Assembly: GCF_000993785.3 (NCBI RefSeq)
Contig: NZ_CP009922.3
Coordinates: forward strand, 434,001 to 498,000
Direction of reading: 5' to 3'
DNA length: 64,000 nucleotides
DNA from: Streptomyces xiamenensis
GTDB taxonomy: Bacteria; Actinomycetota; Actinomycetes; Streptomycetales; Streptomycetaceae
Each line of letters opens with the position of its first letter. Positions within the stretch are counted from its first letter, which is position 1. Both the position numbers and the translations under genes were made by a program. Positions 1-64,000 of the stretch are shown one piece after another. The notes under the pieces are model-generated. The model searched no databases. It was given only the letters and a program-made list of their open reading frames with translations, and had not been told where the DNA came from.

Positions 1-93
1 CCGCTAGGCTGACCCCGGCGTGCAGGTGTGCCGGTCCTCCCGGAGGGGAACGGGCCACCCGGGCGGCTGAAGTGTGAGGACTGGGGGTTTGCG

Positions 94-1770
94 ATGTCGG
101 CGCTGGACGATCTGCGCAACGCGGCGGGCATTGATTTCGACTTCGCGCCGGGCGCGCAGGTGCCGCTGTCCGGGGCGGGCACCGGGCACTCGGGGATGAG
201 CCAGGCGCTGGCCTCGGTCGCCTACCGGGATGTGCCTCCCGAGGACATCAAGGAACCGAACGACGCCGCCGGGGTGAACAAGGGCAAGTTCACCCTGCTG
301 GAGCCCAATCTGGGCGAGGCGTTCACCCGCGCCGTGGAGACCCGGATGATCGCCGACGGCCGCAAGCCGCTGGTGCAGTCCTTCGGGGCCGATCCGCAAA
401 CGGTGGTGGAGCACGCGCTGTCCGCCAAGCGGATCCGCAAGCAGCGGGACCGCAGGCTGACCCTCATCATGGGCATCTTCGGGGTGCTGTTCCTGCCGGG
501 CGTGCTGATATGGCTCGGGCTGTTCCAGCTGCGCCGCACGTTCGCCGGCTCCCAGGGCCGGCAGGCGGGCTTCCTGGGCACCCTCACCCTGGTGGCGATC
601 GCCGCGCTGATCGCGCTGCTGGTGATCAGGGTGCCGCTGGGCGGGCCGATCCGGCTGTACGTGTGGAGCATGCTGCCGGCGCCCATCATCGGATGGTACT
701 GGGCGAAGCAGATCTCCGAGCGCACCGCGCAGAATCTGCGCGCGCACTGGGCGGACCTGGCGGGCGGCGGCGGCTCGGGCGCGATGATCCCCGAGGCCGT
801 TCCGCAGAACCCCAACGACAAGGAGGCGGAGCGGCTGCGGGTGGGCCTGGCCAAGCTGGCCGCCGAGCAGAACAGCAACATCGTCCACTACGCGGGCCCG
901 CAGGGCATTCTGGGGATGGGGGTGCGCTGGGGCAGCTGGCAGCTGGCCGAGGAGCTGGTGCCCAAGGACCCGGGGCGCGAGATCGACCCGTTCCGGGCCT
1001 GGGACGTCGCCCGTGCCATCCACGACCAGTTGCGGATGCTGGAGCGCGGCCCGCTGCACACCGGTGGCTTCCCCACCCCGTCGATCAAGCACTGGGTGGT
1101 CCGTCACATAGGGGAGGGCGCCGGCGCGATCAGCCGGCCCATGGGGGACACCGCCGACTCGTTCGGCATCGACAACCTCGAGGTCCAGCGGATCTGCAAC
1201 GAGCAGCAGTTCGACAGCGGGGACCGGCACTATCTGGGCGTGCAGTTCGTGCTGTGGGACGGCGAGCTGGTGCTCACCATGATGATCACCGTCACGGTGC
1301 TGCACCACACGCTGCGGATCGAGGTCACCGGGCACGCGCTGGGGCCGATCCACGGGTTCTTCCGCAAGGGTCCGGACGGCAAGTCCAAGGAGATCCGCGA
1401 TCCGGTCAAGTTCTGGAAGAAGAAGAAGGTGCCGCTGCCGCTGGTGGACGCCAAGGAAGTGGTCCGGCTGGCCGCCCGCGCCCCGCTGACCTGGTTCCCG
1501 GCCAAGCTGGACGCCTACGGCGGCACCATCTCGCTGCCGGAGCCGTTCGGTCTGCGGCACACCTGGGCGGGCAAGCCGTGGCGGCACCGCTTCATGGCGG
1601 ACGACGCGCTGCGCGCGGCCACCCCGGTGCTGCGGGTGGCGCACGCGGCGGCGTTCCGGGTGCTGGAGGAGAACGGCGTGGACATCAGCCGCTTCGAGGG
1701 CCGTTCGCAGGCGCTGGGCGGCGCGGTGCAGGCCGCCGAGCCCCGTAAGGCCGACGAGTACAACATGTGA
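94..1770 (+). CDS. Conserved integral membrane protein of unknown function, 558 aa
   Basis: I do not recognise a named family; the overall look is that of a conserved streptomycete membrane protein. Three hydrophobic segments lie in the first half (about residues 122-145, 163-179 and 188-204). They are followed by a long soluble C-terminal part of about 350 residues with many aromatic and charged positions and a Lys-rich patch (KFWKKKKVP). The N-terminal 110 residues are hydrophilic. ATG at 94 was chosen over the in-frame GTG at 28 because the latter adds a Pro/Gly-rich stretch with no coding character and no ribosome site. A -10-like TAGGCT sits at 5-10, about 85 nt upstream. The gene is monocistronic and converges on the HIT gene. 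Confidence 0.85.
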   Translation: MSALDDLRNAAGIDFDFAPGAQVPLSGAGTGHSGMSQALASVAYRDVPPEDIKEPNDAAGVNKGKFTLLEPNLGEAFTRAVETRMIADGRKPLVQSFGADPQTVVEHALSAKRIRKQRDRRLTLIMGIFGVLFLPGVLIWLGLFQLRRTFAGSQGRQAGFLGTLTLVAIAALIALLVIRVPLGGPIRLYVWSMLPAPIIGWYWAKQISERTAQNLRAHWADLAGGGGSGAMIPEAVPQNPNDKEAERLRVGLAKLAAEQNSNIVHYAGPQGILGMGVRWGSWQLAEELVPKDPGREIDPFRAWDVARAIHDQLRMLERGPLHTGGFPTPSIKHWVVRHIGEGAGAISRPMGDTADSFGIDNLEVQRICNEQQFDSGDRHYLGVQFVLWDGELVLTMMITVTVLHHTLRIEVTGHALGPIHGFFRKGPDGKSKEIRDPVKFWKKKKVPLPLVDAKEVVRLAARAPLTWFPAKLDAYGGTISLPEPFGLRHTWAGKPWRHRFMADDALRAATPVLRVAHAAAFRVLEENGVDISRFEGRSQALGGAVQAAEPRKADEYNM

Positions 1771-1795
1771 GGCGCGGCCCGTCACGGGCCGCGCC
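1771..1795. terminator. Bidirectional intrinsic terminator
   Basis: A perfect 11-bp inverted repeat (GGCGCGGCCCG / CGGGCCGCGCC) with a 3-nt TCA loop fills the 28-nt gap between the convergent membrane-protein and HIT stop codons. There is no U-tract, which is usual for streptomycete terminators. It can serve both genes. Confidence 0.85.
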
Positions 1796-1798
1796 GGG

Positions 1799-2347
1799 TC
1801 AGCCGGCGGGCCAGGCGGCGGCGAGCAGCCGCCTGGTGTCGGCGAGCAGTTGGGGCAGCACCTTGGTGTGCCCGACCACCGGCATGAAGTTGGCGTCGCC
1901 GCCCCAGCGGGGTACGACGTGCTGGTGCAGATGCGGGGCGATGCCGGCGCCGGCCGCGCTGCCCTGGTTCATCCCGATGTTGAAGCCGTGCGCGCCCGAG
2001 GCGGTACGGATCGCGGTCATCGCGCGCTTGGTCAGCAGCGCGAGTTCGGCGGTCTCGTCCTCGGTCAGCTCGGTGTAGTCGGCGACGTGCCGGTAGGGCA
2101 CCACCAGCAGATGACCGCCGTTGTACGGATAGAGGTTGAGCACGGCGTACACCTGCTCGCCGCGGGCGATGACGAGCCCGTCCTCGTCGCTCTTGGTGGG
2201 GATGACGCAGAAGGGGCAGCCGTCACCGGCGCCGTCCCCGCGCGGCTTGCCCTCGCCCTGGATGTAGGCCATCCGGTGGGGGGTCCACAGTCGCTGGAAC
2301 GCGTCCGGCGTCCCCACCCCGATCTGCTGCTCCGGCTCGCTGTTCAT
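1799..2347 (-). CDS. HIT-family nucleotide hydrolase/phosphorylase, 182 aa
   Basis: Members of the histidine-triad superfamily cleave or transfer nucleotidyl groups. The triad HLHQHV is at residues 139-144. The N-terminal RLWTPHRMAY and CPFC motifs match the actinobacterial branch that, in mycobacteria, sits beside thrS and includes an Ap4A phosphorylase (Rv2613c-type). An Ap4A-cleaving role is therefore likely but inferred. ATG at 2347 was chosen because GAAGGAACT lies just upstream; an in-frame ATG at 2416 would add 23 residues without a better ribosome site. The gene lies downstream of thrS on the same strand, separated by a terminator and an IS-end remnant. ThrRS can make Ap4A, so the pairing is metabolically sensible. 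Confidence 0.9.
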   Translation of the reverse strand: MNSEPEQQIGVGTPDAFQRLWTPHRMAYIQGEGKPRGDGAGDGCPFCVIPTKSDEDGLVIARGEQVYAVLNLYPYNGGHLLVVPYRHVADYTELTEDETAELALLTKRAMTAIRTASGAHGFNIGMNQGSAAGAGIAPHLHQHVVPRWGGDANFMPVVGHTKVLPQLLADTRRLLAAAWPAG

Positions 2348-2520
2348 CTGAGTTCCTTCGTGGGCTCCCCCGCTTTCGGGCGAGAGAAGAAGCGGACACG
2401 CGGCTTGCATACTCAAAGAGCTTGGTCGACCACGAAGCGTGACAGCCGAGCTTACCGCCGGGCTGGTGGGAAGTCAGGTCTGTGGAGCTTGTGTAAGACC
2501 GTGGGCGGTACACCGTCCCT

Positions 2521-2619
2521 TCGCTGGTAACCCCAGACGGCAACGGGCTGTGAAGCAGAAAGGTCCGGTCCGCGAGGGCTGGGATTCCCTTCGTTCTTTC
2601 ACGAGGGGGAGGAGGTCAA
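2521..2619 (+). mobile_element. Remnant of an IS200/IS605-type right end (omega-RNA-like)
   Basis: The segment contains TGAAGCAGAAAGGTCCGG, then a hairpin (CCCTTCGT at 2587-2594 pairing with ACGAGGGG at 2601-2608, one G.T wobble), and ends GGAGGTCAA with TCAA at 2616-2619. This arrangement matches the right ends of streptomycete IS605/IS1341 elements as I know them: tnpB 3' end, then hairpin, then TCAA cleavage site. In active elements this end also forms the 3' part of the TnpB guide RNA. No tnpA or tnpB remains. A TTAC at 2452-2455 could be a left cleavage site, which would make a minimal element of about 164 bp. Recognition is by eye only. Confidence 0.5.
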
Positions 2620-2642
2620 GGCGGTCAGCATAGGCTCCGCCG

Positions 2643-2669
2643 GGCGGTCCGGGGTAATCCCGGACCGCC
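2643..2669 (-). terminator. thrS terminator
   Basis: A perfect 11-bp stem (GGCGGTCCGGG / CCCGGACCGCC) with a GTAAT loop lies 13 nt beyond the thrS stop codon. It separates thrS from the IS-end remnant and the HIT gene. Confidence 0.85.
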
Positions 2670-2682
2670 GGCCGGCGGGCGA

Positions 2683-4662
2683 TCAGACCTGGACGCGGGC
2701 CTCGACGGCCCCGGCGATCTCGCGCAGTGCCTCCGCGCGCGGGATGCCGTTCTTCTGGGAGCCGTCGCGGTAGCGGAAGCTGACCGCGCCGTTGGCCACG
2801 TCGTCGTCTCCGGCGATCACCATGAAGGGGATCTTGGCCTTCTGGGCGTTGCGGATCTTCTTCTGCATCCGGTCCGAAGAGGTGTCGACCTCGAACCGGA
2901 GCCCGGCGGCCTTGGCCTCGGCGGCGAACTCCTCCAGGTAAGGCACGTGGGAGTCGCCGACCGGGATGCCGACCGCCTGGACGGGGGCCAGCCACGGCGG
3001 GAAGACACCCGCGTAGTGCTCCAGCAGGACGGCGAAGAACCGCTCGATGGAGCCGAACAGGGCCCGGTGGATCATGACGGGCCGCTGCCGGGAGCCGTCG
3101 GCGGCGGTGTATTCGAGGTTGAAGCGCTTCGGCTGCTGGAAGTCGACCTGGATGGTGGACATCTGCCAGGTACGGCCGATGGCGTCCTTGGCCTGGACGG
3201 AGATCTTCGGGCCGTAGTAGGCGGCGCCGCCCGGGTCCATGACGAGTTCGAGGCCCTGCTTGCCGGCGGCCTGGCGCAGCGTCTCGGTGGCCTCCTCCCA
3301 CTCCTCGGGCTCTCCGATGAACTTGTCGGAGTCGTCCCGGGTGGAGAGCTCGAGGTAGAAGTCGTTGAGGCCGTAGTCGCGCAGCAGGTTCAGGACGAAG
3401 GTCAGCAGGCTGTCCAGTTCGTCCGGCATCTGCTCGGTGGTGCAGTAGATGTGGGAATCGTCCTGGGTGAATCCGCGGGCCCGGGTGAGGCCGTGGACAA
3501 CTCCGGACTTCTCGAAGCGGTAGACGGTGCCGAACTCGAACAGCCGCATCGGCAATTCCCGGTAGGACCGCCCGCGCGCCCGGAAGATGAGATTGTGCAT
3601 CGGGCAGTTCATGGCCTTGAGGAAATAGTCCTGCCCTTCGAACTCCATGGGCGGGAACATCGACTCGGCGTAGTTCGGCAGATGCCCGGAGGTCTCGAAC
3701 AGCTTGGCCTTGGAGATGTGGGGGGTATTGACGAATTCGTACCCCGACTCCTCGTGCCTGCGGCGCGAGTAGTCCTCCATCACCTTGCGGATGACACCGC
3801 CCTTGGGGTGGAAGACCGCGAGGCCGGAGCCGAGCTCCTCGGGGATGGAGAACAGGTCGAGTTCGGAGCCGAGCCTGCGGTGGTCGCGCTTCTCGGCCTC
3901 GGCCAGGAACTCCAGGTGGGCCTTGAGTTCGTCCTTGGTGGGCCAGGCGGTGCCGTAGATGCGCTGGAGCTGCGGGTTGCGCTCGCTGCCGCGCCAGTAG
4001 GCGGCGGCGGACCGCATGAGCTTGAAGGCCGGGATCAGCCGGGTGCTGGGCAGGTGCGGGCCGCGGCACAGGTCCTTCCAGCACAGTTCGCCGGTCTTGG
4101 CGTCCACGTTGTCGTAGATGGTGAGCTCGCCCGCGCCGACCTCGGCGGAGGCGCCCTCGGCCGCGTCGGCGGCGGAGCCCTTGAGACCGATCAGCTCGAT
4201 CTTGTAGGGCTCGGCGGCGAGTTCGGCGCGCGCCTCGTCATCGGTGACGACCCGGCGGGCGAAGCGCTGACCCTGCTTCTGGATCTGCTGCATGCGCTTC
4301 TCGATGCGGCCCAGGTCCTCGGGGTGGAAGGGCTGCTCGACGTCGAAGTCGTAGTAGAAGCCGTCCTTGATGGGCGGGCCGATGCCCAGCTTGGCCTCGG
4401 GGAAGAGGTCCTGCACGGCCTGGGCCAGCACGTGGGCGGTGGAGTGCCGCAGGATGTTCAGGCCGTCGTTCGAGCTCAGCTCGACCGGCTCGACCTCGTC
4501 GCCGTCGGCGAGCGGATGCGTGAGGTCGCGCAGCTCGCCGCCGACGCGGGCGGCGACGACGGAGCGCTGCCCCTCGAAGAGGGCGGCGGCCGTGGTGCCC
4601 GTGGTCACCACGCGCTCTTCCCGCTCGGAATCGCGTTGGATGATCACACGGACGTCTGACAC
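2683..4662 (-). CDS. thrS: Threonyl-tRNA synthetase, 659 aa
   Basis: Charges tRNA-Thr with threonine in the cytoplasm. The order is a TGS domain (residues 1-60), the second additional (editing) domain up to about 240, the class II catalytic core (about 260-550) and the C-terminal anticodon-binding domain. The zinc-binding Cys of the family is visible in [11 protein letters not shown]. Class II motifs include [12 protein letters not shown] and the late [13 protein letters not shown]. Length is normal for the family. The GTG start at 4662 has AGGAG six nt upstream and gives the usual VSDVRVI N-terminus; a longer reading to 4791 has no such site. I see no T-box leader. Terminated by the hairpin at 2643-2669. 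Confidence 0.97.
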
Positions 4663-4791
4663 CGGTCTCTCCTGACGTTGGCGGCTGCTCGATGCGCAGC
4701 GCTCGCTGCGGTTTCGCATGGTACCGAGCGGGCTGGCCCGGCCGCGAAACGGTTGCGGGGCCGGAGCGCGCAGCCCGGCCAACCAACGCAA

Positions 4792-4820
4792 GAAGGCCGG
4801 TCCTTGACGGACCGGCCTTC
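4792..4820 (-). terminator. Terminator of tRNA-Val(CAC)
   Basis: A perfect 12-bp stem (GAAGGCCGGTCC / GGACCGGCCTTC) with a TTGAC loop lies 8 nt beyond the 3' end of the tRNA gene, ahead of thrS on the same strand. Confidence 0.85.
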
Positions 4821-4828
4821 CCAGGGCG

Positions 4829-4900
4829 TGGGCGATACTGGGATCGAACCAGTGACCTCTTCGGTGTGAACGAAGCGCTCTCCCGCTGAGCTAATCGCCC
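4829..4900 (-). tRNA. tRNA-Val(CAC)
   Basis: A 72-nt cloverleaf including the discriminator A. The acceptor stem GGGCGAT/ATCGCCC is perfect, the anticodon stem is CTTCG/CGAAG with loop TTCACAC (anticodon CAC), and the T-arm is ACTGG/CCAGT with TTCGATC. No CCA is encoded. Its body is nearly identical to the three Val(GAC) genes at 10804-11061, so they are paralogues. It reads GTG codons, which are very common in this GC-rich genome. Confidence 0.95.
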
Positions 4901-4941
4901 TGGGCTGGTGCTTTCGGGCTGTTCCCCTCGGCACGAGAAGA

Positions 4942-4971
4942 ACCATACACAGCTCAGCGCCCCAGAACCAA
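4942..4971 (-). promoter_or_regulatory. Promoter of tRNA-Val(CAC)
   Basis: On the minus strand, TTGGTT (4966-4971) and TATGGT (4942-4947) are separated by 18 bp. This is a good match to a housekeeping-sigma -35/-10 pair, about 41 nt upstream of the mature tRNA. Confidence 0.6.
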
Positions 4972-5235
4972 ATGAACTCCCGGCGGGCGACCGGGCCCTC
5001 GCCGCCGGCCGGAGTGCGGGGCGGAGCGCGGCGGGCGTCACCGGATGGCGCATCACTCGTTGACAGGGGCGGCGCTCTCTGTAGCCGACTGTGCACAAAA
5101 TGGCACTCACCCATTCGAATGATGTCAAGCATCGCAAATAGGACAGAGGGGTTTACAACCGGCGCGTACGTGGCATGTCGAATTCGCCGACGTGCGAATC
5201 CCCGAGCGCACACTGAGCGAAAGGCCCTGGCGCTT
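4972..5235 (+). other. ssgB: Upstream region of ssgB
   Basis: There is no gene in this stretch. The best housekeeping-type promoter is TTGACA at 5060-5065 and TAGCCG at 5082-5087 (16-bp spacer). A GTTT...GGCATG pair near 5150-5178 vaguely resembles the stress sigma (sigma-H/sigma-B) pattern. In S. coelicolor ssgB is reported to depend on sigma-H, but the spacing here is poor. The long 5' leader leaves room for developmental regulators (BldM/WhiI type), which I cannot locate with confidence. Confidence 0.35.
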
Positions 5236-5649
5236 ATGAACACCACGGTCAGCTGCGAGCTGCACCTGCGCCTCGTTGTATCGAGCGAGTCCTCACTGCC
5301 TGTACCCGCGGGGCTGCGGTATGACACGGCGGACCCCTACGCCGTACACGCCACATTTCACACCGGAGCCGAAGAAACCGTCGAGTGGGTTTTCGCCCGC
5401 GATCTCCTGGCCGAGGGGCTGCACCGGCCCACCGGGACGGGAGACGTCAGGGTGTGGCCCTCCCGCAGTCATGGCCAGGGGGTCGTGTGCATCGCACTCA
5501 GCTCCCCGGAGGGCGAAGCACTGCTTGAGGCCCCCGCCCGGGCCCTGGAATCCTTCCTCAAGCGCACCGACGCCGCCGTCCCGCCGGGCACGGAGCACCG
5601 CCACTTCGACCTCGACACCGAGCTCTCGCACATTCTCGCGGAGAGCTAG
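5236..5649 (+). CDS. ssgB: Sporulation-specific cell division activator SsgB, 137 aa
   Basis: SsgB is the archetypal SsgA-like protein. With SsgA it marks future septum sites in aerial hyphae and recruits FtsZ there, so it is needed for sporulation septation. The sequence is essentially the highly conserved SsgB (start MNTTVSCELHLRLVVSS, WVFARDLLAEG, FDLDTELSHILAES), full length at 137 residues. ATG at 5236 is fixed by this conserved N-terminus; a weak AAAGG lies 11 nt upstream. It stands alone, with its own long upstream region and a terminator behind it. Its presence is the best evidence in the window for a spore-forming streptomycete. Confidence 0.97.
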   Translation: MNTTVSCELHLRLVVSSESSLPVPAGLRYDTADPYAVHATFHTGAEETVEWVFARDLLAEGLHRPTGTGDVRVWPSRSHGQGVVCIALSSPEGEALLEAPARALESFLKRTDAAVPPGTEHRHFDLDTELSHILAES

Positions 5650-5664
5650 AGACCCGCCGGTTCT

Positions 5665-5695
5665 CCGCGCCGTCCGACTCGGGGCGACGGCGCGG
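5665..5695 (+). terminator. ssgB terminator
   Basis: A perfect 10-bp stem (CCGCGCCGTC / GACGGCGCGG) with an 11-nt loop, starting 15 nt after the ssgB stop. Confidence 0.75.
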
Positions 5696-5831
5696 GGCCG
5701 GCGTCGCACACAGCGCGCAGCGCCGTCGCGGACCACGCGGCGGCGCTGTCGTGTCACCGAGCGGCTAAAGTCCGGGGGCAGGAACGCCAGGGAGGGCGGG
5801 CCCCCGCCCCTGACCCCACCGGGAGACGGCC

Positions 5832-6407
5832 TTGCTGATCAACCACGACACCCGGTGTGCGCTCACCCATACCGTGGATCTGCTGAACACCGCCCTCGGC
5901 GACGGCTCGCCGGACGCGCTGAGCACCGTGGAGCAGCTGCGCTCCTACGTCGAGTCCCACGATCTGAGCGGCGTCCAGGTGGGAGCCCTGAGCGAGGCGG
6001 ACCTGGCGGGGGTGCGCCGGGTGCGCGAGCTGTTCGCGGCGGTGTTCGCGGCGGGAACGGACCGGGAGGCCGCCGAGCTGATCAACGCGATGGTCGCGAA
6101 GGCCGGCACCACCCCCCAGCTGACCGACCACGACGGCCACGACTGGCACGTGCACTACTTCGCGCCGGGCGCCTCGGTCGCCGATCATCTCTCCGCGGAC
6201 TGCGGGATGGCGCTGAGTTTCTTCCTGGTCGCCGGGGAACGGGAGCGGCTGCGGCGCTGTGACGCGCCGGATTGCCGCCGGGCCTTCGTGGACCTGTCCC
6301 GCAACCGTTCACGCCGTTACTGCGACAGCAGGACCTGCGGGAACCGGCTGCACGTGGCCGCCTACCGGGCCCGGCAGCGGCGCTCGGCGGCGCACAGCGG
6401 CAGCTGA
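5832..6407 (+). CDS. CGNR zinc-finger (ABATE-type) protein, 191 aa
   Basis: Probable transcriptional regulator of the ABATE/CGNR family. The N-terminal 140 residues form the helical ABATE-like domain. The C-terminal zinc finger has Cys ligands in RRCDAPDC and YCDSRTCGNR, the last containing the CGNR signature, followed by a basic tail. TTG at 5832 is preceded by GGGAGA five to six nt upstream; no nearby ATG or GTG gives a complete domain. It is a single gene next to ssgB. Its target and ligand are unknown. Confidence 0.88.
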   Translation: MLINHDTRCALTHTVDLLNTALGDGSPDALSTVEQLRSYVESHDLSGVQVGALSEADLAGVRRVRELFAAVFAAGTDREAAELINAMVAKAGTTPQLTDHDGHDWHVHYFAPGASVADHLSADCGMALSFFLVAGERERLRRCDAPDCRRAFVDLSRNRSRRYCDSRTCGNRLHVAAYRARQRRSAAHSGS

Positions 6408-6454
6408 CCCTCCCCCGGCCGGAGGGCGGGCCGGAGGGCGGTCGACGCCCCCCG

Positions 6455-6655
6455 TCACAACCAGAACCGGTCATAGACCCCCGAGACGAGCAGCAGCACG
6501 CCGATCACCGTGAGGAAGAGGATCAGCGGCGGCTGCGAGAGCGCGAACAGGCAGCCCCTGGCCTCCGGATCACCGGGGTCAGGGGCGGGACGGTCGGCCG
6601 TGTCGGGCCGGATCGGGGGATCGGGAGCGTGCTGCTCCCCGGTGAAGTGCGCCAT
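6455..6655 (-). CDS. Small single-pass membrane protein, 66 aa
   Basis: A Pro/Asp-rich N-terminal half is followed by one hydrophobic segment (about residues 42-62, LILFLTVIGVLLLVSGVYD) ending near the C-terminus, so a tail-anchored topology is likely. I do not recognise a family. The ATG at 6655 has no convincing ribosome site. It is kept as a gene because of the clear transmembrane segment and because it fills the gap between the CGNR gene and 6741. Confidence 0.55.
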   Translation of the reverse strand: MAHFTGEQHAPDPPIRPDTADRPAPDPGDPEARGCLFALSQPPLILFLTVIGVLLLVSGVYDRFWL

Positions 6656-6740
6656 GTCGCGGTGATCATGACGCAGCGGACGCCCCCTCCGCGATCAACA
6701 CACCTCATATGAGCGGGGATTCGCTATTTCGAGGGTCTGG

Positions 6741-7136
6741 TCATATGCCGTGCTTCTTCAGGATGGCCTCGATGTCCGAGAAGTCGTCGGCGGGCGCCGC
6801 GGCGGCGGCACGGCCACGCTCGGCGGGCAGCGCGGGGGCCTGCGCGGCCGGCTCGGCCGCGGCCTGTCCCGCACCGCCGCCCCCGCGGCGGTCCGCGAAC
6901 CCGGCGACGAAGAAGATCAGCACGGCGAGACCGATGACGCCCAGGCCCGCCCAGGCGACCGGGTTGAAGGTCATGTTGAGCACGAACCGCACCACACCCG
7001 TCATGGCGAGCCCCAGGGGCAGCAGCGAGAAGGCCGCCACCCGCAGCGCGGTAGCGTAGCGGCGGCGCTTGGCCACCAGAAAGGCCACACCGAGGCCGGC
7101 GGCGGTCAGCAGGGTGCAGAATGTTCCGATCAGCAT
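6741..7136 (-). CDS. Conserved membrane protein with C-terminal helix, 131 aa
   Basis: There are three hydrophobic segments in the first 80 residues (MLIGTFCTLLTAAGLGVAFLV; ALRVAAFSLLPLGLAMTGVV; VAWAGLGVIGLAVLIFFVAGF). An Ala/Pro/Gly-rich cytoplasmic linker follows, then a short charged motif at the very end, DDFSDIEAILKKHGI, that looks conserved and may bind a partner. ATG at 7136 has AGGA seven nt upstream; the longer open frame is spurious. It is divergent from the DsbA-like gene. Function unknown. Confidence 0.8.
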   Translation of the reverse strand: MLIGTFCTLLTAAGLGVAFLVAKRRRYATALRVAAFSLLPLGLAMTGVVRFVLNMTFNPVAWAGLGVIGLAVLIFFVAGFADRRGGGGAGQAAAEPAAQAPALPAERGRAAAAAPADDFSDIEAILKKHGI

Positions 7137-7245
7137 CCTTCCATCCTGCCTGGCGCCGCCCCCGGAGGCCATGGCCGCAGCGGGGGGATCAGGGACAATT
7201 CGGGGTAGCGGCGGGCCACGGCGGCCCGGCTGGAAGACTGGGGGC

Positions 7246-7755
7246 ATGAGCGAAGCAACCGGCCGCACCGTCGTGCTCGACGTGTGGTGCGACCTCCAGT
7301 GCCCCGACTGCCACCGCGCCGAGAGCGACCTGCGGGCCCTGCGCGAGCGGTTCGGCGACCGGCTGGAGATCAGGCGGCGGCACTTCCCGCTGCCGGGCCA
7401 CCGGCACGCGCAGGCCGCCGCCCAGGCCGCCGAGGAGGCGTACGCGCAGGGCCGGGGCGACGCGTACTGGACGGCGCTGCTGGAGCGCACGGCGGAGCTG
7501 CGCGAACGCGGGGAGCCGGTGCTGGGCGAGGTGGCGCGGGCCACCGGGGTGGACGCCGAGGAGATCGAGACCGCGCTGATCGACGGCCGCCACCTGCTGG
7601 CCGTGGACGCCGACCAGGCCGAGGGCCAGGCGCTGGGGGTGCGCGGCACCCCCAGCTACGTGATCGCCGGGCAGCGGCTGGACGGCGGCGCGAGCCAGGA
7701 CGGTCTGCTGGAGCGGATCGGCGAGATCGCCCAGGAGGAGCTCGACCGGGCCTGA
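7246..7755 (+). CDS. DsbA-family thioredoxin-fold oxidoreductase, 169 aa
   Basis: A cytoplasmic DsbA/FrnE-like thiol-disulfide protein; no signal peptide is present. The active-site-like CPDC follows VWCDLQ (about residues 16-19). The helical insertion and the cis-Pro loop (GVRGTPSYVI) of the fold are recognisable. ATG at 7246 follows a G-rich stretch. It is divergent from the small membrane protein and convergent with the GNAT gene. It could act as a disulfide reductase/isomerase or as a GST-like protein; the substrate is unknown. Confidence 0.85.
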   Translation: MSEATGRTVVLDVWCDLQCPDCHRAESDLRALRERFGDRLEIRRRHFPLPGHRHAQAAAQAAEEAYAQGRGDAYWTALLERTAELRERGEPVLGEVARATGVDAEEIETALIDGRHLLAVDADQAEGQALGVRGTPSYVIAGQRLDGGASQDGLLERIGEIAQEELDRA

Positions 7756-7789
7756 GCGCCCCAGGCACCCGTCCCGGCACCCCACGCGG

Positions 7790-8635
7790 TCAGAGCAGCG
7801 GCTTGTGCAGCCGCAGGGCCACCGGGCGGTAGCCGAGGGAGTCGTAGAGCCGGCGGGCGGGGGTGTTGTCGGTGAGGACGCTCAGGCCCAGCAGTTCGCC
7901 GCCGGCGGCGGCGGTGCGGCGCTCGGCCTCCCGCAGCAGCGCACGGCCGTGCCCCTGCCCCCGGTGCGCCTCGGCGACCTCCACCGCGTACACGTAGCCG
8001 TCCGCGCCGTACGGCAGCCGTCCGGGGCCCGTCGTCAGCCACAGGGTGCCCACGTCGGTGCCGTGGTGGCTGAGTACGCGCAGCACGGCGCCCTCGGTGC
8101 GGTGGCCCTGTGGCAGTTGTGCCGCGAGCAGGGTGTCGGCGTGGGCGGCCGCGTCCTCGGGCCCGGCACCCTGCGCGCGCCGCGCGGCGGCGAGCCGCTC
8201 CCGCTCCGCCGCGTGCCAGGCCGCGTACTCCCGCTCCCCCATCGGCCGGAACCCGCTGCCCGCCGGGAGCGGCGGCGGCTGGTCGGCCGGTCTCTTGGCC
8301 AGCCAGCGGTTGCGTTCGGTGTAGCCCAGCGCCGTGAACAGCCCGAGCGCCGGGGCGGCTTCGGCCGGGATGTCCACCTCGGCCCGTACGCAGCCCCAGC
8401 CGCGCAGGATCTCCTCCGCGGCCAGGGCGGCCACCGTGGCCCGCCCGCGGCGGCGGTCCTGCGGCGCCGCGATGCCCAGCTCCTCGATGCGGCCCGCGGC
8501 CGGCCCGTATCCGGGGACACGGGTCAGCCGCAGGCCGCCCACCGGGCGGGAGTTGACGCGTATGTCGTAGCCACGGGTCCGGCCGCCATGGGCGGAGCGC
8601 TCCTCGGGCCCGTTGGGCCGCACGGTGGTGGTCAT
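7790..8635 (-). CDS. GNAT-family N-acetyltransferase, two-domain, 281 aa
   Basis: The C-terminal GNAT domain has the acetyl-CoA loop HRGQGHGRALL and the terminal ARRLYDSLGYR motif. The N-terminal half shows a second, degenerate GNAT-like pattern (RRRGRATVAALA, LGLFTALGY), so this looks like a tandem-GNAT protein. ATG at 8635 has AAAGG four nt upstream. It begins 8 nt after pabC, so it is the third gene of the pabB-pabC operon. The substrate is unknown. Confidence 0.85.
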   Translation of the reverse strand: MTTTVRPNGPEERSAHGGRTRGYDIRVNSRPVGGLRLTRVPGYGPAAGRIEELGIAAPQDRRRGRATVAALAAEEILRGWGCVRAEVDIPAEAAPALGLFTALGYTERNRWLAKRPADQPPPLPAGSGFRPMGEREYAAWHAAERERLAAARRAQGAGPEDAAAHADTLLAAQLPQGHRTEGAVLRVLSHHGTDVGTLWLTTGPGRLPYGADGYVYAVEVAEAHRGQGHGRALLREAERRTAAAGGELLGLSVLTDNTPARRLYDSLGYRPVALRLHKPLL

Positions 8636-8643
8636 CTCGCCTT

Positions 8644-9471
8644 TCAGGGGTCGATGTCGGCCGCGGAGCGGGCCTGGAAGACGCGCAGCGCCTCGGCGGT
8701 CACGGGGCCCGGGGCACCGGGCAGTTCGCGGTCGTCGACGCGGCGCACGGCCTGCACGTCGCGGGTGGAGGAGGTGAGGAAGATCTCGTCGGCCCGCTGG
8801 AGCACGTCCATCGGCAGTTCGGTCTCCTTGGCGCCGGCCCATTCGACCACCAGGGCCCGGGTGATGCCGGCCAGACAGCCGGAGGCCAGCGGCGGGGTGT
8901 GCAGTTCGCCGTCGAGGACTACGAAGACATTGGTGCCGGTTCCCTCGCACAGGGCGCCGGTGGTGTTGGCGAACAGCGCCTCGGAGGCGGCCTGCTGGTG
9001 GGCGCGGGCCAGGGCGATGACGTTCTCGGCGTAGGAGGTGGACTTGAGCCCGGCCAGCGCGCCGCGCTCGTTGCGGGTCCAGGGCACGGTGATGACGGCG
9101 GTGGTGGCGGGCCGGCGGGCCGTCTCGGCGTGCGCGATCAGCAGGGTGGGCGGTGCGTCGCCGCGGTCGGAGCCCAGCGGGGAGGTGCCGCCGGTGTAGG
9201 TGATGCGCAGCCGGCCGAAGGGCACCGGCTCGCTGTTGTCCAGTACCGCCCGGCAGGCGCGGCGCACCTCGTCGCGGTCGGGCTCGGGCAGCCCGAGTCC
9301 GGCGGCGGAGGCCGCGAGCCGGTCGAGGTGGCGGCTCATCGCGAAGGGGCGCCCGTGCTCGGTCTTCAGCGTCTCGAAGACTCCGTCGCCGACCGTGAGT
9401 CCGTGGTCGAAGACGGAGACCTTCGCGCTGTCGGCGTCCCGCAGCTCACCGTCCAGCCAGATCAGCGCCAT
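8644..9471 (-). CDS. pabC: Aminodeoxychorismate lyase, PLP class IV, 275 aa
   Basis: Converts 4-amino-4-deoxychorismate to p-aminobenzoate and pyruvate for folate synthesis. The fold-type IV signature is present: the PLP lysine in AGLKSTSYAENV, the phosphate-binding GTGTNVF, and the C-terminal TSSTRDVQ. Branched-chain aminotransferases share the fold, but the immediately preceding pabB supports PabC. The gene overlaps the 3' end of pabB by 26 nt, which implies translational coupling. Length is normal. Confidence 0.9.
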   Translation of the reverse strand: MALIWLDGELRDADSAKVSVFDHGLTVGDGVFETLKTEHGRPFAMSRHLDRLAASAAGLGLPEPDRDEVRRACRAVLDNSEPVPFGRLRITYTGGTSPLGSDRGDAPPTLLIAHAETARRPATTAVITVPWTRNERGALAGLKSTSYAENVIALARAHQQAASEALFANTTGALCEGTGTNVFVVLDGELHTPPLASGCLAGITRALVVEWAGAKETELPMDVLQRADEIFLTSSTRDVQAVRRVDDRELPGAPGPVTAEALRVFQARSAADIDP

Positions 9472-10522
9472 GGTGTCGTTCTCCTGTCTCGTGCGTGGTG
9501 CCCGACGCTACCGTGAGCAGCCGTTCGGCCTTGAGTTCGGTCTCCGCCCATTCCCGCTCGGGGTCCGACCCCCAGGTGATACCCGCGCCGGTGCCGAAGC
9601 GCAGCACCGGAGGGCCGCCGGTGCGGTCGGTCCAGAAGGTGCGGATGCCCACCGCCAGCTCGCCCGTACCGCGATCGGCGTCGACCCAGCCGATGCCGCC
9701 GCAGTACGGGCCGCGGGGGGCACGTTCCAGTGTCTCGATGATCTTCAGGGCGCTGGGCTTGGGCGCGCCGGTGACCGAGCCGGGCGGGAAGGTCGCGGCG
9801 AGCAGGTGGGCCCAGCCGGTGCCGGGGGCGAGTTCGCCGCGGACGGTGGAGACGAGGTGGACGAGTCCGGGATGGGGCTCGGTGACACACAGTTCGGGCA
9901 CGGTGACGCTGCCGGTGGCGCAGACCCGGCCCAGGTCGTTGCGGACGAGGTCCACGATCATCACGTTCTCGGCGTGGTCCTTGGGCAGCAGGTCGGCGGC
10001 CGTGCGGCCGGTGCCCTTGATCGGGCCGGATTCCACGGTGTGGCCACGGCGGCGCAGATACAGCTCCGGGGAGGCGGTGGCGATCTCCACGCCGTGTCCG
10101 GGCAGCCGGACGGTGCCGGCGTACGGGGCGGGGTTGCCGCGGGCCAGCAGCGCGGTCAGGGCGTCGATGTCGGCGGCGGACGGGTCGGGCAGCGGGGCGG
10201 TCAGGACCCGGCAGAGGTTGGCCTGATAGACCTCGCCGGCCGCGATGTGCTCGCGGATGCGCCGGACGGCAGCGGTGTAGGCGGCGCGGTCCAGGGAGGT
10301 GTGCCAGCTCCTGGGGTCCGGGCCGCGCCAGCGGCCGGTCCTGACCGGGAGGGCGGGGGCGCGGCGCACCTGTCCGAAACGGGCGCACAGCGGGCCGCCC
10401 TCGTAGTCGGCGACCACCGCCCACCAGCCGGTGGAGTCCAGGGCGGCGGGGTCGCGGGTGACGTCCCGCAGGTCGGTGGCCAGATACCCGCCGAGGCGGG
10501 CAAGCGGAGCGAAGTCGTGCAC
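9446..10522 (-). CDS. pabB: Aminodeoxychorismate synthase component I, 358 aa
   Basis: A chorismate-binding enzyme that aminates chorismate to aminodeoxychorismate. Family motifs are visible: GEVYQANLCR, the catalytic-lysine region SGPIKGTGR, DLVRNDLGRVC, and FPPGSVTGAPK with IIETLE. It is short for the family, with only a minimal N-terminal part before the catalytic domain. The glutaminase partner (pabA) is not in the window. GTG at 10522 has no Shine-Dalgarno, but TAGACT lies 7 nt upstream, so the mRNA is probably leaderless. First gene of the pabB-pabC-GNAT operon. Confidence 0.9.
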   Translation of the reverse strand: MHDFAPLARLGGYLATDLRDVTRDPAALDSTGWWAVVADYEGGPLCARFGQVRRAPALPVRTGRWRGPDPRSWHTSLDRAAYTAAVRRIREHIAAGEVYQANLCRVLTAPLPDPSAADIDALTALLARGNPAPYAGTVRLPGHGVEIATASPELYLRRRGHTVESGPIKGTGRTAADLLPKDHAENVMIVDLVRNDLGRVCATGSVTVPELCVTEPHPGLVHLVSTVRGELAPGTGWAHLLAATFPPGSVTGAPKPSALKIIETLERAPRGPYCGGIGWVDADRGTGELAVGIRTFWTDRTGGPPVLRFGTGAGITWGSDPEREWAETELKAERLLTVASGTTHETGERHHGADLAGR

Positions 10523-10529
10523 ATGTGCG

Positions 10530-10535
10530 AGTCTA
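10530..10535 (-). promoter_or_regulatory. pabB: -10 element of a leaderless pabB promoter
   Basis: On the minus strand TAGACT lies 7 nt before the GTG start, so transcription would begin at or next to the start codon. No good -35 is visible, which is common for leaderless actinobacterial promoters. Confidence 0.5.
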
Positions 10536-10561
10536 GGCCGCGGATACGGGCCCCACCGAGT

Positions 10562-10589
10562 TTGAGCTGGCCCGCGGATCCGCTAGAGT
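10562..10589 (+). promoter_or_regulatory. Promoter of the tRNA cluster
   Basis: TTGAGC (10562-10567) and TAGAGT (10584-10589) are separated by 16 bp, 47 nt before the first tRNA. This pair faces the pabB promoter. Confidence 0.6.
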
Positions 10590-10636
10590 TCATGACGTCA
10601 CCAGGGAGCACAAGCCTCCAGGGGGGCATACACACT

Positions 10637-10709
<73 letters not shown>

Positions 10710-10731
10710 CGAAGGGGGCCTGGCCCCCTCC

Positions 10732-10802
10732 GGTGGAGTGGCCGAGAGGCGAGGCAACGGCCTGCAAAGCCGTCTACACGGGTTCAAATCCCGTCTCCAC
10801 CT
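10732..10802 (+). tRNA. tRNA-Cys(GCA)
   Basis: 71 nt. The acceptor is GGTGGAG/CTCCACC and the anticodon arm is ACGGC-CTGCAAA-GCCGT (anticodon GCA). The T-loop is TTCAAAT and the discriminator is T. Second gene of the cluster. Confidence 0.96.
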
Positions 10803-10803
10803 C

Positions 10804-10875
10804 GGACGATTAGCTCAGCGGGAGAGCGCTTCCCTGACACGGAAGAGGTCACTGGTTCAATCCCAGTATCGTCCA
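10804..10875 (+). tRNA. tRNA-Val(GAC), copy 1
   Basis: 72 nt. The acceptor is GGACGAT/ATCGTCC and the anticodon arm is CTTCC-CTGACAC-GGAAG (anticodon GAC). It begins 1 nt after tRNA-Cys. Confidence 0.96.
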
Positions 10876-10898
10876 CTGGGTCCTTAACGGGCCTTCCC

Positions 10899-10970
10899 GC
10901 GCGATTAGCTCAGCGGGAGAGCGCTTCCCTGACACGGAAGAGGTCACTGGTTCAATCCCAGTATCGCGCA
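10899..10970 (+). tRNA. tRNA-Val(GAC), copy 2 (variant acceptor stem)
   Basis: 72 nt, identical to copies 1 and 3 except for the acceptor stem, which is GCGCGAT/ATCGCGC. Pairs 2:71 and 3:70 are changed and both changes are compensated. The anticodon is GAC. Confidence 0.96.
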
Positions 10971-10989
10971 CGCGAGATCAGCGTCACAC

Positions 10990-11061
10990 GGACGATTAGC
11001 TCAGCGGGAGAGCGCTTCCCTGACACGGAAGAGGTCACTGGTTCAATCCCAGTATCGTCCA
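10990..11061 (+). tRNA. tRNA-Val(GAC), copy 3
   Basis: 72 nt, identical in sequence to copy 1, with acceptor GGACGAT/ATCGTCC and anticodon GAC. Last gene of the cluster, followed by a strong hairpin. Confidence 0.96.
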
Positions 11062-11069
11062 CCACCGGC

Positions 11070-11103
11070 AAGGGCCGGGAAGCCGCACGGCTTCCCGGCC
11101 CTT
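11070..11103 (+). terminator. Terminator of the tRNA cluster
   Basis: A perfect 16-bp stem (AAGGGCCGGGAAGCCG / CGGCTTCCCGGCCCTT) closed by a 2-nt CA gap, 9 nt after the last tRNA. It is one of the strongest hairpins in the window. Confidence 0.9.
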
Positions 11104-11252
11104 CGTCTGTGCCCCTTGGGCTGTGTACGTACGCGGTGCCCGGGCAGCTCCCCAGCTGCCCGGGCACACATGCCGTCCGCCTGACCCCCGTCCCCACGGG
11201 GTGTTGGCCGGTGTCCCCGACCCGGGCCGCTCTCCCGGGTCCGGAGCGCTGT

Positions 11253-11414
11253 TCAGCGCCCCAGAAGTCCGGCCACGGACGACGCCTGTGTCACGACGGC
11301 ATCGACGCCGCCGATCACGACCGCGAGTGTGATGGCCAGCGGCAGCACCATGGCCACCGCGATCAGCGGATGACGCCGTGCCGCCCTGGGCGAACCGCCG
11401 GTCAGCTGCGTCAT
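11253..11414 (-). CDS. Membrane microprotein, 53 aa
   Basis: ATG at 11414 is preceded by GGGAG with 7-8 nt spacing. The product has a basic N-terminus (SPRAARRH) and one hydrophobic segment at about residues 17-35 (LIAVAMVLPLAITLAVVIG), then a short tail ending in SVAGLLGR. This fits a single-pass membrane peptide with its N-terminus inside. I do not recognise a family. It is supported by the ribosome site, codon choice and the clean transmembrane pattern. It lies between the tRNA terminator and the kinase gene, facing away from the kinase. Confidence 0.6.
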   Translation of the reverse strand: MTQLTGGSPRAARRHPLIAVAMVLPLAITLAVVIGGVDAVVTQASSVAGLLGR

Positions 11415-11551
11415 CTGTCCACTCCCGTCGAGTTGTTGGCAAGCGGCGGGCGGGTGACCTCGGGGGACGAGTGCTGCGCCCGCCGCTTGACCTCAACACT
11501 AGGCGGCGGCCCCCGTCCCGGCGTCAGCCCGGCGTATTGAACCCGTGGCCT

Positions 11552-11632
11552 CCCAGGGGATGACGCGAGGCCCCGGGGGCTACTCCCCAGGGTGGACGAG
11601 AGGTGGGATTCACCAGGGGTTTCCCCCAGGGG
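11552..11632. promoter_or_regulatory. Cluster of CCAGGGG-type boxes upstream of the kinase gene
   Basis: The 316-bp gap 11415-11730 holds no gene. Within 81 bp it contains CCCAGGGG (11552), CCCCGGGGG (11571), CCCCAGGG (11585), CCAGGGG (11613) and CCCCCAGGGG (11623). Repeated near-palindromic boxes of this kind suggest a regulator-binding region, though a C/G-rich background makes chance copies likely. A separate small inverted repeat GCTGTT-GAACAGC lies near 11691-11703. Confidence 0.3.
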
Positions 11633-11730
11633 ACCCGCGCACCGCACGCCCTTCTCGGCGTTGTGGCCGCCCAGTCCGTAAGCTGTGCGACGGCTGTTGA
11701 ACAGCACAAGAACCGGGCTGCGAGGTAGAG

Positions 11731-12828
11731 ATGGCGATGATGCGGCTCCGGCGCGAGGACCCGCGGGTCATGGGGGCGTTCCGGCTCCACCGCCGGCTGG
11801 GCGCGGGGGGCATGGGGGTGGTGTACCTCGGCTCGGACCGGCGCGGGCAGCGGGTGGCGCTCAAGGTGATCCGGCCCGATCTCGCCGAGGACCACGAGTT
11901 CCGGGCCCGGTTCGCCCGCGAGGTGTCGGCGGTGCGCCGCATCAGAGGGGGGTGTACGGCCCGTCTGGTGGCCGCCGATCTGGACGCCTCGCGTCCCTGG
12001 TTCGCGACCCAGTACGTGCCGGGGCCCTCGCTGCACGACAAGGTCGCCGAACAGGGCCCGCTGTCGGCCGCCGAGACGGCCGCGATCGGCGCCTCGCTCG
12101 CCGAGGGTCTGGTCGCCGTGCACGAGGCCGGGGTGGTGCACCGGGACCTGAAGCCGTCCAACATCCTGCTGTCGCCCAAGGGTCCGCGCATCATCGACTT
12201 CGGCATCGCCTGGGCCACCGGCGCCTCCACCCTCACCCACGTGGGCACGGCCGTGGGCTCACCCGGCTTCCTGGCACCCGAGCAGGTACGGGGGGCGGCC
12301 GTCACCCCGGGCACCGACGTGTTCTCGCTGGGCGCCACCCTGGCGTACGCCACGCTGGGCGACTCACCGTTCGGGCAGGGCAGTTCGGAGGTGATGCTCT
12401 ACCGGGTGGTGCACGAGGAGCCGATCCTGCGCGGCACCCCCTCGGCGCTGGCGCCTTTGCTGCGCGCGTGCCTGGCCAAGGCCCCGCAGGAACGGCCCAG
12501 CACGCTTCAGCTCGCGAGCCGGCTGAAGGAGATCGCCGCCCGCGAGGCACGCGGCACGGCCCTGGCCCCGCGCCCCAGGCCCCGCCCCGCGGTGCCCGCG
12601 CCCGCCGCACCGCCGCAGCAGGCCCGTACCGCCCGCCCGGAGCCCGCCGCCCCGGGCCCGCGCCCCTCCCCCGTCCCGCGGCCCGCCGCCCGGAGGCCCG
12701 CACCCGCGCCGGTACGGCGCGGGGTGGACCGCGGGCTGCTGCGGCAGCGGCTGATCGTGTTCGTGGTGGTGACGCTGCTGGTGGCGCTGGGCATCGCGGC
12801 GGCCCAGGGCTGTCAGGGCCCGGTCTGA
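11731..12828 (+). CDS. Membrane-anchored Ser/Thr protein kinase, 365 aa
   Basis: A Hanks-type kinase of the PknB class. It shows a Gly-rich loop GAGGMGVV (about residues 25-32), the ATP-binding Lys in ALKVI (about 45), the catalytic HRDLKPSN (137-144), DFG (about 156-158) and the APEQ of the activation segment. A Pro/Ala/Arg-rich juxtamembrane linker of about 75 residues leads to one transmembrane helix (about 343-358) and almost no extracellular domain, so no ligand sensor is evident. ATG at 11731 has GAGG five nt upstream. Its 3' end overlaps the convergent SpoU gene by 16 nt. Confidence 0.93.
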   Translation: MAMMRLRREDPRVMGAFRLHRRLGAGGMGVVYLGSDRRGQRVALKVIRPDLAEDHEFRARFAREVSAVRRIRGGCTARLVAADLDASRPWFATQYVPGPSLHDKVAEQGPLSAAETAAIGASLAEGLVAVHEAGVVHRDLKPSNILLSPKGPRIIDFGIAWATGASTLTHVGTAVGSPGFLAPEQVRGAAVTPGTDVFSLGATLAYATLGDSPFGQGSSEVMLYRVVHEEPILRGTPSALAPLLRACLAKAPQERPSTLQLASRLKEIAAREARGTALAPRPRPRPAVPAPAAPPQQARTARPEPAAPGPRPSPVPRPAARRPAPAPVRRGVDRGLLRQRLIVFVVVTLLVALGIAAAQGCQGPV

Positions 12829-13649
12829 GGCGGCCGGGAGGTGGCGACGGCGTAGAAGGCAACGGCGGCGGCAGCGGCCACGTTCAGCGAGTCCACCCCG
12901 TGCGCCATCGGAATGCGTACCCAGGTGTCGGCAGCGGCCAGGGCGCGCGGAGTGAGACCGTCGCCCTCCGCGCCGAGCAGGAGCGCGACCCGCTCCGCCG
13001 GCTCCTCCCGGCGGAGGGCGTCGGCCAGCTCCACCGCCCGCGCGTCGGGGGTGAGCGCCAGCAGCCGGAACCCGGCCTCGCGCACCCCGGTGAGGCTGTG
13101 CGGCCACTGGGCGAGCCGCGCGTACGGCAGGGAGAACACCGCGCCCATCGACACCTTGACCGAACGCCGGTAGAGCGGATCGGCGCTGTCCGGTGACAGC
13201 AGGACGGCGTCCATGCCCAGGGCGGCCGCGCCCCGGAAGATCGCGCCGATGTTGGTGTGGTCGTTGACGGCCTCCACCACCGCGACCCGGCGGGAGCGGG
13301 CCAGCAGGTCCGCCGGGTCCGGCAGCGGCAGCCGGTGCAGGGAGGCCAGGGCGCCGCGGTGGACGTGGTAGCCGGTGACCTGTTCGGCCAGTTCGGGCGT
13401 GACGACGTACACGGGGGCGCCGCAGGAGGTGATGACATCGCCCAGTGCCTCGGCCCACTTTTCGGTGAGCAGCATCGAGCGCATCGGGTAGCCGGCCGCC
13501 AGGGCGCGGCGGACGACCTTCTCGCCCTCCGCCATGAACAGCCCCTCGGCGGGTTCCCGGCGGCGGCGCAGGGCGACGTCGGTCAGCGCCGTGTAGTCGG
13601 TGAGCCGGGGGTCGGCGGGGTCGGTGACGGGGATCAGCGGCACGGTCAC
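12813..13649 (-). CDS. SpoU-family RNA 2'-O-methyltransferase, 278 aa
   Basis: A SPOUT-class (TrmH/SpoU) enzyme that 2'-O-methylates rRNA or tRNA. Three signature motifs are visible: NDHTNIGAIFR, the SAM-binding LLGAEGDGL, and IPMAHGVDSLNVAAAAAVAFY at the C-terminus. An N-terminal substrate-binding domain of about 110 residues is present. The GTG start overlaps the stop of the upstream cysG-type gene (GTGA, 4 nt), so it is translationally coupled to that gene although the functions look unrelated. Its 3' end overlaps the convergent kinase gene. The target nucleotide is unknown. Confidence 0.92.
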   Translation of the reverse strand: MTVPLIPVTDPADPRLTDYTALTDVALRRRREPAEGLFMAEGEKVVRRALAAGYPMRSMLLTEKWAEALGDVITSCGAPVYVVTPELAEQVTGYHVHRGALASLHRLPLPDPADLLARSRRVAVVEAVNDHTNIGAIFRGAAALGMDAVLLSPDSADPLYRRSVKVSMGAVFSLPYARLAQWPHSLTGVREAGFRLLALTPDARAVELADALRREEPAERVALLLGAEGDGLTPRALAAADTWVRIPMAHGVDSLNVAAAAAVAFYAVATSRPPQTGP

Positions 13650-14884
13650 GGGGTCTCCTCCGGGTGCTCCGCGACGGTCACCACATCGCCGACGACGATC
13701 ACGGCGGGCGGCCGGACGCCGGTGGCGGCGATGCGGTCGGCGGCCGTCTGCAAGGTGGCGTCGACGCGCCGCTGGGCGGCGGTGGTGCCGTCCTGGATCA
13801 CCGCCACCGGGGTACGCGGGTCCCGGCCGTGCCCGATCAGGGTGGCGGCGATCGCGGGCATCCGTTCGACCGCCATCAGCAGCACGAGAGTGCCGCGCAG
13901 CCGGGCGAGACCCGCCCAGTCCACCAGCGACTTGGGGTGGTCCGGCGCCAGGTGGCCGCTGACCACCGTGAACTCGTGTGCGACACCGCGGTGGGTGACC
14001 GGGATGCCGGCCGCGCCGGGCACGCTGATGGCGCTGGTGACCCCGGGGACCATGGTGACCGGGATGCCGGCCTCCGCCAGTGCCGTGGCCTCCTCCATGC
14101 CCCGGCCGAAGACGTACGGGTCTCCGCCCTTGAGCCGCACCACGGACTTCCCGGCCCTGGCGTGCTCGATGAGCGTCCCGTTGATGGCCTCCTGGGCCAT
14201 GGCCCGGCCGTAGGGGATCTTGGCGGCGTCGATGACCTCGACGTGGGCGGGCAGTTCGTCCAGCAGGTCGCGCGGCCCGAGCCGGTCGGCGACCACCACG
14301 TCGGCCTCGGCCAGCAGGCGGCGGCCGCGCACGGTGATCAGGTCGGGGTCACCGGGGCCGCCGCCGACCAGTGCCACCCCGGGCGTGCGGGTCCGGTGCC
14401 TGGGCGCGGCCAGGGTGCCCTCGCGCAGCCCTTCGACGACGGCGTCCCGTACGGCGGCGGAACGGCGCGGGTCACGGCCGGTGAGCACGGCGACGGTGAC
14501 GCCCTCGCTGCGGCCGGTGGCCGGGGTCCAGGCGGTGGCGGCGCCTGCGTCGTCGCTGCGGACGCACCACACCCGGGCGCGCTCGGCCTCGGCGGAGGCG
14601 GCGGCGTTCACCTCGGGGTCGTCGGTGGCGACCAGCGCGTACCAGGCGTCGGCCAGGTCACCGGGCCGGTATCCGCGCCGCTCCCAGCGCAGTTCGCCGG
14701 CCTCGGCCATGGCCTGGACGGAGGGGGTGACGGCGGGGGCGATCAGTCGGATGTCGGCTCCCGCGGCCAGCAGGGCGGGCAGTCGGCGCTGGGCGACGGT
14801 GCCGCCGCCGAGCACCAGGACCAGGCGACCGGTCAGCCGCAGTCCGACGGGGTACGCGGGGTGGTCGGGGTGTGGCTGTGGCAT
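13646..14884 (-). CDS. cysG: Siroheme/precorrin-2 synthase (CysG-type), 412 aa
   Basis: A bifunctional tetrapyrrole enzyme. The N-terminal 190 residues are the precorrin-2 dehydrogenase/ferrochelatase domain (NAD-binding VLVLGGGTVAQRR). The C-terminal 215 residues are uroporphyrinogen-III C-methyltransferase (VALVGGGPGDPDLIT, VRLKGGDPYVFGRG, VTHRGVAHEFTVVSGH). It makes precorrin-2 and hence feeds both siroheme and cobalamin. ATG at 14884 has AGGAG about 11 nt upstream. It lies downstream of the BluB-CobT gene with a terminator between them, so it probably has its own promoter. It could equally be called cobA. Confidence 0.93.
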   Translation of the reverse strand: MPQPHPDHPAYPVGLRLTGRLVLVLGGGTVAQRRLPALLAAGADIRLIAPAVTPSVQAMAEAGELRWERRGYRPGDLADAWYALVATDDPEVNAAASAEAERARVWCVRSDDAGAATAWTPATGRSEGVTVAVLTGRDPRRSAAVRDAVVEGLREGTLAAPRHRTRTPGVALVGGGPGDPDLITVRGRRLLAEADVVVADRLGPRDLLDELPAHVEVIDAAKIPYGRAMAQEAINGTLIEHARAGKSVVRLKGGDPYVFGRGMEEATALAEAGIPVTMVPGVTSAISVPGAAGIPVTHRGVAHEFTVVSGHLAPDHPKSLVDWAGLARLRGTLVLLMAVERMPAIAATLIGHGRDPRTPVAVIQDGTTAAQRRVDATLQTAADRIAATGVRPPAVIVVGDVVTVAEHPEETP

Positions 14885-14950
14885 GGGTGACGCGGCTCCT
14901 GGTGAGCGAGCGGGATCGCCGCTGCGACGCTGGAGCGGCTGCGATGAGCT

Positions 14951-14987
14951 GGGTGGCGGCCGGGGCAGAGCGCCCCGGCCGCCACCC
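14951..14987 (-). terminator. Terminator of the bluB-cobT gene
   Basis: A perfect 16-bp stem (GGGTGGCGGCCGGGGC / GCCCCGGCCGCCACCC) with loop AGAGC, starting 14 nt after the stop codon at 15002. It separates bluB-cobT from the cysG-type gene. Confidence 0.9.
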
Positions 14988-15001
14988 ACACAGTACGGTC
15001 C

Positions 15002-18000
15002 TCAGTTCTTGTCGCTGACGCCTGCCGCGTCGAAGGTGGCGACCTCCCGCATGGCGCGGGCCGCGCTCTGCACCACCGGCAGCGCCAGCAGCGCCCCGGT
15101 GCCCTCGCCGAGCCGCAGGTCGAGATCGACCAGCGGACGCAGGCCGAGCGCGGTGAGCGCGGCCATGTGGCCGGGCTCGGCGCTGCGGTGGCCGGCCACG
15201 CACACGGACACCGCCTCGGGGGCGATGGCGCGGGCGGTGAGGGCGGCGGCCCCGGCGCTGACCCCGTCCAGGATCACCGGAACGCGCAGCGAGGCGCCGC
15301 CGAGGATGAACCCGGTGAGGGCGGCGTGTTCGAGGCCGCCGACCGCCGCGAGCACGCCGATGGGGTCGGCGGCGTCGGGCTGGTGCAGGTGCAGGGCGCG
15401 GCGTACGACATCGATCTTGCGGGCGTGGGTCTCGTCGTCGACGCCGGTGCCCCGGCCGGTGACCTCGGAGGGCTCGCTGCCGGTGAACACGGCGATCAGC
15501 GCGGCGGCGACCGTGGTGTTGGCGATGCCCATCTCGCCGGTGAGCAGCGCGCGGTTGCCTGCCGCCACCAGATCGCGGGCCGTTTCGATCCCGACCTCGA
15601 TGGCGCGCTGCGCCTCTTCGCGGCTCATGGCGGGGCCCGCGGTGATGTCGGCGGTGCCCGGCCGTACCTTGCGGGGCATCAGCCCCGGCTGGCCCGGCAG
15701 TTCGCCGCGCACGCCGACGTCGATCACGCACACCTCGGCGCCGACCTGCTGGGCGAAGGCGTTGCACACCGCTCCCCCGCCGAGGAAGTTGGCGACCATC
15801 TGGCCGGTGACCTCCTGCGGCCAGGGCGTGACGCCCTGGGCGTGCACCCCGTGGTCGCCGGCGAAGATCGCGACGGCGGCCGGCTCGGGCAGTGGCGGCG
15901 GGCAGTGGCGGGACAGGCCGCACAGCTGGGCGGAGATGACCTCCAGGGCGCCGAGCGCGCCGGAGGGCTTGGTCATCCGCTTCTGTCGCTCCCACGCCTC
16001 GGCCAGGGCCTGGGCGTCCAGCGGACGGATGTCCTCCAGCGTCTCGCTGAGCAGATCGTGCGGCTCGGCCCCGGGCAGCGCGCGGCGGCCGTAGGACTCG
16101 TCGTGCACGACCCAGGACAGGGGCCGCTGCCGGGCGGGCCCGGGGGGCGCGGTCCCGGTCTCGTCCGCGAAGGCGTCGACGTAGCCGATGCAGAGGTAGG
16201 CCACGATCTCCAGGTGCTCGGGGAGTTCGAGGGTGCGCACCAGTTCGCGGTCGTCGTAGAAGCTGACCCATCCGACGCCGAGGCCCTCGGCGCGGGCGGC
16301 GAGCCAGAGGTTCTCGACGGCGAGCGCGGAGGAGTACGGCGCGAGCTGGGGCTGCTGGTGCGGCAGCGGGGTGTGCCGGCCGCCCCGGGTGGGGTCGGCG
16401 GTCACCACGATGTTGACGGGGGTCTGGACGATCGCGTCGGTCTTGAGCTCTTTGAACTGCTTGGCGCGGCCCTTGGGGAGCGACTTGGCGTACGCCTCGT
16501 GCTGGCGGACGGCCAGCTCGTGCACCTGGGTGCGGGTCTCGGCGGACCGGATGATGACGAAGTCCCAGGGCTGGGTGTGCCCGGAGGTGGGCGCGGTGTG
16601 CGCGGACTCCAGGACGCGCAGCAGGACTTCGTGCGGGATGGGGTCGGGCAGGAAGCCGTGCCGGACATCGCGCGGCTCGCGCATGAGCCGGTGCAGGGCG
16701 GCGGGGTCCGCCGCCGGGGGTGCGGCGGAGGTGGCCGGGCGGCCGGACGGCGCGGCGACGTGCTGCGTGATGGAGACGGCGCCCGGGGGCGCGGGGGTGG
16801 TGGGCGCGCCGCTGGCCGGGGGTGCGGCGGGGCCGTTGGCCGTGGCGGCGGGCGGGACGGCCTCCGGCGCGGGGGCCGCCGGGGGGCCTGCCGGTACGGG
16901 AGCCTGCGATGTCCCGTCGGGAACGGCAGGACCGGCCTCGGCGGCTCCGCCGGGCTCGGGCGCCACGGCACCGGCGGTGGGAGGTGCCCCGGCGTCGGCC
17001 GCCGGGGCGGGCGCGGTGGCGGCGCCCGGGGCCGGTGTTCCGTCGGCGAGGGCGGGAACCGGGTGGGCTCCCTCGGCTTCGGCCGCCGTGGTGGCCGGTG
17101 CGGTCACGGTGACGGCACCGGGGCCGGCCTCGGCATCGCCGGCCGGCGGCGGCGGGGTGACCGCGGCGGCGGGCTCAGCCGGGGAATCGGTCGCAGTCGT
17201 GGAAGCGGGCGGCGCCGTGACCTGGGGCTCGGTGGCGGCCGAGGGCTCGGCCGGTGCGCCGGGGGCGGGTGCCTCCGGCTCGGCGGGAGAGGCGCCCTGC
17301 GGGGCCACCACGGCCTCGGCGGGGGCGGCTGCGGCGGCCGGGGGTTGCGCGACGGCGTCGGTGTCGCTGCCCGCCGGGTCGGCGGCGGGCACAGCAGTCT
17401 CGGTTCCGTCGGGCGGGCCGGGAGCGGCGGCTTCGGGCGCCGGCCCTTCGGTCACGGGGCCGTCGTGGGTGCCGGGGACGGCGGGCGCCGGGGCGTTGCC
17501 CTCGGGAGGGGGCGTGGGCACGCCCGGACCTGCTGCGGCGGGGGCCTGGGGTGCGCCCGGCGCGGCGGCGGTCACCGTTGCCGGGGCGGCCACGGGCGTG
17601 GCTGTGGTGGTGCCGCCGTTTGCCGGAGGGCCGACCGGCTCCGCCGGCGCGGCGGCGGGCGCCGGAGTGCCCTCGGTCCCACCCGGGACGGGCACGCCGG
17701 GGGCTGCTCCTGCGACGACCGGGCTGCCCGGAGCGGCGGCGACGGCGCTGTCCGGGGAAGGCACCGGCGCGGGAACGGTCGGAGCCCCGGCAGGGACAGG
17801 CGCCTGCCCGCCCGGGGCGGCTGCCGCCTCGGACGGTGCGGCGGGAGAGCCTTCGGGGGCTGTCAAGGTTTCGTCCGTGGTTTCTGGAGCGGTGGCGACC
17901 ACGTCGCCGGGCTCACCGGTTGCGGCCGGCTCCTCGGCGGGCGCCTGGTCCTGCCCGACCGCTCCGGCTTCGGGGGTGCCGGGAGCGGGCACCGTGCCCG

Positions 18001-18817
18001 GCTCCTCCGCGTCGGTGAGTGTCTCACCCGGCGCCGCCGGTGTGGCGGCGCCGGCCGGCGGGGGCGCCTGCCCGCTGCCGGGAACGGAAGGTGCGACGGC
18101 CCCGGCCCCGGGAACGCCGCCGGCCGGTGCCCCGTTCTGCGGGGCACCCGGAACGGCCCCCTCCCCGGGGGCGGAGACTGCGGCTTCGGGTCCTGCGGAC
18201 ACGGCGCCGTCACCGACCGCGGGTGCGGCATCGGCCGCCGGGCCGGGAACGGGCGTGTCCTGTCCGGGAACGGCGGCGGGCGCCATGTCGGGGACGGGGG
18301 CCCCCGGAGCCGTGCCGCTGTCATCGGTCGCGGGTGCTGTCGCGCCGGCCTCGGCCGGGCCCGCCACCGGGGCCACCGGGCCGCCGTCGGCACCGGGGGC
18401 CGGGACGGGGCCAACCGCGGGCGGCGCGGGGGCAACACCGGGCGTCGGCACACCGGGAACCACCGCCGTGGCCACGCCGCCGCCAACGGGGGTCGCCAAG
18501 GCCGGTGGTGTGTCCGGGTGCGCGGCGTTCACGGGTACCTGCGCGGCGCCCGCTGCCGGCACCGGCGTCGCCGGCTGCGGCCACGCGGATGCGGCGCCCC
18601 CGGGACGGGGGGCGGGGAACTGGGGAGCCAGTTGGGCCGGTCTCGGGGCCGCCGGAGTGATCGGCTGCGGGGTGGGCGCCGCGTCGCCCCAGGCGACATG
18701 CGCCCCCGGCATCAGCAGATCTTCCTCTTCGCCCTCGACGACATCGTCCGCCTGGACCGGGAAAGGAAAGCCCTGTTCCGGCTCTCCCCCCTCCGGGATC
18801 CGGCCGGTGTCCGTCAT
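15002..18817 (-). CDS. cobT: BluB-CobT fusion with ~620-aa disordered N-terminus, 1271 aa
   Basis: Two lower-ligand enzymes of cobalamin are joined in one chain. Residues about 705-905 are a BluB-like flavin destructase that makes 5,6-dimethylbenzimidazole (RDVRHGFLPDPIP, APTSGHTQPWDF, GVGWVSFYDD). Residues about 915-1271 are CobT, which attaches DMB to nicotinate mononucleotide (FAGDHGV, GEMGIANTTVAAALI, ILDGVSAGAAALTA). The first 70 residues contain a hydrophilic acidic start (DDVVEGEEEDLLMPG). Residues 72-692 are Ala/Pro/Gly/Thr/Glu-rich and contain no Lys, Arg, Cys, Phe or Tyr that I can see. ATG at 18817 has GAGGGG five nt upstream. Other frames across this part are open only because of GC bias. 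Confidence 0.88.
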   Translation of the reverse strand: MTDTGRIPEGGEPEQGFPFPVQADDVVEGEEEDLLMPGAHVAWGDAAPTPQPITPAAPRPAQLAPQFPAPRPGGAASAWPQPATPVPAAGAAQVPVNAAHPDTPPALATPVGGGVATAVVPGVPTPGVAPAPPAVGPVPAPGADGGPVAPVAGPAEAGATAPATDDSGTAPGAPVPDMAPAAVPGQDTPVPGPAADAAPAVGDGAVSAGPEAAVSAPGEGAVPGAPQNGAPAGGVPGAGAVAPSVPGSGQAPPPAGAATPAAPGETLTDAEEPGTVPAPGTPEAGAVGQDQAPAEEPAATGEPGDVVATAPETTDETLTAPEGSPAAPSEAAAAPGGQAPVPAGAPTVPAPVPSPDSAVAAAPGSPVVAGAAPGVPVPGGTEGTPAPAAAPAEPVGPPANGGTTTATPVAAPATVTAAAPGAPQAPAAAGPGVPTPPPEGNAPAPAVPGTHDGPVTEGPAPEAAAPGPPDGTETAVPAADPAGSDTDAVAQPPAAAAAPAEAVVAPQGASPAEPEAPAPGAPAEPSAATEPQVTAPPASTTATDSPAEPAAAVTPPPPAGDAEAGPGAVTVTAPATTAAEAEGAHPVPALADGTPAPGAATAPAPAADAGAPPTAGAVAPEPGGAAEAGPAVPDGTSQAPVPAGPPAAPAPEAVPPAATANGPAAPPASGAPTTPAPPGAVSITQHVAAPSGRPATSAAPPAADPAALHRLMREPRDVRHGFLPDPIPHEVLLRVLESAHTAPTSGHTQPWDFVIIRSAETRTQVHELAVRQHEAYAKSLPKGRAKQFKELKTDAIVQTPVNIVVTADPTRGGRHTPLPHQQPQLAPYSSALAVENLWLAARAEGLGVGWVSFYDDRELVRTLELPEHLEIVAYLCIGYVDAFADETGTAPPGPARQRPLSWVVHDESYGRRALPGAEPHDLLSETLEDIRPLDAQALAEAWERQKRMTKPSGALGALEVISAQLCGLSRHCPPPLPEPAAVAIFAGDHGVHAQGVTPWPQEVTGQMVANFLGGGAVCNAFAQQVGAEVCVIDVGVRGELPGQPGLMPRKVRPGTADITAGPAMSREEAQRAIEVGIETARDLVAAGNRALLTGEMGIANTTVAAALIAVFTGSEPSEVTGRGTGVDDETHARKIDVVRRALHLHQPDAADPIGVLAAVGGLEHAALTGFILGGASLRVPVILDGVSAGAAALTARAIAPEAVSVCVAGHRSAEPGHMAALTALGLRPLVDLDLRLGEGTGALLALPVVQSAARAMREVATFDAAGVSDKN

Positions 18818-18863
18818 GCGTACCCCTCGCCCATCGGTAGTGCTCTGCCGGGTTGCGCCGGGC

Positions 18864-18890
18864 TCATCCGGACATTGGCGGATGAATCAT
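18864..18890. promoter_or_regulatory. Inverted repeats upstream of bluB-cobT, possible operator
   Basis: TCATCCG (18864-18870) and CGGATGA (18879-18885) form a 7-bp inverted repeat with an 8-nt spacer. The second arm overlaps ATGAATCAT (18882-18890). They lie 47-73 nt upstream of the start in the 183-bp gap after cobL. I found no cobalamin riboswitch core here. Confidence 0.3.
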
Positions 18891-19000
18891 CAAGTCCGGC
18901 CGTCGGCACAACGATCCACCAGCCTACCGCTGCCCGTACCCGCCCGGGGTCGTGGGTCGTACGAGTGGCCCGGGATGCTCCCGGTTTGTCTTCGCGCTGG

Positions 19001-20206
19001 TCACAGACGGCTTCCGGCCAACAGGAACACCACGGAGCGGCCCCGTTCGGACCACTCCTGGGTCTCCAGTTCCACCGATTGCAGGAGCGTGCAGCGCACG
19101 GTGTAGCCGGCGCCGCTGAGCACCCGTCCCGCTGCCTCCGCCTGATCGCGGGTCATGGCATGGGTGACGATCCGCTGCGGCCTGCGGTCCGCGCAGGCGA
19201 CGAGGGTGCGGTGGCCGCCTCCCCCGACACGTACCACGTCGGGCTCCGGCAGCGACTGGAGCACCTGGGGCGCGACCCCGTGCACCACGTGCAGTTGCAC
19301 GCCGAACCGCCGGGCGGTGGCGCCGGCCAGGGCGCAGGCGTCGGCGTCCCGGTCGACCGCGATGACGGCGGCGCCGTGCCGCGCGGCCTCCAGGGCGGCC
19401 AGGCCGCTGCCGGCGCCGATGTCCCACACCAGGTCGCCCATGCGCGGGCCGAGCACGGCCAGTTCCAGCGCCCGCAGTTGAGGGGTGCGGCCGGGGGCGG
19501 GCAGGGCGGTCTGCCGGTACTCGGCCGGTTCGAGGCCCCAGCCGCGCGGTTCGACGGCCGCGGCCGGGTCCTGGCCGGCCAGCCAGCTCTCCCCCGCGCC
19601 GCTGGTCCCGCCGACGACGATGACCAGGTTGGGGTCGGTCCAGCGGTGCCGCGCGACCTTGTCCGAGGTGAGCACGGACACCCGTTCCCGGTCGGTGCCC
19701 AGCGACTCGCAGATGACGAAGGTGCGGTGCACGTCGCCCAGCAGCAGGGCGATCTCGGCGGGTCCGGCGCCGGGTGAGGTGAGGACGGCGACCTTGGGGT
19801 GGGCACGGCACACGTTGACGGCGCGGCGCAGGGTGCGCTGCTGCGCGGTGACCACGCGGGCGTCGTCCCAGGGCATGCCGACGCGGGCGAACCCCGCCGC
19901 GACGGCCGAGACGGCCGGCATCACCTCGACCTCCAGGCCGTGTTCGAGGTCGCGCAGGGTACGCACGACGCCGAAGAAACCGGGGTCACCGTCGGCGAGG
20001 ACCACCGCCGTGCCGCGGTGCGCGGCGATCCGGCCGGCGGCCAGGCTGAGGCTGCCGAGCTGGACGCGTTCGGCCCGGGCGGGGACCTCGGGCAGCACCA
20101 GGTGCCGGGGGGCGCCCGCGACCAGTGTGGCGGCGCTCAGGGCGGCCTGTGCGCCCGGGGTGAGCGGGCTGCCGTCCCATCCGATCACGGTGACGCGGTC
20201 GGCCAT
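19001..20206 (-). CDS. cobL: Precorrin-6Y C5,15-methyltransferase (decarboxylating), 401 aa
   Basis: Late corrin-ring methylation in cobalamin synthesis. The N-terminal half (about 1-205) is the CbiE-type SAM methyltransferase (ADGDPGFFGV, MPAVSAVAAGFARVG). The C-terminal half (about 225-401) is the CbiT-type Rossmann methyltransferase and decarboxylase (LVWDIGAGSGLAALEAA). ATG at 20206 has AGGAG 10-11 nt upstream. It precedes bluB-cobT on the same strand, separated by 183 bp. With the cysG-type gene it makes a partial corrinoid cluster; the remaining cob genes must lie elsewhere. Confidence 0.93.
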   Translation of the reverse strand: MADRVTVIGWDGSPLTPGAQAALSAATLVAGAPRHLVLPEVPARAERVQLGSLSLAAGRIAAHRGTAVVLADGDPGFFGVVRTLRDLEHGLEVEVMPAVSAVAAGFARVGMPWDDARVVTAQQRTLRRAVNVCRAHPKVAVLTSPGAGPAEIALLLGDVHRTFVICESLGTDRERVSVLTSDKVARHRWTDPNLVIVVGGTSGAGESWLAGQDPAAAVEPRGWGLEPAEYRQTALPAPGRTPQLRALELAVLGPRMGDLVWDIGAGSGLAALEAARHGAAVIAVDRDADACALAGATARRFGVQLHVVHGVAPQVLQSLPEPDVVRVGGGGHRTLVACADRRPQRIVTHAMTRDQAEAAGRVLSGAGYTVRCTLLQSVELETQEWSERGRSVVFLLAGSRL

Positions 20207-20274
20207 GTACGGGGAGCTCCTGGACTCGTCACGGGTGGGATGTCCCGCTGAGCCTACCCCGCGTGATCAGGGGC

Positions 20275-20862
20275 TCAGCGGTCCTCGAGGTCCTCGGGGA
20301 GCAGGCTCCACACGATGGTGTCGGTGCGGATGTCGGTCCAGCCGCCGTCCTCGGTGCGCGAGCGTACTATCCGGGCGTTGCGCAGGACGCCCTCGCTGAC
20401 GCAGCCGGCCTTCTGGGCGACCCGCTGGGAGGCGGTGTTGCCGGCGGCGGTGCGCAGTTCGAGGCGTTCGAAGTGCTGGTCGTGGAAGAGCCACTGGGCG
20501 ACGGCGAGCACGGTCTCCACGGCGTACCCCTCGCCGCGGCCCCAGGGACCGATGACGTAGCCGATCTCGGTTCTGCGGTTGCGCCAGTCGGTGTTCATCA
20601 GGTGGGCGCTGCCGACCAGCCGCTGGGTGAGGTGGTCGGTGACGGCGAAGACGATGCCGCGTCCGGAACGGCGTTCGGCCGGGGCTCGTCTGACGACCCA
20701 CTCGTGGGCGTCGCGACGGGTGTACGGGGTGGGGGCACTGGTCCAGGCGGCGGTCAGCTCGTCGTTCATCATGTCGGCGAGCGGAGGGATGTCGGCTTCC
20801 TCGAAGGGGCGCAGCACCAGGCGTTCGGTGCTGATGGAGATGTCGGGGAAGAGGGATGTCAT
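20275..20862 (-). CDS. RimJ/RimL-type GNAT acetyltransferase, 195 aa
   Basis: The N-terminal ISTERLVLRPFEEAD and IGYVIGPWGRGEGYAVE motifs are typical of the RimJ/RimL branch of GNAT enzymes, which acetylate protein N-termini or small amines. The acetyl-CoA loop is followed by LELRTAAGNTASQRVAQKAG. ATG at 20862 is preceded by GGAG at 7 nt spacing, which lies just inside the alternative ATG at 20874. It stands downstream of metQ behind a terminator. The substrate is unknown. Confidence 0.88.
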   Translation of the reverse strand: MTSLFPDISISTERLVLRPFEEADIPPLADMMNDELTAAWTSAPTPYTRRDAHEWVVRRAPAERRSGRGIVFAVTDHLTQRLVGSAHLMNTDWRNRRTEIGYVIGPWGRGEGYAVETVLAVAQWLFHDQHFERLELRTAAGNTASQRVAQKAGCVSEGVLRNARIVRSRTEDGGWTDIRTDTIVWSLLPEDLEDR

Positions 20863-20924
20863 GCGCCGCTCCATACCTGGGGTCCGAGGGGACAGCATGC
20901 AGTATCCAGCCCTTTTGCGCAGCG

Positions 20925-20954
20925 CCGGGCCCCGGCAGGGGTGCCGGGGCCCGG
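20925..20954 (-). terminator. Terminator of the metN-metI-metQ operon
   Basis: A perfect 13-bp stem (CCGGGCCCCGGCA / TGCCGGGGCCCGG) with a GGGG loop, 30 nt after the metQ stop. Confidence 0.85.
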
Positions 20955-20984
20955 TGCTGGAGGGGCTGGTGACCGCGGAACCGG

Positions 20985-21848
20985 TCAGGCGCCGGGGGTG
21001 CCGAACGCCGGGACGACGGAGCCCGGGTAGGTGTCCTCGATGAACTGCGCGACCTCGTCGGAGTTCAGCAGCTCGGCGAGGGTCTGGACGGCGGGGTCGT
21101 TCTCGTGGCCGGCCTTGACGGCGAGGAAGTTGGCGTAGGGGTTGCCCTCGGCCTCTTCCAGCGCGATGGCGTCGTCGGCCGGGGAGAGGTCGACCTCCAG
21201 GGCGTAGTTGCCGTTGACGACGGCGGCGTCGAAGTCGTCCAGGGCGCGCGGGAGGCTGGCGGCCTCCAGCTCGGTGAACGTGATGCCCTTGTCGTCGGTG
21301 ATGTCGCCGAGGACGGCGTTGGCGCCGACGCCGTCCTTGAGTTCGATGACGCCGTTCTGGGCGAGCAGCTGAAGGGCGCGGCCGCCGTTGCTGGCGTCGT
21401 CCGGGATGGCGATGGTGGAGCCCTCGGTGAGCCCTTCGACGCTGTCCAGGGACTTGGAGTACAGGCCGAGCGGCTCCAGGTGCACGTTGACGACCGGGAC
21501 GATGTCGGTGCCGTGGTTGGCGTTGAAGTCGTCCAGGTAGGGCTGGTGCTGGAAGTAGTTGGCGTCCACCTCGCCGCTGTCGACGGCGGTGTTGGGCAGC
21601 ACGTAGTCGCTGAACTCCTGGACGGTCAGGTCGAGTCCGGCGTCCTCGGCGAGGTTGTCCCGGACGAAGTCGAGGATCTGCGCGTGCGGGTTGGGGCTGG
21701 CGGCGACGGTGATCTTCTGGGTGTCCCCGGCGGAGGACCCGGCGTCGTCGTTCGACGAGGGGTCGGAGTCGGTGCCGCATGCGGCCAGGCCCAGGGTGAG
21801 AGCGGCTGCGGACGCCACGACGGCGGCGGTACGGAGGTGAGTACGCAC
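20985..21848 (-). CDS. metQ: Methionine-binding lipoprotein (NlpA family), 287 aa
   Basis: Substrate-binding component of the D/L-methionine ABC importer. A lipoprotein signal ends in LGLAAC, the lipobox, with Cys about residue 24. The NlpA-family core follows (YFQHQPYLDDFN, IAIPDDASNGGRAL, DAAVVNGNYAL). GTG at 21848 has AAAGG eight nt upstream. It lies last in the order metN-metI-metQ, with a 123-nt gap after metI that may allow separate translation control, and ends in a terminator. Confidence 0.95.
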   Translation of the reverse strand: MRTHLRTAAVVASAAALTLGLAACGTDSDPSSNDDAGSSAGDTQKITVAASPNPHAQILDFVRDNLAEDAGLDLTVQEFSDYVLPNTAVDSGEVDANYFQHQPYLDDFNANHGTDIVPVVNVHLEPLGLYSKSLDSVEGLTEGSTIAIPDDASNGGRALQLLAQNGVIELKDGVGANAVLGDITDDKGITFTELEAASLPRALDDFDAAVVNGNYALEVDLSPADDAIALEEAEGNPYANFLAVKAGHENDPAVQTLAELLNSDEVAQFIEDTYPGSVVPAFGTPGA

Positions 21849-21971
21849 GAAAAGTGCCTTTCGGTTACGCGGGTGCGGTGTTTCCTGTGATCCCGGGGGT
21901 GCCGGGGGTCTGTGGGGTGCGGGGCGGCCGGTACGGGCCGTTGGGGGTGTCCCCTGCTCGGAGGGGTCAGG

Positions 21972-22640
21972 TCATCCGGTGCGCCCGCGGCGGGTGAGGA
22001 GTCGGACGACCCCGTCGCCCAGGAGCTGCACGATGGTCACGATGACGACGATGACCGCGAGGATGACGTACATGAAGTCGGTCTCGAAGCGCTGGTGGCC
22101 GTAGGTGAGGGCCAGGGTGCCCAGGCCGCCGCCGCCGACGGCCCCCGCCATCGCGGAGTAGCCGATGAGGGCGATCACGGTGGTGGTGAGTCCGGCGACC
22201 AGAGAGGCCAGGGACTGCGGCAGCAGCACTTTGAGGACGACGGTCCAGGTGCCGCCGCCCATCGCCTGGGCGGCCTCGACCAGTCCGTGGTCGACCTCGC
22301 GCACGGAGGTCTCCACCAGCCGGGCGAAGAAGGGGATGGCGCCGATGGCCAGCGGCACGATGGCGGCGGTGGGGCCGAAGGCGGTGCCCACCACCCAGCG
22401 GGTGAAGGGGATCAGGGCGACCATCATGATGATGAACGGCAGCGAGCGGCCGACGTTGACGATGGCGCCGAGGATCTTGTTGACCACGGCGTTGGCGAGC
22501 ATGCCGCCGCGGTCGGTGAGCACCAGCAGGACGCCGATGGGCAGTCCGCCGAGGGCGGCGATCAGGGTGGACCAGCCGACCATGTAGAGGGTGTCGATGG
22601 TGCCCTGCTCCAGCAGGGGCCGCATCTGATCCCAGCCCAT
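21972..22640 (-). CDS. metI: Methionine ABC transporter permease, 222 aa
   Basis: Inner-membrane permease of the MetNIQ importer. About five transmembrane segments are visible. The cytoplasmic coupling motif EAAQAMGGGTWTVVLKVLLPQS is the EAA loop that docks on MetN. The ATG shares one base with the metN stop (TGATG), so the two are translationally coupled. Length is normal for MetI. Confidence 0.95.
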   Translation of the reverse strand: MGWDQMRPLLEQGTIDTLYMVGWSTLIAALGGLPIGVLLVLTDRGGMLANAVVNKILGAIVNVGRSLPFIIMMVALIPFTRWVVGTAFGPTAAIVPLAIGAIPFFARLVETSVREVDHGLVEAAQAMGGGTWTVVLKVLLPQSLASLVAGLTTTVIALIGYSAMAGAVGGGGLGTLALTYGHQRFETDFMYVILAVIVVIVTIVQLLGDGVVRLLTRRGRTG

Positions 22641-23680
22641 CAGGCACCTTCCTTGCTGAGCGCGACGGCGGCCGGGGCGGCCGTGCCGGGTATCTCGACG
22701 GTCAGGCCCTGGGCGCGAAGGAAGGCCAGGGCACGGTCGTTGTCGCCGGGGCCGCCGGGCAGCTCGATGCGCATCCGGCCCACCTGGGCGTCGCCGACGG
22801 TGTCCATGGCGGCGCCGAGGATCGACACGTCGACGGCGTGGTCGCGGGCGAGCTGGGAGATGACGGGCCGCCCGGCGCTGCCGCCGTGGAAGGTGATGTC
22901 GACCAGGGTGCGGCCCTCGCCCGCCGCGCCGGTGAGCGGGAACAGCTCGTGGGCGAGGGTGGAACCGGGGGTGGCCAGCAGGTCGGAGACGACGCCGGAC
23001 TCCACGACGCGGCCGTCCCGCATCAGGGCGGCGGAGTCGCAGACGGCCTTGACGACGTCCATCTCGTGGGTGATGAGCAGGACGGTGAGGCCGAGCTGCT
23101 GGTTGAGGTCGCGCAGCAGCTGGAGTACGGAGCGGGTGGTCTCGGGGTCGAGCGCGGAGGTCGCCTCGTCCGAGAGCAGCACCTTGGGGTCACCCGCCAG
23201 CGCGCGGGCGATGCCGACGCGCTGCTTCTGGCCGCCGGAGAGCTGGGTGGGGTAGGCGCGGGCCTTGTCGGCGAGGCCGACGAGGTCGAGCAGGTCCAGG
23301 GCCTTGCGGGCGCGTTCGCGGCGGGTGAGCCCGAGAATCTCCAGCGGCAGCTCGATGTTGCCCTGCACGGTGCGGGCGGAGAGCAGGTTGAAGTGCTGGA
23401 AGATCATGCCGATGCGGGTGCGGGCCTCGCGCAGCGGGCGGCCGGCGCGCTTGCCGCGGCCGGCCAGGGCGGTGAGGTCGACGCCGTCGACGGTGACCGT
23501 GCCGGAGGTGGGGCGCTCCAGCAGGTTGACGCAGCGGATCAGGGTGGATTTCCCGGCGCCGCTCTGTCCGATGACGCCGAAGACCTCTCCGGGCCGGACG
23601 TGGAGGTTCACGCCGTCCAGCGCGGTGACCTCCCGGCCGCGTGAGTGGTAGACCTTCGTGAGGTCCGTGGTGGTGATCAC
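22640..23680 (-). CDS. metN: Methionine ABC transporter ATPase with NIL domain, 346 aa
   Basis: ATPase of the methionine importer. It has Walker A GQSGAGKST (about residues 37-45), the signature LSGGQKQR, Walker B VLLSDEATSALD and the H-loop THEMD. The C-terminal 100 residues form the regulatory NIL domain, which binds methionine and causes trans-inhibition in the E. coli homologue. GTG at 23680 (VITTTDLTKVYH) has GGGAA four nt upstream. The longer open frame to 23767 adds an Arg-rich stretch unlike the family. First structural gene of the operon. Confidence 0.95.
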   Translation of the reverse strand: MITTTDLTKVYHSRGREVTALDGVNLHVRPGEVFGVIGQSGAGKSTLIRCVNLLERPTSGTVTVDGVDLTALAGRGKRAGRPLREARTRIGMIFQHFNLLSARTVQGNIELPLEILGLTRRERARKALDLLDLVGLADKARAYPTQLSGGQKQRVGIARALAGDPKVLLSDEATSALDPETTRSVLQLLRDLNQQLGLTVLLITHEMDVVKAVCDSAALMRDGRVVESGVVSDLLATPGSTLAHELFPLTGAAGEGRTLVDITFHGGSAGRPVISQLARDHAVDVSILGAAMDTVGDAQVGRMRIELPGGPGDNDRALAFLRAQGLTVEIPGTAAPAAVALSKEGA

Positions 23681-23700
23681 TGGGTTCCCGTCACAGTCGA

Positions 23701-23733
23701 GTGTCCGGGCGCGCGGCTCGGCGCGCCGGGCAC
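23701..23733 (-). promoter_or_regulatory. metN: Stem-loop in the metN leader
   Basis: On the minus strand GTGCCCGG-CGCGC pairs with GCGCGCCCGGACAC (one bulge, one wobble). It is a GC-rich hairpin ending about 20 nt before the metN GTG. It could be an attenuator or a structure that affects the ribosome site. No SAM-riboswitch consensus is visible nearby. Confidence 0.35.
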
Positions 23734-23870
23734 GGGGCATGTCCGCGCGCGGGGTCCGCGGGGACAACGAGAGAGAGGATGAGCGCGGGGGCCGGAGGGC
23801 CGGGCAGGTTGTGCCGGCCGGCGGCTGTCAGGTGTCGCTTCGGGGCGCGAGACGGCTCGTGCGGGGGCCC

Positions 23871-23957
23871 TCAGCGGTCACACATTCGGCCCCGACAACG
23901 AGCACCGGGCAGGGGGACTGCCTCGGTCGTCACGGCACGCATGCTCGTCGCGGTCAT
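23871..23957 (-). CDS. Possible 28-codon leader peptide upstream of metN
   Basis: This short ORF begins at ATG 23957 and ends in GARCRGRMCDR before TGA. It carries two Cys and three Met codons. It lies 190 nt upstream of metN on the same strand. There is no Shine-Dalgarno, but TTTACT lies 7 nt before the ATG, compatible with a leaderless transcript. Actinobacteria use Cys-containing leaderless short ORFs upstream of sulfur genes for attenuation. This sequence does not match the commonest streptomycete leader-peptide pattern, so the call is tentative. Confidence 0.35.
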   Translation of the reverse strand: MTATSMRAVTTEAVPLPGARCRGRMCDR

Positions 23958-24220
23958 GCCGACCAGTAAAACAGAACGGCTGTGGCGCGTTCCTTCCCCT
24001 GGACCACCTTGTCCGCATGCTGGACAGCGCGTCCGGCTGGCGGGCACCTGGCCCGTGTGCGCCGGAACCCCCCTTGACCTGCGCGGATACCGAGCCGGAC
24101 CGGGTACGTATCGAGTGCGGGGCGGGACGTGCACAAGGGACCACTGTGGTCAACGCCACGGCCTGCGGCCCCGGGCCCGGGAGGGTCAGGGGTGGTTCGG
24201 GGCGGGTCGGGACCGCGCAG
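23958..24220. other. Divergent intergenic region between metN leader and membrane-protein pair
   Basis: I see no gene here. The only clear structure is a 13-bp palindrome GACCACTGTGGTC at 24139-24151, 80 nt before the plus-strand membrane-protein gene, which could be an operator. A TTGACC at about 24073 has no matching -10. Confidence 0.35.
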
Positions 24221-24226
24221 TAGAGT
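24221..24226 (+). promoter_or_regulatory. -10 element of a leaderless promoter
   Basis: TAGAGT lies 6 nt before the ATG at 24233, so transcription should start at the start codon. No Shine-Dalgarno is present, consistent with leaderless translation. Confidence 0.5.
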
Positions 24227-24232
24227 CGGCCC

Positions 24233-24610
24233 ATGCTCACCCCCCTGACCGTCGCGGTCGCCGTGGCCGCGCTGCTGCTGGCCGCCTGGTGCGGGTACGC
24301 CGCGCTGCGGGACCAGCCCGTCAAGGACTGGCACTACCTGGGCATGGGCGTGGTGCTGCTGCTCACGATCGTGCAGCTGGCGATAGGGGTCCTCCAGCTG
24401 TCCGGCGGCGAACGCCCCTCGGGCGACAGCACGGTGGTCTTCGCCTCGTACCTGGTCGCGGTGCCCCTGTGTCTGCCGGTGGTCGCCATGGTCTCGCTGG
24501 GCGAACGGACCCGGTGGGGCTCGGCGACGGTGGCGGCGGGCGCCCTGGTGCTGGCCGTGCTCCAGCTGCGCCTGGACGACGTGTGGGCGGGAGGTGTGAG
24601 CGTTGGCTGA
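24233..24610 (+). CDS. Integral membrane protein, 125 aa
   Basis: Four hydrophobic segments cover most of the chain (VAVAVAALLLAAW; YLGMGVVLLLTIVQLAIGVL; VFASYLVAVPLCLPVVAMVSL; ATVAAGALVLAVLQL). I do not recognise a family. The start follows a -10 element by 6 nt and lacks a ribosome site. It overlaps the next membrane-protein gene by 8 nt, so the two are co-translated and may form a complex. Confidence 0.8.
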   Translation: MLTPLTVAVAVAALLLAAWCGYAALRDQPVKDWHYLGMGVVLLLTIVQLAIGVLQLSGGERPSGDSTVVFASYLVAVPLCLPVVAMVSLGERTRWGSATVAAGALVLAVLQLRLDDVWAGGVSVG

Positions 24611-25088
24611 GCGCGAGATCCCCGGCGCCGCACCGCCGCGGGCCCCGGAGCCGGACGGGCCGCAGGACGCCGGACGGGCACCGGAGGCCGCGCCGCGCGG
24701 ACTGCGGCACGGGCCGGGCCGGCTGCTGGTCACGCTGTACGGGATCTTCACCGTGGGCGCGGCCTCGCGCTCCGTCTACCAGCTGTCCACCCGCTTCGAC
24801 GAGGCCCCGCTGGCGTACACGCTGTCCGCCGTCGCCGCGCTCGTCTACGCCTTCATCACGGTGGCGCTGGTGCGCGGCGGGGAAGGTGCCCGGCGCCTCG
24901 CCCTGGTGTGCTGCGCCGCCGAGCTGGCCGGGGTCCTCGTGGTGGGCACCTGGACGCTGGTGGACGCCTCCGCCTTCCCGGACGCGACCGTGTGGTCGGA
25001 CTACGGCCGCGGCTATCTCTTCCTGCCGCTCGTGCTGCCGGTGACCGGGCTGCTGTGGCTGCGCCGGTCCCGGCAGCGCGAGCGCTGA
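24603..25088 (+). CDS. Integral membrane protein, 161 aa
   Basis: A hydrophilic Pro/Ala-rich N-terminus of about 40 residues is followed by four hydrophobic segments (LLVTLYGIFTVGA; LAYTLSAVAALVYAFITVALV; LALVCCAAELAGVLVVGTW; YLFLPLVLPVTGLLWL) and a basic tail. TTG at 24603 has GGAGG eight nt upstream. It overlaps the previous gene by 8 nt. Function unknown. Confidence 0.8.
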   Translation: MAEREIPGAAPPRAPEPDGPQDAGRAPEAAPRGLRHGPGRLLVTLYGIFTVGAASRSVYQLSTRFDEAPLAYTLSAVAALVYAFITVALVRGGEGARRLALVCCAAELAGVLVVGTWTLVDASAFPDATVWSDYGRGYLFLPLVLPVTGLLWLRRSRQRER

Positions 25089-25100
25089 CTGCCGCCGGGA

Positions 25101-25616
25101 TCAGGCGCTGGCGGCCAGGGTCCGCGGCAGCGGCTGCTGCGCCCGGATCTTCTCCAGGGTGATCACGTTCAGCTTCGGCGAGACGTGCTCGGTGGCCACC
25201 GGCGCGTAGCCGAGCCGGCGGTACAGCCGCAGGTTGCCCTCGCCGCGCTGGCCCGAGTGCAGCCGGTAGCGGGCGGCGTCGGCCTCGGCGGCCAGCCGGT
25301 GTTCGATCCGGTCGAGCAGCCGGCCGCCGAGCCCGTGGCGCTGCATCCGGGGGTGCACGATCAGCCGGCCGATGGAGGCGGTGCCGTCCGCGTCGACGGT
25401 GCCGCGTACCGAGCCGACGACCTCGGTGCCCAGCCGGGCGACCAGGACCAGGCCGGCCAGCATCTCGGCGCGCAGTTCGCCCGCCGTCTGGGTCAGCGCG
25501 TCGATCTGGTAGTCCCCGGCCAGCTCGGCTTCCGCCTGATAGCACAGGTACTGGAGTTTGAGGATCTGTTCGGCGTCCTGCTCGGCCGCCTTGTCGATCG
25601 TGACGCTCATGCCCAT
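25101..25616 (-). CDS. GNAT-family N-acetyltransferase, 171 aa
   Basis: A single GNAT domain with acetyl-CoA motif HPRMQRHGLGGRLLDRIE and the C-terminal NLRLYRRLGYAPV. ATG at 25616 has GGAG about 9 nt upstream; a second ATG at 25610 is possible. It converges on the membrane-protein pair. The substrate is unknown. Confidence 0.87.
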   Translation of the reverse strand: MGMSVTIDKAAEQDAEQILKLQYLCYQAEAELAGDYQIDALTQTAGELRAEMLAGLVLVARLGTEVVGSVRGTVDADGTASIGRLIVHPRMQRHGLGGRLLDRIEHRLAAEADAARYRLHSGQRGEGNLRLYRRLGYAPVATEHVSPKLNVITLEKIRAQQPLPRTLAASA

Positions 25617-25850
25617 GTGCTCACGTCTCCCCAACGAGGTGATGGGCCGGGGCACGTGAAGGAGGGTGTGCGCCGCCGGCCGGTGAATGCCCTGACGGCA
25701 CCCGCCGGTTGACCGGACCGGGCGCCCCCTGCATTGTGCGGGCAACCGGCGCGCCTGGGGAGGGTGCACGCGACAACCGACTTGTGAGATGTACGACTGG
25801 GCCCCGGCGCATGAGCCGGCGCCCGGGGGGAGAGGGGGGACGCGCCGGGG

Positions 25851-27011
25851 TCAGCGCCGGTCGGCGGTGACCAGCAGCATGGTGTCGGGGTGGTCGGTGT
25901 GGATACCGTCGATGCCCTGGTCGAGGTAGGCGCGGATGGCGCCGAAGGCGTCGCCGTAGCGGTTCTCGCGCTCCCCGGTGCGGAACTCGGCGGGCAGGAA
26001 GACGTTCTCGTTGCGCAGGGTGTAGCCGTGCACGCTCAGGCCCCGGTCGTGGGCGTCGCCGATCAGGGTGGTGGGAGCGGCCAGCGTGTCGTCGTCACGG
26101 CGCGGGATGACCAGGTCGAGGGTGGGGCCGATGATATGGGCGTAGCCGGCGATCTCCCGCAGCCCGTCCGGGGTGATCAGGTCGGCGACGGTGCGCGGGT
26201 CGCCGGCCCGCTGGAGGTCGTGGGGGCGCTCGGTGGGTCCGGCGAGCAGCAGGGTGCGGCGGGTCTCGGTCCGCTCGGCCATCCGGCGCAGGCTGTCGGC
26301 CTCGAAGCTCTGGAGCAGGACGGGGGATCCGGCCCGGTGCAGTTGGTGGCGGTGCAGCAGCCGGGTGAGCGGCTCCTCCAGGTCAAGGCCCAGGGAGCGG
26401 AAGTGGGTGGGGTGTTTCAGTTCCAGGCACAGCCAGACGGGCCGGCCGCGCTCCCGGCCCCGGTCCGCGGCCCACTCCAGGACCTCCTGGAGGGTGGGGA
26501 CGCTCCAGCGGCCGTTGTAGAGGGTGTTGTTCGGGCGGCGGGCGGGGAGCCGTTCGACCGAGCCGAGAGTGGTGAGCTCGGCGGCCGTGAAGTCCTCGGT
26601 GAACCAGCCCGTCAGCCGTTCGCCGTCCACCGTTCTCGTGGTTTCCCGGTCGGCGAATTCGGGCCGGGCCGCGACGTCGGTGGTGCCGGAGATCTCGTTC
26701 TCGTGACGGCACACCAGCTGGTGGTCGCGGGTGGGCACCAGATCGATCTCGATGACGTCGGCACCGAGGTCGAGGGCCAGCTGGTAGGAGCCGAGGGTGT
26801 GTTCCGGCCGGTAGCCGCTGGCTCCGCGATGGGCGATGACGGTGGGTGTGGGCGGGTCTCCGGAGCCCGCCGCGGGTGACCGGGCGGCGCGGGCGCCGAC
26901 GGCGCCCAGCAGGGCGGTGGCCCCGGCACCGGCCACCGTCGCGCCCAGCAGGGTGCGCCGGGTCAGCCGCCTGCCGTCGGGCCCGGGACCTGCTTCCTGG
27001 TCTGCCGCCAT
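25851..27011 (-). CDS. glpQ: Tat-exported glycerophosphodiester phosphodiesterase, 386 aa
   Basis: Secreted GlpQ-type enzyme that releases glycerol-3-phosphate from glycerophosphodiesters, including wall teichoic acid or phospholipid headgroups. A Tat signal (RRLTRRTLLG followed by a hydrophobic stretch) ends near residue 42. The catalytic GDPD motif AHRGASGYRPEHT begins with His61, and metal ligands appear in DVIEIDL. The C-terminal GIHTDHPD is also typical. ATG at 27011 has GGAGG four nt upstream; the in-frame GTG at 27029 lacks a site. GlpQ genes are often phosphate-regulated, but I see no clear PHO box. Confidence 0.93.
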   Translation of the reverse strand: MAADQEAGPGPDGRRLTRRTLLGATVAGAGATALLGAVGARAARSPAAGSGDPPTPTVIAHRGASGYRPEHTLGSYQLALDLGADVIEIDLVPTRDHQLVCRHENEISGTTDVAARPEFADRETTRTVDGERLTGWFTEDFTAAELTTLGSVERLPARRPNNTLYNGRWSVPTLQEVLEWAADRGRERGRPVWLCLELKHPTHFRSLGLDLEEPLTRLLHRHQLHRAGSPVLLQSFEADSLRRMAERTETRRTLLLAGPTERPHDLQRAGDPRTVADLITPDGLREIAGYAHIIGPTLDLVIPRRDDDTLAAPTTLIGDAHDRGLSVHGYTLRNENVFLPAEFRTGERENRYGDAFGAIRAYLDQGIDGIHTDHPDTMLLVTADRR

Positions 27012-27214
27012 GCTGCCTCCGTGGTCCACGCGTCACGGCGATGGTAGGGAGCGGGAAGCGCCCGGACGGGGATCTTCGGGTGCAGACATGACAAAGGCAC
27101 ATCAAAAATGCGTGTCCGCTGCGTGAACCCCGTGCGCCGCGAGCCCGCACACGCGAGTATCGTCCTTGAGCTGTGTGCTTCCCGCGCGCTGGCAACCACC
27201 GACCGGAGGGAACC

Positions 27215-27895
27215 TTGTCCCGTTTCACTCTGCTGAGGGCGCTGTTCGGCCCCCTGCTGAAGCTCTTCTTCCGACCCAGGGTCGAGGGCCTGGAGAACAT
27301 CCCCGGCGAGGGCCCGGTCGTGCTCGCGGGCAATCATCTGACGTTCATCGACTCGGTGATCCTGCCGCTCATCTCCAAGCGGCAGGTGCACTTCATCGGC
27401 AAGGACGAGTACGTCACCGGCCGTTCCCTCAAGGGGCGGATCATGGCGTGGTTCTTCACGGGGGTCGGCATGATCCCGGTGGCCAGGGACGGCGGTCACG
27501 GCGGGGTCGCGGCCCTGATGACCGGCCTGCGGGTGCTGGAGCAGGGCAAGGTCTTCGGGATCTACCCCGAGGGCACCCGCTCCCCCGACGGCCGGCTGTA
27601 CCGGGGGCGCACCGGCATCGCCCGGCTGACGCTGATGTCCGGCGCGCCGGTGGTGCCGTTCGCGATGATCGGCACCGACCGGGTGCAGCCGGGCGGCAAG
27701 GGGCTGCCTCGTGTCGGGCGCGGGCGGCGGATCACCGTACGGTTCGGTGAACCGCTGGACTTCTCCCGGTACGAGGGCATGGACCGCGACCGCTACGTCC
27801 TGCGGGCCGTCACCGACGAGGTGATGACCGAGGTCATGCGGCTGTCCGGGCAGGAGTACGTGGACATGTACGCCACCAAGGCGCGGGCCGCCTGA
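27215..27895 (+). CDS. 1-acyl-sn-glycerol-3-phosphate acyltransferase (PlsC-like), 226 aa
   Basis: A membrane-associated lysophosphatidate acyltransferase. The catalytic HX4D motif is NHLTFID, and the glycerol-phosphate-binding motif is YPEGTRS. A hydrophobic N-terminal helix (TLLRALFGPLLKLFF) probably anchors it. TTG at 27215 was chosen because GGAGGG sits four nt upstream; the ATG-like start at 27173 has none. Divergent from glpQ, with which it shares a glycerophospholipid theme. Confidence 0.9.
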   Translation: MSRFTLLRALFGPLLKLFFRPRVEGLENIPGEGPVVLAGNHLTFIDSVILPLISKRQVHFIGKDEYVTGRSLKGRIMAWFFTGVGMIPVARDGGHGGVAALMTGLRVLEQGKVFGIYPEGTRSPDGRLYRGRTGIARLTLMSGAPVVPFAMIGTDRVQPGGKGLPRVGRGRRITVRFGEPLDFSRYEGMDRDRYVLRAVTDEVMTEVMRLSGQEYVDMYATKARAA

Positions 27896-27907
27896 CCTCC
27901 GGTCCCC

Positions 27908-28879
27908 TCAGCTCCAGGGCAGCGCGGAGCGCTTCGCCCAGTACCGCGCGGCGGGCTCGGCCAGTTCCGTGAGCCGGGCCAGCTCCCGCGGGTCGAGCCG
28001 CAGCCGGGCGGCGGCCAGATTCCCCGTCAGCTGGGGCACGGTGGCCGCCCCCGAGAGCACGATCCCCACCCACGGCCGGTGCAGTACGGCGGCGATCGCC
28101 ACGGCGTCCGGCCCGGTGCCGTGCTCCCGGGCCATCTCCCGCAGCGCGGGCGGGGCCGCCTCACCGGCGAGCCGGCCGTTGGCCATGGCCTCCTTGACGA
28201 TGACGGTCAGCCCGGCCGCGTGCGCCTCGGCCAGCGCATCGCCCGCCGAGGGCTCCAGCACATTGAACGTGGACTGCACCGTGCGGAACAGCGGCCCGTT
28301 CTCGTACCGCAGTTCCAGTGCCGCGCGGATCGCCTCCGCCTGGGCCGGGCCACTGGTGGACAGGCCGACATCGAGCCCGGCGGCGCGCAGTGCGGCCAGC
28401 CGCTCCAGGACGGCAGGGTCGCGCAGCGCCGGGCTGTCCGGGGTCACGGAGTGGATCTGGTACAGGTCCAGCCGGTCGCCGAGCAGCGCGGTGCTCTCCG
28501 CGTACTGCCGGTCGAAGGTGGCGGCGCTGTGGTCCTTCACCTCGTGGGTGGCGGCGTCGGTGCGCCACTCGGCCGTATACGTGTAGCCCCACTTGCTGCC
28601 CACGACGACATCGCGCACGCCGGGGCGGTCGGCCAGCCAGCCGGCGAGGAACTCCTCGGCCCGGCCGTAGGAGCGTGCCGCGTCCAGGTAGCGCACCCCG
28701 GCGGCGTGGGCGGCGTCGAGCAGTTGATGGCTGCGCTCGCGCAGCGCGCCGACGGTGCGTTCGGCGGGCAGATCACCGGCCCGCCCCAGGTTGATGTAGC
28801 CGGGGCGGCCGACGGCGGCCAGGCCCAGGCCGATCCGGGCGGCCGGGGTCGCGTCGGGGCTGAAACGGGAGAACGCCAT
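27908..28879 (-). CDS. Aldo/keto reductase, 323 aa
   Basis: NADPH-dependent oxidoreductase with a TIM-barrel fold. It shows YLDAARSYGRAEEFLAGWL with the catalytic Tyr, the DLYQIHSVTP strand, and the C-terminal GIVLSGAATVPQL coenzyme-binding region. ATG at 28879 gives the usual length. It lies 5 nt after the SWIM-protein gene, so it may be the last cistron of the MoxR/VWA operon, though its function looks unrelated. It converges closely on the acyltransferase gene. Confidence 0.88.
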   Translation of the reverse strand: MAFSRFSPDATPAARIGLGLAAVGRPGYINLGRAGDLPAERTVGALRERSHQLLDAAHAAGVRYLDAARSYGRAEEFLAGWLADRPGVRDVVVGSKWGYTYTAEWRTDAATHEVKDHSAATFDRQYAESTALLGDRLDLYQIHSVTPDSPALRDPAVLERLAALRAAGLDVGLSTSGPAQAEAIRAALELRYENGPLFRTVQSTFNVLEPSAGDALAEAHAAGLTVIVKEAMANGRLAGEAAPPALREMAREHGTGPDAVAIAAVLHRPWVGIVLSGAATVPQLTGNLAAARLRLDPRELARLTELAEPAARYWAKRSALPWS

Positions 28880-28884
28880 GGGTC

Positions 28885-30711
28885 TCACGCTACCGGTGCG
28901 GCCCGCGGTGCGGCCCAGGCGGCGGCACACAGCGCGTGCGCGGCGCGGTCCCCGTAGTGGGCGGCGGCCAGCCAGGCGAGGGCGAACCGTTCGGCGTCCG
29001 CGGGCCGCAGCCGGCCGAAGACGTCACGGGTACGGTCGGCGGCCGCCCGGTGCAGTGCGGTGAGGAGTTCGGCGGCGGTGGACAGACCGGCGTGCCGCAG
29101 GCGCTGACGGTCCGTCTCGGTGCTGCCGGGCAGGGCGACGGCGGACCGGCCGGCGGCGAGCGCGGCCTGGACGCGGCGGTGCAGCAGATGCAGGGGCGCG
29201 GGGGCCGCCTCCCGCAGGTCGGCGGGCGGGGCGGGGGTGGCGCCGGCACCGGGCAGGTCGGCGCGGCGCAGCCGGTCGTAACCGAGATCGACCGGTCCGC
29301 ACGGGCCCTCGCCCGCGGCGGCCCCGGGGACGGGGCCGGCCGCGAGCAGCCGCAGCCGGGGGTGGTCGGCGGGGACCAGCCGGGCGATGACGCGCAGGCG
29401 CAGCCCGGGGGCGGCCGCCAGCAGCCGCAGGTTGTCCCGGTGGGCCAGGCCGCGGTGTTCGTCCCCGGGGGCGATGCGGACGGTCAGCCCGGCGCAGTCG
29501 GCCGCCAGGACATCGGGGGCGCCCGTCTCGCGCACCGGGCCGAGCACGGTGAGGTCGGTGAAGACCAGACCGGCGGCGGAGGTGGGGTCGGGGTCATCGA
29601 GGGCGCGGGTGATCTGGTCGGGGAGCGGCACCTCCCACAGGGCGGCGACGGGTTCGGCGTGCCAGGGGGCGCCTTCGGCCCGCACGGCGCGTACGCCCCG
29701 GCCGGCGCCCAGCCTGCCGTCCGGGGAGACGGTGGCGCCGGAGACGACGAGTCCGCCCCGGGCCAGCTCGCGGTGGGTGCAGGAGGCGTCACCGAGCCGC
29801 ACGGTGTAGCCGGCCGCGTCCGCCGCGCGGCGGGCGCCGCCGGGGGCCACGTCGGTGAGGGCGAACAACTGCCCGTCCGTTCCCAGGACCCAGGTGACCA
29901 CCCCGGCGTGGCCGCTGCGGGCGAGCACCGGCTCGCAGCACAGGCCGTACAGCCGCAGGGAACCGCCGGGCGTGTAGGGGCGGCGGGCGGTACCGCGCAG
30001 GGCGGCGAGGGAGGTGCCGGAGGGCGCGGCCGGGCGGCGCAGGGCATGACAGACCATCAGCAGCTCGCGGACGGTGGCGGTCAGCTCGGCGAGCCGGTGG
30101 CCGGGGTCGGCGGCGCGGGCGGCGCGCAGGCCGTTGACGGTGGCGATCGCGAGGGTGGCGGGGCGGTGCAGGCCGGTGAGGCGGGCGGTGTGCGCGGCGT
30201 GCAGCAGTTCGGCCTGGACGAGCGCTCCGGCCCCCTCGATCCCGGCCTCCAGCGCGGCGGCCCCGGCCCGCCACAGGGCAGTGGCGGCGGCGCGCTGGTC
30301 CGGGTCGGGGACCGCCGGCTCCGCGTCGCCCGGGGCCGGCCCGGCCGGGGCGGGCTGCGCGGCAGGAGCGGCGGGGGCCTCCGGGGCTTCTCCCGGGGGG
30401 ACCGGCTCGGCCACCGGAGCGGCGGTGGCGACGGCGGCCCGGTGCACACAGTCGGGGGCCAGCAGACAGCCGCAGCGGATGGCGTCGGTGGCGGCGACGG
30501 TGCCGGTGGGGGCGTGGAGTTCGAGCGTGGTGTCGTCGTCGACGGCGATGCGCACGGTATTCCCCTCCCGTGTTCTGGGACGGGCGGCGAGCTTCGCGGC
30601 GGCGGCGTCGAGCCGCTTGCGCAACCGTGGGCTGAGGGTGTGCGCCAGCTGGGCGGTGACCTCGGGGGCGACGGGTGGCAGCGCGATGTCGGCGAGGGCG
30701 GGATCGGTCAT
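28885..30711 (-). CDS. SWIM zinc-finger protein, 608 aa
   Basis: The SWIM motif CxCx5CxH is at residues 80-90 (Cys80, Cys82, Cys88, His90), preceded by a beta-rich stretch (NTVRIAVDDDTTLELHAP). A Pro/Ala-rich linker follows, then a helical region and a long C-terminal domain without a family I can name. SWIM fingers bind nucleic acid or protein. In E. coli the counterpart in the yeh cluster is YehQ. ATG at 30711 has GGAG seven nt upstream. It lies 85 nt after the DUF5682-VWA gene on the same strand. Role inferred from context only. Confidence 0.85.
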   Translation of the reverse strand: MTDPALADIALPPVAPEVTAQLAHTLSPRLRKRLDAAAAKLAARPRTREGNTVRIAVDDDTTLELHAPTGTVAATDAIRCGCLLAPDCVHRAAVATAAPVAEPVPPGEAPEAPAAPAAQPAPAGPAPGDAEPAVPDPDQRAAATALWRAGAAALEAGIEGAGALVQAELLHAAHTARLTGLHRPATLAIATVNGLRAARAADPGHRLAELTATVRELLMVCHALRRPAAPSGTSLAALRGTARRPYTPGGSLRLYGLCCEPVLARSGHAGVVTWVLGTDGQLFALTDVAPGGARRAADAAGYTVRLGDASCTHRELARGGLVVSGATVSPDGRLGAGRGVRAVRAEGAPWHAEPVAALWEVPLPDQITRALDDPDPTSAAGLVFTDLTVLGPVRETGAPDVLAADCAGLTVRIAPGDEHRGLAHRDNLRLLAAAPGLRLRVIARLVPADHPRLRLLAAGPVPGAAAGEGPCGPVDLGYDRLRRADLPGAGATPAPPADLREAAPAPLHLLHRRVQAALAAGRSAVALPGSTETDRQRLRHAGLSTAAELLTALHRAAADRTRDVFGRLRPADAERFALAWLAAAHYGDRAAHALCAAAWAAPRAAPVA

Positions 30712-30796
30712 CACGGGTCTCCGGCGAGGACGGGAAGGGAGCGGGGGCAGGGGACGGCGGCAGGGTGGCCGGGGGCCGGGCGGGCGGTGGTCCGGG

Positions 30797-33700
30797 TCAC
30801 CGGATCTTCTCCCCCACCCAGCGGGCGAGTTCCAGCGGACTGACGGCGGCGATGGGCATCCCGGCCGCGACCAGCTGCCCCGCCGTGCCCGTGCTGTAGC
30901 GGGGGCGCCCGGTGTCGTCCAGGCTGGCGCAGCCCAGCAGATGGCAGCCGGAGTCCACCAGCGCGCGCACCTCGGCGAGCAGCCCGCCCAGGGGGTAGCC
31001 CTCCTCGAAGTCGCTGACCACCACGACCAGGGTGCGGGACGGCACGGTGACCAGACTCCTGGCGTGCCGCAGTCCCGCGGCGATGTGGGTGCCGCCGCCG
31101 ATCCGTACTTCGAGGAGCAGGCCGAGCGGGTCGTGCACCTGGTCGGTGAAGTCGATGACCTCGGTGGAGAAGGCCAGGAAGTGGGTGCTCAGCGCGGGCA
31201 CCCCGGCCAGGATGGACGCGGTGAGCGCGGACCAGACGGTGGACGCCTCCATGGAGCCGGAGACATCGGTGACCAGGATCAGCCGCCAGTCGGCGGAGCG
31301 CCGGGCGCGGCTGCGGAAGACCGGGCGCTCCGGCACGAGCTGGACCCGGCCGCCGGGGCCGCGGTGTGCGGTGCCGAGGTTGGCGCGTACGGTCCTGGCC
31401 AGGTCGAGCCCGCCGCCGGGGCGCCGGCTCGGCCGGGGCAGGGCGGTCCCGGTGAGGGCCGGACGCAGCTGGGTGGCCAGTTGCCGGGTCAGCTCCTCGA
31501 CCAGCTTCCGGACCAGGGGCCGCAGGGCGGCCAGCCGGGCCTCGGGGAGGCCGCCCGCGTGCCGCAGTACGGTGCGCAGCAGGTCCACGGAGGGCCGGGC
31601 CCGGTCGGGGTCGAGCGCGAACACGGCGTCCGCACGCCCGGCCGCGACGGCGGCGGCCAGGACCTCCTCGCGGACGCCGGGGCCGAACAGGGCGGCGAGT
31701 TCACCGGCCCACTCGCGCACCCCCGGGTAGGCGGCCTCGCGTCCGCCGCCGGTGCCGTGACCGCCGACCAGATCGCCGCCCGCGCCTTCGCCGCGGCCCG
31801 CCCCGTACAGCTCGTCCAGTGCGGTGGCCGCCGCCCGCGCCCGCGCGGGCAGGCGTTCGGCCTCCCGCCCCAGCACGAGGCGCCAGCGGTCGTGCGGAAG
31901 GATCGCCCGCTCGCCCATTGGGCAACCGGCGGCCCTCGTGCCGGCGGCGGCTGCTGTCCGGTCCGTGGCCGCGCCGGGCTGGGATGCTCCGCTTCCGGCG
32001 GCGACCGCGATCGGGCCCCCACCCGGGCCACCGGCGTCACACGGGGCCGTGTCGCCGTTCCCCGTGAGCGGGGACGGGCCCGCGAACGCCCCGGAGTGGT
32101 CGCCGGTGGCCGTCGCGGCACCGGCCATGGCAGCCCCGTGGACAGCGGGACCGTCCGGGCCGGTGCCCCGCTCCCCCGCTCCCGCCGGTGTACCGGTGCC
32201 GGTCGTGGCTCCCGTCGCCGTGCCGTCCCGGGCACCGGCCGTGGCGGCCCGCTGCGCGGGCGCTCGCGGGGCGGGGACCGCGGCCGGCGTGGCGACGGTC
32301 GCGGGTGGCAGCAGGTCCAGGACGGCCAGTGCCGCACGGGCGGCCAGGTCGGCGGCCGTCCAGCGGGCCAGGGCGGTGGGGTCGGTGTCGGGCAGTGTGG
32401 CGAGTGGGCCGCCGAGTTCGTCCTCCACGGCCGCCAGCAGCCGGTCCCGGGCGGCCGGGCTGAGGGTGTCGAAGCCGCCGCGCAGGGCCGGGAGGCGCTC
32501 CAGGAAAGGCTGGTCGGGCAGTTCGACCACCCGCTCCAGCAGCGGCGTGAGTGCCTGCGGCGCGGTCTCCAGCAGCGGGCCCGCCGCCGTCAGCAGGCCC
32601 GTCAGCCGTGCGGTGAGTGCCGCCCGGCCCTCTGGGGTCGTCGCGGTGTCCACCCAGGACGCCACCCGCTCCCCCAGGTCACCCGGCCGCTGCTGCCCCA
32701 GGAGCACCCGCACCGCGTGCGCCGCCCCGGACATGAGCGGCGAGCCGTCCCGGGCCAGCCGGGCGAGCGCGTCGGTGAGCCGCAGTCCGCCGGACGCGTC
32801 CGCGCGGTGGGCCAGTTCCAGCAAGGCGCGGGCGTCGGCCGGGTCCTCGGAACCGGTCAGGCCGTCCAGCTGGCGCACCGCCGCCCCGGTCAGCAGTTCC
32901 ACGGTCGCTGCGGTGGATGCGGCCCCGTCGTCCGGAGCGGCCAGCCGGTCCAGCAGGGTGAGCGCGGCCAGCAGTTCGGGCAGGGTGCCGGAGGCGGGGA
33001 CGATCCCGGCGGTCTCGGCGAGCCGTTCCGCCGTCAGGGCGCTCAGGTCGCACGCGGCGGCCTCCTCGAGACCGGCGATCACCTGGGCTGCGGTCGGGCC
33101 GCCCGCCGCCAGCTCGGTACGGTGCCGGGCCCGCAGGGTGCCCTCGGCGGCCTGGGCGGGGGTGACCCCGCGGATCCCGGCGGCGACCAGCATCGCCGCG
33201 GTGGCCGGGGTCCAGGCCACGTGCCAGCGGGTGGTGACGGCCTCGGCGCCGCCCGCCCCGCTGACCTCGCGCTCGGTCGCGTACGGGATGCCGCACACCG
33301 TGAGCCGGCGCAGCAGCAGTTCGCGGCGCCGGTCGCGCGCCGAGCGGCGCGGATCCAGGCGCAGTTCGCGCTCGGCCCGGCCGCCGGCACCGTCGGGCCC
33401 CGGCAGTCCGAGGTCGGCGAGCTCGCGTTCCACGGCCGGGCCGAGGCCACCGCGTGGGGCGTCCGGGGTGGGCCGTCCCGTGCGGTCACCGACCAGGACG
33501 TGTTCCAGTGCGCGGGAGACCGCCCGGCCGCGCCCCAGGGGCTCGCCCTGGGCGAGGGTGCTCTGGACGGCCTCGAGGAGTTCGCCGCGCCCCGCCGCCG
33601 GCAGTCCGCGCAGCCGGGCGAGGTCGGTGGCCAGCCGGATGATCTCCGTGGCGTCCGCCGGCCCGCTGGGATGGTCCTGGGCGCGCAGCCGGGCGCAGAT

Positions 33701-34645
33701 CCGCACGGCGGTGCGAGTGAGGGCCTCGGCCAGCTCCTGCGGGTCGCCGCCCGCCGCCAGCACCTGGTGCTGCCATTCGGGGTCGCGGATACCGGCGGGG
33801 TAGCCGGAGCGTTCGTCCAGCAGGGCGTAGGTGTACGGGATGAGGGAGACGGTCCACGGCGGTGCGGCGGCGGCTGTCGGTGACGGGCCCGGATCGGGCT
33901 CCGGCTCGGGGGCCCGTACGGCGGTGGCGGTGAGGGCGGGTGCGTGGAAGGCGCCGATCACGGCCGCCACCCGGTGCCCCGCCTCCGCGGCCCCGGCCAG
34001 CCCGGACCGCATCCACCGTTCCCTGTGCAGGTCGAGCGGGTCGACCCCGGCGCCGTCCTCGGCGTCCCGGCGCAGCGCCCAGCCGGCCAGCAGCGCCGCG
34101 CGGCGCACTGCCTCGGGGCTCGATCCGGGGGCGCCGACCTCGACCAGCCGGTCCCACAGGTCGTCGCTGTCGCGCCCGGTGAGCCGGGCCCGCATGGCGT
34201 GTTCGAGTCCGGGGCGGCCGGTGCCGGTGCGGCGCGGGTGCCGCCAGGCGGGGTCGCTCAGCGGCAGGTCGGCGGCGACGGCGGGGACGCCCCGGCGGGC
34301 GGCCCAGCGCAGGGCCACCAGCTCGGGCGAGAAATCGGCGAAGGGGTAGAACGCGGGGCCGGTGATGCCGGTGCCGTCCGCGGGGTGCGGGGGCACGGCG
34401 GCCAGGGCCACCGGCGCGTGGGTCCGCGGGTCGGCGAGCCAGGGCAGCCAGTCCTGGAGGTCGGCCGGGAGTTCGACGTGCAGCACGTCGGGTTCGGCCG
34501 CGTCCAGCAGGGCGGGCAGCGCCGTCGCCAGCGACGGCGCGTGGTGCCGTACGCCGACCAGCAGGGCACCGGCCGGGTCGGTCAGCTCGGCGAGGACGTC
34601 CCGGGCCCGGGCGGCGTCCGGGCCGCCGTCCGTCGTGCGGGTCAT
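30797..34645 (-). CDS. DUF5682-VWA fusion protein, 1282 aa
   Basis: Residues 1 to about 780 resemble DUF5682 (YehM-like): LLVGVRHHAPSLATAL, HVELPADLQDWLPWL and AVIGAFHAPAL. A Gly/Ala/Thr-rich linker spans about 785-905. From about 910 a VWA module (YehP-like) begins with RWRLVLGREAE and ends in a von Willebrand A domain. Its metal-ion site is DVSGSM (Asp1127), with the distal Thr in GGGTHIA and Asp in VVVSDFEEG. The frame is continuous. An internal ATG at 31918 has no ribosome site, so a true fusion is likely. ATG at 34645 lies 2 nt after the MoxR stop, so translation is coupled. Confidence 0.87.
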   Translation of the reverse strand: MTRTTDGGPDAARARDVLAELTDPAGALLVGVRHHAPSLATALPALLDAAEPDVLHVELPADLQDWLPWLADPRTHAPVALAAVPPHPADGTGITGPAFYPFADFSPELVALRWAARRGVPAVAADLPLSDPAWRHPRRTGTGRPGLEHAMRARLTGRDSDDLWDRLVEVGAPGSSPEAVRRAALLAGWALRRDAEDGAGVDPLDLHRERWMRSGLAGAAEAGHRVAAVIGAFHAPALTATAVRAPEPEPDPGPSPTAAAAPPWTVSLIPYTYALLDERSGYPAGIRDPEWQHQVLAAGGDPQELAEALTRTAVRICARLRAQDHPSGPADATEIIRLATDLARLRGLPAAGRGELLEAVQSTLAQGEPLGRGRAVSRALEHVLVGDRTGRPTPDAPRGGLGPAVERELADLGLPGPDGAGGRAERELRLDPRRSARDRRRELLLRRLTVCGIPYATEREVSGAGGAEAVTTRWHVAWTPATAAMLVAAGIRGVTPAQAAEGTLRARHRTELAAGGPTAAQVIAGLEEAAACDLSALTAERLAETAGIVPASGTLPELLAALTLLDRLAAPDDGAASTAATVELLTGAAVRQLDGLTGSEDPADARALLELAHRADASGGLRLTDALARLARDGSPLMSGAAHAVRVLLGQQRPGDLGERVASWVDTATTPEGRAALTARLTGLLTAAGPLLETAPQALTPLLERVVELPDQPFLERLPALRGGFDTLSPAARDRLLAAVEDELGGPLATLPDTDPTALARWTAADLAARAALAVLDLLPPATVATPAAVPAPRAPAQRAATAGARDGTATGATTGTGTPAGAGERGTGPDGPAVHGAAMAGAATATGDHSGAFAGPSPLTGNGDTAPCDAGGPGGGPIAVAAGSGASQPGAATDRTAAAAGTRAAGCPMGERAILPHDRWRLVLGREAERLPARARAAATALDELYGAGRGEGAGGDLVGGHGTGGGREAAYPGVREWAGELAALFGPGVREEVLAAAVAAGRADAVFALDPDRARPSVDLLRTVLRHAGGLPEARLAALRPLVRKLVEELTRQLATQLRPALTGTALPRPSRRPGGGLDLARTVRANLGTAHRGPGGRVQLVPERPVFRSRARRSADWRLILVTDVSGSMEASTVWSALTASILAGVPALSTHFLAFSTEVIDFTDQVHDPLGLLLEVRIGGGTHIAAGLRHARSLVTVPSRTLVVVVSDFEEGYPLGGLLAEVRALVDSGCHLLGCASLDDTGRPRYSTGTAGQLVAAGMPIAAVSPLELARWVGEKIR

Positions 34646-34647
34646 GC

Positions 34648-35838
34648 TCAGTCCTCCAGTACGGCGCGCAGGTCCCACAGGGTGCGCCAGGTGGTGGCGC
34701 CCGCCTCGGCGCGCCGCCGCACCGCGCCGTCCCAGTAGCCGAGCAGCCGGGCGGCGTCGGCGGGGTCGTCCTTGCGGACGACGCCCAGCAGATGGCCGGG
34801 GAGCAGCCGCAACGGGTCGCGGTCGGCGGGGAAGTAGGCGGCGGCCAGGCCCAGGGCGGTGGCCACGGACACGGCTTCGGCGGTGCTCATCACGGTGGAC
34901 GGGCGTTCCACCTCCCAGCCCTCGGCCGTGCGGCCGCCGCGCAGTTCGCGGAAGGCGGTGACCAGGACTTCGAGGACCGCGTCGTCGACGCCGTAGCGGG
35001 CGCCGGTGCGTTCGACGGCGGCCCGGGACTTGCGGCGGACCAGTTCGGTCTCGGTGTCGAGGTCGGAGATGGGGCCGATGGTCTCGAAGTTGAAGCGCCG
35101 TTTGAGGGCGGCGGACATCTCCGAGACACCCTTGTCGCGCAGGTTGGCGGTGGCGATGAGGGTGAAGCCGGGGGCGGCGTGGAGTTGGGCGTCCGGTCCG
35201 CCGGCGAGTTCGGGTACGGCGACGCGCCGTTCGGACAGCAGGGAGACCAGGGCGTCCTGCACCTCGGGCAGGCAGCGGGTGATCTCCTCGACGCGGGCCA
35301 CCGCGCCGGTGGTCATGGCGCTGAGGACCGGTGAGGGCACCAGGGCGGAGCGGCTGGGGCCCTGGGCCAGCAGCAGGGCGTAGTTCCAGCCGTACTTGAG
35401 CTGGTCCTCGGTGGTGCCCGCCGTGCCCTGGACGGTCAGCGCGCTGGTGCCGCAGACGGCGGCGGCCAGCAGCTCGGAGAGCAGGGACTTGGCGGTACCC
35501 GGTTCGCCGACCAGCAGCAGCCCGCGTTCGCCCGCGAGGGTGATGACGCAGCGTTCGACGAGGGCGCGCTCCCCGACGAACTTCTGCTCGATGACCAGCC
35601 GGCGCGGCAGCCCTTCCGGGACATCGGCGGCGTCGGCCGGCAGGGTGAGCGACTGCCCGGCGCTGCCCATCACGAAGGTGACCGCGGCCTGCGGGGTGAG
35701 CCGCCAGCCGGGCGGGCGCGGGCCGGTGTCGTGCGCGGCCAGGAAGGCGAGTTCGGTGGCGTACCGGTCCTCCGGCGGGACGATCTGCCGCTGTTCGGCG
35801 GCGGGGCCCGTAGGGGTGGCGGTGGTGGCGCTGGTCAT
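34648..35838 (-). CDS. MoxR-family AAA+ ATPase, 396 aa
   Basis: AAA+ ATPase of the MoxR class (YehL-like). Walker A is GEPGTAKS (about residues 110-117) and the Walker B-like segment is ARVEEITR. Sensor 1 lies in LIATANLRDKG, and there is an arginine-finger-like stretch SAALKRRFNFE. The C-terminal lid domain is present. MoxR ATPases typically work with VWA proteins to remodel or mature a target. The ATG overlaps the stop of the 1675-aa gene (ATGA), and the VWA gene follows after 2 nt, so the three are made together. Confidence 0.93.
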   Translation of the reverse strand: MTSATTATPTGPAAEQRQIVPPEDRYATELAFLAAHDTGPRPPGWRLTPQAAVTFVMGSAGQSLTLPADAADVPEGLPRRLVIEQKFVGERALVERCVITLAGERGLLLVGEPGTAKSLLSELLAAAVCGTSALTVQGTAGTTEDQLKYGWNYALLLAQGPSRSALVPSPVLSAMTTGAVARVEEITRCLPEVQDALVSLLSERRVAVPELAGGPDAQLHAAPGFTLIATANLRDKGVSEMSAALKRRFNFETIGPISDLDTETELVRRKSRAAVERTGARYGVDDAVLEVLVTAFRELRGGRTAEGWEVERPSTVMSTAEAVSVATALGLAAAYFPADRDPLRLLPGHLLGVVRKDDPADAARLLGYWDGAVRRRAEAGATTWRTLWDLRAVLED

Positions 35839-38800
35839 CGGCGGCCCTTCCTGGTGGCACGGGTGGTGAGTTCCTCGAAGGCGGGCGCGTCGCCCCCGGT
35901 GGCACGGGCCCAGGCGCTGCGGAACAGCGCGGGCACCGGGCCCATCGGCAGCGGCAGGTCCCGGGCGGAGCCCGTGTACAGGCTCTGCTTCCAGATCTCC
36001 ATGGGCAGTTGGGGAGCGTCGTGCGGCTGCCAGCCGCCGGGCAGGAACAGGGTGCGTCCGGCGCGCGCCCGCTTGGCCTCGACCACGAGTGCGGTGGCGG
36101 CCAGTTCGGCGCGGGCCCGCTTGTTCCGCGCGGGCTTCCAGCCGCTCCAGCGGGTGAGGTGACGGTCAGTGGGGTCGGGCAGGGCCAGCAGCTGGAGGTA
36201 GAGCGCGGCGGCGTCCCGGCTCAGTGCGTGGGCGGCGGCCACCTCGGTGACGAGGTCGGGGACGCTGAACTCGGGGTCCTGGGCGTACCCGGGTGCCTGT
36301 CCCGCTCCGTGACCGGCGGCGACGGCCGCGGCCACCCCGTCGCCCAGGAGGGTCTGCACGGCCCACAGCGGGCTGTACGCGGCGGAGCCACTGAGCCCGG
36401 TCAGCAGGTCGAGGGCCGGGTCATCCGCTCCCTTGAGCGCGGCCGGGCGCACCAGCACGGTCTCGGTGGAGCCGTAGGAGGGGGCGAGGACGAAGACCTC
36501 GCCGACCGCGGTGAGCCCGTCGGCCCCCGCGCCGCCCTCCTTGGGCAGCCCGTACGCCTGGCGCAGCGCCGCGGACAGCTGCTTGCCGTCCGGCAGCCAG
36601 CTGTATCCGGCCGAGAGCAGCAGTTCCGGGTCGGTGAGGCGCTGCCGCAGCGCGGTCAGGGCGATGGGCAGCGCGGTGCGCAGCGGGTCGCCGTAGGGCA
36701 GGGCGTAGGCGAGGTGCAGCAGCGTCCGGGCAGCACGGGCGAGATCGCCCAGGGTGGGGACGGCGGCGGGGTCCTCGGCCGTCAGCTCGGCGTACGTGCT
36801 GTGGTGCCGTTGGTGGGTGACCAGGCGCTGGGTGGTCGTCCTGCTGATCCAGGGGGTGTTCCGGGGGTTGAGCACGGCCAGGGCGGAGCGCGCCTCGTCG
36901 GCGCCGAGCCGGGTCATGGCGTCCTCGGAGGGCAGCAGCAGGGTGCCGAGGGCACTGTGCCAGTGCCGTGCGGCGGCTGCTGTGTCGGGGCCGGTCTTCC
37001 ACAGCTCCGCGAGCTGCTCGGGGAGCAGCGCGCCGACCACCGCGGGGAGATCGCCGTGGGTGCCGAGGGCGGTCAGCAGTTCGCCGGCGATCTTGGCGGT
37101 GCCCGCTTTGAGGCCGATGGACGCGGCGGTGGCGGCGTCCGGCTCGGCCGGCAGGGCGGCCAGCAGCAGTGCGGCCCGGGTCGGGCCGATCCCGGTGTCG
37201 GCGGCGAACGCGCTGACGGCCTCCGGCTGCCACGGCGCGGGGCCGTGCTCGCGCACCAGCCGGACGAGTTCGGCGGCCCGGTCCGAGGTGAGCCCCGGGT
37301 TCAGCGGCCGTTCCTCGCTGTGGGCGAAGCCGGGGACGGCCTCGAAGGCGCCCCGGGGATCGTGGTCCAGCGCGCTCCAGCAGGCGTGGTCCCGCTCGTG
37401 GCAGCCCGGCCGGCGGCCGAGGAGGACGACGGTGCGCCCGCCGTGGCGCAGCACCTGTCCGCCGCGCTGCTGGTCACGCTCGTCCGCCCGCAGCACGACG
37501 GTACGCAAGGTGCCGGGACCGCCGGTGAGCGGGCCCTCGGCGAAAGCGGACAGCAGCAGCAGCAGCGCTTCGCGTTCGGCGTCCCCGGTGGCCGCGGCGG
37601 TGGCGCGGTAGGCGAGGGCCGGCAGAGCGGGCAGCAGCTGGGGCCAGTTGCCCGCTCCGACGGGGACGATGCACGCGTCGGTGGTCCAGCCGCCGGTCAG
37701 GGACTCCTTGCGGTGCCGCTTGGGCAGCGGCTTGCCGTCGGCGGGGCGGCCGGCGATGACCTGCTGGACGGCGCGGACCTGCTGGAGCGTCAGCCAGGAT
37801 CCCTGCGGGTGGTAGCCGCCTCCGAGGCCGGGGCCGAGTCCGGCGACGGCCCGCACGAGGACGTGCTCCTCCCCGTGCCGCGGACGGTAGTCCTCGAACA
37901 TGGCCAGATCGCGGCGGATCTCGGCGGGCTGTGGAGGCTGGGTGAAGCGCTCCACCGACCGGCCCAGACGTACGGCGCAGGCCACGAGCCCGGCTATGCC
38001 GCGGCGCAGCGCGGGATCGGTGACCTGGGGCAGTGCCCGGGCGACCACGGAGCTGAGGGCGCCGGTCCGCTCCCGGCGCAGTTCTTCCTGCTGGGCGGGG
38101 GTGAGTGTGGTGCCTGCGCGGGCGGCGCGTTCGGCCAGGTCGCGCTCCTCCAGCGTCGCGGTGAGGTCGCTGACCAGGCGTGCCGCGAGTTCGTCGGTCA
38201 GTTTCCGCAGTCCGTGCGAGCCGTGCTCGTCGCGGGCCCGCAGCGCGTGCCAGTGGGCGAGGGGCGGCAGCAGCGGGGTGCCTCCGGCGAAGTCGTCGTT
38301 GCGGCGGCCCTTCTGCGCCCTGCCGAGCGCCCCGGTGCTCCGGTCGGCGCCTTCGTCGTACAGGGTGACGCTGTCGCCCTGGGCGGCGATGACCGGCCGG
38401 GCGCCGCCGGGCAGCAGCAGCGATCCGACCGGCTGCTCACCGGAGCCGTCGGTGACGCCGGTCAGGGAGGCGGTACGGCCGTCGGTGCCGCCGGCCTGCG
38501 CCCGGCCGGTGGCGGCGTCGTACCGGGTCCACCAGCCGAGCAGCGTGCCGTCGGTGCCCAGCGGGGTGTTCTCCAGGCCCGGCGCCATGGGCAGCAGGGT
38601 GGAGTGCTGCTGGTTCAGCTCGCCCGGCCCCTCGGTGGCGTCCGCCAGGAAGGCGGGCAGGGAGCTGCGTCCGCCCTCACCGCTGACCGGGTCGTACTCG
38701 GTCCACACCGCACGGCTGCGGAAGGACAGGCGCCAGTGGCCGGTGCCGTCGCTCATCACGAAGCGTTCGGCCGGCAGCCGGGTGTCGCCGGCGCGCAGGG

Positions 38801-40862
38801 TGCCGGCCCCGGTGGCGGTGCCGCCGCCGGGCAGCGGCAGTGAGGTGGGGGACGGGGCACTCCGCCAGCTGCCGCCCGGGGTGCCGGTGGGGGTGAAGAT
38901 CTCGGCGGGGCGGGCGGACCAGTAGGCGCGGGGCCTGCCGTCGTGCCGCCACTGAACGAGCAGTTCGCCGTCGACGTACCGGAACTGCGGCTTGTACCAG
39001 CTGTCGAGGCGGTCGGGGATGCGCAGTTCGTGGTCGAGCAGGATCTCGTCGGGGCCCACCACCAGGGCCCGCTCGGGGTTGGCCAGGATCAGTGCCGGCC
39101 AGGAGGACTCGTCCATGACGAACCAGCCGTTCTTGCCGGTGGAGCGGCCGGTGGCCTCCAGGCGGCTCATCGCCTCCTCCAGGGCGGGCCAGCCGAGTTC
39201 GTCGATGATGCCGGCGCGCAGGGTGTGGGCGAGCACGGGCGGCAGCGGGTGGGCGGCGACCCGGGCCACCGCCCGCGGGTTCACCTCGGCGGCGACCGGG
39301 CGGAAGGGGAGCAGCGCGCTCAGCACGGACTCGGCGGCGGGCAGTCCTGGGGCGCGGGTGAAGTCCTCGGCGCGGGAGGCCAGCCAGTCGTGGAGCACCC
39401 CGCGCAGGACGGGATGGGCGGCGACGGTGGCCAGCCGCAGGTCCGCCCCGCGGCCGTGGCCGACGCCGCCGACCGCCTGGGACAGCAGCGGGGCGAAGCG
39501 CGCGTCGGCGGCGACGGCGGCCAGGTCGCGGCGGATGTCGGCGGGGAGTCCGAGCCACTGCTCCAGGTCGCGGCCCCATCCGGAGCCGGCGTCGGGGCCT
39601 GCGACCGGGATGCCGCATTCCAGGGCGGTGTCCAGCAGTTCCAGGTCGGTCCGCCCGTAGCGGCCGGCACCGGCGATCGTCACCGGCCGGCCGGCCGAGC
39701 GCAGCCGCCCCGCCATCCGCGCGACCAGCTCGTAGGTGGCGGCCGACCGGCCGGTGCGCTGCCAGCCGGCGTGCAGGTGCGTGGCCCAGCGCGAGAGCCA
39801 GTCGGCGGCGTCCACGCCGGGCCCGGCGCCGTCCTCGTCGACCGTGGTCAGCAGGTCCTGGGCGCCGGCGTCGGCGAGCAGGCTCAGCCACAGGGTGTCG
39901 GCGGCCTCGTCGTTCGCCGTGGCGGGGATGAACTCCAGCAGCCGGCGCCGGATCGCCGGCTCGTCCTGGGCGAGCGAGGCGATCGCCTCCCGGTAGGCCT
40001 GCCAGAAGGACAGGGGGGCGCGGACCACGGCCGGGGAGGCCAGCAGCTCGGTGAGCAGGGCCCGTTCCTCCTGCCGCGCGTCGAGTCCGGCGGCGCGGAC
40101 GAGGGAGCGGGCGTCCTGCGGGAGCGAGGCGTACGGGGGCAGTCCGGCGGCGCAGCGCTCGACCGTGAGCTGCCGGAACTGGGCCCAGGCGGCTTCGGGG
40201 GACAGCCGGGCGGTGAGGTCCTTCAGATGTTCCTTGAGCGCCTTGACGGTGAGGGCGCCCGCGAAGGCGAACTCCAGGAAGACGGCGCGCTGCCGTGCTT
40301 CGTCGACGTCCAGGGAGTGCACCCGTTCGGCGGCGCGGGCCTTGCCGAAGAAGGCGGCGGCGTACTGGCTGTTGTCCTGGGCGAGGAAGACCCGGGCGGC
40401 CTGCTCGTAGAAAGTGGGCAGGAAGTGCGGCGCGGAGCGGTCCAGCCGGGTGCCGAGTTCGTCGAAGCCCTCCTTGGCGGCCCCTGCGCGGGTGGCCGCC
40501 ATGGCGGCGAGCCGTTCGATGTCCTGGACCAGGGCCAGTGCGTGGTGGCCGTTGGCGGGGTCGTTGACCAGGGCCCAGGCGGGGAAGCCCAGCGTCTCCC
40601 GGCGCACCTGGCCGATGGTGCGGGGCTCCCCCTCGCGGGTGAGGCCGAGGAAGTCGAGCGCCAGGTCCTCCGCCTCACCGAGGGTGCCGGGGACGAGCCG
40701 GACGACGGTACGGCCGGGCAGCAGCGGGTGCCGGTAGTCGCGGGCGGTCAGGGTGTCGGTGTCGTCGCCGGTCAGGCTGCCGGGGGGCAGGATGGCGCCC
40801 GCCTCCAGCAGGGCCGCGGGCCGCGGCCCGTTCGTGGTGGTGGTGGTGCCGGTGCCGCTCAT
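35835..40862 (-). CDS. Very large protein of unknown family, 1675 aa, MoxR/VWA locus
   Basis: I recognise no named domain. The N-terminal third is helical and Ala/Leu-rich with a HEAT/TPR-like feel. The middle contains a beta-rich section with repeated short patterns ending in Trp or Tyr (SWYKPQFRYVDGELLVQWRH, GHWRLSFRSRAVWTEYD, LLGWWTRYD) that could be a propeller or WGR-like part. The C-terminal third is again helical. No signal or membrane segment is visible. ATG at 40862 overlaps the DUF4132 stop (ATGA), and its own stop overlaps the MoxR start (ATGA). It is probably the scaffold or target adaptor of the ATPase. Confidence 0.85.
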   Translation of the reverse strand: MSGTGTTTTTNGPRPAALLEAGAILPPGSLTGDDTDTLTARDYRHPLLPGRTVVRLVPGTLGEAEDLALDFLGLTREGEPRTIGQVRRETLGFPAWALVNDPANGHHALALVQDIERLAAMAATRAGAAKEGFDELGTRLDRSAPHFLPTFYEQAARVFLAQDNSQYAAAFFGKARAAERVHSLDVDEARQRAVFLEFAFAGALTVKALKEHLKDLTARLSPEAAWAQFRQLTVERCAAGLPPYASLPQDARSLVRAAGLDARQEERALLTELLASPAVVRAPLSFWQAYREAIASLAQDEPAIRRRLLEFIPATANDEAADTLWLSLLADAGAQDLLTTVDEDGAGPGVDAADWLSRWATHLHAGWQRTGRSAATYELVARMAGRLRSAGRPVTIAGAGRYGRTDLELLDTALECGIPVAGPDAGSGWGRDLEQWLGLPADIRRDLAAVAADARFAPLLSQAVGGVGHGRGADLRLATVAAHPVLRGVLHDWLASRAEDFTRAPGLPAAESVLSALLPFRPVAAEVNPRAVARVAAHPLPPVLAHTLRAGIIDELGWPALEEAMSRLEATGRSTGKNGWFVMDESSWPALILANPERALVVGPDEILLDHELRIPDRLDSWYKPQFRYVDGELLVQWRHDGRPRAYWSARPAEIFTPTGTPGGSWRSAPSPTSLPLPGGGTATGAGTLRAGDTRLPAERFVMSDGTGHWRLSFRSRAVWTEYDPVSGEGGRSSLPAFLADATEGPGELNQQHSTLLPMAPGLENTPLGTDGTLLGWWTRYDAATGRAQAGGTDGRTASLTGVTDGSGEQPVGSLLLPGGARPVIAAQGDSVTLYDEGADRSTGALGRAQKGRRNDDFAGGTPLLPPLAHWHALRARDEHGSHGLRKLTDELAARLVSDLTATLEERDLAERAARAGTTLTPAQQEELRRERTGALSSVVARALPQVTDPALRRGIAGLVACAVRLGRSVERFTQPPQPAEIRRDLAMFEDYRPRHGEEHVLVRAVAGLGPGLGGGYHPQGSWLTLQQVRAVQQVIAGRPADGKPLPKRHRKESLTGGWTTDACIVPVGAGNWPQLLPALPALAYRATAAATGDAEREALLLLLSAFAEGPLTGGPGTLRTVVLRADERDQQRGGQVLRHGGRTVVLLGRRPGCHERDHACWSALDHDPRGAFEAVPGFAHSEERPLNPGLTSDRAAELVRLVREHGPAPWQPEAVSAFAADTGIGPTRAALLLAALPAEPDAATAASIGLKAGTAKIAGELLTALGTHGDLPAVVGALLPEQLAELWKTGPDTAAAARHWHSALGTLLLPSEDAMTRLGADEARSALAVLNPRNTPWISRTTTQRLVTHQRHHSTYAELTAEDPAAVPTLGDLARAARTLLHLAYALPYGDPLRTALPIALTALRQRLTDPELLLSAGYSWLPDGKQLSAALRQAYGLPKEGGAGADGLTAVGEVFVLAPSYGSTETVLVRPAALKGADDPALDLLTGLSGSAAYSPLWAVQTLLGDGVAAAVAAGHGAGQAPGYAQDPEFSVPDLVTEVAAAHALSRDAAALYLQLLALPDPTDRHLTRWSGWKPARNKRARAELAATALVVEAKRARAGRTLFLPGGWQPHDAPQLPMEIWKQSLYTGSARDLPLPMGPVPALFRSAWARATGGDAPAFEELTTRATRKGRR

Positions 40863-41710
40863 GCCCGCTCCTCGCTGCTCTTGATGTCCCGGCCGGCGTA
40901 GAGATCCGCGGCCATGCGCATGCCTTCCGACCAGGCGACCGGTCCGACCTCGCCCAGGGTCAGCGCGGACCCCTCGGCGGTGGTCCAGCTCAGCGGGCCG
41001 GTCTCCGCCTCGTCGTAGCCGGCGTCGCCCAGCCACACCCGGGCCTCGACGGTGCCCCCGTCCTCGAAGACGGGGCAGACCGCCTGGCCGCCGCGCACCC
41101 GGTAGCCGTGCGACACGGCGCGGCCGGCCAGGAAGCGGAAGCGCTGGTAGACGCCGCCGGCGTAGGTGTCCACGGAGTGCGCCGTCGGGTCCTCGACGGT
41201 CCGCCGGAACACTTCGCGGTGCAGCTGTCCCACGCCCTGCCGCAGGTCGAGTTCGGTGGCGAAGTCCCGCAGTTCGCCGAGGTCCTCCAACAGGACCGGG
41301 TGCGGGACACGGATCTGCTCGGGGGTGATGCGGACGCTGTCGCCGTCCAGGTCGACCAGGCCCAGGCCGCGTACGGGGTCGGCGTCCCTGAGGTAACCGG
41401 CCACCACGCCGCCGCTGTCGGTGATGACGAGGTCGCGCAGCGCCGCCCGCCAGGCCGTGTCCGGCCACAGCTCCACGAGGGCGGCGGTGGGCACGGGCAG
41501 GGAGCGGATCATCCAGCGCTCGACCGTGGCCACGCACTCGCGCTGGTGGCGTTCCAGCCACTCCGTGAGCTGCCGCAGCCCGATCACCGCCGGATCGTCC
41601 GCGATCTTCGCGGGGACGGTCTTCAGCTGCCGTCCCTTCGCGTTGCGGCAGATGACCTTGCCGCCGTCGTCGAGCGCCACCTCATAGGCGCCCGCGCTGA
41701 TCCACCCCAT
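40859..41710 (-). CDS. DUF4132-domain protein, 283 aa
   Basis: Matches the C-terminal DUF4132 part of E. coli YehI/MolR-type proteins: GWISAGAYEVALDDG, ADDPAVIGLRQLTEWL, HPVLLEDLGELRDFA, the basic RFLAGRAVSHGYRVRGG, and the terminal VGPVAWSEGMRMAADLYAG. It is much shorter than the roughly 1200-residue enterobacterial proteins; the missing part may be supplied by the next gene (1675 aa). ATG at 41710 has GGGGAG six nt upstream. A second ATG at 41716 abuts the ribosome site and is less likely. First gene of the operon, divergent from an oxidoreductase. Function unknown. Confidence 0.85.
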   Translation of the reverse strand: MGWISAGAYEVALDDGGKVICRNAKGRQLKTVPAKIADDPAVIGLRQLTEWLERHQRECVATVERWMIRSLPVPTAALVELWPDTAWRAALRDLVITDSGGVVAGYLRDADPVRGLGLVDLDGDSVRITPEQIRVPHPVLLEDLGELRDFATELDLRQGVGQLHREVFRRTVEDPTAHSVDTYAGGVYQRFRFLAGRAVSHGYRVRGGQAVCPVFEDGGTVEARVWLGDAGYDEAETGPLSWTTAEGSALTLGEVGPVAWSEGMRMAADLYAGRDIKSSEERA

Positions 41711-41866
41711 CACCATCTCCCCTGTGGTTGCCCGAGGGCAGCGTCCGGCCGCCCGGATCGGGCCCGGATCTCCCGGCACGGCCGCGCCGTGCCTACGATG
41801 ATCGAACTGTAGGGGGAGCCACTGACAACGCCGGCCGGGCCGGCGGGCAGCACGGAGGAGGGCCAG

Positions 41867-42868
41867 ATGAACGAGGTCACGCAGGGTCCGAAATCCCCCA
41901 TCCGGTGGGGGATTGTGGCGACCGGCTCGATCGCCGCCGCGGTCACCGCGGACATCATGGCGATGCCGGACGCCGAGGTGGTGGCGGTCGGTTCGCGCAC
42001 CCAGGAGTCGGCGCGAAGATTCGCGGAGCGTTTCTCCCTGCCGCGCGCGTACGGCAGTTGGCGGGAACTGGCGGAGGATCCGCAGGTGGATGTCGTGTAC
42101 GTGGCGACTCCGCACAGTGCGCACCACGCGGCGGTGCGTACCGCCCTGCTGGCCGGGAAGCCGGTGCTGTGCGAGAAGCCGTTCACGCTGAACGCGGCCG
42201 AGGCGGGCGAGTTGGTGGCGCTGGCCAGGGAGCGCGGGGTCTTCCTGATGGAGGCCATGTGGATGTACTGCAATCCGGCGATCCGCCGGATCACCGAGCT
42301 GGTGCGGGACGGCGCGATCGGTGAGATCCGCTCCGTGAACGCCGAGTTCGGGCTGGCCGGGCCGATACCGCCGGAGCACCGGCTGCGCGACCCGGCGCTC
42401 GGCGGCGGGGCGCTGCTGGATCTGGGGGTGTATCCGGTGTCCTTCGCCCAGCTGTTGCTGGGTGAGCCGGAGCATGTCACAGCGTGGGCGCACATGAGCG
42501 GCGGAGTGGACGAGAACACCGGACTGCTGCTCGGCTATGAGAGCGGGGCGGTGGCGGCGCTGACCTGTTCGCTGGTCGCGGGCACCGCGAACCGGGCGTC
42601 GGTCACCGGTTCGGCCGGTCGCATCGACCTGCCCGGCGGGTTCTTCTTCCCCGACCGGTTCACGCTGCACCGTGAGGGTGCCGAGCCGCAGGAGTTCACG
42701 GACCTGGGCCCGCACCAGACGTACGCGCACCAGGCGGCCGAGGTGATGCGGGCGCTGCGGGCGGGCGAGAGCGAGTCCCCGCTGGTGCCGCTGGAGGGCA
42801 CCCTGGCGGTGATGCGGACCCTGGACGCGGCCCGCGAGCGCATCGGGCTGCGCTTCCCCGGCGAGTGA
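41867..42868 (+). CDS. Gfo/Idh/MocA-family oxidoreductase, 333 aa
   Basis: An NAD(P)-dependent dehydrogenase. The Rossmann fold GIVATGSIAAAV is N-terminal, and the family's catalytic Lys lies in CEKPFTLNAAEA. The C-terminal alpha/beta domain contains GGGALLDLGVYP. Members act on sugars, inositols or trans-dihydrodiols; the substrate is unknown here. ATG at 41867 has GGAGGAGGG about 5 nt upstream. It is divergent from the DUF4132 operon. A GGCACGGC/GCCGTGCC hairpin (41774-41792) lies in the shared 156-bp promoter region. Confidence 0.9.
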   Translation: MNEVTQGPKSPIRWGIVATGSIAAAVTADIMAMPDAEVVAVGSRTQESARRFAERFSLPRAYGSWRELAEDPQVDVVYVATPHSAHHAAVRTALLAGKPVLCEKPFTLNAAEAGELVALARERGVFLMEAMWMYCNPAIRRITELVRDGAIGEIRSVNAEFGLAGPIPPEHRLRDPALGGGALLDLGVYPVSFAQLLLGEPEHVTAWAHMSGGVDENTGLLLGYESGAVAALTCSLVAGTANRASVTGSAGRIDLPGGFFFPDRFTLHREGAEPQEFTDLGPHQTYAHQAAEVMRALRAGESESPLVPLEGTLAVMRTLDAARERIGLRFPGE

Positions 42869-42930
42869 CCGGGCACGGCGGGCCGGGCCGGGGCACTGAC
42901 CCGCCCCGACCCGCCGGCTCCCGGCGGACA

Positions 42931-44592
<1,662 letters not shown>

Positions 44593-44641
44593 TCAAAAAA
44601 CTCCCTGCCGGCTTCCCGGGGCCGTGGAGCAGACTGAGCCC

Positions 44642-45250
44642 ATGGGAAAGACATACGACCGGATAGCCGGACGGCTGCGGACCTTCATCGAGGAACAGCC
44701 GATCTTTTTCACCGCCAGCGCCCCGCTCTCCGGCGCCGGAACCGTCAACCTCTCGCCCAAGGGTCTGCGCGGCTCCCTCGCCGTCATCGACGAGCACACC
44801 CTCGCCTATCTCGACTTCGCCGGCAGCAACGCGGAGACGGTGGCCCACCTCCGCGAGAACGGCCGCATCACCCTGATGTGGTGTGCCTTCCAGGGGCCGC
44901 CCACCATCGTCCGCGTGCACGGCCGCGGGGAGCCGGTCTTCCGGGACGACCCGCGCTGGCCGGAGCTGATGACCCATTTCACCACCATCGACCCGGACGC
45001 GCACGGCCACCGGGCGATCATCGTGGTGACCGCCGAACGCATCCGCGACTCCTGCGGCTACGCGGTGCCGTTCATGAGCTACGACAGCGAGCGGCCGCTG
45101 CACGCCTCCCGCTTCGCCCGGGAGACGGACGAAAGCCTGGACGCCTACTTCCGCAAGAAGGACCACATCGCCCGGAGCATCGACGGGCTCCCGGGCCTGC
45201 CCCTCCCTCTGCCGCCCACTCCGCCCCGGGGCGACCGCGCGGCGGACTGA
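44642..45250 (+). CDS. Pyridoxamine-5'-phosphate-oxidase-fold protein, 202 aa
   Basis: A split-barrel flavin-binding family protein: FFTASAPLSGAGTVNLSPKG, AYLDFAGSNAETVAHLRENGRITLMWCAF and DSCGYAVPF are typical of the uncharacterised PNPOx-like group (FMN or F420 binding). It is not PdxH itself. ATG at 44642 gives the family's usual N-terminus; an earlier ATG at 44585 abuts the ARG-box repeat and adds an atypical segment. A palindromic CCCCGCC/GGCGGGG sequence (45258-45272) follows the stop and may terminate transcription. Confidence 0.87.
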   Translation: MGKTYDRIAGRLRTFIEEQPIFFTASAPLSGAGTVNLSPKGLRGSLAVIDEHTLAYLDFAGSNAETVAHLRENGRITLMWCAFQGPPTIVRVHGRGEPVFRDDPRWPELMTHFTTIDPDAHGHRAIIVVTAERIRDSCGYAVPFMSYDSERPLHASRFARETDESLDAYFRKKDHIARSIDGLPGLPLPLPPTPPRGDRAAD

Positions 45251-45605
45251 ATCCACGCCCCGCCGGGCGGGGACTGCGAGGCCCACGAGGCGGCAACCCC
45301 CACGGGGGAAGCAGGCGCAGCGTGTTCGAAATGAGGGGCGCGCGACAGAATCCGGAGATCAGGGTACCGACGGCAGACGGAACAGCCGGACCGCGAGCAC
45401 GGAGCACCCAGGTCAGCGGCGCGGTGGTGGTCCAAGCCGGCGCACTGGAGCGCGCCCGGCGTGAAGCCGATCCGGAACGCGCCGTTCCGCCCTGTCCGAA
45501 AAGCGGTCAAGCTGACAACGCCACGCGTCATCGCCGTACGGCTGCCCGCCGACCGGCGGCGCCGTCCCCGGTCATCCGTCAGCCGAGGAATTGGAGACTC
45601 CGTCC
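45251..45605. other. Intergenic region before the polyprenyl synthase gene
   Basis: In 355 bp I see no convincing gene. There is a small hairpin near 45258-45272, and CCCCC-ACG-GGGG near 45297-45308. Several frames are open but lack codon character and ribosome sites. No riboswitch class was recognised. Confidence 0.4.
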
Positions 45606-46649
45606 ATGACCCCCGTCCCCGATCTGGCGTCAGGGCAGCACACCGCCAAGGACACCCTCACCCGTACCCGCGAACTCCTGGACCCGGCGCTGCGGTCCTG
45701 GACACAGCGGCTGCCCGCGCCCGTGGCCCGGGTCGCGTCCTATCACTTCGGCTGGGTGGACAGCGCCGGCCGGCCCGAGAACGCCCCCCAGGGCAAGGCA
45801 CTGCGCCCGGCCCTGGTACTGACCTGCGCCGAAGCGGTCGGCGGCACCGCCGACTCCGCCCTGCTGCCCGCCGTCGCGGTGGAACTGGTGCACAACTTCT
45901 CGCTGCTCCACGACGACATCCTCGACGGAGACACGACGCGCAGACACCGGGCCACCGCCTGGACGGTGTTCGGCTCCTCCGCCGCACTGCTGGCGGGCGA
46001 CGCCCTGCTGATCCACGCCGGCCGGGTGCTGTGCGACGGGCCGCCGCAGCCGCACACGGTGACCGGCATCCGCTGGCTGAGCGAGGCCACCACCCGGCTG
46101 ATCGAGGGCGAGCAGACCGACATCGGGTTCGAGGAACGCTCGCACGTGACCCTCGCCGAGTGCCTGGACATGACCGAGCAGAAGACCGCCGCGCTGCTGG
46201 CCGTCTCCTGTGCGCTGGGCGCGCTGTGGGGCGGTGGCAGCCTCGAACAGGCCGACCTGCTGCACCGGTTCGGCACCCATCTGGGAATGGCCTTCCAGCT
46301 GACGGACGATCTGCTGGGCATCTGGGGTGACCCGGCCGTCACCGGCAAGCCGGCCGGCGCCGATCTGATCAGCCGCAAGAAGTCGCTGCCGGTGGTCGCC
46401 GCACTCGATTCCGGTACCCCGGCGGGGCAGCGGCTGGCCGCCCTGTACACCGATCCGGAGGCCGAGCCGAGCGAGGTCGCCGAGCTGAGCCGTCTGGTGG
46501 AGGAGGCGGGGGGCCGGGCCTGGGCGGAGCGCACCGCACGCGAGGAACTGGCCAGGGCCCTGGCGGCGCTGCGCTCGGCGCGTCCGGCGCCGGAGGCGGC
46601 CGAGCGCCTCACCGCGCTGGCCGAACTCGCCACCCAACGCGACCGCTGA
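45606..46649 (+). CDS. Polyprenyl (geranylgeranyl-type) diphosphate synthase, 347 aa
   Basis: A trans-isoprenyl diphosphate synthase that chains isopentenyl diphosphate units. The first aspartate-rich motif is LLHDDILDGDT (DDxxD) and the second region is QLTDDLLGIWGDPAVTGKPAGADL. KALRPALVL binds the diphosphate. Product length cannot be set by eye; the pattern resembles actinobacterial GGPP synthases. ATG at 45606 has GGAG nine nt upstream; the in-frame TTG at 45591 is too close to its GAGGAA. No terpene cyclase or carotenoid gene is adjacent, so the pathway is open. A terminator follows. Confidence 0.9.
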   Translation: MTPVPDLASGQHTAKDTLTRTRELLDPALRSWTQRLPAPVARVASYHFGWVDSAGRPENAPQGKALRPALVLTCAEAVGGTADSALLPAVAVELVHNFSLLHDDILDGDTTRRHRATAWTVFGSSAALLAGDALLIHAGRVLCDGPPQPHTVTGIRWLSEATTRLIEGEQTDIGFEERSHVTLAECLDMTEQKTAALLAVSCALGALWGGGSLEQADLLHRFGTHLGMAFQLTDDLLGIWGDPAVTGKPAGADLISRKKSLPVVAALDSGTPAGQRLAALYTDPEAEPSEVAELSRLVEEAGGRAWAERTAREELARALAALRSARPAPEAAERLTALAELATQRDR

Positions 46650-46667
46650 CGGCGGCCCCCGGCGCAC

Positions 46668-46700
46668 GCGGCCGGACCGTCCCCGGGGCGGTCCGGCCGC
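46668..46700 (+). terminator. Terminator of the polyprenyl synthase gene
   Basis: A perfect 12-bp stem (GCGGCCGGACCG / CGGTCCGGCCGC) with a 9-nt loop, 18 nt after the stop. Confidence 0.8.
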
Positions 46701-47089
46701 GACTGCGGGTCCTACCCTCCGTTCACCTGCGAGCCCGCCCGACCGGACGCCGGTGAGGCGCGGGCCTCACGAAGGTTCGACGAAGGAGGCCGGTGACGTG
46801 AGTCAGAGGCTTTCCGTCCGGTGATCGGGCATCAGCTGCCCGGTCCGAAGCCGGTGCCATCGTCGGTCGGTCACGGGCGGCGGCTGGTGTTGGAGGGTCG
46901 TGACGACCGGCGAGCGAGGGGGCAGGCTTGGACGCTGTGGCCGCCGATGTGCTGGAGTGTGCCGAGGGGTACTCGATTCTGGAGGGGTTCCGCTGTTCAG
47001 GGGACCTTTGCGGCTCGGTACGGGATCGTCCCGGGCGACATCGATGGCCCGGCCAGGTGACCGAAGCGGTGGAGTGGGAGTTGAAGCAG
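46701..47089 (+). other. Region without a convincing gene, possible gene relic
   Basis: This 389-bp stretch has coding-like pieces in two different frames (about 46800-47060 and 46928-47000) that do not join. GAAGGAGG near 46782 is followed by a GTG and only eight codons before a stop. This looks more like a decayed or frameshifted small gene than an intact one, but I cannot name the parent. The downstream part serves as leader for the aldo/keto reductase gene. Confidence 0.3.
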
Positions 47090-48073
47090 GTGGAGCAGCG
47101 AGTCCTCGGCAGAAGCGAGCAGCGGGTGTCGGCTGTCGGGCTGGGCACCTGGCAACTGGGGGCCGACTGGGGGCAGGTGGAGGAGAAGGCCGCTCTCTCG
47201 GTGCTGGAGGCGGCGGTGGAGGCCGGGGTGACGTTCTTCGACACGGCGGATGTGTACGGGGACGGGCGCAGCGAGCGGGTCATCGGACGGTTCCTGCGCG
47301 AACGCCCCGACGCCGGGGTGGTGGTCGCCACGAAGATGGGACGCAGGGTCGCGCTGGACCCCGATCTCTACACCCTCGACCACTTCCGGGCCTGGACCGA
47401 CCGCTCACGCCGGAATCTGGGAGTGGAACGGCTGGATCTGATCCAGCTGCACTGCCCGCCCACCCCTGTCTATTCCTCGGACGCGGTCTTCGACGCGCTG
47501 GACACCCTGGTCGAGGAGGAACGGATCTCGGCGTACGGGGTGAGTGTCGAGACCTGCGCGGAGGCGCTGACGGCCATCGCCCGGCCGGGTACGGCGAGTG
47601 TGCAGATCATCTTCAACCCGCTGCGGCTCAAGCCGCTCGAGGACGTGCTGCCCGCCGCCACCGCGGCGGGCGTGGGCATCATCGCGCGCGTGCCGCTGGC
47701 CAGCGGTCTGCTGTCCGGGAAGTACACCAGGGACACGGTCTTCTCCGACGACGACCACCGCACGTTCAACCGCCGTGGTGAGGCGTTCGACCAGGGCGAG
47801 ACGTTCTCGGGGATCGAGTACGCCAAGGGTGTCGAGGCCGCGGCGGAGTTCTCGGCGCTGGCCGCCGAAGGAGCGACACCGGCCCAGACGGCACTGCGAT
47901 GGATCATCCAGCAGCCGGGCGTGACCTCCGTCATCCCGGGTGCGCGCAGCCCCCAGCAGGCGCGCCTGAACGCACAGGCCGCCTCACTCGACCCCCTGCC
48001 GGACGAGACGCTCAAAGCCGTCGGCGAGCTCTACGACCGCTGGGCCCGTGCGGATATCCACCACCGCTGGTAA
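47090..48073 (+). CDS. Aldo/keto reductase, 327 aa
   Basis: NADPH-dependent reductase of the AKR superfamily with the catalytic-Tyr motif FFDTADVYGDGRSERVIG and the strand RLDLIQLHCPP. The C-terminal cofactor loop is TSVIPGARSPQQ. GTG at 47090 (VEQRVLGRSEQRVSAVGLGTW) has GGGAG nine nt upstream; longer readings run into the non-coding stretch. It converges on argR. The substrate is unknown. Confidence 0.9.
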   Translation: MEQRVLGRSEQRVSAVGLGTWQLGADWGQVEEKAALSVLEAAVEAGVTFFDTADVYGDGRSERVIGRFLRERPDAGVVVATKMGRRVALDPDLYTLDHFRAWTDRSRRNLGVERLDLIQLHCPPTPVYSSDAVFDALDTLVEEERISAYGVSVETCAEALTAIARPGTASVQIIFNPLRLKPLEDVLPAATAAGVGIIARVPLASGLLSGKYTRDTVFSDDDHRTFNRRGEAFDQGETFSGIEYAKGVEAAAEFSALAAEGATPAQTALRWIIQQPGVTSVIPGARSPQQARLNAQAASLDPLPDETLKAVGELYDRWARADIHHRW

Positions 48074-48144
48074 GCCCTCCGGAGTCCGCCGAAGAGGGAC
48101 GGTCGGCTGGGTTGGCGGGCCGGGCGAGATCCGGCGGACAAGCC

Positions 48145-48678
48145 TCAGTCCTGCTGCTTCTGCGCCACCCGCAGCAGATGCTCCGCCAGGGACTGGCCGC
48201 CGGCCGGATCGCGGCTGATGAGCAGCAGCGTGTCGTCCCCCGCGATGGTGCCCAGGATGTCGTGCACCTCCGCCTGGTCGATGGCGGAGGCCAGGAACTG
48301 CGCCGCGCCCGGCGGGGTACGCAGCACCACGAGGTTGGCCGACGCCTCGGCGGAGATCAGCAGTTCTCCCGCCAGCCGGGCCATGCGCTCTTCCTTGGCC
48401 GACTCCCCCAGCGGGGCCCGTGGCGTGCGGAAACCGCCTTCGCTGGGCACGGCGTAGATCAGCTCACCTCCGGTGTTGCGGATCTTCACCGCGCCCAGCT
48501 CGTCCAGGTCGCGGCTGAGTGTCGCCTGGGTGACGCTCAGGCCGTCGTCGGCGAGGAGCTTCGCGAGCTGGCTCTGCGAGCGCACCGGCTGCCGGTTGAG
48601 GATGTCGACGATCCGGCGGTGCCGGGCCGTACGGGTCTGCGGTACGGACGGGCCGTTGCCCAGCCGGTCATCGGTCAT
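48145..48678 (-). CDS. argR: Arginine repressor, 177 aa
   Basis: Hexameric arginine-dependent DNA-binding protein that represses arg genes. The N-terminal winged helix contains [35 protein letters not shown]. The C-terminal oligomerisation and Arg-binding domain has [12 protein letters not shown] with the conserved Asp pair. It lies last in the argC-J-B-D-R operon and probably controls the argC promoter at 53043-53071 and the operator at 44543-44580. An 8-bp inverted repeat (GTCCGCCG/CGGCGGAC) lies in the gap to the convergent AKR gene. Confidence 0.96.
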
Positions 48679-48707
48679 GCTCCCTCTCCGGTTCGGTCGG
48701 TCACGGT

Positions 48708-49913
48708 TCAGCGGCGGGCGGGTGCCGCCTTCGCCCGGGCGTCCGCCACATCCAGCACCCCGGGCAGGGCGCGGACGAACGCCGACACCTCCGCCTGATC
48801 GATGATCAGCGGTGGCGCCAGCCGCACCACGTCGGCCGCCACGGCGTTCACCAGAATGCCCGCCGCCTGGGCTGCCTGCTGCACCTGCGCCGCGAGCGGC
48901 TCGGTGAGCACGATACCCAGCAGCAGCCCCGCTCCCCTGACCCGGTCGACCAGCGGGTGGCCCAACTGCCAGATGCCTTCCCGCAGTCGCTCACCCATGC
49001 GCCGGACGTGCGCGAGCAGTCCCTCGGACTCGATGGTGTCGAGCACGGCGAGAGCGGCGGCGCAGGAGACCGGGTTGCCGCCGAAGGTGGAGCCGTGCTG
49101 TCCGGGGGCGAACAGTTCGGCGGCCGGTCCGAAGGCGAGGGTGGCGCCGATGGGCAGCCCGCCGCCCAGACCCTTGGCGAGTGTGACGATGTCGGCCTCC
49201 GCCCCCTGGGCCAGCCCCTCGAACCACTGGCCGGTGCGGCCGATTCCGGTCTGCACCTCGTCCAGCACCAGCAGGGTGCCGGTGGCCCGGGTGATCTCCC
49301 TGGCGGCCGCCAGGTAGCCGGCCGGCGGCACGATCACCCCGTTCTCGCCCTGCACGGGCTCGAGGATGACCAGCGCGGTGTCCCGGGTGACGGCGGCGCG
49401 CAGCGCCTCGGCGTCTCCGTAGGGCACATGGGTGACATCGCCCGGAACGGGCTGGAAACCGCGCTGCTTCGCCGGCTGACCGGTCAGCGCCAGGGCACCC
49501 ATCGTCCGGCCGTGGAAGCCGCCGGTGGTGGCCACCATGTGGGTGCGGCCGGTGAGCCGGCCGAGTTTGAAGGCGGCTTCGACGGCCTCGGCGCCGGAGT
49601 TGGAGAAGTAGACGCGGCCGGGACGCCCCGCCAGGGCCAGCAGCCGCTCGGCGAGCGCGACGGGCGGCTCGGCGATGAAGAGGTTGGAGACATGGCCCAG
49701 CAGCGCGATCTGGTCGGAGACCGCGCGCACCACGGCCGGATGCCCGGTGCCCAGGGAGTTCACGGCGATGCCGCCGACGAAGTCCAGGTACTCCTTGCCG
49801 TCGGCGTCGAACAGCCGGGCGCCCTCACCGTGGGTGAGCGGGATGCGCGGGGTGCCGTAGTTGTCCATCAGGGCGCCCTGCCACCGGCCGATCAGGTCCT
49901 GGTTGCTGCTCAT
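48708..49913 (-). CDS. argD: Acetylornithine aminotransferase, 401 aa
   Basis: PLP enzyme converting N-acetylglutamate semialdehyde to N-acetylornithine. Fold-type I class III features are clear: [36 protein letters not shown], and the PLP lysine in [14 protein letters not shown]. The ATG overlaps the argB stop (ATGA). Length is normal. Confidence 0.96.
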
Positions 49914-50832
49914 GTCGGCTCTCCTTGGTCCGGCACGACCATGGTGCCGATGCCCTCGTCGGTGAAGATCTCCAGCAGGATGGAGTGCTGGACGCGCCCG
50001 TCGATGACGCGGGCGGTACGCACCCCGCTGCGTACGGCGTGCAGGCACCCTTCCATCTTGGGCACCATGCCGCTGGCCAGGTCGGGCAGTAGCCGTTCCA
50101 GTTCGCTGACGGTCAGCCGGCTGATGACCTCGTCGCTGGCGGGCCAGTCCGCGTACAGGCCCTCGACGTCGGTGAGGACCATGAGTGTTTCGGCGCCCAG
50201 GGCGGCGGCCAGGGCCGCGGCGGCCGTGTCCGCGTTGACGTTGTAGATGTGGTCGTCGTCGGCGCTGCGGGCGATGGAGGAGACGACGGGGATGCGGCCG
50301 TCCGCCAGCAGCGCCTCGATCGCGCCGGTGTCCACGGCGGCGATCTCGCCGACCCGGCCTATGTCCACCCGGTCGCCGTCGACATCGGCGTAGCGTTTGG
50401 TGGCGGTCATGGTGTGGGCGTCTTCACCGGTGAGCCCGACGGCGAGCGGCCCGTGCCGGTTGAGCAGCCCGACGAGTTCGCGCTGCACCTGCCCGGCGAG
50501 CACCATCCGGACCACGTCCATGGCCTCGGGGGTGGTGACCCGCAGCCCGGCCTTGAACTCGGACTCCAAGCCGAGGCGGTCGAGCTGGGCGGTGATCTGG
50601 GGGCCGCCGCCGTGCACCACGACGGGTCGCAGTCCGGCGTGCCGCAGGAAGACGACGTCCTGGGCGAAGGCCGCCTTCAGCTCCTCGTCGATCATGGCGT
50701 TGCCGCCGAACTTGATGACGACGATCTTGCCGTGGTGGCGGGTCAGCCAGGGCAGCGCCTCGATGAGTGTGCGGGCCTTGGGCTGGGCGGTGTGCTTGCG
50801 TGCGGTACCGATGGGGGTCTCCGGCTGCTGGG

Positions 50833-50836
<4 letters not shown>
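49910..50836 (-). CDS. argB: Acetylglutamate kinase, 308 aa
   Basis: Phosphorylates N-acetylglutamate, the usual arginine-inhibited step. The nucleotide-binding VIKFGGNAM, the VVHGGGPQI glycine loop and [12 protein letters not shown] are visible. The GTG overlaps the argJ stop (GTGA). The N-terminal extension of about 25 residues is typical of Arg-sensitive hexameric enzymes. Confidence 0.96.
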
Positions 50837-53071
<2,235 letters not shown>

Positions 53072-53117
53072 TCACACGGATGGGGGATCTCCGCCTCCGC
53101 CGAAGGGGCACGCCGCC

Positions 53118-54062
53118 TCAGCTGTGCGGGAACACCGCCCCCGTCAGCTCCTCGGAGACGCTCCAGATCCGCTGGGCGTCCTCGGTGCCGCGCAGCCGGG
53201 AGTAGAGCTTCTGTTCCGCCGGGCCGCCGCCCAGGTGCCCGAGACCGCTCGGGCCGTAGAACACGGCCTCCTCGCCGTCGGCCACCGTCGCGGCGCGGAG
53301 GGCCGGGAGCCCGGCGCTCTCGACGCTCCCGACGAGCAGGCCGCGGGCCGCCAAGGCACCGATGAGCCTGCGGCCCCCGGTCTCCCGGTCCCGGCCGACC
53401 TCGGGGCGGGCGTCGAGCAGGCTCGTCGGAGCGACCCCCGGATGGGAGAGGTTGCTCGTGATGCCCCAGCCGTGGGCCCGGCCGCGCCGGCCGAGTTCGA
53501 GCCCGAAGAGGCCGAACGCGATCTTCGACTGGCTGTAGGCGCTCATGCCCTCGTACGAGCGTTCCCAGTTGAGGTCCTTCCAGTTGATGGCGCCCCGGTT
53601 GGCCGCGACGCTGATCTGCGAGGTCACCCGGGCCCGTCCGGCGCGCAGCAACGGCAGCAGGTGTGCCACCAGGGCGAAGTGGCCGAGGTGGTTGGTGCCG
53701 AACTGCAACTCGAAGCCGTCGGCCGTCGTCTGCCGGTCGGGCGGTGTCATGACGCCGGCGTTGTTGATGAGGAGGTGGAGGGGGTGCCCCTCCTCCCGCA
53801 GGGTCCTGCCGAGGGCCGCTACGGAGTCGAGTGAGGACAGGTCGAGGGCGCGCAGGGACACCTTCGCCCGGGGGACCCGCTGCCCGATGGCGGTGACGGC
53901 CGCCTCCCCCTTGCGCGGGTTCCGGACGGGCAGCAGCACCTCGGCACCGGCCGCCGCGAGCCTCGTGGCGATGCCGAGACCGATGCCGTCACTGGCGCCG
54001 GTCACCACGGCGCGCTTCCCGGCGAGATCGGGGAGAGGGAGGTCGATGGGCTTACGTGACAT
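53118..54062 (-). CDS. Short-chain dehydrogenase/reductase, 314 aa
   Basis: Classical SDR: cofactor loop [10 protein letters not shown] (about residues 20-29), NNAGVM, and the catalytic YSQSK (Tyr-x3-Lys). The 300+ residue length and the [12 protein letters not shown] segment fit the retinol-dehydrogenase-like subgroup. ATG at 54062 has AGGAG eight nt upstream. It is divergent from an XRE-type regulator gene across 258 bp, an arrangement often seen when the regulator controls the reductase. The substrate is unknown. Confidence 0.9.
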
Positions 54063-54320
54063 GGGTGGGCTCCTCGTGGGTGTGGTCCTCGCTCCCACGA
54101 TGGGCAACGATCGCGCCGCCATCCAGGACCGCTCGATCCACTGATACGCGGGGCACGGCCGGGCCGGCCGGCGGGACCGGTGCCCCGAGGGGTTCGCGAG
54201 CGGCTCCCCGCCCGCCCGGCGCGCCGCGCGCGTCCCGGTGTCCGGAAGGGGGGATCGGCGGGCCGTGGCTACCCGGGCCCGCGGGCGGTAGGAATGACCC
54301 CGTACCGAGAAGGGGAGCCC

Positions 54321-55163
54321 ATGGTGATCGACCGGACCGGACTGGCGGAGTTCCTGCGGCGCCGCCGGGCGGCGCTGCAACCCGAGGACGTCGGCCTGCC
54401 GCGCGGGCGGCGCCGCCGCACCGAAGGACTGCGTCGGGAGGAGGCGGCGGCGCTCTGCCACATGTCGACCGACTACTACGCGCGCCTGGAGCGGGCCCGC
54501 GGGCCCCAGCCGTCCGAGCAGATGATCGCCTCCATCGCTCAGGGACTCCACCTCTCGCTCGACGAGCGCGACCACCTGTTCCGGCTTGCCGGGCACAACC
54601 CGCCCGCCCGGGGCGCCATCAGCGAACACATCAGCCCCGGCCTGCTGCGCATCCTCGACCGGCTCGACGACACCCCCGCCGAGATCGTCACCGAACTCGG
54701 CGAGACCCTGCGGCAGTCGCCGCTCGGCGTGGCGCTCACCGGCGACACCACCCGCTTCAGCGGCCCGGCCCGCAGCATCGGCTACCGCTGGTTCACCGAT
54801 CCCGCCACGCGGGCGCTCTACGACCCCCGGGAGCACCCGTTCCTCACCCGGATGTTCGCCTCGGGCCTGCGCGAGCTGGCCACCCTGCGCGGCCCCGGCT
54901 CCCGCGCGGCGCACTTCGCCGACCTGCTGCTCGCCCGCAGCGAGGAGTTCCGGACGGTGTGGAACGCGCACGAGGTCGGCATCCGTCCCCACGAGGTCAA
55001 GAACTTCGTCCACCCCGAACTCGGCGCCCTCGAACTGACCTGTCAGAGGCTGGTCGACCCGGACCAGGGCCACTCACTGCTCGTCTACACGGCGATCCCC
55101 GGCAGCGAGAGCCACGAGAAACTGCAACTGCTGTCCGTCCTCGGAGCGCCGGCCCGGCCCTGA
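54321..55163 (+). CDS. XRE-family regulator with MmyB-like ligand-binding domain, 280 aa
   Basis: The N-terminal helix-turn-helix (residues about 5-80) contains [30 protein letters not shown]. The C-terminal MmyB-like (PAS-related) domain spans about 105-275 ([37 protein letters not shown]). Such proteins are thought to bind fatty-acid-like ligands. ATG at 54321 has AGGGGAG three nt upstream. It is divergent from the SDR gene, its likely target. Confidence 0.92.
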
Positions 55164-55399
55164 CTTTCGCCGTACGGTCCCACGGCAGTGCCGATTCCGT
55201 CCCACTATCGGAGGATGAGCCCCGAGGAGGGCACTCCCACGGCGCACGGACGAGGGCCAACGCCGGGTCACGCCGGGGACGTTCACCCCGCACCTCCCGG
55301 GGGGCGTCACCACGCCACGGATCGGAGACGGGCCCCGGACGTCCGCCCGCGCCCGAACGCGCCGCCGCGGACCGGCCGTTCGCCCCTCCCGCGACCCGG

Positions 55400-55960
55400 T
55401 CAGCCGAGCCGCAGATTCCACTGCCCGCGGGCGCCGTGCAGGCTGACCACCGACAGGGGGTAGATCTCGGTGCGCCAGTAGGCGTGCGGCGGGGCCTTCA
55501 GCGCGTACAGCATCGCCGCCCGGATCACCGAGGCCTCGGTCACCGCCACGATCCGGCCGTCGTCCGCCAGCGGGCGGGTGTCCAGCCAGCCGCCGACCCG
55601 GGAGATGAACGACAGCAGGGCCTCCCCGCCGTGCGGTGCCGCGCGCGGGTCGGTCAGCCACGCGTCGACCGCCGCCGGTTCACGGGCGGTCACCTCGGCG
55701 AGGGTCAGTCCGCTCCACCGGCCCATGTCGCAGTCCCGCAGCGCCGGCTGGGCGAGCGGCGCGTATCCGAGGACCTCGCCGGTCTGCCGGCTGCCCGCGG
55801 TCGGCGAGCAGTACCGCAGTTCGGCGGCGGCCAGCGGCGCCAGGGCCGGCACGGCCCGTTCCAGCGCCTGCCACCCGGCGGCGTCCAGCGGGCGGTCATC
55901 GCCGAAGCGGGTTTCCAGGAGCGGGGAGGTGCGGGCAGCGGCGATCAGCGTGACCAGCAT
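55400..55960 (-). CDS. Histidine-phosphatase-fold protein lacking catalytic His, 186 aa
   Basis: The overall pattern is the phosphoglycerate-mutase/histidine-phosphatase fold: RPLDAAGWQAL, AELRYCSPTAGSRQTGE, CDMGRWSGLTLAEV and PHGGEALLSF. However, the N-terminal RHG is replaced by AARTS (MLVTLIAAARTS), and the second catalytic His before the last strand is replaced (VAVTEASVIRAAM). It may therefore be catalytically dead. ATG at 55960 has no Shine-Dalgarno. TACCAT 6 nt upstream suggests a leaderless mRNA. It lies downstream of the MocR gene. Confidence 0.85.
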   Translation of the reverse strand: MLVTLIAAARTSPLLETRFGDDRPLDAAGWQALERAVPALAPLAAAELRYCSPTAGSRQTGEVLGYAPLAQPALRDCDMGRWSGLTLAEVTAREPAAVDAWLTDPRAAPHGGEALLSFISRVGGWLDTRPLADDGRIVAVTEASVIRAAMLYALKAPPHAYWRTEIYPLSVVSLHGARGQWNLRLG

Positions 55961-56022
55961 GGCGCGATGGTACGAGCCACCTGTGTACCGCACCACTACG
56001 GCGACGTAAATCTCCTGAGGTG

Positions 56023-57462
56023 TTACGCGGGCCAGGCGGTGCGCAGTCTCCGGACGCCCTCGCCGATCTCTCCCACCCCCGCCGCCGGCGCGAAACTCAG
56101 CCGCAGATACGGGGACGGCGGCTCGGCCGCGAAGTACGGGGCGCCCGGGGCCAGCGCCACCCCCGCGCGCAGCGCGGCCTCCGCCACCGCCGCCGGGTCG
56201 GAGCCCTCGGGCAGCCGCAGCCACAGGTGGTAGCCGCCGTGCGGGATGTGCGGCAGCGGGACGTCCGGCAGTTCGGCCGCGAGCGCGGTGGCCATCGCCG
56301 CCCGCCGCAGCCGCAACTCCGCGGCGACCGTGCGCAGATGGCGGGCCCAGGCCGGGGAGCTGATGAGTTCCAGCGCGGTCTCCTGGAGCGGGCGCGGTAC
56401 GAAGAAGCTGTCGACCACCTGGATCGCCCGCAGGCGTTCGAAGGCCGGGCCCCGGGCGGCCAGGGCGCCGACCCGCAGGCTGGGCGAGGTGATCTTGGTG
56501 AGGGAACGGACATGCACCACCACCCCGTCCGGGTCGTCGGCGGCCAGGGCGGGCGGCAGGGCGCCGGCGTCGTCGTGGGCCAGCCAGCGGGCGAAGTCGT
56601 CCTCGATGACGAAGGCCCCGGCCGCCCGGGCCGCCGCCAGCACCCGGGCCCGGCGCTCGGGGTGGAGCACGGCGCCGGTGGGGTTCTGGAACAGCGGCTG
56701 GCACACCAGCACCCGGGCCCCGCTGGCCGCGAAGGCGCGTTCCAGCAGTTCGGGCCGCACCCCGTCACGGTCCACCGGCACCGGGACGGGGCGCAGCCCG
56801 GAGGCGCGGGCGGCGGCCAGCAGCCCGGGGTAGGTGGGGGATTCCAGGAGGACGGCGGAGCCCTGCGGGGCGAGTGCCCGCAGCGCGGTGGTGAGCGCGC
56901 TCTGTCCGCCCGCGGTGATCAGTACGCCGGAGGGGGAGAGCCCGCCGCCGGGGCCGCCGATCTCCCGCGCGAACCAGACCCGCAGTTCCTCGATCCCCTC
57001 CATCGGCGGCCGGTCCCAGGCCCCGGGCCGCCGCCCGGCGCGGGCGAGCGCCGCCGACAGTGCGTGCTCGGGGCGCAGTGCGGGCGGCAGATAGCCACCG
57101 TTGAACTCGATGACGCCGGGCGGCGGCACCGCCAGGGTGGCCAGGACACCGCTCGCGTCGGCGCCGCGCGGCCCGCCGCCCTCCGCCAGCGCGTCCGCGC
57201 TGAGCGCGACCTCCTGCCAGGAGGTGTCCCCCGGGGCGGGAACGGCGGCCCGGGGGACGGCCCGGAAGGCTCCGGCCCCGGGGCGGGTGACGACCAGGCC
57301 CTCGGCGGCGAGCGCGGCCAGTGCCCTGGAGACGGTGACGGGACTGACCCGGTGCCGCTCGACCAGGGCCCGACTGGACGGCAGCTTCTCACCGGGCGAG
57401 TAGCGGTTCAGCTCTTCACGCAGAACGCGAGCCAATTCACTCTCACTGCTACTGTGGTGCAT
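56023..57462 (-). CDS. MocR-type regulator (GntR HTH + class I aminotransferase), 479 aa
   Basis: The N-terminal winged helix (ELARVLREELNRYSPGEKLPSSRALVERHRVSPVTVSRALAAL) is GntR-like. The C-terminal 360 residues are an aminotransferase-like domain with the PLP-lysine region VRSLTKITSPSLRVG. MocR proteins sense PLP or amino compounds and usually control a divergent gene. Here the divergent gene is an EamA transporter whose ATG overlaps this ATG by 2 nt (CATG). An inverted repeat GCTACTGT/ACAGTAGC is centred near the start codons. No ribosome site can exist, so the mRNA is probably leaderless. Confidence 0.9.
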   Translation of the reverse strand: MHHSSSESELARVLREELNRYSPGEKLPSSRALVERHRVSPVTVSRALAALAAEGLVVTRPGAGAFRAVPRAAVPAPGDTSWQEVALSADALAEGGGPRGADASGVLATLAVPPPGVIEFNGGYLPPALRPEHALSAALARAGRRPGAWDRPPMEGIEELRVWFAREIGGPGGGLSPSGVLITAGGQSALTTALRALAPQGSAVLLESPTYPGLLAAARASGLRPVPVPVDRDGVRPELLERAFAASGARVLVCQPLFQNPTGAVLHPERRARVLAAARAAGAFVIEDDFARWLAHDDAGALPPALAADDPDGVVVHVRSLTKITSPSLRVGALAARGPAFERLRAIQVVDSFFVPRPLQETALELISSPAWARHLRTVAAELRLRRAAMATALAAELPDVPLPHIPHGGYHLWLRLPEGSDPAAVAEAALRAGVALAPGAPYFAAEPPSPYLRLSFAPAAGVGEIGEGVRRLRTAWPA

Positions 57463-57478
57463 GAGAGTAGACAGTAGC
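57448..57478. promoter_or_regulatory. Inverted repeat at the shared start of mocR-type and EamA genes
   Basis: GCTACTGT (57448-57455) and ACAGTAGC (57471-57478) form a perfect 8-bp inverted repeat with a 15-nt spacer that contains both start codons. TACTGT on each strand could serve as a -10 (plus strand: 5 nt before ATG; minus strand: 8 nt before ATG). It is a likely autoregulatory operator. Confidence 0.55.
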
Positions 57479-58423
57479 GCTATCGCACCGGCGCCGATAG
57501 CGGTCGCCACCCCGGCCCCCGCACCGATACCGGCCACCGACCGGGGCGGTATCGCGCTCGCCGCCGCCGGAGTCCTCGCGTTCTCCTTCACCCTGCCGGG
57601 CACCGCCTGGGCCATGGACGGCCTCGGCCCGTGGACCACCACCTCGCTGCGCATCGTGCTCGCCGCCCTGATCGCCGCCGTCGCCCTGCGCCTCACCCGC
57701 ACCCCGCGCCCCGAGCGCCGCCACTGGGCGGGGCTGGCCGTGGTCGCCTGCGGCACCGTCATCGGCTTTCCGCTGCTCACCGCGCTCGCCCTGCAGACCT
57801 CCTCCACCTCCCACTCCGCCGTGGTGATCGGTCTCCTCCCGCTGACCACCGCCGTCTACGGGACGCTGCGCACCGGCAGCCGCCCCTCCCCCGCCTTCTG
57901 GACGGCCGCCCTGGCCGGTGCCGCCGCCGTGGTCACCTTCACCCTCGGCACCGGGGGCGGCTCCCTCACCCGCGGCGACCTCTATCTCGCGGCGGCACTG
58001 CTGATCACCGCCGCCGCATACGGCGAGGGCGGCCGGCTGGCCCGCGAACTGCCCGGCTGGCAGGTGATCTCCTGGGCGCTGCTGCTCTCCCTCCCGTTCG
58101 CCGTGCCCGCCGCCGCACTGGCCCTGGCAGCCGAGCCGTTCGAGCCGACCGCCCGCTCCCTCGCCGGGCTGCTGTGGGTGGCGCTGGTGTCCCAGTTCTT
58201 CGGCCTGGTCCTGTGGTACCGGGGTCTGGCGCGCGCAGGGGTCGCCCGCGCCAGTCAGCTTCAGCTGGCCCAGCCGCTGCTCACGCTCGCGTGGGCGGTG
58301 CTGCTCCTGGACGAGCACATGACCTGGGCCGCCCCCGTGACCGCGCTGGCCGTCCTGGCGTGCATCGCGGTCACCCAGCTGGCCCCGTCCCGCCCCGAAC
58401 ACGCCAGGACAGATCATCAGTAA
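57461..58423 (+). CDS. EamA/DMT-family transporter, 320 aa
   Basis: Drug/metabolite transporter with about ten transmembrane helices in two EamA repeats (for example GIALAAAGVLAFSFTLP, SQFFGLVLWYRGLARAG near the second repeat's end). It probably exports an amino acid or small metabolite sensed by the divergent MocR protein. No other in-frame start lies before the first helix, so ATG at 57461 is used although it leaves no room for a ribosome site; leaderless translation is inferred. Confidence 0.9.
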   Translation: MRVDSSAIAPAPIAVATPAPAPIPATDRGGIALAAAGVLAFSFTLPGTAWAMDGLGPWTTTSLRIVLAALIAAVALRLTRTPRPERRHWAGLAVVACGTVIGFPLLTALALQTSSTSHSAVVIGLLPLTTAVYGTLRTGSRPSPAFWTAALAGAAAVVTFTLGTGGGSLTRGDLYLAAALLITAAAYGEGGRLARELPGWQVISWALLLSLPFAVPAAALALAAEPFEPTARSLAGLLWVALVSQFFGLVLWYRGLARAGVARASQLQLAQPLLTLAWAVLLLDEHMTWAAPVTALAVLACIAVTQLAPSRPEHARTDHQ

Positions 58424-58498
58424 TAGACTGAAAACAGGCGAAAGTATCACACCTGAGAAGCACACCCGAAGACGCGATCAGCGACGGGAGGGAAGGCG

Positions 58499-58744
58499 AT
58501 GCGGGCGAGAGCGGGCGACCGGATGGTGACCCACGGCAGAACCGTGGGCCAGGAGGACCGGATCAGCGAGGTCGTGGAGGTACTGGGCGCCGACGGCGCG
58601 CCGCCCTACCGGGTCCGCTCCGGGGACGGCCACGAGACCGTGCTGTCGCCCGGGCCGGACACCGTGGTGGAGCACACGGCGCACGGGCGGACCGGCGGCC
58701 GGGGCAAGGGCGGCCGGCGCCACTGGTGGCCGGGCCGGACCTGA
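58499..58744 (+). CDS. DUF1918-domain protein, 81 aa
   Basis: A small protein with the DUF1918 pattern GDRMVTHGRTVGQEDRISEVVEVLG and PYRVRSGDGHETVLSPGPD, an SH3-like beta barrel by family knowledge, then a basic Gly/Arg-rich tail. ATG at 58499 follows GGAGGGAAGGCG. It could be co-transcribed with the EamA gene, 75 nt upstream. Function unknown. Confidence 0.88.
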   Translation: MRARAGDRMVTHGRTVGQEDRISEVVEVLGADGAPPYRVRSGDGHETVLSPGPDTVVEHTAHGRTGGRGKGGRRHWWPGRT

Positions 58745-58768
58745 GGATCGCCGCCCAAGCGCGGCGCC

Positions 58769-60025
58769 TCAGGCGCGGTAGTGGTCCTCGAAGACCCGGG
58801 TCATCGCGCCGATCGGATCGCGCACCACGTGCGCGGCCGAGTAGAAGGCGTTGCCCCCCACCGCCGGGAAGTCCTCGCACAGCGTGATGTGGCGGGAGAG
58901 TTCCACGGGGTCCTGCCAGGCGTCGGGCTGCGCCGCGTCACCGCACTTGTACAGGGCCTCGCCGATGTACAGCGCGACCCCGGTGCCCTCGGCGACATCG
59001 GCCCACCAGCGCACCAGCGTCTCGTAGTCCGCCGCGTCGTAGCCGATGTTCCAGTAGAGCTGCGGCAGCACGTAGTCGATGCGGCCCTCCTTGACCCACG
59101 CCCGTACGTCCGCGTACAGATCGTCGTAGGTCTGCACCCCGCCGCGGGTGTCGGAGCCGAGCGGGTCGGTGGACCTGTTGCGCCACACCCCGAACGGGCT
59201 GACGCCGAAGGGCACTCCCGGCCTGAGGTCCGCGACCCGCTCGCGCATCTCCCGCACCAGCAGGTCGATGTTGTGCCGCCGCCAGTCGCCCAGGTCCGTG
59301 AAGTCCCCGCCGTGCTCGGCGAAGGCCGCCGCGTCGTCGAAGGTCTCGCCCGCCACCGGGTACGGGTAGAAGTAGTCGTCCCAGTGCACGCCGTCGATGG
59401 CGTAGTGCTCCACCGCGTGGCACATCGCGTCCTGCACGAAGGTCCGCACCTCGGGCAGACCGGGGTTGTAGTACATCCGCCCGCCGTACGTCACCACCCA
59501 CTCCGGGTGGGTACGGGCCGGGTGGTCCTTGGCCAGCGCGGAGGGGTCGGCGTGCATGGCCACCCGGTACGGGTTGAACCACGCGTGCAGTTCGAGGCCG
59601 CGGGCATGCGCCTCCTCGACCGCGAACTCCAGCGGGTCCCATCCGGGGTCCTTGCCCTGGGTGCCGGTCAGCCAGTGCGACCACGGCTCGTACGGCGACG
59701 GCCACAGCGCGTCGGCGGTGGGCCGCACCTGGAAGAAGACCGTGTTCAGATTCCACCGCTGGGCCGCGTCCAGCAGGTCGGTCAGCTGCTCCTTGGCGTC
59801 GGCGGCCGGCGCGCCCTGCCGGGGCCAGTCGATGTTGGCGACGGTCGCGATCCACATGCCGCGCAGCCCGTCGGCCGCGTTGCCCGGCCCGGCCGCGCCC
59901 GCCGCGCCCTCCTCGCGGCGGCCACCGCGGGGCCCGCCGCTCGCCGATGCCTGGGAGAACGTCAGCACCGAGGCCAGTACCCCGACCGTCGCGGTGCCGA
60001 AGACCCTGCGGCTGACTCGTCCCAC
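58769..60025 (-). CDS. Secreted GHL10/DUF187-type glycoside hydrolase-like protein, 418 aa
   Basis: TIM-barrel family 10-like glycosidase (GHL10). It shows GMWIATVANIDWPR, FFQVRPTADALWPS, HAWFNPYRV, HWDDYFYPYP (candidate catalytic Asp) and LPQLYWNIG. A Tat-type signal MGRVSRRVFGTATVGVLASVL begins the chain, with cleavage likely near residue 29. Relatives act on peptidoglycan or surface polysaccharides. GTG at 60025 has GGGGAG four nt upstream. It is divergent from the GH74 gene, and the CebR-type operator lies 158 nt upstream, so shared control is possible. Confidence 0.9.
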   Translation of the reverse strand: MGRVSRRVFGTATVGVLASVLTFSQASASGGPRGGRREEGAAGAAGPGNAADGLRGMWIATVANIDWPRQGAPAADAKEQLTDLLDAAQRWNLNTVFFQVRPTADALWPSPYEPWSHWLTGTQGKDPGWDPLEFAVEEAHARGLELHAWFNPYRVAMHADPSALAKDHPARTHPEWVVTYGGRMYYNPGLPEVRTFVQDAMCHAVEHYAIDGVHWDDYFYPYPVAGETFDDAAAFAEHGGDFTDLGDWRRHNIDLLVREMRERVADLRPGVPFGVSPFGVWRNRSTDPLGSDTRGGVQTYDDLYADVRAWVKEGRIDYVLPQLYWNIGYDAADYETLVRWWADVAEGTGVALYIGEALYKCGDAAQPDAWQDPVELSRHITLCEDFPAVGGNAFYSAAHVVRDPIGAMTRVFEDHYRA

Positions 60026-60182
60026 TGGACTCCCCCTGGGGTGTCGTTCCTGCGTACTGAGCTGCCCGCCGTATGCGTATCACCGCGGGACCCGCCTCGT
60101 CCAAAAGCCTTGCCGTGATCTGCCCGTGACACACCCCTTATGCGAACACCATTCGACGGTTAACATCTGCGACACGCACATC

Positions 60183-60196
60183 TGGGAGCGCTCCCA
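60183..60196. promoter_or_regulatory. CebR-type operator
   Basis: A perfect 14-bp palindrome TGGGAGCGCTCCCA, the consensus bound by the cello-oligosaccharide repressor CebR in streptomycetes. It lies 70 nt upstream of the GH74 start and 158 nt upstream of the GHL10 start. cebR itself is not in the window. Confidence 0.9.
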
Positions 60197-60265
60197 TCGC
60201 TTGATCACGTCTCTCCACCCCCCATACCGCCCGCCCGGCGGTCTTGCCACACAAGGAGCGCTCAC

Positions 60266-62539
60266 GTGCGCAGATGGAAACCGGTGACGGCGATCATGGC
60301 CGGCCTTGCACTGGCTGCGGGACTCCTCACCACGGCCGCCCCCGCGGCCTCCGCGGAGGATGTCGGCGCCCAGGCGTACACCTGGAAGAACGTCCGGATC
60401 GGCGGCGGCGGCTTCGTCCCGAGCTTCGTCTTCAACCGCTCCGAGCCCGACCTGGTCTACGCCCGCACCGACATCGGCGGCGCCTACCGCTGGAACGAGC
60501 AGGGCCAGGAGTGGATACCGCTGCTGGACTCCATCGGCTGGGACGACTGGGGCTACACGGGTGTGGCCTCTCTCGCCACCGACCCCGTCGACCCCGACCG
60601 CGTCTACGCGGCCGTGGGCACGTACACCAACGACTGGGACCCCGAGAACGGCGCCATCCTGCGCTCCTCGGACCGGGGCCGGACGTGGCAGCGCACCGAG
60701 CTCCCCTTCAAGCTCGGCGGCAACATGCCCGGGCGCGGCATGGGCGAGCGGCTCGTCGTGGACCCCCACAACAACAACGTCCTCTACCTGGGCGCCCCCA
60801 GCGGCCAGGGCCTGTGGCGCAGCACGGACGCCGGTGTGACCTGGCAGAAGGTCACCACCTTCCCCAACCCCGGTGACTACGTCCTCAATCCGGATGATCC
60901 GGGGGGCTACGAGAACGACATCATCGGCGTCGTGTGGGTGACCTTCGACCCCTCCACCGGCTCCCCCGGCTCCACCACCCAGACGCTGTACGCGGGCGTC
61001 GCCGACCTCGACGAGAGCGTCTACCGCTCCACCGACGGCGGCCGGACCTGGTCCCCGGTGCCCGGCCAGCCCACCGGCTATCTCCCGCACAAGGGGGTGC
61101 TCGACGAGGAGACCGGCGACCTCTACGTCGCCACCGCCGACAACCCGGGCCCGTACGCCGCCGAGGACGGCGAGGTGTGGCGGTACGACACGGGCACCGG
61201 CCAGTGGACGGACATCTCCCCCGTCCCGGCCGGCGGCGACCGGTGGTTCGGCTTCTCCGGGCTGACCGTGGACCGCCAGAACCCGGGCACCGTGATGGTC
61301 ACCGGCTACAGCTCCTGGTGGCCGGACACCCAGATCTTCCGCTCCACGAACGGCGGCGACAGCTGGACGGCAGCCTGGCAGTGGGGCAACTATCCGCAGC
61401 GCGACAAGCGGTACACGATGGATGTGTCCGCGGTGCCGTGGCTCACCTTCGGCGAGAACCCGCAGCCCCCGGAGGAGACCCCGAAGCTGGGGTGGATGAC
61501 CGAGGGGATGGAGATCGACCCGTTCGACCCGGACCGGCTGCTGTACGGCACCGGCGCCACCGTGTACGGCACGACCCAGCTCACGAACTGGGACCGGGAC
61601 CAGACCTTCACCGTCCGCCCGTTCGTCAAGGGCCTGGAGGAGACCTCGGTCCGTGACCTGATCTCCCCGCCCTCCGGTGCCCCGCTGCTCAGCGGCCTGG
61701 GGGACATCGGCGGCTTCCGGCACACCGATGTGGACCAGGTGCCCGCGATGATGTTCCGCCAGCCCAGCTTCGGCACCACCAGCAGCCTGGACTACGCCGA
61801 GCTGGCGCCGAACATCGTGGTGCGGGTCGGCACCCACGTCGGTGACGGCACCGATCCGCTGATCGGCTTCTCCACGGACAACGGCGCCCACTGGTGGTCG
61901 GGATCGACCCCGGGCGGTGCGGGTGGCGGTACGGTGGCGGCCGCCGCCGACGGCAGCCGCTTCGTGTGGAGCCCGGAGAACACGGGCGTGCACCACTCGG
62001 TGGGCTTCGGCAACTCCTGGAGCGCGTCCCAGGGCATCCCGCAGGGCGCGCGGGTGGAGGCGGACCGGGTGGACCCGAACCGCTTCTACGGCTTCCACCA
62101 GGGCACCTTCTACATCTCCACGAACGGCGGGGCGACCTTCACCGCCTCCGCCGCGCAGGGCCTGCCCGCCACCGGCGAGGTACGGTTCGGCGCCGTTCCC
62201 GGGCGCACCGGGGACATCTGGCTGGCCGGCGGCGGGCTGTGGCGTTCCACCGACGGGGGCGCCACCTTCACCCGGAACACCGGCATCGACGCCGACAACA
62301 TCGGCTTCGGAGCGCCGGCCCCGGGCCAGTCGTACCAGGCGCTGTACAGCAGCGGCGTGGTCAACGGCGTGCGCGGCGTCTACCGCTCCACCGACACCGG
62401 GGCCACCTGGACCCGGATCAACGACGACGACCACCAGTGGGCGTGGACCGGTGACGCCATCACCGGCGATCCGCGGATCTACGGCCGCGTCTATCTCTCG
62501 ACCAACGGCCGCGGGGTGATCTACGGCGACAGCGCGTGA
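60266..62539 (+). CDS. Secreted GH74 xyloglucanase, 757 aa
   Basis: Endo-beta-1,4-glucanase acting on xyloglucan. A Sec signal peptide ends near ASA-ED (residue 30). Two seven-bladed propeller halves carry repeated VYRSTDGGRTW/GLWRSTDAGVTW-type Asp-box motifs. The two catalytic Asp are in RTDIGGAYRW (Asp69) and GLGDIGGFRH (Asp480). There is no cellulose-binding module or linker at the C-terminus, unlike many streptomycete GH74 enzymes. GTG at 60266 has AAGGAG seven nt upstream. It is probably repressed through the CebR box. Confidence 0.95.
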   Translation: MRRWKPVTAIMAGLALAAGLLTTAAPAASAEDVGAQAYTWKNVRIGGGGFVPSFVFNRSEPDLVYARTDIGGAYRWNEQGQEWIPLLDSIGWDDWGYTGVASLATDPVDPDRVYAAVGTYTNDWDPENGAILRSSDRGRTWQRTELPFKLGGNMPGRGMGERLVVDPHNNNVLYLGAPSGQGLWRSTDAGVTWQKVTTFPNPGDYVLNPDDPGGYENDIIGVVWVTFDPSTGSPGSTTQTLYAGVADLDESVYRSTDGGRTWSPVPGQPTGYLPHKGVLDEETGDLYVATADNPGPYAAEDGEVWRYDTGTGQWTDISPVPAGGDRWFGFSGLTVDRQNPGTVMVTGYSSWWPDTQIFRSTNGGDSWTAAWQWGNYPQRDKRYTMDVSAVPWLTFGENPQPPEETPKLGWMTEGMEIDPFDPDRLLYGTGATVYGTTQLTNWDRDQTFTVRPFVKGLEETSVRDLISPPSGAPLLSGLGDIGGFRHTDVDQVPAMMFRQPSFGTTSSLDYAELAPNIVVRVGTHVGDGTDPLIGFSTDNGAHWWSGSTPGGAGGGTVAAAADGSRFVWSPENTGVHHSVGFGNSWSASQGIPQGARVEADRVDPNRFYGFHQGTFYISTNGGATFTASAAQGLPATGEVRFGAVPGRTGDIWLAGGGLWRSTDGGATFTRNTGIDADNIGFGAPAPGQSYQALYSSGVVNGVRGVYRSTDTGATWTRINDDDHQWAWTGDAITGDPRIYGRVYLSTNGRGVIYGDSA

Positions 62540-62549
62540 CGGAAGGGCG

Positions 62550-62614
62550 GCGCTGTGCATCACAGCGCACCGTCACCCCACAGGGACCGGCCGTACCCTT
62601 CCCCGGCCGGTCCC
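62550..62614 (+). terminator. Tandem hairpins ending the GH74 gene
   Basis: The first stem is GCGCTGTG/CACAGCGC with a CAT loop (62550-62568). The second stem is GGGACCGGCCG/CGGCCGGTCCC with a 10-nt loop (62583-62614). The second hairpin is the stronger terminator candidate. Confidence 0.75.
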
Positions 62615-62694
62615 GCTCCGCCCGTCCGCGCCCGGTAACGTCGGGGCCGACCGACCGAACCGTGGACAGGACCGGACCAGCGAAGGGGCACGGT

Positions 62695-63555
62695 GTGAAG
62701 GACATCGAACGCGTCGGAGTGGTGGGCTGCGGCCAGATGGGCGCGGGCATCGCGGAGGTGTGCGCGCGGGCAGGGCTTTCGGTGCGGGTCGCCGAGACCA
62801 CCGGGGAGGCGCTGGAGCTGGGCCGCACCCGGCTGGTGAACTCCCTGGACAAGGCGGCCGAGCGCGGCAAGATCAGCGCGGAGGAGCACGGGGCGACCCT
62901 GGAGCGGCTGACCTTCACCACCGATCTCGGCGAGTTCGCCGACCGTGATCTGGTGATCGAGGCGGTGGTGGAGAGCGAGCCGGTCAAGACCGAGATCTTC
63001 CAGGTGCTCGACCAGGTGGTGACCCGCCCCGACGCCATCCTGGCCTCGAACACCTCCTCCATCCCGCTGGTGAAGCTGGCGGTGGCCACCGGCCGCCCGC
63101 AGCAGGTGATCGGCATCCACTTCTTCAATCCGCCGCAGGTGCAGACCCTGGTGGAGCTGATCCCGGCGCTCACCACCGGGGAGGAGACGGTGCGCCGCGC
63201 CGAGGCGCTGGTGGGCGAGGTGCTGGGCAAGCACGCGATCCGGGCCCAGGACCGTTCCGGCTTCGTGGTGAACGCGCTGCTCGTGCCGTATCTGCTGGCC
63301 GCCATCCGGATGTTCGAGTCGGGGGCGGCGACCCGCGAGGACATCGACACCGGCATGGAGCAGGGCTGCGCCCATCCGATGGGCCCGCTGCGGCTGACCG
63401 ATCTGATCGGCCTGGACACGGTGGCCGCGATCGCGGACAGCATGTACGAGGAGTTCAAGGAGCAGTTGTACGCCCCGCCGCCGCTGCTGCGCCGGATGGT
63501 GTCGGCCGGGCAGCTGGGCCGCAAGAGCGGCGCGGGCTTCTACTCGTACGGGTGA
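62695..63555 (+). CDS. 3-hydroxyacyl-CoA (3-hydroxybutyryl-CoA) dehydrogenase, 286 aa
   Basis: NAD(P)-dependent oxidation of 3-hydroxyacyl-CoA, as in butyrate or acetoacetyl-CoA metabolism. The Rossmann motif is VGVVGCGQMGAGIAEV. The catalytic His-Glu region GIHFFNPPQVQTLVELI and the C-terminal NALLVPYLLAAI and GPLRLTDLIGLDT are all typical. Its length is that of the stand-alone Hbd/FadB2 type. GTG at 62695 has AAGGGG six nt upstream. It converges on the Ku gene. Confidence 0.94.
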   Translation: MKDIERVGVVGCGQMGAGIAEVCARAGLSVRVAETTGEALELGRTRLVNSLDKAAERGKISAEEHGATLERLTFTTDLGEFADRDLVIEAVVESEPVKTEIFQVLDQVVTRPDAILASNTSSIPLVKLAVATGRPQQVIGIHFFNPPQVQTLVELIPALTTGEETVRRAEALVGEVLGKHAIRAQDRSGFVVNALLVPYLLAAIRMFESGAATREDIDTGMEQGCAHPMGPLRLTDLIGLDTVAAIADSMYEEFKEQLYAPPPLLRRMVSAGQLGRKSGAGFYSYG

Positions 63556-63576
63556 GAAAGGGGCCGCCGCCGGACC

Positions 63577-64000
63577 TCAGGAGGCCCGCTTGCGGGTCGT
63601 GGTCTTCTTGGCGGCGGTCTTCTTCGACGTGCTTTTCTTCGCGGTGCTCTTCTTGGTGCTCTTGCCGGCCGTGGCCTTCTTCTTCGCCGGGGACTTCTTG
63701 GCGGCGGCCTTCTTCTTGATCGGCGTGACGGTCGCCTCCCCCTCCGGCTCCTCCTCGCCGCGGGCCTGGCGGGCGCTGCGCACGCTGTCTTCCAGGGCGG
63801 ACATCAAGTCGATCACCCGGCCGCCGGTGGCCGGCCGTTCGGTGATCTCCTCCGGCACCCGGCCCTCCAGCTTGGCGGTGACCAGCGCCTCGACGGCCGC
63901 GCGGTACTCGTCGTGGAGTTCGGCCATGTCCACCGAGCCGAGGGTGTCCATCAGGGTGTCGGCGAGGTCCAGTTCGGCGTCCCGGACGGTGACCCGCTCG
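63577..64000 (-). CDS. ku: Ku-type DNA-end-binding protein, C-terminal part (runs off the window)
   Basis: The 3' end of a bacterial Ku gene, which holds broken DNA ends for NHEJ with LigD. The visible part reads RVTVRDAELDLADTLMDTLG, then YRAAVEALVTAKLEGR, both typical of the Ku core's end. A Lys/Ala/Thr-rich tail of about 50 residues (repeated AAKK/STKK/KTTT units) follows. Such basic tails bind DNA and are known in actinobacterial Ku proteins. The 5' part lies beyond position 64000. Streptomycetes often carry several ku copies, so which one this is cannot be said. Confidence 0.85.
   Translation of the reverse strand, partial: ERVTVRDAELDLADTLMDTLGSVDMAELHDEYRAAVEALVTAKLEGRVPEEITERPATGGRVIDLMSALEDSVRSARQARGEEEPEGEATVTPIKKKAAAKKSPAKKKATAGKSTKKSTAKKSTSKKTAAKKTTTRKRAS

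Follow-up and report, generated by a model that had tools for sequence, protein, structure and literature searches.

Five genes read in the same direction on the minus strand of the window (the whole 64,000-nucleotide stretch of the Streptomyces xiamenensis genome analysed here) occupy positions 41710-28885 and, judged by their sequences, form a divergent version of the E. coli yehI-yehL-yehM-yehP-yehQ set. The operon may encode the Streptomyces type of a YehL-type MoxR-VWA remodel-and-process machine that carries a putative DUF5682 hydrolase on its VWA arm, a reading to which we give a probability of about 0.45. What is new is the TraB/TIKI likeness in DUF5682, a domain catalogued as function unknown; it was missed by an earlier note on this DNA.

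Organization and conservation of the operon

The genes are, in order of transcription:

40859..41710, minus strand: small DUF4132 protein, 283 aa (PF13569 match; counterpart of the YehI C-terminus)
35835..40862, minus strand: giant protein, 1675 aa, probable adaptor or scaffold (without a family; AF2 fold of residues 1-900)
34648..35838, minus strand: YehL-type MoxR AAA+ ATPase, 396 aa (AAA_5; 46% identity to YehL)
30797..34645, minus strand: DUF5682-VWA fusion, 1282 aa, equivalent to YehM and YehP in one chain (PF18934, PF05762, BLASTP)
28885..30711, minus strand: SWIM-motif protein, 608 aa, in the YehQ position (CxCx5CxH motif)

The frames of all five ORFs agree with GC content by codon position, which bears out the earlier placement of five same-strand genes here, and the first three junctions are precisely as that note gave them, ATGA, ATGA and a 2-nt gap. 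In gene order the distances are -4, -4 and +2, followed by 82 or 85 nt, as set by the start of the last gene. The SWIM gene has a possible alternative GTG start at 30714.

Coupling is above chance because 4-nt overlaps recur at the junctions across relatives, in which gene starts were picked by rule. Such an overlap was seen between the DUF4132 and giant genes in 48 of 72 relatives, between giant and MoxR in 39 of 71, and between VWA and SWIM in 52 of 63, the window's own copy of this last junction being without one. The MoxR-DUF5682 junction was -4 in none of 77 relatives and lay between -40 and +10 in 40 of them. Conservation of gene order, a check that the earlier note had proposed, was found: all five genes are carried by 66 of 80 relative loci (the remaining 14 are short loci), and order and strand are identical in 65.

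The match to the yeh set that had been drawn from gene content holds for the most part. MoxR aligns to YehL with 46% identity (382 columns, E 1.4e-91), BLASTP with the fusion returns YehM (27%) and then YehP (39%), and hhalign places the small DUF4132 protein on columns 882-1158 of the YehI-like alignment (83.7%, 251 columns). It does not extend to the giant, which has no similarity to YehI detectable by hhalign (0.1%) and was likewise rejected as a DUF5691 relative (0.2%), and it is weak for the SWIM protein, whose match to the YehQ set is N-terminal only (hhalign 1.9%). A passage in PMC3893208 names a YehL subfamily of MoxR ATPases and states that E. coli K-12 has two MoxR ATPases, YehL being one of them.

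The MoxR ATPase and the VWA domain

MoxR matches AAA_5 (126.9 bits, Pfam), and its Walker A, EE-type Walker B, TAN and RRF motifs, as read from alignment columns, are retained in 63/63 rows. The NCBIfam models MadB and GvpN scored far under their cut-offs (33.7 of 475 and 23.9 of 266.8 bits, respectively). In the MoxR tree the ATPases of fused sets form a clade (100/100) apart from the E. coli-like clade (100/99), with a weak join (86/30). Residues 1056-1277 of the fusion match VWA_CoxE (PF05762) with 213.9 bits:

30815..31480, minus strand: CoxE-type VWA domain with the MIDAS-like motif DVSGS (PF05762)

The motif D-x-S-[GA]-S is present in 125/125 VWA matches across loci. The suggestion in the earlier note of an ATP-driven remodelling machine would fit a MoxR motor and a VWA domain whose motifs are both intact.

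A predicted TraB/TIKI-like domain in DUF5682

The fusion matches DUF5682 (PF18934) with 666 bits. Its first 250 or so residues resemble a TraB/TIKI domain in their predicted fold, and the rest of DUF5682 is predicted to be a helical repeat. The following features were located:

33902..34567, minus strand: TraB/TIKI-like N-terminal domain, about residues 27-248 (predicted fold, VIA-align)
34544..34555, minus strand: first GxxH motif, G31-H34, then H35 (conservation in 27 diverse members)
34472..34474, minus strand: invariant Glu58, 24 residues past His34 (27/27)
34022..34024, minus strand: invariant Arg208, in the helix preceding the second GxxH (27/27; 63/63 fused rows)
33944..33955, minus strand: second GxxH motif, G231-H234 (27/27; 63/63 fused rows)

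When 965 chains preselected by Foldseek were ranked with VIA-align against the DUF5682 model, which is of moderate confidence (pLDDT 75.7, pTM 0.45), the first place was taken by 8b6h_DQ (Z 10.9, rmsd 5.0, 214 residues aligned, model residues 2-248) and the second by 7w5z_E (Z 10.3, 213 aligned); both rank above a match to helices in another part of the model (Z 8.7). The 7w5z_E sequence, common to entry 8b6h, and 8bqs_DQ are both named 'TraB family protein' and come from Tetrahymena. The best structural match of the domain is a respiratory-complex subunit, a legend in the 8b6h paper (PMC10060162) listing a TraB-family protein among complex IV subunits. Foldseek alone gave no match to the model at E ≤ 0.001.

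Two GxxH motifs with a conserved Glu and Arg are the pattern of the TraB/TIKI superfamily, as seen also in PrgY and YbaP. In a diverse DUF5682 set (n = 27, mean column identity 31%), His34, His35, Glu58, Arg208, Gly231 and His234 are each conserved in 27/27 and Gly31 in 25/27, and three deep relatives retain CHH, Glu, RERYM and GAFH. The equivalent residues of YehM are His11, Glu35, Arg175 and His202. The spacing of 24 between His and Glu is the same in DUF5682 and in PrgY (His21-Glu45, counted by hand). A loose GxxH-E-R-GxxH pattern matched 24/27 and 51/52; since it also occurs in 333 of 3967 other ORFs and 232 of 10800 shuffles (2 to 8%) and finds just two of three TraB-family proteins, the motif by itself is no more than suggestive.

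Profile comparisons did not file the domain in the superfamily. It does not pass the superfamily's Pfam models, ChaN/Tiki being matched by 2/27 members (best E 0.011) and TraB by 2/27 (0.044), and 13 unrelated Pfam families match one member each with E values of 0.0054 to 3.6, some of them as good. This lowers filing by sequence and leaves the structural likeness untouched. With hhalign, the N-terminal domain could be matched neither to the EreA-family profile nor to that of YbaP (1.3% each), and the presumed positive control, EreA against YbaP, went unmatched too (0.3%). Queried with YehM and with the domain profile, the sequences of solved structures yielded no TIKI protein, and with YbaP and L143 they yielded none either; the PrgY search reached the Tetrahymena TraB protein at E 0.056.

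From the predicted fold and the conserved residues, the domain looks like a putative TraB/TIKI-type hydrolase. Beside the first His in DUF5682 nothing corresponds to the first Glu in the 2His/2Glu set of Ere and RRSP. Not all TIKI members are enzymes, as part of PMC6254334 describes PMT as a member without catalytic residues.

A rather unlikely alternative is that the MoxR-VWA pair opens a metalloenzyme by twisting it, so that metal or haem can be loaded in the manner of NorQ/NorD or CoxD/CoxE, and that the TIKI-like domain serves to bind metal, haem or client without cutting. The CoxE type of the VWA domain is in keeping with it, as are the name of ChaN, a TIKI-group family that Pfam calls haem-binding, the powering of metal insertion by NorQD (stated in a section of PMC13036017) and the old name molR, which ties DUF4132 proteins to molybdate in a title from a reference list. 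However, by eye, no metalloenzyme gene recurs beside the sets in nine annotated plasmid stretches, and the data given in a portion of PMC8533742 have a Deinococcus DUF4132 operon induced with molybdate genes unchanged. Insertion would also give the invariant His/Glu/Arg/His residues nothing to do; in the remodel-and-process machine these residues would form the hydrolase site.

The DUF4132-giant unit and the SWIM-motif protein

Residues 26-196 of the small protein match DUF4132 (PF13569) with 97.3 bits (Pfam cut-off 27), the only match to this family in the S. xiamenensis genome. For the giant, no Pfam model passes its cut-off and NCBIfam gives no match. Its residues 1-900 were modelled with AF2 (mean pLDDT 86.0), and the predicted layout is a small N-terminal domain, helical repeats at about 100-570 and a beta-rich, propeller-like region at about 580-850. 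In structure comparisons TPR/Get4-type repeats and the Nup133 propeller came out on top, with Z values of 7 to 11 at which chance repeat matches are possible and which may mean a common arrangement only. At E ≤ 0.001 Foldseek matched the giant only to 9mhh_A, a chain from a PI3-kinase complex (TM 0.14), apparently through its repeats. The idea that the giant is a scaffold, raised in the earlier note, is consistent with the predicted helical-repeat and beta-rich fold.

DUF4132 and the giant behave as one unit, because they are fused in a single 1631-aa ORF in Nonomuraea and because the pair stands alone at two loci, without matches to the other operon genes.

In the last protein the SWIM domain scores 11.2 bits, below the Pfam cut-off of 19.6. 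A CxCx5CxH motif lies near residues 77-97, and CxC...CxH occurs in 53 of 57 relatives; the four without it seem to have been called in the wrong frame or from the wrong start. The SWIM finger is a motif that binds nucleic acid or protein, which would suit a stress or DNA-damage complex that binds nucleic acid or regulators, with the SWIM and DUF4132 proteins at its centre and ATP-driven remodelling to reset it. Deinococcus has a SWIM-DUF5691-MoxR-DUF5682-VWA set, and an operon of D. radiodurans with a DUF4132 gene rises strongly upon depletion of the DdrO repressor, according to an excerpt of PMC8533742. However, this DUF4132 gene has no demonstrated membership of a MoxR set, and a scan of the S. 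xiamenensis operon limited to sigma-70-type promoters found neither a promoter nor a regulatory site. A stress or DNA-damage complex of this kind is improbable in our estimate.

Distribution and genomic neighbourhood

The earlier note had also raised a conflict response and proposed a check for defence-island enrichment. Were the set an anti-phage one that resembles the vWA-MoxR-VMAP ternary systems, its sensor would be the giant or DUF4132 protein and its effector DUF5682. The predicted propeller-like region of the giant would be in line with this, some sets are plasmid-borne, one adjoins a type I restriction set, and among the pooled flanking ORFs two match mads_2 and one mads_3. The bpMoxR model, which stands for the MoxR-vWA-beta-propeller ternary systems, hits MoxR weakly, its 22.6 bits lying under the cut-off of 27. 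None of the five proteins has a credible match in PADLOC-DB (the single weak match is on MoxR, E 0.0064), and general Pfam and PADLOC scans of the five revealed no VMAP or effector domains.

The flanks are not enriched either: 128 flanking ORFs gave 25 PADLOC family hits (E ≤ 1e-5) compared with 21 for 95 random Streptomyces ORFs, figures that are not protein counts since several hits are probably on the same protein. ORFs longer than 700 aa were excluded from both sets. The 128 ORFs are those used of 148 chosen (38 loci), the ones dropped for length only being all of L054, L062, L066, L075 and L076 and two of four in L063; 19 of 20 random stretches yielded ORFs. A defence island was thus rejected. 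The distribution of the genes also speaks against a defence role: of 5426 E. coli genomes 5301 carry yehL-yehQ, and of 101 Streptomyces sampled 97 carry DUF5682 in any form. A term search of the 2020 eLife paper on ternary conflict systems found no SWIM, YehL, DUF4132, MolR, WGR or DUF5682. The conflict reading is improbable.

A viral origin was considered and rejected: a degenerate motif matched 24 stretches in IMG/VR, none of them confirmed as a relative. One record of a phage collection was matched, in its VWA part only.

Proposed mechanism and significance

In the remodel-and-process machine favoured here, the MoxR ring would dock on the VWA domain, by analogy with NorQ on NorD, and spend ATP on pulling or twisting a client protein. 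Selecting and holding this client would fall to the DUF4132-giant unit together with the SWIM protein, after which the DUF5682 site may hydrolyse a peptide or ester bond in it. It is this hydrolase step on the client that would make the complex a remodel-and-process machine and not merely a cofactor-inserting chaperone.

More tentatively, the sets may represent ATP-driven processing proteases of a new class, in which a MoxR ring is coupled through its VWA partner to a TIKI-type hydrolase and DUF4132, DUF5691 or the giant serve as exchangeable client adaptors; this we regard as possible yet doubtful. If true, the class occurs in most of the E. coli and Streptomyces genomes examined. If the domain is active, a hydrolase would be built into a MoxR machine, and the swapping of large partners would show how one core is aimed at different clients. 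No mention of DUF5682 was found in the literature searched, which covers few subscription journals, and among the papers listed none gave a function for the yeh set or a link between MoxR and TIKI. As the TraB/TIKI likeness names candidate catalytic residues in YehM, the question of yeh function becomes testable.

Comparison with known systems

The E. coli yeh set shares with the operon a YehL-type MoxR, DUF5682, VWA, a DUF4132 module and a SWIM-motif protein. In contrast to it, the Streptomyces form has DUF5682 and VWA fused; in 6 of 7 other sets examined the two are adjacent separate genes. YehI-type proteins are about 1200 aa long with DUF4132 near the C-terminus, whereas in Streptomyces this C-terminal part is a 283-aa protein followed by the giant.

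The unfused MoxR-DUF5682-VWA set of other Streptomyces has the same core proteins, with MoxR about 45% identical in loci L083-L093, but its MoxR belongs to another main clade (100/100) and its DUF5682 and VWA are separate genes. At one unfused locus (L113) a DUF5691-like gene lies nearby, followed by what we take to be sucCD-like genes. The S. xiamenensis genome has the fused DUF5682 copy only.

NorQ/NorD and RavA/ViaA likewise pair a MoxR AAA+ ATPase with a VWA partner; we know of no DUF5682-like arm on either partner. A jumbo-phage MoxR-vWA pair, as described in part of PMC7824862, has its vWA fused to a metallopeptidase and so resembles the operon in bearing an N-terminal hydrolase domain, a precedent for the proposed arrangement, but the genes are those of a phage.

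With the TIKI/TraB/PrgY/Ere superfamily the DUF5682 domain shares the predicted fold, the two GxxH motifs, a Glu at the PrgY spacing and an Arg before the second GxxH. It differs in having no significant profile match, in its attachment to a VWA domain as well as a helical repeat, and in the MoxR ATPase encoded alongside it.

The five-gene locus and its conservation

The five genes lie on the minus strand of the Streptomyces xiamenensis window and span 41710-28885.

Genes of the set
first gene, minus strand, DUF4132 protein, 283 aa
second gene, minus strand, giant protein, 1675 aa
third gene, minus strand, MoxR ATPase, 396 aa
fourth gene, minus strand, DUF5682-VWA fusion, 1282 aa
fifth gene, minus strand, SWIM-motif protein, 608 aa

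The first three junctions (ATGA, ATGA and a 2-nt gap), from which the earlier note read a coupled operon, were confirmed in the window sequence. The last junction, between the DUF5682-VWA and SWIM genes, measures 82 or 85 nt in the window and is a 4-nt overlap in 52/63 relatives; thus, all five genes are normally coupled. A tRNA array, Gly(gcc)-Cys(gca)-Val(gac) x3, lies at 10637-11064 of the window.

Relatives were taken as the best 80 of 210 from a MoxR protein scan, and their titles name Streptomyces, Kitasatospora, Embleya and Yinghuangia. The window genome is close to S. harbinensis, and the nearest locus among these 80 is L003 (MoxR 95% identical). The complete set was present in 66 of the 80, the remaining 14 being short loci (3.3 to 14.1 kb). 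Order and strand were kept in 65/66 complete sets, the exception being L045, where the SWIM match is divided between both strands. The ordered set also occurs in a genome of a different family of the same class (G204, locus L125). As window genes adjoining the set recur in at most 6/80 loci (about 4 kb of flank visible per locus), the set seems to be placed at differing chromosomal sites.

Five Streptomyces plasmids bear MoxR and giant relatives, and the entire set was read on one. Although plasmid-borne copies exist, a role in phage defence is not favoured by the gene families of the five proteins (PADLOC), by the flanking ORFs of relatives, which were checked for defence-island enrichment, or by wide distribution. 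The yehL-yehQ stretch is present in 5301/5426 E. coli genomes, of which 5162 have 80% or more of it, and DUF5682 in 97/101 sampled Streptomyces genomes (96/98 counting good ones alone). The set may have a stress role. Among flank ORFs of L003-L070, PADLOC mads_2 was matched by two and mads_3 by one, and argininosuccinate lyase domains were found in 4/128.

The DUF4132 protein and the giant

The small DUF4132 protein matches YehI-like proteins over their C-terminal part (hhalign 83.7%). In S. nigrescens and Embleya a DUF4132 relative adjoins a distant relative of the giant, shorter and about 31% identical to it, and in these loci none of the other three set proteins, nor YehL, YehM, YehP or YehQ, was matched within 19 to 21 kb.

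DUF4132-giant pairs
L185:7836-12543
L186:8137-11649

In Nonomuraea the two form a single 1631-aa ORF without a stop (L187:8095-12990), and MoxR, DUF5682 and VWA matches were not found in that stretch. The YehI alignment, the pairs and the single ORF point to one function divided over two chains, at the place of YehI in E. coli. The pair may be an independent module. Giant residues 1-900 are predicted with good confidence (pLDDT 86.0, pTM 0.71) to start with a small N-terminal domain, which helical repeats and then a beta-rich domain follow; structural matches of this model are of common-repeat type.

Related sets and the MoxR tree

In seven other sets read, MoxR and DUF5682 were common to all; with plasmid gene tables incomplete, an annotated VWA gene was found in 6/7 (exception Methylosinus) and a SWIM gene in 6/7 (exception Hymenobacter). 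The large partner differs: E. coli, Iodobacter and Agrobacterium carry DUF4132, and the Deinococcus, Hymenobacter, Methylosinus and Rhizobium sets carry DUF5691. The order SWIM-DUF5691-MoxR-DUF5682 is repeated on Deinococcus (L136), Methylosinus (L138) and Rhizobium (L139) plasmids, followed by VWA in L136 and L139. The Iodobacter plasmid set (L134:2345-20349) is headed by two DUF4132 genes and followed by a type I restriction set, and IS elements are also present.

DUF5682 was found in 24/396 genomes sampled phylum-wide. The only match in the window genome, G000:C1:465565-468519, is the fused copy. For most of the 101 Streptomyces genomes the best match scores within the high band where the unfused form lies, and all 11 high-scoring loci inspected (L083-L093) were unfused. 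Inspected fused loci (L104, L107-L112) fall at 608 to 736 bits, a band which, read by score and not gene by gene, occurs in at least 34/101 genomes (at least 36/101 including two split matches).

The MoxR tree was rooted at its midpoint; its bootstrap had not settled and long branches were flagged. Support is strong for the fused clade (100/100) and for the E. coli-like clade (100/99) but weak for their union (86/30), and unfused Streptomyces sets with DUF5691-linked plasmid sets make another clade (100/100). L129, L130, L140 and L141 form a deep clade; where their DUF5682 proteins were read (L129, L130, L141), the GxxH-type glycine of the first motif is followed by CHH, not RHH, and L140 and L141 have two hypothetical genes and VWA upstream of MoxR. 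The YehL subfamily of MoxR is already known by name (PMC3893208).

Motor motifs and the DUF5682 domain

MoxR motifs were counted over 63 rows, 49 of them different. Walker A (G-x-P-G-T-[AG]-K-[ST]), sensor 1 (TAN) and RRF are conserved, and Walker B reads E-E-[ILV]-T-R in 63/63; E-E in place of D-E is not typical of MoxR proteins. All 125 VWA matches contain the motif D-x-S-[GA]-S.

Across 27 diverse DUF5682 members, Arg33, His34, His35, Glu58, Ser106, Glu108, Asp126, Trp164, Glu169, Arg192, Arg208, Glu209, Gly231 and His234 (numbered as in the window fusion) are invariant, and Gly31 is conserved in 25/27. In fused rows Arg208, Gly231 and His234 occur in 63/63, Glu58 in 56/63, and Gly31, Arg33, His34 and His35 each in 53 or 54 of 63, the remainder mostly gaps, which we think come from late-called starts. 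The predicted model places His34 after the first strand (28-32), Glu58 within the second (54-60) and His234 after strand 226-231.

Foldseek alone returned nothing for this model at E ≤ 0.001, its top listed rows being mainly helical repeats. VIA-align, which re-ranks the Foldseek top 1000 only, put a Tetrahymena complex IV TraB-family protein at ranks 1 and 2 (Z 10.9 and 10.3, model residues 2-248). The TraB-family name was obtained via a PrgY search in which the match itself was weak (E 0.056); a legend in PMC10060162 lists a TraB-family protein in complex IV. Pfam ChaN and TraB matched 2/27 members each, and unrelated families match equally well in single members. The His-Glu spacing of PrgY is 24, as in DUF5682, and its Arg ahead of the second GxxH lies within ERD, as that of window DUF5682 lies within RER. 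We judge that the N-terminal domain very probably has a TIKI fold. The His-Glu chemistry of TIKI is described in PMC6254334; for DUF5682, catalysis at this candidate site stands at about even odds.

A putative remodel-and-process machine

The favoured reading is that the set is a remodel-and-process machine. MoxR together with VWA would supply motor and coupler, client adaptors would be the SWIM protein and the DUF4132-giant unit, and DUF5682 would be a predicted hydrolase fixed to VWA. The motor and the DUF5682-VWA fusion are evident at sequence level, and the TIKI fold is supported by the predicted model; we infer that adaptors would choose clients and DUF5682 hydrolyse them. The main rival is cofactor insertion without cutting. 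In the literature searched, no paper was found that names DUF5682 and none that connects MoxR or YehL to TIKI. The plan of a remodel-and-process machine has precedent in jumbo phages, for which PMC7824862 describes a MoxR-vWA pair whose vWA protein carries a peptidase.
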